In this document: in pieces, positions 1-22,649 of the stretch
How positions within the stretch are numbered: the stretch's first letter is position 1
How the letters are laid out: every line of letters begins with the position of its first letter
Virus record (IMG/VR): IMGVR_UViG_3300030104_004478
Span: 1-22,649 of that record
Source: a virus
Reading direction: 5' to 3' (one strand)
Length of the DNA: 22,649 bases
Translations under genes and position numbers: made by a program
The notes under the pieces: generated by a model
Database searches by the model: none
What the model was told of the DNA's origin: nothing
The model's input: the letters and a program-made list of their open reading frames with translations, nothing else

Positions 1-10
1 GAGGATTAGC

Positions 11-199
11 ATGGCAACATATCAACAATGGTCTGAAAGTTACTTCACTAATTTAACATCAGACCAGCACAATGTTAACAATCAATGGTTTCAATCTATG
101 AGAGATAAACTAACAGATAGTGGCATATTATATGTGCCTATTCTTGATAAGGAATTTAACAAATCAGGAGAGGAAGTTAACAATCAATATGCAAACTAA
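11..199 (+). CDS. Small hypothetical phage protein (62 aa)
   Basis: A short soluble protein with no signal peptide or membrane segment. It is rich in Asn, Gln and Ser and has several aromatic residues (motifs YQQW and NQWF). The start is supported by GAGGA at positions 1-5, five bases before the ATG. It is the first gene of the window and is followed by another small gene 36 bases later, so the two may be cotranscribed from a promoter outside the window. I do not recognise the family. Its setting among other tiny genes suggests an accessory role rather than a structural one, but that is inference. Confidence 0.7.
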   Translation: MATYQQWSESYFTNLTSDQHNVNNQWFQSMRDKLTDSGILYVPILDKEFNKSGEEVNNQYAN

Positions 200-206
200 C
201 TAAATA
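200..206 (+). promoter_or_regulatory. CTAAATA motif, possible phage promoter element
   Basis: CTAAATA lies in the 36-base gap between two small genes, 30 bases before the next ATG. The same heptamer occurs before the fibre-like gene at 21340-21346. CTAAATA/ATAAATA-type motifs have been linked to late promoters of T4-like cyanophages. A seven-base AT-rich word is weak evidence alone. Confidence 0.3.
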
Positions 207-235
207 CATTAACTCTATATCTGGGGGTATTAAGT

Positions 236-469
236 ATGACTAACGCTACGCAGACTACGCCAATTGATTTACAAGAATACCTAGAATATACATATCCAAA
301 TCTAACAGATAGTGACATAAGTACTATCTCTAATGTATTAAGAAACGAATGGGATTACAATCCTTCATTTATAGAAATAGAAGAGAAAGTTCGAGAAACT
401 GCTACACTTGCAGACATACAATTGTATGATGAAGATGAAGGATATATACACGATTCCGAGGGTTGTTAA
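236..469 (+). CDS. Small acidic hypothetical protein (77 aa)
   Basis: A strongly acidic soluble protein with many Asp, Glu, Thr and Tyr residues and an acidic tail ending HDSEGC. The ATG follows GGGGG at 223-227 with an eight-base spacer, a reasonable ribosome binding site. No membrane segment, metal site or known domain is visible. It is the last gene before a rho-independent terminator at 509-553 and is probably cotranscribed with the gene at 11-199. The family is not recognised. Its size and acidity resemble the small early inhibitors and DNA mimics that phages often carry, but nothing in the sequence demonstrates such a function. Confidence 0.7.
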   Translation: MTNATQTTPIDLQEYLEYTYPNLTDSDISTISNVLRNEWDYNPSFIEIEEKVRETATLADIQLYDEDEGYIHDSEGC

Positions 470-508
470 TAACTTCCGTTGTTAATCGTCTTTCTATTCT
501 TCTCATTT

Positions 509-553
509 AATCGCTGCACATTTCACAGAACGAGATGCGAAGCGATTTTTTTT
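509..553 (+). terminator. Rho-independent terminator
   Basis: AATCGCT (509-515) pairs perfectly with AGCGATT (541-547). GCA/TGC extends the stem inside after a two-base bulge, and eight T residues (546-553) follow, overlapping the end of the right arm. It closes the two-gene unit 11-469. Confidence 0.75.
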
Positions 554-619
554 ATGCCCCCATAAGTAACAATAACACACAGTAATTCATATAAGTTATT
601 GATAGTGACACTCTGAAGA

Positions 620-648
620 TTGACTATTTCATATATACTCTGTATAGT
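620..648 (+). promoter_or_regulatory. Sigma-70-type promoter
   Basis: TTGACT (620-625), a 17-base spacer and TATAGT (643-648) match the host vegetative promoter consensus. It lies between the terminator at 509-553 and the micro-gene at 686, in an otherwise gene-free stretch (470-685) where I see nothing else. It probably drives early or host-polymerase transcription of the genes from 686 onward. Confidence 0.6.
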
Positions 649-685
649 TTGTTCCAGAGATAGTATATAACTTTAAAGGGATAGT

Positions 686-790
686 ATGACAGGCACGATA
701 ACATATAGTTGGGAGAATTTAAGGATATTAAGTATAATGGTTCTGTCTATAATATGGTTGTTTATATTTAATTTACCAGATAGCGAGTAA
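686..790 (+). CDS. Single-pass membrane microprotein (34 aa)
   Basis: Thirty-four residues. A short polar N-terminus (MTGTITYSWENLR) is followed by one uninterrupted hydrophobic segment of about 17 residues (ILSIMVLSIIWLFIFNL) and an acidic tail (PDSE). The predicted product is a tiny inner-membrane protein, probably with its C-terminus on the acidic side of the membrane. The start is well supported by AAAGGG at 675-680, five bases upstream, and a sigma-70-type promoter at 620-648. The function is unknown. Phage proteins of this shape include lysis regulators, superinfection exclusion factors and host membrane-protein modulators, but no specific match is claimed. Confidence 0.6.
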   Translation: MTGTITYSWENLRILSIMVLSIIWLFIFNLPDSE

Positions 791-802
791 GGAATAAGAA
801 AG

Positions 803-822
803 GGGGACGGTTAAATTGTCCC
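803..822 (+). repeat. G-rich hairpin GGGAC/GTCCC
   Basis: GGGAC (804-808) pairs with GTCCC (818-822) around a nine-base loop. No T-run follows, so it is not a canonical terminator. The words GGGGACGGT and GTCC recur in inverted orientation at 2883-2904, just before another promoter, so this may be a shared regulatory hairpin. Confidence 0.4.
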
Positions 823-849
823 TATAGTGTAGATAAGCATTTTTCTTAC

Positions 850-1197
850 ATGAGAAAACTTGAAAGACAAATGAACTTCGCAGTTTCTAACAAAGGCAAC
901 TGGTGTGGTTCTAATACTCAAGTTACTTACAATGAGAATACAAATTGCAGTCAAATCCGTCTACATGGTCATCACATTGCGACTTTTTGCCATGAAACTA
1001 GGGCAGTTAAGATTAACTCCTGTGGTTATACAACAAACACCACAAAGAGTCGCCTTAATGCACTATTAGAAGAGGTAAAATGGGGTTGTAAAGTATTTCA
1101 GAAAAACTGGGATTGGTTCGTAAGTTATAACGACCAGACCACACTTTTCAGAGATGGGATGATACTATTAGATGCAGATTCACTGGTTACTGCATAA
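850..1197 (+). CDS. Conserved small phage protein, NTxV / LHG-IA / TTKSRLNALL type
   Basis: A 115-residue soluble protein. Its pattern fits a small family I recall from diverse phages: an NTQVTY segment near residue 22, LHGHHIATF around 38-46, a G(Y/W)xTNTTKSRLNALL block around 59-73, and a late KVFQKNWDWFVSY segment around 81-93. The regular alternation suggests a compact beta-rich fold ending in a helix; no catalytic residues are apparent. There is no strong Shine-Dalgarno sequence before the ATG at 850, and the internal ATG at residue 8 is a possible alternative. It lies downstream of the micro-gene at 686 and is followed by a 47-residue gene, then a terminator. The family function is unknown to me, and the family assignment is from memory of the pattern. 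Confidence 0.75.
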   Translation: MRKLERQMNFAVSNKGNWCGSNTQVTYNENTNCSQIRLHGHHIATFCHETRAVKINSCGYTTNTTKSRLNALLEEVKWGCKVFQKNWDWFVSYNDQTTLFRDGMILLDADSLVTA

Positions 1198-1243
1198 CAT
1201 TGTAAGAAACTTTCCGTCATTCATTATTATTTTTCCACACATC

Positions 1244-1387
1244 ATGCAAGCACTAACTAACAACATCTACTCCGAAGTTCAGAAAGAGTATTACAACGAA
1301 GTGCATCAATCTGATAGCATAAGTGTATGGTACTCCCCCGAATATTACGAGCATGATGTAGTTACCAGAGGTCAAATCTGGTACTAA
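1244..1387 (+). CDS. Small hypothetical protein (47 aa)
   Basis: The frame stays open from 1172, but I place the start at the ATG at 1244. The longer version would overlap the previous gene by 26 bases and add a hydrophobic leader (FPSFIIIF) that looks like translated spacer DNA. From 1244 the product is a soluble, Tyr-rich peptide (EYYNE, SPEYYEHD, GQIWY). No good Shine-Dalgarno sequence is visible for either start, so the call is tentative. A TTTTCCACA word lies at 1231-1239, immediately upstream. The gene precedes the terminator at 1400-1424. Function unknown. Confidence 0.5.
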   Translation: MQALTNNIYSEVQKEYYNEVHQSDSISVWYSPEYYEHDVVTRGQIWY

Positions 1388-1399
1388 AATAACAATCAA

Positions 1400-1424
1400 G
1401 GGGTGCTAATACCATCCCATTTTT
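1400..1424 (+). terminator. Rho-independent terminator
   Basis: GGGGTG (1400-1405) pairs with CATCCC (1413-1418), with one G-U wobble, around a seven-base loop, and is followed by five T residues (1420-1424). It separates the unit ending at 1387 from the coupled operon starting at 1450. Confidence 0.6.
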
Positions 1425-1449
1425 ATTACAAACCTATGCAATTCTTATC

Positions 1450-1701
1450 ATGGAAATTACATCAAAAGACGGTAATATGGTTGTTGATTTCTATCCTGTT
1501 AAAGACTTCAATAACAACATCATTACCAATCGTATGCTAAAAGTATTATCTTTTCGAGGTGATATGCAAAAGAAAATGTTAATTAGCAAAGACGAATTCT
1601 ATTCACAAGTAAGAGAATATATTATGAAGTATAAGTATAAAGTAACTAACGAAGATTACCCCGTACAATTTATATCAAAGGAGGATTATTCTTATGCCTA
1701 A
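1450..1701 (+). CDS. Small hypothetical protein, first gene of coupled operon (83 aa)
   Basis: A basic, Lys- and Tyr-rich soluble protein of 83 residues. The N-terminal half (MEITSKDGNMVVDFYPVKDF) reads like beta strands, and the C-terminal half contains a likely helix (KDEFYSQVREYIMKYKYKV). No Shine-Dalgarno sequence is obvious before the ATG. The last eight bases overlap the next gene, whose ribosome binding site AAAGGAGG (1677-1684) lies inside this ORF, so translation of the two is probably linked. It shares an EDYSYA/EEYAEF-like ending style with its neighbour, but real homology between them is not clear. Family not recognised. Confidence 0.7.
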   Translation: MEITSKDGNMVVDFYPVKDFNNNIITNRMLKVLSFRGDMQKKMLISKDEFYSQVREYIMKYKYKVTNEDYPVQFISKEDYSYA

Positions 1702-1876
1702 ATTCACATCACAAATTGATAATTGCGTGATTGATTATGAAATAGTCAACGGTAATTTATCATATAGGACAGAAGGAACTGACTGGCAAGATTTCATATT
1801 AGAAGATAAAAGAGCATATTCAAAAGAAGAATATGCAGAGTTCTTATCACTTTTGGAGGACAATTCTAATGTATAA
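1694..1876 (+). CDS. Small acidic hypothetical protein (60 aa)
   Basis: A 60-residue acidic soluble protein with alternating polar and hydrophobic residues near the N-terminus (probable beta strands, DNCVIDYEIVNG) and a C-terminal helix (YSKEEYAEFLSLLED). The start is very well supported by AAAGGAGG at 1677-1684, nine bases upstream. It overlaps the previous and following genes by eight bases each, a tight arrangement typical of phage small-gene operons. No known domain or catalytic motif is seen. The product may act with its coupled neighbours, but this rests only on position. Confidence 0.75.
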   Translation: MPKFTSQIDNCVIDYEIVNGNLSYRTEGTDWQDFILEDKRAYSKEEYAEFLSLLEDNSNV

Positions 1877-2213
1877 ATCACAAACATTCGGTAGAATCTT
1901 TTGGGTTGATGATAATTATGAGTTCAAATCATGCCCACTATGTGTAGATGGAACGGGTGATTTTTCGTGTGATGATTATGTATCAGAATGGACAGATTGG
2001 GAGGGAGTTGATATGAACAAATTGCTAAACATTCACAAGTTCTGTATAATCAATAAGATCAATTACGCAGGGTCATTAACACATAAGGAAACAGATACGA
2101 TGACTAGTTATAACTTTGATGAGAATCTTTACAGTGAAATAGTAAAAGATAGTAAGTTCAGTTATGGTAAATTTAATGAGACAAATTACCCATTACATTT
2201 ACAACAATCATGA
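1869..2213 (+). CDS. Small hypothetical protein with CPLC motif (114 aa)
   Basis: I place the start at the ATG at 1869 rather than the in-frame ATG at 1833, because GGAGGA (1855-1860) lies eight bases before it and the overlap with the upstream gene shrinks to eight bases. The product has a Cys pair (CPLC) near residues 22-25, with a third Cys about nine residues later (GDFSCDDY). This could be part of a small metal-binding loop, but the fourth ligand is unclear. The rest is soluble and rich in Asn, Asp and Tyr. The stop codon overlaps the next ATG (ATGA). Family not recognised; a small zinc-ribbon-like protein is only a possibility. Confidence 0.65.
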   Translation: MYKSQTFGRIFWVDDNYEFKSCPLCVDGTGDFSCDDYVSEWTDWEGVDMNKLLNIHKFCIINKINYAGSLTHKETDTMTSYNFDENLYSEIVKDSKFSYGKFNETNYPLHLQQS

Positions 2214-2344
2214 CACGATTACAATGGACAATGTTAACACTTTCAGGTATAATGTTTATATTAAGTGTTAATGTATGGGCAGCAAAAAGAGATCATAAGT
2301 TATTACAAATGTATCACAATCCTTCTACCTATTCTTTACAATGA
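2210..2344 (+). CDS. Membrane or exported microprotein (44 aa)
   Basis: Forty-four residues. A short basic start (MTRLQW) precedes a hydrophobic stretch of about 17 residues (MLTLSGIMFILSVNVWA) and then a basic, polar tail (AKRDHK...). This could be a signal anchor or a signal peptide, because WAA resembles a signal-peptidase site, although the residue order is not decisive. The ATG overlaps the TGA of the previous gene (ATGA), and its own TGA overlaps the next ATG in the same way, so it is probably translated by reinitiation. Those two exact junctions are the main support for this very short gene. Function unknown. Confidence 0.6.
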   Translation: MTRLQWTMLTLSGIMFILSVNVWAAKRDHKLLQMYHNPSTYSLQ

Positions 2345-2478
2345 ACACTACTATTCGTTACTGGTTCAATGATAATCAAAAGTGCAAATATGCAAGGTTT
2401 AATACATACCAACAAGCACTAGATTTCATTGAGTTACTATCAACAATTAACGTAAGATCGGAGGTAAGTTTATACTAA
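2341..2478 (+). CDS. Small hypothetical protein, last of coupled operon (45 aa)
   Basis: A 45-residue soluble protein (MNTTIRYWFNDNQKCKYARF...) in which two short strands could be followed by a helix (YQQALDFIELLSTI). It begins with an ATGA overlap onto the preceding micro-gene, which supports coupled translation and makes a chance ORF less likely. It is the last member of the chain of overlapping genes from 1450. The pattern of an aromatic beta hairpin with FNTYQQALDFIELL recalls short phage proteins of unknown function. No catalytic or binding residues can be named. Confidence 0.6.
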   Translation: MNTTIRYWFNDNQKCKYARFNTYQQALDFIELLSTINVRSEVSLY

Positions 2479-2505
2479 CTGTTGTCTCATAAGTATTATT
2501 CAACC

Positions 2506-2595
2506 ATGTCACACAAAGTATTAAAGAAGGTCGCTAATTATGTCTTCTATATTATACTTGGAAGAGTGTTAATCCTTCTACTGTTTAACACATAG
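2506..2595 (+). CDS. Possible membrane microprotein (29 aa)
   Basis: A 29-residue ORF with a basic N-terminus (MSHKVLKKVAN) and a hydrophobic remainder (YVFYIILGRVLILLLF) broken by one Arg. This fits a tiny membrane peptide. There is no clear Shine-Dalgarno sequence, and it starts 27 bases after the end of the coupled operon. The stop codon TAG lies inside the left arm of a perfect 12-base inverted repeat (2594-2605/2619-2630). It may be a real microprotein or chance coding in AT-rich DNA. Confidence 0.35.
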   Translation: MSHKVLKKVANYVFYIILGRVLILLLFNT

Positions 2596-2630
2596 TTTTC
2601 CACAGTTATTGTTAGTTTCTGTGGAAAACT
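2594..2630 (+). repeat. Perfect 12-base inverted repeat with DnaA-box-like arms
   Basis: AGTTTTCCACAG (2594-2605) and CTGTGGAAAACT (2619-2630) are exact reverse complements separated by 13 bases. Each arm contains TTTTCCACA, the cyanobacterial-type DnaA box. No T-run follows, so it is not a typical terminator, and the two arms could bind a dimeric or paired DNA-binding protein. Confidence 0.8.
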
Positions 2631-2655
2631 CGTAGAATAAGTGTTATTTTACCCT

Positions 2656-2663
2656 TATAAATA
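2656..2663 (+). promoter_or_regulatory. T4-type late promoter motif TATAAATA
   Basis: An exact TATAAATA, the T4 late promoter -10 element recognised with the gp55-like sigma factor. It sits within the gene-free DnaA-box region, about 300 bases before the next convincing start codon, so it may drive a leader or untranslated RNA or read through to the gene at 2968. Confidence 0.5.
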
Positions 2664-2790
2664 GGAAATTAAATATACTTATGCTTTCTAAACCTTTTCC
2701 ACAATGTTGTTAAAAACTTGATGTAATATGTGGAATAAGTGTTAATTAGTGATGAAATTGTGTGGATAAAGTGTTAATTTTGTAGTGATG

Positions 2791-2822
2791 TTAGCGAGCG
2801 TATTATAACACAACCTCGCTAA
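2791..2822 (+). repeat. Perfect 8-base inverted repeat TTAGCGAG/CTCGCTAA
   Basis: TTAGCGAG (2791-2798) and CTCGCTAA (2815-2822) are exact complements around a 16-base AT-rich loop. There is no T-run. On the minus strand the loop reads TATAAT, and TTGTAG lies 17 bases before it, so the hairpin also overlaps a possible leftward promoter. Confidence 0.6.
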
Positions 2823-2828
2823 AACTAC

Positions 2829-2856
2829 AACCCCCTCGTTAACATTTTGTGGGGTT
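2829..2856 (+). terminator. Possible terminator hairpin AACCCC/GGGGTT
   Basis: AACCCC (2829-2834) pairs with GGGGTT (2851-2856) around a 16-base loop. A loose T-rich tract (ATTACGTTTT) follows. The long loop and broken T-run make it weaker than the other terminators of the window. Confidence 0.35.
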
Positions 2857-2910
2857 ATTACGTTTTCCACATATACATCGAAGGACAGTCAAATTACCGT
2901 CCCCAGAGTA

Positions 2911-2940
2911 TTGACAATCTTTCGTAATCCGTTGTATAAT
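2911..2940 (+). promoter_or_regulatory. Strong sigma-70-type promoter
   Basis: A consensus TTGACA (2911-2916) and a consensus TATAAT (2935-2940) are separated by 18 bases. A hairpin with GGAC/GTCC arms (2883-2902) lies directly upstream. The promoter precedes the gene at 2968 and shows that an upstream TTG (2911) in the same frame is not the start codon. Confidence 0.8.
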
Positions 2941-2967
2941 ACTATTACTTACAGGAGTTCTAATCTC

Positions 2968-3141
2968 ATGGCAGTTTCTCACATTTACGGACTAAAGAGT
3001 AAGTATAGAATAACGCTAGAGATTGAAGCACTATGTGACTTTAATCCCCATCAGATTGACTTCCGTAAAGTATTACAATTGGAAGGTAATGAGCAAGTAG
3101 AAAGTATTATCGAAGATCTTGATAATCCTGACAGTTGGTAA
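2968..3141 (+). CDS. Small hypothetical protein (57 aa)
   Basis: The frame is open from a TTG at 2911, but that codon is the -35 box of a consensus promoter. The ATG at 2968, preceded by AGGAG (2953-2957), is therefore the better start. The 57-residue product begins MAVSHIYGLKSKYRITLEIE and has an acidic C-terminus (EQVESIIEDLDNPDSW) that probably forms a helix, with beta structure before it. The ITLEIEALCDFNPHQIDF segment resembles small single-domain phage proteins, but I cannot name a family. It is probably transcribed from its own host-type promoter together with the 42-residue gene at 3209, up to the terminator at 3352-3383. Confidence 0.7.
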   Translation: MAVSHIYGLKSKYRITLEIEALCDFNPHQIDFRKVLQLEGNEQVESIIEDLDNPDSW

Positions 3142-3208
3142 TAAGAATTGATGCGGAATGTGTTTGCCCTAAAGTTACACATTGTACACCAAATTACAAC
3201 GCTTAATT

Positions 3209-3337
3209 ATGTCTAACAGTGCTACACAGTTTGTATCAGTTAACTTCGCAGAATTTCTTCTAGAAAATGCAAACAATGGTAATGAAATCTTATCAGTCCT
3301 CGATGATATTGTAGAGGGTGCAGATACAGCGTTATAA
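3209..3337 (+). CDS. Small acidic hypothetical protein (42 aa)
   Basis: Forty-two residues beginning MSNSATQFVSVNFAEFLLEN. It has two likely amphipathic helices (FAEFLLENAN and EILSVLDDIVEG) and a short acidic tail. It resembles the small FVNFLLDN...LLQVLDDI proteins I recall from cyanophages, whose function is unknown. No clear Shine-Dalgarno sequence precedes the ATG. The ORF is placed directly between a promoter-driven gene and a strong terminator, which supports its reality. It would act as a soluble cytoplasmic protein during infection. Confidence 0.55.
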   Translation: MSNSATQFVSVNFAEFLLENANNGNEILSVLDDIVEGADTAL

Positions 3338-3351
3338 TTGATAAGAACTGT

Positions 3352-3383
3352 GAGGGGGAGTTAGTATTACTTTCCCTCGTTTT
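3352..3383 (+). terminator. Rho-independent terminator
   Basis: GAGGGGGAGT (3352-3361) pairs over ten bases, with two G-U wobbles, with ACTTTCCCTC (3369-3378) around a seven-base loop, followed by GTTTTATT. It ends the unit 2968-3337. Confidence 0.7.
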
Positions 3384-3423
3384 ATTACAGTCCTTAAGTA
3401 TTAACAATCCCGTTACACAGTTG

Positions 3424-3453
3424 TTGACAAATAGCAGTGTAATATGGTAGAAT
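3424..3453 (+). promoter_or_regulatory. Sigma-70-type promoter
   Basis: TTGACA (3424-3429), an 18-base spacer and TAGAAT (3448-3453). It follows the terminator at 3352-3383 and leads into a roughly 200-base stretch before the gene at 3659, so the transcript would have a long leader that includes a locally GC-rich tract (3478-3520). Confidence 0.6.
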
Positions 3454-3499
3454 TGTTTATATCGGTTTTGGACAGTGTTTGGCGGTTCGTTTATATTTT

Positions 3500-3640
3500 A
3501 TGGCGGCGGCGTTGCCCGTTTTAAAAAACCCAAAGTCCCTAACCTACAAAAGTGGGTACATGAGACATATATTTAAAAAAATCGCCAAAAAATTTTTTGA
3601 CCTTCTAAAGTATTCATATATAAAAAAACCGCCCAAGTAA
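3500..3640 (+). CDS. Doubtful small cationic ORF (46 aa)
   Basis: A 46-residue ORF lies in the leader between the promoter at 3424-3453 and the gene at 3659. The product is very basic, and its second half (RHIFKKIAKKFFDLLKY, roughly residues 22-38) would form an amphipathic cationic helix. No Shine-Dalgarno sequence precedes either the ATG at 3500 or the in-frame ATG at 3560. The DNA is A- and T-rich here, and AAA/TTT codons alone give Lys and Phe, so this could be chance. If it is not coding, the stretch 3454-3658 is simply an untranslated leader. Confidence 0.3.
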   Translation: MAAALPVLKNPKSLTYKSGYMRHIFKKIAKKFFDLLKYSYIKKPPK

Positions 3641-3658
3641 AAATTGGAGGTATAGGTT

Positions 3659-3895
3659 TTGCAAGATGATCTAACAACATATCACATATACGCTAAAGAT
3701 AGGGTGTTGTATTATAATTTGGAGGAGGAAGATTTTGAAGAGAAGTGGGAACTACTACAAGTAATGGTAGGTTTGCTGAAAACAGACTACACTACCAGAG
3801 ACTTGTCGTATATCAAACTCGCCCCAAAGATAGGCATTGGCGGACCTGGAAAGATTATATTAAAGAAACCCATGTGGGAAGAAGATTCGTATTGA
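3659..3895 (+). CDS. Small conserved-type hypothetical protein, TTG start (78 aa)
   Basis: The start is a TTG at 3659 with an excellent GGAGG (3646-3650) eight bases upstream; no ATG fits the frame well. The 78-residue product begins QDDLTTYHIYAKDRVLYYN after the initiator. It continues with a helix (LEEEDFEEKWELLQVMVGLL) and a TDYTTRDLSYIKL segment, a pattern I associate with small cyanophage proteins of unknown role. It is soluble and slightly acidic. The TGA stop lies inside the -35 box of the promoter that drives the glycosyltransferase-like gene at 3943. Function unknown. Confidence 0.75.
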   Translation: MQDDLTTYHIYAKDRVLYYNLEEEDFEEKWELLQVMVGLLKTDYTTRDLSYIKLAPKIGIGGPGKIILKKPMWEEDSY

Positions 3896-3920
3896 CATAT
3901 ACATAGAGATACTTTATAAT
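3892..3920 (+). promoter_or_regulatory. Perfect consensus sigma-70 promoter
   Basis: TTGACA (3892-3897), exactly 17 bases, then TATAAT (3915-3920). All twelve consensus bases match with the optimal spacer. The -35 box includes the stop codon of the gene ending at 3895, and the promoter leads into the gene at 3943 (ATG 23 bases downstream of the -10). Confidence 0.85.
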
Positions 3921-3942
3921 AAGGGAGTAATTACAAGAAACT

Positions 3943-4710
3943 ATGGCAAAAGGTTTTACTGTTAAAGCCAATGCACCTAAACCCAAGAAGGAAGAATGGG
4001 ATTATGATGCAATTAAGGCAAGGATGAAAGGAAAGACAATTGTATTCTGTCTACCTGGTCGTGGATGTTCATTTATATTCTTAAAGAATTTTGTACAACT
4101 GTGCTTTGATATGGTACAGAATGGAATGAGTATTCAGATCTCACAGGATTACTCTTCTATGGTAAACTTTGCGAGATGTAAGTGTCTTGGAGCAAATGTA
4201 TTACGTGGACCGAAGCAGATACCTTGGGATGGAAAGTTAAAGTATGATTATCAGTTATGGATTGACTCGGATATAGTCTTTGACACACAGAAGTTTTGGC
4301 AGTTATGTGATCTTGCAGTACCTGCTGAAGGTGATGAAAGAGAGATTACAGGTGGTTGGTATGCAACAGAAGATGGCACGACTACCTCTGTAGCACACTG
4401 GTTAGAAGAAGAGGACTTCCGCAAGAACGGTGGAGTCATGAATCACGAAACTGTGGAGTCGATCAGTAAGCGTAAGAAACCATTCACTGTAGATTACACA
4501 GGTTTTGGGTGGGTTATGATAAAGAATGGAGTCTTTGAGAAACTTGACTACCCTTGGTTCGCTCCAAAGATGCAAGTCTTTGAGTCAGGGAGTGTTCAGG
4601 ACATGTGTGGAGAAGACGTATCGTTCTGTTTAGACGCAAAAGAGGCAGACTATGAGATTTGGTGTGATCCTCGTATCAGGGTTGGTCACGAAAAAACTCG
4701 TATAATCTAA
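3943..4710 (+). CDS. Glycosyltransferase-like protein (GT-A fold, DxD motif)
   Basis: A 255-residue soluble protein with features of GT-A glycosyltransferases. The Rossmann-like first part (KGKTIVFCLPGRGCSFIFLKN, around residues 29-49) is followed by the sequence WIDSDIVF, residues 106-113. Its D108-S109-D110 is the metal- and nucleotide-sugar-binding DxD motif. Near the end come GEDVSFC (E224, D225), the usual position of the catalytic acidic pair, and GHEK with H249, a typical metal-binding His. A basic N-terminal stretch (APKPKKEEW) precedes the domain. It probably transfers a sugar to DNA, a virion protein or a cell-surface molecule; the acceptor cannot be told. Its perfect host-type promoter suggests expression independent of the late operon. 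Related proteins occur in T4-like cyanophages. Confidence 0.75.
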   Translation: MAKGFTVKANAPKPKKEEWDYDAIKARMKGKTIVFCLPGRGCSFIFLKNFVQLCFDMVQNGMSIQISQDYSSMVNFARCKCLGANVLRGPKQIPWDGKLKYDYQLWIDSDIVFDTQKFWQLCDLAVPAEGDEREITGGWYATEDGTTTSVAHWLEEEDFRKNGGVMNHETVESISKRKKPFTVDYTGFGWVMIKNGVFEKLDYPWFAPKMQVFESGSVQDMCGEDVSFCLDAKEADYEIWCDPRIRVGHEKTRII

Positions 4711-4750
4711 CGGCGTGACTCGTAAACAACTTATCAGGAGAAATTAACCA

Positions 4751-4894
4751 ATGGCAAAGATGTATACAACGGGGGGAAGAGAAGAGATACTATCCCGCCC
4801 GAAAAAATCTCGACAAGGACAAGGCAAACATACCAAATATGCCGCTTCCTCTCGTAATGCAGCTCCTAAAAGGAGTCGAGGACAAGGAAAATAA
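4751..4894 (+). CDS. Small, very basic conserved cyanophage-type protein (47 aa)
   Basis: Forty-seven residues, about a quarter of them Lys or Arg. The repeated element (K/R)SRQGQGKHTKYA ... KRSRGQGK appears near residues 19-31 and again at 40-47. Such a composition suggests binding to nucleic acid or to an acidic partner. I recall close relatives as short conserved hypotheticals next to tail and baseplate genes of T4-like cyanophages. The start is supported by AGGAG (4736-4740), ten bases upstream. The stop codon falls within an AATAAATA motif, and a strong terminator follows immediately. It could be a minor virion component or a condensing or assembly factor; that is inference. Confidence 0.75.
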   Translation: MAKMYTTGGREEILSRPKKSRQGQGKHTKYAASSRNAAPKRSRGQGK

Positions 4895-4897
4895 ATA
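4890..4897 (+). promoter_or_regulatory. AATAAATA late-promoter-like motif
   Basis: AATAAATA matches the NATAAATA form reported for cyanophage late promoters. It overlaps the TAA of the preceding gene and comes just before the terminator hairpin, so a transcript starting here would meet the terminator at once unless antiterminated. It may be coincidental. Confidence 0.25.
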
Positions 4898-4898
4898 G

Positions 4899-4924
4899 AA
4901 GGGACTCGAAAGAGTCCTTTTTTT
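4899..4924 (+). terminator. Strong rho-independent terminator with GAAA tetraloop
   Basis: GGACTC (4902-4907) and GAGTCC (4912-4917) pair perfectly around a GAAA tetraloop. The stem is extended by A-T pairs, and seven T residues follow (4918-4924). It ends transcription of the unit 3943-4894. Confidence 0.9.
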
Positions 4925-4940
4925 ATTGGAAAGAGGTAAA

Positions 4941-5099
4941 ATGGATCCTAAAATGTTAAGAGAAATCGCAAATGATGCTATCACACCGAAGAAAAGAGAC
5001 TTAAAAGTACAAAATGACCTCTATGAGAAGAAAAACGACGGAGATTTTTATGAAGGACTTGACTATGATGATGAATTCTATAGTGGTGCTGAATTATAA
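4941..5099 (+). CDS. Small acidic hypothetical protein (52 aa)
   Basis: A 52-residue protein beginning MDPKMLREIANDAITPKKRD, with a likely N-terminal helix and a very acidic, Tyr-rich C-terminus (YEGLDYDDEFYSGAEL). The start is supported by AAGAGG at 4931-4936, four bases before the ATG. It stands alone between the terminator at 4899-4924 and the late promoter at 5113, so it may be expressed by read-through or from the motif at 4890. Its charge is opposite to that of the 47-residue basic neighbour, which makes a binding pair conceivable but unproven. Family not recognised. Confidence 0.65.
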   Translation: MDPKMLREIANDAITPKKRDLKVQNDLYEKKNDGDFYEGLDYDDEFYSGAEL

Positions 5100-5112
5100 T
5101 ACTAATTTCATT

Positions 5113-5120
5113 GATAAATA
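5113..5120 (+). promoter_or_regulatory. Late promoter motif GATAAATA
   Basis: GATAAATA matches NATAAATA, the cyanophage variant of the T4 late promoter TATAAATA. It lies 32 bases before the gp25 start in a short intergenic gap, the right place to drive the structural operon. Confidence 0.65.
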
Positions 5121-5151
5121 AGTTATATTTACTACGTATGCAAGCAAATAG

Positions 5152-5553
5152 ATGCCTTTAGAGCGAATTAGTCAAGGTTTTAAAGACCTTAGTATGACAT
5201 TTCAGGCAAACCCCCTGAATAATGACCTTATTGGTCTTAAGAATGAGAATGCCATCGCTCGTTCAGTGCGAAATATCGTCATGACTATACCAGGAGAGAA
5301 ACCCTTTGATCCAGATTTTGGTTCAAAGGTTAGTGGACTCTTATTTGAGAACGTTGATAACATTACTGCTGCTGTTATTTCTGATGAAATTGAAACATCT
5401 ATCATAAATTATGAACCTAGAGTGTCTTTAAAAAAAGTAGAAGTCTTTCCTGACTTTGATAACAACTCTTTTGATGCTGTTGTAACGTATGATATCATCG
5501 GGGCAGACACTCCACCACAGGAATTACAGTTCGCCTTGTTACCAACGAGATAA
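5152..5553 (+). CDS. 25: Baseplate wedge protein gp25
   Basis: A 133-residue gp25-type baseplate wedge subunit, almost the same length as T4 gp25 (132). The diagnostic block is PGEKPFDPDFGSKVSGLLFE at residues 46-65, the conserved core of the gp25/GPW family, in which the gp25 dimer contacts gp6 and the sheath. The N-terminal ISQGFKDLSMTF segment is also typical. Gp25 nucleates sheath assembly and joins the hub to the gp6-gp7-gp53 wedge. It lies behind a late promoter and ends one base before gp6, the usual order in T4-like cyanophages. The upstream Shine-Dalgarno sequence is weak. Confidence 0.93.
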   Translation: MPLERISQGFKDLSMTFQANPLNNDLIGLKNENAIARSVRNIVMTIPGEKPFDPDFGSKVSGLLFENVDNITAAVISDEIETSIINYEPRVSLKKVEVFPDFDNNSFDAVVTYDIIGADTPPQELQFALLPTR

Positions 5554-5554
5554 A

Positions 5555-7480
5555 ATGCCATTAGTTAATTTTTCTAATCTGGATTTTGACCAGATTAAGA
5601 CAACGCTTAAGGAATATCTTAAAGCGAATTCCAATTTCACTGACTATGACTTTGAGGGATCTAACCTTTCCTCAATTATTGATGTGTTGGCATACAATAC
5701 CTACATAACCTCTTATAATGCTAACATGATAAGCAATGAGGTTTTCATTGATAGTGCTACTTTGAGGGAAAATGTAGTCTCGCTGGCAAGAAATATAGGT
5801 TATGTACCAAGATCAAGGAAAGCAGCAACGTCATCTATAAGTTTTTTCGTAGATTGTTCTGGTGTTATACCAACTCCTTCTACTTTAACACTTAAAAAAG
5901 GTCCAATTGCTTCAAGTGAGGGTTCTTTTGGTGGTCAATCGTTTATTTTTTCAATTTTAGAAGATATTACGGTTCCTGTCAACGATGGAATTGCATATTT
6001 TGATGATATTATCATTTCTGAAGGAACATTATTGACTTCAAACTTCACTTTTTCTGGAAGAAACCCAAATCAGAAGTTTATTTTACCAAATAGTGGAATT
6101 GATACTGCATTATTATCAGTTACGGTGAAAGGAAATCAACAATCTACCACTTCTACAAAATATTCTACTCAAGATAGTCTTTTAGACATAAAATCTGACT
6201 CAAAAGTTTATTATTTACAAGAAATTGAAAATGAAAGGTATGAAATTTTCTTTGGAGATGGAATTTTTGGTCAAAAACTTGAAGAAGGCAATTTTATTAC
6301 AGTAAATTATATAACTTGTAGCGGAGATAGTGCAAATGGCGTAAATCAGTTTGCATTTTCTGGTCAATTATCTTATACACGTAATTCTATTGAGTATACA
6401 GTTACAACTGGCATATCTTTACTTACAACTGGAGTAACTGCTCAAGGTGGAGAGGTAATTGAGTCTGTAGATTCAGTTAAAAAGTTTGCACCACGCATTT
6501 ATGCCTCTCAAAATCGTGCTTTGACTGCAAATGACTATGAAACATTAATTCCTGCTAAAATTTATCCTGAAACAGAGTCAATTTCTGTCTTTGGTGGTGA
6601 AGAATTAGTTCCTCCACAGTTCGGTAAGGTCTTTATTAGCATAAAACCAAGAACTGGTGACTTTTTACCTAATTTGATCAAAGAAAATATCAAAATGAAG
6701 TTGAAAAAGTTTGCAGTTGCAGGAATTGTACCAGAAATTCTTGATTTGAAGTATCTTTTTATTGAAGTTGACTCAAAAGTGTATTATAACACTAATATGG
6801 CTCCTAGTTCAGAGTTTGTTTCGACATTAGTACAAGAAAATACAACAAAATATTCAGAATCTACTGAATTAAATCGTTATGGGGCAAGATTTAAGTATAG
6901 TAAGTTCTTATCTATCATTGATGACAGTAGTGAAGCAATAACTTCTAACATTACAACCGTTTTAATGAGAAGAGACCTTCGAGTTGCCCTTAATTCTTTT
7001 GCAGAATACCAAATTGGGTTTGGAAATGAGTTTTATATTAAGAGTATGGATGGTTATAATATTAAATCATGTGCATTTAAAACAACTGACTCAACAGATG
7101 ATGTTTATCTGTCAGATCTTCCTAATACAAATAGAGAAACTGGAACTTTATTCCTCTTTACCTTACCTAATCCTGGATCTACCAACCCTACTGTAATTAA
7201 GAGGAATGTTGGTAATATAAATTATAAAAAGGGTATAATAACACTTAACCCTATCAACATTATAGGTGGTAAAATAAAAGATGGGCAAACGATTGTTGAA
7301 TTGTCTGCTTGCCCTAAATCCAATGACGTGATTGGATTACAGGATCTTTATTTGCAACTAGATATTAGTAATAGTAATTTTGAAACTGTTGTTGATGAAA
7401 TTGCTTCTGGACTAGATCCTGCAGCATCTAATTATGTCGTAACCTCTAGCTACCATAACGGGAACTTAGTAAGATCATAA
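5555..7480 (+). CDS. 6: Baseplate wedge protein gp6 (baseplate J-like)
   Basis: A 641-residue baseplate wedge protein, close to T4 gp6 (660). The frame is open from 5489, but I place the start at the ATG at 5555: it follows the gp25 TAA after one base and gives the typical N-terminus MPLVNFSNLDFDQIKTTLKE. Supporting blocks are the LARNIGYVPRSRKAATS segment near residues 77-94, a hallmark of gp6/J-like proteins, and FFGDGIFGQKLEEGNFITVNY near 231-250. Gp6 forms the ring that holds the wedges together. The lack of a strong ribosome binding site and the one-base gap to gp25 suggest coupled translation. Confidence 0.92.
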   Translation: MPLVNFSNLDFDQIKTTLKEYLKANSNFTDYDFEGSNLSSIIDVLAYNTYITSYNANMISNEVFIDSATLRENVVSLARNIGYVPRSRKAATSSISFFVDCSGVIPTPSTLTLKKGPIASSEGSFGGQSFIFSILEDITVPVNDGIAYFDDIIISEGTLLTSNFTFSGRNPNQKFILPNSGIDTALLSVTVKGNQQSTTSTKYSTQDSLLDIKSDSKVYYLQEIENERYEIFFGDGIFGQKLEEGNFITVNYITCSGDSANGVNQFAFSGQLSYTRNSIEYTVTTGISLLTTGVTAQGGEVIESVDSVKKFAPRIYASQNRALTANDYETLIPAKIYPETESISVFGGEELVPPQFGKVFISIKPRTGDFLPNLIKENIKMKLKKFAVAGIVPEILDLKYLFIEVDSKVYYNTNMAPSSEFVSTLVQENTTKYSESTELNRYGARFKYSKFLSIIDDSSEAITSNITTVLMRRDLRVALNSFAEYQIGFGNEFYIKSMDGYNIKSCAFKTTDSTDDVYLSDLPNTNRETGTLFLFTLPNPGSTNPTVIKRNVGNINYKKGIITLNPINIIGGKIKDGQTIVELSACPKSNDVIGLQDLYLQLDISNSNFETVVDEIASGLDPAASNYVVTSSYHNGNLVRS

Positions 7481-7481
7481 A

Positions 7482-10400
7482 ATGTCAGAAAAAAGAATCC
7501 AATTTAGTAACATAGTACAAAATCAACTTCCTGTGTATACACGGGATGAATTTCCGTTAGTATCGGAATTCCTGAAATCTTACTATGAAGGACAGGAATA
7601 CCAAGGTGGACCTATTGATCTGGCACAAAATATTGATGAGTATGTGAAAGTTGATAACTTGACCAATCTTACAGGTCAGGTTGGATTGAAAACTGATATA
7701 ACCTTAAGTGATGAAACCATTGAAGTTGATATGGTTAATTTTCCTGCTGGAACGGAAGGTTTTCCAAAGTCTTATGGATTGATTAAAATTGATAGTGAGA
7801 TTATTACATATACTGGAATTACAACAACTGCATTCACTGGTTGTATCAGAGGTTTTTGTGGAATAACCTCTTATAAAGCAGAAACCAAGCCAGATGTATT
7901 GGTATTCAATTCAAGCACCTCTGAAGGGCATATAGCGGGGTCTAAGGTAGAGAATTTAAGTTCTTTGTTCCTCAATGAATTTCTATTAAAAACTAAAAAT
8001 CAATTATTGCCTGGTTTAGAGAATAGAAGTCTGTCTTCTAACTTAAATCAGAACATTTTCATTAAACAAGGAAAAGATTTTTATTTAAGTAAGGGTACTG
8101 ATAGATCTTTTGAAATTTTATTCAAAGCACTCTATGAAGAAGATGTAAGAATCGTTAAACCAAGAGATTTTCTCTTTACACCTTCTAATGCTAATTTTAA
8201 AATCACTAATGATCTTGTAGTTGAGGCAGTTGAAGGAGATCCTGTTGAATTAGAGAATTCTACATTATTTCAAGACAAGTATGACGATATTTCAGAAAGA
8301 GCATATGCACCAGTAACAAAAGTAGAACCAATTAATATTGGAACTGGAAAAACTTTCTATAAATTAAGTTTTGATGCTGGTTACAACAGAGATGTTAGAG
8401 TAGATGGTTCAATATATGGAACATTTGTTGTACATGATAAAACAAAGGTAATTGGAGCTGTTGCTACAGGTTCCACAACATTTAATGTAGATTCAACTGT
8501 TGGTTTTCCCAATTCTGGTGAATTAACTGTTGAGTATTCTGATGCAACCATAGGAATTGTTAGTTATACATCAAAATCTATAAATCAGTTCTTTGGAGTT
8601 TCTAATGTAATTGGTGATATTGTTGATGCTTCAAATGTTGGGATTAATACTTATACATATGGATCTTCTAATGTAGATCAATCAGAAATCAAAGTAAATA
8701 TTACTTCAGTTTTAAATAAACTCAACCTTCCAGACGATACACATAATTTTGCTATAAATGAAACTGCAAAAATTAAATCTTTAGGTGATAATGATACTAG
8801 TTTCAAAGCAAAGAACTGGTTCTATAATATTGCTCCTGTTTTCGAGGTTAGTGAGTTAGAAATCATTGATCCTAGTGATAATACTTACATGGTTCACTTC
8901 TTTGTGGATCATTCATTTAGAATAGGTGATAAGGCAGATTTAATTGACAATGCTGGTAACTTAAGACCTACATCTACTGTCATTGATGTAGATGGTGCAA
9001 GAAAAGTTACTATCAAAGGTCAAGGATTGATAGATTTAACATCTAGATATACTCTCCGAAGAAATATACTAAAAACACAATCAACTACATTCCCTGAAGC
9101 ATCTTTATACTCTACTAATGTCCAAAATCTATATGTAGATGGTTCAAAGTACTTGGTTGCCTCTACATCTATTCCAACTTACAGTTCACAACCATTAAAT
9201 TTAAACTCACAAACAATTACTTTTTCTGGCACTTTTGTTGGAGAGGAACTTCAGTTAGTTACAAGTGGAGATCATGGTTTCTATACTGGTGACGCTATTT
9301 ACTACTACCCTCAAAGAGTTTCTGAAGACTTTTTTGATGCAGGTGTATTGTCTACTAGAGAAACAATTAAATCTTCTTTATTTCCAGAAGATCTAGGTGT
9401 AATAGGTGCAGGTGAGATTGCTAAAAATGAAGGTCTCTATTTTGTTCAAAGAATTAATAGTTTAAAAATTAAATTAGCGAAAAGTAGAACTAATTTATCA
9501 AATTCTACATTCATTAAGTTAAATACTGCTGTTACAGTACAAGATAATAAGATAACACCTCATAAGTTTAAATTAAAAAGGTTAGAAGCACAAAATATTT
9601 TTAGAGAGATTGATTTACCTTCTAATGATGGTAATCATTATAAAACAACTCCTGGATTTACTGGTATTTTAATTAATGGTGTTGAAGTACTTAATTATAA
9701 GTCTCATAACTCAATTTACTATGGAAAAATAAATTCTATAGAGGTTATTTCTGGTGGTTCTAATTTTGATGTTCTAAATCCACCTAAATTGAATATTACT
9801 GATAATTTAGGAGTTGGTGCAACAGGTAATGTTGCTGTTTCTGGAGTTTTAAAAGAAATAAGAATTATTGATCCTGGATTTGATTATGTTGAAACACCAG
9901 AGATCAATATTTCAGGTGGAAATGGAAATAATGCAAAAGCATCTGTAAATACTAAATTAATTACACATAAAGTTAATTTTGACGCTTTAGCAAATGGTAG
10001 TGTTGATCTTAATACTAATATCATCGGATTTAGTACTTTCCATAAATTTAGAAATGCAGAAAGAGTAATTTACAAGTCTAATGGACAAAAAGGTATTGCG
10101 GGACTATCTACTGATTCTGAATATTATGCTTCTGTTATTACTAATAGCAGTGTAACATTACATCAATCTAAACAAGATGCTATTATCGGTATTAATACAA
10201 TTTCCTTAACAGATAATGGTATAGGAATTCAGACACTAGAATCTTTTGATAAAAAGACTGTAGTTGAAGCAATTAATGTTATTTCAGGTGGTTCAGGATA
10301 TTCTAATAAAGAGAAAACAATAACACCAGTTGGAATTAACACTTCTATTGATACTATAACATTACACAATCATTCATATCAATCTGGCGAGATAGTTAAG

Positions 10401-13400
10401 TACACTGCTACAGGAACTGCTGTAGGTGGTCTTACAAGTGGATCTAATTACTATGTAACTAAAATTGATGATGATAAATTTAGATTATCTAATTTAGGAT
10501 CAACTGATGAGCAAAAAACATTTTTCTTTGATACTAAACAATATGTTGATTTAACTTCTGTAGGAATTGGAACTCATATTTTTAATTATGAAGATATTTC
10601 AATTACAATATCGGGTAAAATTGGTATCAGCACTGCAGAGTTTGATGGAAGTCCTGATGAGATATTTGGTGCTAAAATTCAACCTATTGTTAGAGGATCT
10701 GTAACATCCATTGATTTATCTAATCAAGGTAGTAATTATGGTGACTCTGAAATTATTAATTTCAATAGAGAACCTAATGTTGAATTAAGTGCAGGTAAAA
10801 ATGCACAAATAAAAGCAGTTGTTAATAATGGACAAATTACAGAAATATTAATTCAAAATTCTGGTTCTAATTACAATTCACCACCTGACATTATACTTAG
10901 CGGTTCTGGAATTGGTTGTGTTCTTACACCAATTCTTGAGGATGGTAAATTAATAGAGGTTAGAGTAATTGAAGGTGGTATTGGATATGTTCAAGATACC
11001 ACAACATTAGCAGTTTCTGTTCCTGGTGATGGAGCACAATTTAGAGCACTTCTTCAGCAATGGAGAATTAATTTAGTTGAAAGGCATCTAAAAACCTTTA
11101 CAGGTGATGATGGATTTATTGCACATGAATTTAGTGAAAATAGAGGATTGCAATTCTCTCATTTATACGCTCCACGTAAATTAAGAGAATCTATTTTTGC
11201 AAGAAACCAAAGTGGTGATATTTTATATGGTAAAACTGATTTAATCAAATCTAATGGAACTGAAATCGTATCCACAGACCACTCTCCAATAATTGGTTGG
11301 GCATATGATGGTAATCCAATTTATGGTCCTTATGGTTACATAACCAAATCTGGTGGTGCTATTGCTCAAATGAGATCTGGTTATAAACTAGAATTGCAAG
11401 ATGGAAGACCATCAACTGGATTATATCCTGAAGGATTTTTTGTAGAAGATTATGTTCATAAACAATTAGATGATGACGCAGTTCTTGATGAAAATAATGG
11501 TAGATTTTGTTTTACACCAGAATTTCCAAAAGGAACATATGCTTATTTTGCAACTATCAATGATGGTCCTGCAGATTCAGCAGAGAATTTTAATGGTTTT
11601 AAAAGACCAGTATTCCCATATTTAATAGGTGATGGTTATCAATCAACACCTAATAATTTTAACTATGATGTTTTCTCAAACCAAAAAGATTATAAGTTAG
11701 ATAAAACAACATGGTTAAGAAATACACAACCATATAATTTAATAGAAACAAAGGAGGTTGTATACAAATATGCATTTATTCCTGATGATTTAAAACAAAC
11801 TATTGATGTCAGTTCAGTAACTCCTGGTAAAATTGAAAAAGTAGGTATCTCTTCAAGTGGAGATTTATACAAAGTTGGTGATACCATAGTATTTGGAGAA
11901 TCCAATACTAGTCGTAATCAAATAGCAGGGTTTGGAGCTGATATTGAAGTATCTAAAGTTTTAGGAAAAGAAGTTAGTAGTATTAGTGCTGCAAGCACAA
12001 CAATTACTGAAGTAGAAATATATCCTGCTGAAAATGGTTTTAATGGTCAATGGAATGTTATTAGTGATAATCCACATAATTTTAAATCAAATGAAATTAT
12101 TGTAATCTCTGGATTATCTACAACATCTTCTGGAATAGAAGGTGCATACAATGCTGGTATCACTACAGATACATTTGCAATGACTGGTATAGGGACAACT
12201 ACTGTTTCTGTAGATACTGCTGCTGTAACTGGATTTGTTACCTTCTTTAATCTTGGTGGTAATTTAAAAAATATCAAACCAAATGATATTCTTAAAGTTA
12301 ATGATGAAGAAGTAAAAGTATTGAATGTAGATGAAGAATTTTCTAGAGTTAGAGTTTTCAGAGCACAAAACGGTACAACAGGAACTGCACATACAGTAAC
12401 TGCAATTGTTAAACAAGATCCTCGTGTAATAACAATTAATGCAGGTATTAAAACAACATTTACTGCAAAAAGAAATACTGAATTATATTTCAATCCTATA
12501 GAATCAGTTTCTCAAGGAGTTGGTATTGGAAGCACACTTGTATTCAATAACATAGGTATTGGATTAAGCGAATTATTTGTTCCCACACGATCAATATTTT
12601 TCAAAAATCATAATTTAGAAACAGGTGATGAATTAACATATTCTACTAATGGTGGAAATGGTTTAAGTGTTGTTGATGGAACATCAGCATTATTACAGGA
12701 TGGTGAAAAATTATTTGCTGCCAAGATAACTGATAGTTTAATTGGTATTGCAACTGTAAGAGTAGGATTGGGTTCTACAGGTACATTTGTTGGTATAGCA
12801 AGTGCATTTAAAAATTCTACTATTTTAGCATTTACTGGTATTGGAACAGGAGTTCAACATAGTCTTAAGACTAACTACAAACCAATTACAGGTGATGTTA
12901 CTAGAAATAAAGTAAATGTATCAACAGGTGATTCTCATGGATTAGTTCAGGGAAATACTGTTGATATTAATATTAATCCTGGAGTTACTACTTCTATTGT
13001 TGTTAAGTATAATGATTTTAATAGAAGATTAATATTAGATCCTAGAACATTTGTAGCATTAGATATTGATAATAATAATAATTCTATTGAAATAAAAGAT
13101 CATAGATTTAGTACTGGAGATAAAGTAATTTGTAATATTGATTCAAATACAAGTGATCTTGTTAATAATAAAATTTATTATATTGTAAGAATTGATAGTA
13201 ATAATATTAAATTATCTACTTCACATTATAATTCTGTATTACTCAATCCAGTCACTATTATTATTACTGGTACAGATTCAGGATCTTTCTCTGCAGTTAA
13301 TCCTCATGTAGATCTCTTTAAAGATTCTACTGTAGAATTTGATGTTTCTGATCCTTCATTAGGATATGTTAGTCAGGGAAGTTCTTACTCTGCATTTGAA

Positions 13401-16400
13401 TTTAATTTTTATACAGATCAAAACTTTACAGATCTATGGGAAAAAACTGAAGATAGTGTACAATTTGAAGTTAAAAAGACTGGTAAAATTGGTGTCTCTG
13501 CTGATGCCAAAGTATCACTTACTGTTAATAAAAATATTCCTCAAAATTTATTTTATAGACTTAAACCGATATTTGAAAATAATTTACCACTAGTTAAAAA
13601 AGAAATTGTTGTAGATGATGAGGTGTCTAGTGGAAGTCAAGTTGAAGTTTTTGAAAGTAGATTTAATGGAGAACATCCTATTTTTGTTGCTGTTGGTTCA
13701 ACTAATACCTTTAGTTACACTTTAAAACAGTTCCCAGAGAAAACATCTTATTCTACTTTAACTTCTCTTATAGAATATACTACTGATGCTAAAACTGCTC
13801 TTGGTCCAGTTGCAGATTTCCATATAAAGAATGGTGGACAAAACTACTATTCATTACCTGGAATTACTACAATAACAACTGAATTTGGTAGTAATGCAAT
13901 TATAAGTGTTGGAAGTAGTAGTATTGGTCGTATCAAGAAAACGAAAATACAAAATATTGGTTTCAATTTCCCATCTGATACTACATTAAGACCAACTGTG
14001 GCATTACCACAAGTAATGAAGATGAAGTCTTTGGCATCTATTGGATCTATTGGAATTGCTTCAGTAGGAAAAGGATATGCAGTTGCTCCAACTTTATTAA
14101 TGTTTGATGGAGAAACCAAAAAACAAATTAAAGATATTGATTTACAATTTACATTAGGTGATTCTCAAGTTCAAATTCTTAATAATACTACAGGTATAAA
14201 TCCTGTCACTCCTATTATTATTCCTACAGGAAATTCTAATGGTGTTGGTATAAGCACGGTTGGTTTTAATACAACTACTAAAGATGTAACACTTACATTA
14301 TCTGTAGGATTTAGTACTGAAAATTCATTCCCATTTGAGGTTGATGATAAAGTTTTAGTTGAAAATGTTAGTATTGGTATCGGATCTACAGGAAAAGGAT
14401 TTAACTCTGCTGAATATGATTATAAGTTATTTACAGTAACTGCTGTTGATGCTAATTTAGGTGGAATTGGAATTGTTACTTACAGTTTAGCAGATGAACT
14501 TGTTGGAGGAGAGTTTCCTGGTACATATAATCCATTTAATTCTGCTGCTGCAAGAATAATACCACAAAAATATTTCCCATCATTTAGTGTCAATTTATCT
14601 TCTAATAACTATTTGGTTGGAGAAACTGTTACATCAAAGTCTAAAGAAGGAAAAGATATATCTGGACAAGTAGAAACATGGGATGTTAAGAATGAAATCC
14701 TAGTAATTTCTGGTACTGAAGGATTTGCAGAAGGTGAAATTATTAAAGGAGATTCTTCTAATACTCAAGGTATTGCTTCTTCAATATCATCATACAAATC
14801 AGATTTAACTATTGATGCATTTTCTAAAGTAGAGAATGGTTGGGAGACTGATTCAGGATTCCTGAATATAACACAACAAAGATTGCAAGATAATGATTAC
14901 TATCAAAACTTCTCTTACTCTTTAAGATCTGCCATTTCATTTAATGTTTGGGATGATGTCGTAAGTACTTTAAATCATACTCTAGGATATAAAAAATTCT
15001 CTGATTATCAATTAGATTCAACAGCAACAGATGCTTCATCTATGATTGTTGGTTTGACAACAGCAACTACAGAAGTTGATCAAGTTCATGATTTAGTTGG
15101 TGTTGGAAATTTAAATACTTTTAGTGATTTTGATTTAGTTAAAGAAAATTCATTAATTGTTCCTGGTAGTATTCTTTCAGATGAAATAATATTCTCTAGC
15201 AGAATATTGCAAGATTTTGAAGAATCTATAGGAAACAGAGTTTTAACAATTGATGATATGAGTGGATCATTCAATAGCAATCCACGATCAACTCCTTTCA
15301 GTGTTGTTGAAACATTTAAGTTAGCAGAACATAGAGCACAAAAATATATTACTTTTGTCAGAGACAAGAGATTCTATGGTCAAAGACAAATCATGATTGT
15401 TGATTTGATACATGATGGTTCATTTGGATATATTCAACAATACGGAAGAGCCGAAACAGTTTATGATCAAGGTTCATTTGATTTCTCAATTGTTGGATCT
15501 GAAGGACAATTGTTATTCTATCCAACTAGATCAGCAGTCAATGATTATGATATTGTTGCACTTTCATATAATCTTGATGATAACCTTCTAGGAATAGGAA
15601 ATACTTCTGTAGGTACTGCATTAATAGATTCTCATAGTGTAAATGTTCCCAAAGCAAATCCATCTACCAATATCGTTTCTATCGCTAATACATACAGGTC
15701 TGCAAAAATACTTGTAGAGGTTACTGCAGATAGTGAGTATGTTGGATTATATGATGAATTTGGAATGGTAGAACTTAATTTGGTTCATGATGGAACTGAA
15801 GTTGATATGTTAGATTATGCAGAGATGACAACTTCATTAAACAAATCTAATGTAAGTGGTTTTGGTACATTCTCTGCGTATATCTCTGGTTCAGATGTGA
15901 AGGTAGATTTCCATCCTAATGCAATTGGAATAGGCACTACAGCAGTCGTTAACGCCATTGTAGTAGCACAATCTAATGAATCTACTACATCAGAGTCTTT
16001 CGTTGATTTAAAGCATGCTAGACTAGAAAGTAGGTCTACAAACATAGCTGCTTCAGGATCTCCAACTCCACAAGTAGTTGGTGATTATCCTGATGATTAT
16101 GATGCTGCCTATTTTGTAATTCAAGTTTCTGATACAAGTAATGGTGAATATGGAATATCAGAATTAATAGTTATTGATGATTATGATATAACTTTTGGAA
16201 CAGGTCAGACTTATGATACTGATGAATACGCAGTAGTTACTACATCTGGTGGACAAGGCATTACTGGATTAGGAACTTTCTATACTGGCATTTCTACAAA
16301 TAATATTGTTGATAGTGGTGGTTCAGTTGGAATAGCAGCAACTACACAATTAATATTCACACCTCTTCCTAATGTTGCTACAAACGTTAAAGTCTTTATG

Positions 16401-19400
16401 AATGCATTTAGACATCAAGATGATGCTCAAAATCAAATAGACTTTAATAATTCATCTATACAGGTGAGATCCTCTGATTATACTGGAACTGATAGAGATA
16501 TCAAGAGAGCGTTTAATTTAACACATAATCAAGATACTATCTTTGAAAGAAGTTTTGAAGGTAACGATTCTACAATTGTAGATGTTGATGAAGATACTAT
16601 TGAATTGCCTAATCACTTCTTTGTTAGTGGTGAAAAGATTAATTATGTTTATGCTGGTGCAGGAACTACACAGGCGATAGGTATTGCGAATACAAATGGA
16701 TTTGTTGGTATAGGATTTACTAATAAACTACCTAATGAAGTATTTGCAATTAAGGTAGATGACAATAAGATTAAAGTTACTGATAGTGCAAGAAAAGCAC
16801 TCCTTTCAGTACCTGAATCGGTTACTTTAACTAACGTTGGTATTGGAACATCACATAGATTTGTATCTACAAATGCTAATGCTAAAGTTTTACTTTGTTT
16901 AGATAATATCGTTCAATCACCTATTGTATCAACTGCAGTAACAACAACTCTTGCCAAAGAACTCTTTACTACAGATGATCTTGTAAAACTCAGTGGAATA
17001 ACATCGATATTTGGTGGTGATCTTTTAAGAATAAATGAAGAGATATTAAAGATTGAATCTGTAGGAGTTGGAAGCACTAACGTTCTACGAGTTCGTAGAC
17101 AATGGATGGGAACTAACCTATCAGGTCATTCCACTGATTCCTTGGTAACTAAAGTCAATGGTAACTATAATATTGTAGAGAATGTTCTCAATTTTGTTGA
17201 AGCACCTTATGGTCAGATTCCTTTAAGCACAACAACCAATCCACCAGATTCCAGAGACTGGACTGGAATATCTACAAGTTCTAGTTTCCAAGGAAGATCA
17301 TTCATGAGATCTGGTGTTCCTAATACAGTTAATGATACGTATTATAAGAATGTTGTATTTGATGATATTTCTTCAGAGTTCAATGGAATCAATAAAGATT
17401 TTGATTTAGAATCTGATGGTAATAATGTCACAGGAATTGCAACTGAAAATGCTGTCATTTTAATCAATGACGTATTCCAAGGACCAATCCTTAACTATTC
17501 ATTAAATGAAAATCTAGGAATAACAAGTATACAGTTTACTGGTGCTGCATCATCTACAACAGATGCAAATGTAACTTCATTGCCTCTTGGTGGTGTTATC
17601 CTATCTGTTGGATCTACAGAAGGAAATGGGTATCAACCACTAGTTGCTGCTGGAGGAACTGCAGTGGTATCTGCTGGAGGAACTATTAGTTCTATTAGTA
17701 TTGGAAATACTGGATCTGGTTATCGTTCTGGTGCTCAAACAGTTGGAGTTTCAGTACAGCAAAGAGATGTAGAAGGAACATCAGTTACTTCAATAGGAAC
17801 TGCATCTGTCTCTAATGGACATATAACTGGTGTTGCAGTTACAAACTGGAACGCATTCTATAAACCTAGAGATATTAGACAAGCTTCTTATACTCATACA
17901 ACTGGTGTAACAACTATTACAACTGCTACACCTCATGGATTGTCACTAGGTGATGAAGTTAAACTATCTGGTATTGCATTTACATGCACATACTCTAGTG
18001 CTGCTTCAAGAGATGTTCAATTTGCTACTTATAATAACACAAATGGAACTATGACGGTTACTACCGCAAGTTCTCATGGATTGAAAGTGGGTAAAGATGT
18101 AATTCTAACGGGACTAGCATTTACTTGTGGATTAGATAATGGTGTTTCAGAACACATCTATCCTAGAAACAGAGACAGATTCTTCGATACTTCTATTTCT
18201 ATTGGATCTACAACTAATAATTCTATAACTGTAAATGTAACTGCAGCAAAAGATTTAGATCAATATGCTCATACCTTTGTAAGTGCATCTGCAGATGCGG
18301 TTGTTACTGGCGGTACTTATAATCATGAATTTATAGGAACTGCAGATAATGCAATCATATCTGGTGGTGCTTACAATCATACTTTTGCTAGTGCTACTAC
18401 AGGTGGTGTAACAGTTGCAGGTATTGGTACTACTACTCCAACCAGTGCAACTTATGATGCAAACACAGGTGACATGGTATTGACTATTAATGGTCATGGA
18501 GCAATAGTTGGTTCTGCCGTAAGTTTTGCTATTGGTGCAATCACATTTACTTGTGATATGGATAATAATTCTACTAATCATCCATATCCTCGTGCAACTG
18601 ATCCAATTGTATCCATTGGTTCTACAGTTATTACTTCCTCAACTAATAATACAATCACTGTTAATGTTGGAACATCTAAAACTGTAGGTCATAATGTTAC
18701 TGATGCTGATTATAATCCTGCAACTGGAACTTTAGTACTAACAAGTCCTAATCATGGTTTGAAAGCAGGAGTATCTATCAGGATACCTGACAATGCTTTG
18801 ACATTTACTTGTGATATGGATGCACATAGCACTAAACACACATATCCAAGAAGTACTGATCCAATATCTAATACTGCTGTTTCTATTGCATCAACAACTG
18901 AAAATACTCTTACTATTAATGTTGGAACCTCTACTGAAGTTAAGTACAATGTAAGTGCTGCTTCTTATAATGCATCAACAGGTCAATTAGATTTAACAAT
19001 TGGTTCTCATAATTTAACATCAGGAACTAGTATCAAGATAGCAAAAGAATCATTAGTATTCACATGCTCTAAAGATGGTAATGCAACCGAGCACAAATAT
19101 CCAAGAGGCGGTGATCCTGGATATAATGGTTTAGAAGTTATAGGTGTCAGCAGTCCTACTAAATTTGATGTAAATGTTGGAGTATCAACTGTTCCTACAT
19201 TCTATAAGTCTGGTGGTAAAGTTCAAGGAGTAATCATAGCACCTAGAGATAATAATAATTCTGCAAGCGGAACAGATCCTGCTGCAGGTGGAACTAATGT
19301 ATTAGGAATTATTGATAATCATACATTTACTATTAATAGTGGAATATCTACTACACCACACTTCTATGCTAGAGGAGGAACTGTAGAAAAACCATTAGAT

Positions 19401-21332
19401 GTAATAATTGATGAACCTCTATCTTACACAAATATTCCTCTTGCTTATAGTTCTGATTCTGTAAGTGGAGTTGGTTCAGGTGCATCCGTTGATGTTGTAG
19501 TTGGACAAGGTTCAAGTATAGTTGACTTTTCTATAACGAATACTGGATATGGTTTTGGTATAGGTGAAATTTTAACACTTCCTATCGGAGGAGCAACTGG
19601 AATACCTACAACTTCATCTTACAAAGAATTCCAACTTACTATAGATGAAGTATTTACTGATGAGTTTACAGGATGGACTCTAGGAACTTTACAACCACTG
19701 GATACACCACAAGGTGAATTTGATGGTGACACAAGAACTTTCCAGTTAAAATTAAATAATGATATTATTTCAATTAGAGCTGCTAAAGGATCCAAGATTG
19801 ATGTTCAAGATGTCATTCTTGTATTTGTAAATGATATTCTTCAGATTCCTGGTAAAGGATATACATTTACTGGTGGAAGTCTCATAACATTTACAGAACC
19901 ACCTAAAGCAGGTGATACTTGTAAGATTATCTTCTATAAAGGAAGTGGTGGTATTGATGTTAAATCAAGAGATATTATTGAAACTGTTAAAATAGGTGAT
20001 GATTTACAAATAACATATGATCCTTCTAAAGGACAGGAATCTTGGTTACAAGAAAATGAAAGATCTGTATTGAGAGTTGATTCTACTGATATTGTTACTA
20101 CTAATCCATACTTTGGACCAGGAAATACTGAAGATGAAACTTTAGTCAGACCAGTTAGTTGGAGTAAGCAAACTGAAGATAGAATTATTAATGATCTTCA
20201 AGTTGGTAAAGATAGGGAGTTATATGAACCAAATATATTCCCTGCAGCAAATGTCTTAAAAACTGTTGGAATTGGATCAACCACAATTTATGTTGAGAGT
20301 GTTAGACCATTCTTTGATCCTAAAAATGAAAATTCAGATGAGAGCATTCGCACAACTTTACAGGATAAGGTTACTATCGTTAGTCAGGATCTTAAAGTTG
20401 GTGCAACTGTCTCTGCTTCTATATCAGGAAATTCAGTCTCTTCTATCACAGTTTCTGATGGAGGAAAAGGATATACATCTGCACCATCAGTTTCTATACA
20501 AACTCCAGTAGGATTAGGTTCTACTGCTACTGCTACTGCTGCAATAACCAACGGATCTGTGACAAGTATCACAGTAACATCTGGTGGAACAGGTTATACA
20601 TCTACTCCACAAGTCCTTGTTGATCCACCTTCATTAATTTCAGAAACTAATGATGTTCTTTCTTATAATGGAGATTCTGGAACTGTTGTTGGATTTGGAA
20701 CAACAGTAGTATCAAATATAGACAAATTAATTTTTGACCTTTACATACCACAAGATTCATTCTTAAGAGACACTGATATTGTAGGTACAGCAACAACATT
20801 AAGTGGTATTAGTATTGGTGATTACTTTGTAGTTAGCAATTCAAATATTGGATTTGCACAAACTAATATAGTATCAAGAGCACTTGATAATACTATAGTT
20901 GCAACAGGTAGATCCTTCTTTGATAATGTTTATCAAGTAGAGTCTACATCTGTTGTTAGTGTTGCCAATACTAATATAGGAATATCTACTGTAGGAACTG
21001 CATTAACAAACGTTATTAGAGTTCAAAGTAAAATAAGTGGAATATCTACATTTACTTTCTCATCAAATTCAATATACTTTGATTCTACAAATTATACCTT
21101 TGACAATCAAAATTCTGATATTGGAGGTGGTTCTAATACAGGTGCAGGATATACTGGTGGATTTATTAATAGACCATTCTTGGGTAACTTTAGTTGGGGT
21201 AGAATAGAACTTCAAGGTAGATCTGAACTTAATGAATATTCATTCTTTGGTCAGAACGGAGTTCTTGGAATTGGAACTGGGTCTCTTGTAACAAGAACTA
21301 ATGGATTAAGATCTAAAAATTATGATAGTTAA
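7482..21332 (+). CDS. Giant multi-repeat virion structural protein (4,616 aa)
   Basis: This is the dominant gene of the window. It starts one base after gp6 with the N-terminus MSEKRIQFSNIVQNQLPVYT, which I recall from large structural proteins that follow gp6 in T4-like cyanophages. Domains in order: an N-terminal region with FPxSYGLIxIDSEIITYTG-type units (about 90-125; relatives near 340 and 3200); GGxGY-type beta repeats (about 757-1175, 2116-2200, 3400, 4010 and 4320-4370); a YHYH-like domain (about 1205-1390) with WAYDGNPIYGPYGY at 1273-1286; several HxF-TGD...GIGTHxF units; a SELIVIDDYDITFG-type beta region (about 2740-2970); five FTC...HxYPR units (3484-3910) with a short 18-residue repeat among them (3597-3650); and a QTEDRIINDLQVGKDRELYEP block near 4232-4252. 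There is no membrane segment or signal peptide. The probable role is a baseplate-anchored or fibre-like host-contact structure. The domain reading is from motifs only. Confidence 0.85.
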   Translation: MSEKRIQFSNIVQNQLPVYTRDEFPLVSEFLKSYYEGQEYQGGPIDLAQNIDEYVKVDNLTNLTGQVGLKTDITLSDETIEVDMVNFPAGTEGFPKSYGLIKIDSEIITYTGITTTAFTGCIRGFCGITSYKAETKPDVLVFNSSTSEGHIAGSKVENLSSLFLNEFLLKTKNQLLPGLENRSLSSNLNQNIFIKQGKDFYLSKGTDRSFEILFKALYEEDVRIVKPRDFLFTPSNANFKITNDLVVEAVEGDPVELENSTLFQDKYDDISERAYAPVTKVEPINIGTGKTFYKLSFDAGYNRDVRVDGSIYGTFVVHDKTKVIGAVATGSTTFNVDSTVGFPNSGELTVEYSDATIGIVSYTSKSINQFFGVSNVIGDIVDASNVGINTYTYGSSNVDQSEIKVNITSVLNKLNLPDDTHNFAINETAKIKSLGDNDTSFKAKNWFYNIAPVFEVSELEIIDPSDNTYMVHFFVDHSFRIGDKADLIDNAGNLRPTSTVIDVDGARKVTIKGQGLIDLTSRYTLRRNILKTQSTTFPEASLYSTNVQNLYVDGSKYLVASTSIPTYSSQPLNLNSQTITFSGTFVGEELQLVTSGDHGFYTGDAIYYYPQRVSEDFFDAGVLSTRETIKSSLFPEDLGVIGAGEIAKNEGLYFVQRINSLKIKLAKSRTNLSNSTFIKLNTAVTVQDNKITPHKFKLKRLEAQNIFREIDLPSNDGNHYKTTPGFTGILINGVEVLNYKSHNSIYYGKINSIEVISGGSNFDVLNPPKLNITDNLGVGATGNVAVSGVLKEIRIIDPGFDYVETPEINISGGNGNNAKASVNTKLITHKVNFDALANGSVDLNTNIIGFSTFHKFRNAERVIYKSNGQKGIAGLSTDSEYYASVITNSSVTLHQSKQDAIIGINTISLTDNGIGIQTLESFDKKTVVEAINVISGGSGYSNKEKTITPVGINTSIDTITLHNHSYQSGEIVKYTATGTAVGGLTSGSNYYVTKIDDDKFRLSNLGSTDEQKTFFFDTKQYVDLTSVGIGTHIFNYEDISITISGKIGISTAEFDGSPDEIFGAKIQPIVRGSVTSIDLSNQGSNYGDSEIINFNREPNVELSAGKNAQIKAVVNNGQITEILIQNSGSNYNSPPDIILSGSGIGCVLTPILEDGKLIEVRVIEGGIGYVQDTTTLAVSVPGDGAQFRALLQQWRINLVERHLKTFTGDDGFIAHEFSENRGLQFSHLYAPRKLRESIFARNQSGDILYGKTDLIKSNGTEIVSTDHSPIIGWAYDGNPIYGPYGYITKSGGAIAQMRSGYKLELQDGRPSTGLYPEGFFVEDYVHKQLDDDAVLDENNGRFCFTPEFPKGTYAYFATINDGPADSAENFNGFKRPVFPYLIGDGYQSTPNNFNYDVFSNQKDYKLDKTTWLRNTQPYNLIETKEVVYKYAFIPDDLKQTIDVSSVTPGKIEKVGISSSGDLYKVGDTIVFGESNTSRNQIAGFGADIEVSKVLGKEVSSISAASTTITEVEIYPAENGFNGQWNVISDNPHNFKSNEIIVISGLSTTSSGIEGAYNAGITTDTFAMTGIGTTTVSVDTAAVTGFVTFFNLGGNLKNIKPNDILKVNDEEVKVLNVDEEFSRVRVFRAQNGTTGTAHTVTAIVKQDPRVITINAGIKTTFTAKRNTELYFNPIESVSQGVGIGSTLVFNNIGIGLSELFVPTRSIFFKNHNLETGDELTYSTNGGNGLSVVDGTSALLQDGEKLFAAKITDSLIGIATVRVGLGSTGTFVGIASAFKNSTILAFTGIGTGVQHSLKTNYKPITGDVTRNKVNVSTGDSHGLVQGNTVDININPGVTTSIVVKYNDFNRRLILDPRTFVALDIDNNNNSIEIKDHRFSTGDKVICNIDSNTSDLVNNKIYYIVRIDSNNIKLSTSHYNSVLLNPVTIIITGTDSGSFSAVNPHVDLFKDSTVEFDVSDPSLGYVSQGSSYSAFEFNFYTDQNFTDLWEKTEDSVQFEVKKTGKIGVSADAKVSLTVNKNIPQNLFYRLKPIFENNLPLVKKEIVVDDEVSSGSQVEVFESRFNGEHPIFVAVGSTNTFSYTLKQFPEKTSYSTLTSLIEYTTDAKTALGPVADFHIKNGGQNYYSLPGITTITTEFGSNAIISVGSSSIGRIKKTKIQNIGFNFPSDTTLRPTVALPQVMKMKSLASIGSIGIASVGKGYAVAPTLLMFDGETKKQIKDIDLQFTLGDSQVQILNNTTGINPVTPIIIPTGNSNGVGISTVGFNTTTKDVTLTLSVGFSTENSFPFEVDDKVLVENVSIGIGSTGKGFNSAEYDYKLFTVTAVDANLGGIGIVTYSLADELVGGEFPGTYNPFNSAAARIIPQKYFPSFSVNLSSNNYLVGETVTSKSKEGKDISGQVETWDVKNEILVISGTEGFAEGEIIKGDSSNTQGIASSISSYKSDLTIDAFSKVENGWETDSGFLNITQQRLQDNDYYQNFSYSLRSAISFNVWDDVVSTLNHTLGYKKFSDYQLDSTATDASSMIVGLTTATTEVDQVHDLVGVGNLNTFSDFDLVKENSLIVPGSILSDEIIFSSRILQDFEESIGNRVLTIDDMSGSFNSNPRSTPFSVVETFKLAEHRAQKYITFVRDKRFYGQRQIMIVDLIHDGSFGYIQQYGRAETVYDQGSFDFSIVGSEGQLLFYPTRSAVNDYDIVALSYNLDDNLLGIGNTSVGTALIDSHSVNVPKANPSTNIVSIANTYRSAKILVEVTADSEYVGLYDEFGMVELNLVHDGTEVDMLDYAEMTTSLNKSNVSGFGTFSAYISGSDVKVDFHPNAIGIGTTAVVNAIVVAQSNESTTSESFVDLKHARLESRSTNIAASGSPTPQVVGDYPDDYDAAYFVIQVSDTSNGEYGISELIVIDDYDITFGTGQTYDTDEYAVVTTSGGQGITGLGTFYTGISTNNIVDSGGSVGIAATTQLIFTPLPNVATNVKVFMNAFRHQDDAQNQIDFNNSSIQVRSSDYTGTDRDIKRAFNLTHNQDTIFERSFEGNDSTIVDVDEDTIELPNHFFVSGEKINYVYAGAGTTQAIGIANTNGFVGIGFTNKLPNEVFAIKVDDNKIKVTDSARKALLSVPESVTLTNVGIGTSHRFVSTNANAKVLLCLDNIVQSPIVSTAVTTTLAKELFTTDDLVKLSGITSIFGGDLLRINEEILKIESVGVGSTNVLRVRRQWMGTNLSGHSTDSLVTKVNGNYNIVENVLNFVEAPYGQIPLSTTTNPPDSRDWTGISTSSSFQGRSFMRSGVPNTVNDTYYKNVVFDDISSEFNGINKDFDLESDGNNVTGIATENAVILINDVFQGPILNYSLNENLGITSIQFTGAASSTTDANVTSLPLGGVILSVGSTEGNGYQPLVAAGGTAVVSAGGTISSISIGNTGSGYRSGAQTVGVSVQQRDVEGTSVTSIGTASVSNGHITGVAVTNWNAFYKPRDIRQASYTHTTGVTTITTATPHGLSLGDEVKLSGIAFTCTYSSAASRDVQFATYNNTNGTMTVTTASSHGLKVGKDVILTGLAFTCGLDNGVSEHIYPRNRDRFFDTSISIGSTTNNSITVNVTAAKDLDQYAHTFVSASADAVVTGGTYNHEFIGTADNAIISGGAYNHTFASATTGGVTVAGIGTTTPTSATYDANTGDMVLTINGHGAIVGSAVSFAIGAITFTCDMDNNSTNHPYPRATDPIVSIGSTVITSSTNNTITVNVGTSKTVGHNVTDADYNPATGTLVLTSPNHGLKAGVSIRIPDNALTFTCDMDAHSTKHTYPRSTDPISNTAVSIASTTENTLTINVGTSTEVKYNVSAASYNASTGQLDLTIGSHNLTSGTSIKIAKESLVFTCSKDGNATEHKYPRGGDPGYNGLEVIGVSSPTKFDVNVGVSTVPTFYKSGGKVQGVIIAPRDNNNSASGTDPAAGGTNVLGIIDNHTFTINSGISTTPHFYARGGTVEKPLDVIIDEPLSYTNIPLAYSSDSVSGVGSGASVDVVVGQGSSIVDFSITNTGYGFGIGEILTLPIGGATGIPTTSSYKEFQLTIDEVFTDEFTGWTLGTLQPLDTPQGEFDGDTRTFQLKLNNDIISIRAAKGSKIDVQDVILVFVNDILQIPGKGYTFTGGSLITFTEPPKAGDTCKIIFYKGSGGIDVKSRDIIETVKIGDDLQITYDPSKGQESWLQENERSVLRVDSTDIVTTNPYFGPGNTEDETLVRPVSWSKQTEDRIINDLQVGKDRELYEPNIFPAANVLKTVGIGSTTIYVESVRPFFDPKNENSDESIRTTLQDKVTIVSQDLKVGATVSASISGNSVSSITVSDGGKGYTSAPSVSIQTPVGLGSTATATAAITNGSVTSITVTSGGTGYTSTPQVLVDPPSLISETNDVLSYNGDSGTVVGFGTTVVSNIDKLIFDLYIPQDSFLRDTDIVGTATTLSGISIGDYFVVSNSNIGFAQTNIVSRALDNTIVATGRSFFDNVYQVESTSVVSVANTNIGISTVGTALTNVIRVQSKISGISTFTFSSNSIYFDSTNYTFDNQNSDIGGGSNTGAGYTGGFINRPFLGNFSWGRIELQGRSELNEYSFFGQNGVLGIGTGSLVTRTNGLRSKNYDS
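17930..19200 (+). repeat. Five FTC...HxYPR protein repeats
   Basis: Within the giant gene, the words FTC at residues 3500, 3547, 3689, 3775 and 3860 each follow a (H)GL..G..V/I..... segment. In all but the first they are followed by a D...T.H.YPR..DP-type block. Spacings are 47, 142, 86 and 85 residues. The 142-residue gap is lengthened by the inserted 18-residue repeat. The first unit is truncated. The nucleotide copies have diverged, so the duplication is old. Confidence 0.85.
18270..18431 (+). repeat. Three 54-base tandem units (18-residue HxF...GG repeat)
   Basis: Unit starts lie at 18270, 18324 and 18378, exactly 54 bases apart. Each encodes H(T/E)F followed by about ten small residues, then GG and an aromatic-Asn pair in the first two units (for example GGTYN, GGAYN). 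The third unit decays at its end. This is a short beta-strand repeat also seen, as I recall, in other cyanophage structural proteins. Confidence 0.85.
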
Positions 21333-21339
21333 TAATGTT

Positions 21340-21346
21340 CTAAATA
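21340..21346 (+). promoter_or_regulatory. CTAAATA late-promoter-like motif
   Basis: CTAAATA stands in the only gap of the structural block (21333-21368), 22 bases before the fibre-like gene. The position suits an internal late promoter. Confidence 0.4.
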
Positions 21347-21368
21347 TTTCAAACCTAAAGTATCAATA

Positions 21369-22424
21369 ATGGCTAAAGTAGGTATAAACACAGGTTCAGC
21401 ACCAAATGCGGGGGATGGTAGTAGTCTTTTAGCGGGTGCAAATGCGATAAATTCTAATTTCAATGAAGTTTATAATTTAATAGGTGATGGTACTAATTTA
21501 CTAGCAGGAATTGTAACATCTATAGTTGCAGGAACTAATGTAACTGTTTCTGGTTCTACTGGTGCTGTTACTATTAATGCTAGTGGTGGAGGTGGAGGTG
21601 GTGGTGATATTACTAGTGTTGTTGCTGGAACTGGGTTATCTGGTGGCGGAACAACTGGAGATGTTACTGTCAATTTAGCAAATACTGCAGTAAGTGCTGG
21701 TTCATATACAAACGCAAGTATTACAGTTGATCAGCAGGGAAGATTAACTTCTGCATCTACAGGAACAGGAGGTTCTGGAATAACGGTTCAGGATGAGGGT
21801 TCTGCTTTATCGACTGATGCCACAACTTTAAACTTTGCAGGAGCAGGTGTAGTTGCATCTGGTACAGGAGCAACAAAAACTATTACTATTGCAGGTGGTG
21901 GTTCTGGAGTAACAGTTCAGGATGAAGGTTCTGCTTTATCAACTGTTGCTACAACTCTTAATTTTGCAGGAGCAGGTGTAGTTGCATCTGGCACAGGAGC
22001 AACAAAAACTATTACTATTGCAGGTGGTGGTGGTTCAATAGCATCTAGAACAACAAAGAGTGCTACTACTGCTTCTCTTAATACTAATGTTGCTGGAGAT
22101 TTATCAATAACTGCATTCAAGGCATATAATTTACTTAAAATAGCAATAGATCATCCTGCAAGGGTAGTATTATATGTTGATAATGCATCTAGAAATTCTG
22201 ATGTTAGTAGAGACGAGGGAACAGACCCATTACCAGGTTCAGGTGTTATAGCAGAAGTTTTAACATCTACTGCAGGTGCAAGCACATTCTTAATGTCGCC
22301 AGGAGTTATTGGATGGAATAATGATGGAACTCCTTCTACAACAGTTTATGCAAAAGTGATCAATAAGGATTCTTCTGCTCGTGCAATTACAGTAACTTTA
22401 ACTCTAATACAAGCGGAGGCATAG
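21369..22424 (+). CDS. Tail-fibre-like virion protein with 43-residue tandem repeat (351 aa)
   Basis: A 351-residue structural protein. The N-terminus (MAKVGINTGSAPNAGDGSSLLAGANAINSNFNEVYN, read as two joined motifs around residues 1-36) is the short attachment module found at the start of many marine phage fibre proteins. A Gly/Ser/Thr-rich shaft follows with a GGGGGG hinge near residues 73-80. Two copies of a 43-residue unit containing VQDEGSALS and LNFAGAGVVASGTGATKT then occur (about 137-222). The C-terminal domain (about 223-351) includes VVLYVDNASRNSD, PLPGSGVIAEV and a final VTLTLIQAEA, a compact beta domain common in cyanophages. It is probably a short fibre or a decoration of the giant protein. 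No chaperone or peptidase motif is visible. Confidence 0.8.
   Translation: MAKVGINTGSAPNAGDGSSLLAGANAINSNFNEVYNLIGDGTNLLAGIVTSIVAGTNVTVSGSTGAVTINASGGGGGGGDITSVVAGTGLSGGGTTGDVTVNLANTAVSAGSYTNASITVDQQGRLTSASTGTGGSGITVQDEGSALSTDATTLNFAGAGVVASGTGATKTITIAGGGSGVTVQDEGSALSTVATTLNFAGAGVVASGTGATKTITIAGGGGSIASRTTKSATTASLNTNVAGDLSITAFKAYNLLKIAIDHPARVVLYVDNASRNSDVSRDEGTDPLPGSGVIAEVLTSTAGASTFLMSPGVIGWNNDGTPSTTVYAKVINKDSSARAITVTLTLIQAEA
21777..22034 (+). repeat. 129-base tandem duplication in fibre-like gene
   Basis: Two adjacent units (21777-21905 and 21906-22034) of 129 bases encode nearly the same 43 residues. Long stretches, such as the part coding AGAGVVASGTGATKTITIAG, are almost identical at the nucleotide level, so the duplication is recent or kept similar by recombination. 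Confidence 0.9.
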
Positions 22425-22649
22425 ATGAAAGAGTATACAGTCACTCTTAATAATTTTTCTGATAAGACAACCTTTTGTAATGAAATGACTGCTTCTAGTG
22501 GAAGTGGTTCTGTTCCTAGTAGGGCATGTACCTGTGATTTGATGAGACCTCAAAGTAGAAATACAGTTTTTACTTTATCTGATACTGAAGCAACTGAATT
22601 ATTAAATGACTCTAGAGTTTTAGCATGTGAAGAAAATGTTGCATTAAAT
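22425..22649 (+). CDS. Partial gene; N-terminal inhibitor I9-like propeptide (75 aa in window)
   Basis: The ATG at 22425 follows the previous stop directly, with GGAGG at 22415-22419, five bases upstream. The window ends in frame at codon 75. The sequence starts MKEYTVTLNNFSDKTTFCNE, a beta strand then a helix. It continues with a loop and ends with FTLSDTEATELLNDSRVLAC and an acidic strand. This beta-alpha-beta plus (L/F)S.EEA..L..D.RV..(V/C)E pattern resembles the propeptide domain of subtilisin-like proteases (inhibitor I9). I also recall similar N-termini in large cyanophage structural proteins, so the product may be a virion protein with or without a protease domain. The rest lies outside the window. 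Confidence 0.65.
   Translation, partial: MKEYTVTLNNFSDKTTFCNEMTASSGSGSVPSRACTCDLMRPQSRNTVFTLSDTEATELLNDSRVLACEENVALN

Follow-up and report, generated by a model that had tools for sequence, protein, structure and literature searches.

A conserved cluster of DnaA-box words beside a leftward promoter in T4-like cyanophages: a candidate replication origin

The window analysed here is the whole 22,649-base stretch of the IMG/VR record IMGVR_UViG_3300030104_004478. Between positions 2213 and 2911 it holds no open reading frame of at least 50 residues, only short ones, in line with the gene-free stretch reported in a preliminary description of this DNA. Downstream of gp6, a single ORF of 4616 residues (7482-21332) occupies the place that the giant baseplate wedge initiator has in Bellamy. 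In Syn9 and S-H38 an SF2 DNA helicase gene is on one side of the corresponding site and gp25 on the other. The features of the site are listed below (L numbers are our handles for loci compared with the window).

2596..2604, plus strand: DnaA box TTTTCCACA, exact word; position and spacing kept in L012, L013, L006 and L020
2620..2628, minus strand: DnaA box TTTTCCACA, exact word; kept in L012, L013, L006 and L020
2633..2692, no strand: AT-rich stretch of low stability, candidate unwinding element; ranks tenth from the bottom in stability among 60-bp stretches of the window
2695..2703, plus strand: DnaA box TTTTCCACA, exact word; kept in L011, L012, L013, L006 and L020
2729..2737, minus strand: one-mismatch DnaA box TATTCCACA; exact TTTTCCACA in L011, L012 and L013
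2753..2801, minus strand: conserved 5' leader of a predicted leftward transcript, with the blocks GCTAAGATCACAA and ACATTTA
2761..2769, minus strand: DnaA box TTATCCACA, word match; not kept in L012 and L013
2802..2830, minus strand: leftward sigma70-type promoter; -35 TTGTAG at 2830-2825, 17-bp spacer, extended -10 TGtTATAAT ending at 2802
2863..2871, plus strand: DnaA box TTTTCCACA, across the leftward promoter from the other boxes; kept in L011, L012 and L013, absent from L006 and L020
2911..2940, plus strand: rightward sigma70-type promoter TTGACA-N18-TATAAT, a 12/12 match, divergent from the leftward promoter
2968..3141, plus strand: conserved cyanophage gene of 57 residues (phrog_12516, unknown function), marking the right border of the site

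The six box words of the preliminary description were all recovered at their positions; the TTATTCCACA that it gave at 2729-2738 on the minus strand is, when read as a 9-mer, the one-mismatch box TATTCCACA. The boxes at 2596..2604 and 2620..2628 form an inverted pair, GTTTTCCACAG-N13-CTGTGGAAAAC. The word AAGTGTTA, said to accompany every minus-strand box, is present in three copies (2639, 2737 and 2769), one after each. Five copies of TTTTCCACA were observed in the window against 0.45 expected, and a comparison with shuffled sequence, as had been proposed, gave five copies in none of 100 shuffles. The fifth copy, at 1231 on the plus strand, lies outside the cluster. This box (1231-1239) is found just past the Kyano_Gp96 gene (ORF 850-1197), and in ACG-2014d a box pair (37684, 37695) is located 32 bp past the homologous gene; a smaller additional box site may follow Kyano_Gp96.

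The cyanobacterial DnaA box given in the literature is TTTTCCACA, to which DnaA of cyanobacteria binds in vitro; domain IV of this protein shows cooperative binding to paired boxes that are 2 nt apart (PMC4674748). The assignment of the word to the cyanobacterial form of the box agrees with the published consensus, and also with the boxes upstream of host dnaN. There, most low-GC Cyanobiaceae genomes carry TTTTCCACA, NTTTCCACA or TATTCCACA, and in most high-GC genomes these words are absent from the retrieved stretch. Of 41 host-family genomes, including some incomplete ones, 33 have DnaA; a phage-encoded DnaA was looked for in 15 phage records and not found. A literature search of an open library found no paper connecting cyanophages with DnaA boxes. 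The absence of a DnaA gene from the phage records checked would suit a decoy, with the many copies of the phage site drawing off host DnaA so that no new rounds of host replication begin. So would the density of the phage cluster, with six boxes in the window and up to eight in some relatives, compared with one to four upstream of host dnaN. However, two or three boxes, the number at the site in many isolates, are few for a sink, and a decoy leaves unexplained the fixed coupling of the boxes to the leftward promoter and the AT-rich region that is described below. We consider this explanation very doubtful.

To follow the boxes among relatives, 80 IMG/VR loci were retrieved with the 255-residue downstream protein (window 3943-4710) as the query. 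In many of these loci the corresponding intergenic region, ahead of the 57-residue gene, holds three to seven boxes. L012 and L013, which are closely related to the window, retain five box positions with identical spacings of 24, 75, 34 and 134 bp, and in the closest relatives identity to the window is 93-94% for the box columns, compared with 73-80% for the rest of 2596-2871. The alignment across related cyanophages that had been suggested as a check thus shows box positions that are kept while the spacers diverge. At least two exact boxes within 150 bp are present in 14 of the 32 loci or genomes that have at least 2.4 kb of upstream sequence, a count in which S-SM2 is entered twice (as L092 and as its genome) and in which the six genomes include some chosen after whole-genome box counts.

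Since the window is only a fragment, counts per whole genome were taken from complete relatives. The isolates were picked from a gp25 tblastn list, consisting mostly of enterobacterial phages, which was used solely for this purpose. TTWTCCACA occurs four to nine times per 177-197 kb genome in S-PM2, Syn9, S-SM2, ACG-2014d, S-H38 and P-TIM68. In these six complete Kyanoviridae genomes all box pairs less than 100 bp apart fall at a single site, approximately 2-8 kb upstream of gp25 and hence upstream of the gp25/gp6 baseplate genes. From scattered boxes, 0.006-0.037 pairs per genome would be expected; in ACG-2014d a second pair lies about 0.9 kb from the first. The word is therefore not equally dense elsewhere, and the one site per genome is what a DnaA-dependent origin would call for. 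In S-PM2 (NC_006820, L405) tRNA genes are annotated within 17414-19333, two of them overlapping boxes; ARAGORN makes no prediction there, tRNAs over the boxes were rejected, and the annotation may be misplaced.

No exact-box cluster was found in the whole genomes of the well-studied isolates P-SSM2, P-HM2, S-CAM9 and ACG-2014f, and in Bellamy and SynMITS9220M01 exact boxes are absent from the site while the promoter and leader are retained. Overall, exact boxes are missing from about half of the anchored loci or lineages, with the promoter and leader still in place. Other repeats are seen at several loci. TTGAGAAT/ATTCTCAA, which may resemble a cyanobacterial Fur box, is repeated downstream of the leftward promoter in the box-less loci L078, L081, L095, L418, L427 and L449. 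Upstream of the 57-residue gene, L037, L067, L072 and L069 have repeat units of about 26 bp (TTCGTGATTAGATAAGATTCGTATAG), and L030 has a run of 10-bp units (CTTATAAATG) at approximately 2890-2960.

Comparison of the regions flanking the boxes exposed a conserved element on the minus strand (window 2836-2753) that was not part of the preliminary description. It comprises the leftward promoter and its leader, and this core is matched in the window by nhmmer with an E value of 2e-13. One copy was detected in each of five complete genomes; the S-H38 core is below the detection threshold and was spotted only by eye. The family form of the promoter is TTGACA-N17-TANANT, with TTGACA in 47 and the 17-bp spacer in 50 of 62 non-redundant relatives, and the commonest -10 forms among these are TATAAT, TATACT, TAGACT and TAGAAT. 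The promoter scores better than mononucleotide shuffles at p<0.05 in 89% of the non-redundant cases. The -35 of the window itself is weak (TTGTAG, 3/6), and the promoter falls below the threshold of a simple scan. It is oriented against the neighbouring genes, and transcription from it would enter the DNA of lowest stability, which holds the boxes. A hairpin, GCGAG...CTCGC (~2787-2820), was also considered; its arms are lost in distant relatives, whereas the leftward promoter is conserved in them.

The association of promoter and boxes was assessed by two independent scans of IMG/VR, in which loci were chosen by a box pair alone or by the core alone. Among the matches listed in the box-pair scan, 58 of 119 loci have cyanophage neighbours and 42 have a core, which in all 42 is no more than 600 bp from a box. 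In the core-alone scan, 17 of 42 non-redundant loci carry at least two boxes 45-300 bp downstream. Box density in these loci is 3.63 per kb just downstream of the core and 0.012 per kb elsewhere, a 309-fold enrichment, and the reversed-word control is flat, with no downstream enrichment. The boxes are most numerous at 50-250 bp downstream from the -35, with more of them on the transcript strand than on the other (100 versus 44); in P-TIM68 they lie on the opposite side of the core. Together with the shuffles and the confinement of pairs to one site in six genomes, this enrichment rules out chance or a composition effect, for which only the AT-richness of the region could be cited and which we regard as negligible. 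The box cluster in the window is confirmed as real, well above chance and conserved.

The strand bias and the position of the box peak past the -35 would also be expected if the site controlled an early noncoding RNA from the leftward promoter that regulates phage or host genes, with DnaA acting as a roadblock or terminator that couples the RNA to the DnaA level or the cell-cycle stage. DnaA-dependent termination is known from work on E. coli. Such an RNA would fit the wider conservation of the promoter and leader compared with the boxes, as well as the lack of any visible ORF or minus-strand gene after the leftward promoter in the window. However, the leader has no consensus RNA structure (mean z of -0.07) and no Rfam match, which speaks against a structured noncoding RNA, and a roadblock needs neither an AT-rich minimum nor helical phasing. 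We therefore judge RNA-mediated control to be possible but unlikely.

Helical phasing is evident in the box geometry. In a set of 18 same-strand pairs that was not selected by spacing, neighbours are 11, 12, 20, 21, 22 or 42 bp apart, with a Rayleigh p of ~4e-7 at 10.5 bp, a value that is optimistic because the pairs are partly related by descent. Spacings of 11-12 or 20-22 bp place the boxes on one face of the helix and, as they recur across relatives, would permit cooperative DnaA binding. For pairs on opposite strands the preferred spacings are 13-14 and 23-25 bp. Many relatives have evenly spaced direct repeats, unlike the window, in which the spacings are wider and the strands mixed. Dense arrays of up to 12 DnaA boxes, often 11-12 bp apart, were also seen in three viral contigs for which cyanophage neighbours were not found (L185 6893-7125, L210 3936-3988 and L158 6064-6180); L185 encodes a protein that by eye resembles DnaB helicase.

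The geometry also bears on whether a phage protein, rather than DnaA, binds the repeats as an initiator or regulator, with the likeness to DnaA boxes being convergent or inherited. The other repeated words at the same place in box-less relatives speak for this, but the letters are those of the host DnaA consensus down to its minor variants TTATCCACA and TATTCCACA, and the 11-bp spacing is the arrangement that is bound cooperatively by cyanobacterial DnaA domain IV (PMC4674748). A phage protein in this role seems quite unlikely to us.

Duplex stability follows the same layout. Averaged over 67-69 relatives, a stable peak at the promoter is followed by a minimum 75-225 bp downstream of the -35, which is the place that 2633..2692 occupies in the window, and box density is greatest where stability is lowest. 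The boxes are thus accompanied by an AT-rich region with a candidate unwinding role. A late-promoter-like TATAAATA (2656-2663) lies within this stretch of the window.

Taken together, the elements present are one locus per genome, a leftward sigma70 promoter with its leader, an AT-rich region just downstream and, for roughly half of the lineages, several host DnaA boxes within this region that share one face of the helix. We propose, with a probability of roughly 0.5 and from sequence comparison, that the site is a transcript-primed replication origin of T4-like cyanophages (Kyanoviridae) that is assisted by host DnaA. Unmodified host RNA polymerase would make the leftward RNA soon after infection; host DnaA would bind the phased boxes cooperatively and help to open the AT-rich region or hold it open; the RNA, possibly as an R-loop, would prime the first fork; and the phage T4-type replisome would take this fork over, before recombination-dependent replication. 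More tentatively, a single theta origin could dominate, with host DnaA on phased boxes opening the DNA there and the antisense early transcript acting as primer; a lytic phage of the T4 type would then rely on the initiator of its host, and lineages would swap the recognition word and keep the promoter.

Of the original suggestion of an origin or DnaA trap, the origin is a good reading of conserved, phased boxes at one site per genome, but the accompanying expectation for cumulative GC skew was not borne out: neither GC skew nor third-position skew switches at the site. T4-type genomes with one-directional genes may lack such a signal. A point against a DnaA-assisted origin is that phages of the T4 type replicate with a replisome of their own and prime replication by recombination. 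The retention of promoter and leader in box-less relatives further indicates that DnaA is not a universal requirement and is at most a lineage-specific helper. A single theta origin has been predicted for Syn9, according to a review citing that prediction (PMC2984593). The viable long-passage mutant S-PM2d carries a deletion of 5,799-15,339 (PMC4503421) and so retains the cluster at 19.2 kb, which is neutral for the proposed origin. T4-like cyanophages are among the most abundant viruses of the ocean, and as a candidate for the start of their replication the comparison provides a precisely located, conserved site, a few hundred bases long, in the laboratory phages Syn9 (at ~52.6 kb), S-PM2 (~19.3 kb) and S-SM2 (~58.1 kb). 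Use of DnaA would couple phage replication to a host protein that is itself connected with the cell cycle of the host.

The site resembles the cyanobacterial oriC upstream of dnaN in its 9-mer, its minor variants and its AT-rich setting. It differs in that the boxes in the phages are usually phased and more densely packed, that a conserved leftward promoter is present and that neither dnaA nor dnaN is nearby. Origins of phage P1 and of the plasmids F and pSC101 have host DnaA boxes near an AT-rich region, together with their own Rep protein and iterons. The cyanophage site shares with them an extrachromosomal replicon and the boxes near AT-rich DNA, whereas no Rep protein with iterons was identified here and the replicon belongs to a lytic phage of the T4 type, which brings a replisome of its own. 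T4 oriF, or ori(uvsY), combines a promoter with an AT-rich unwinding element and an R-loop (PMC3016281). The cyanophage site likewise has a promoter followed by an AT-rich stretch, but it has DnaA boxes and another gene order, and its R-loop is putative. The proximity of uvsY to gene 25, which adjoin in the T4-type phage RB14, and of the cyanophage site to gp25 is a suggestive likeness only. The oriF promoter is a MotA-dependent middle promoter, whereas the cyanophage element is a sigma70 -35/-10 promoter; cyanomyoviruses are without motA (PMC2984593). T4 oriE has an early promoter and evenly spaced 12-nt iterons, with RepEA and RepEB (PMC3016281). The cyanophage site differs from oriE in that its repeats are host DnaA boxes, its promoter runs opposite to almost every gene and it lies upstream of gp25/gp6. 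Like oriE, it places a predicted early-mode host sigma70 promoter of a T4-type phage next to a cluster of short repeats, which are evenly spaced in many relatives but of mixed orientation in the window.
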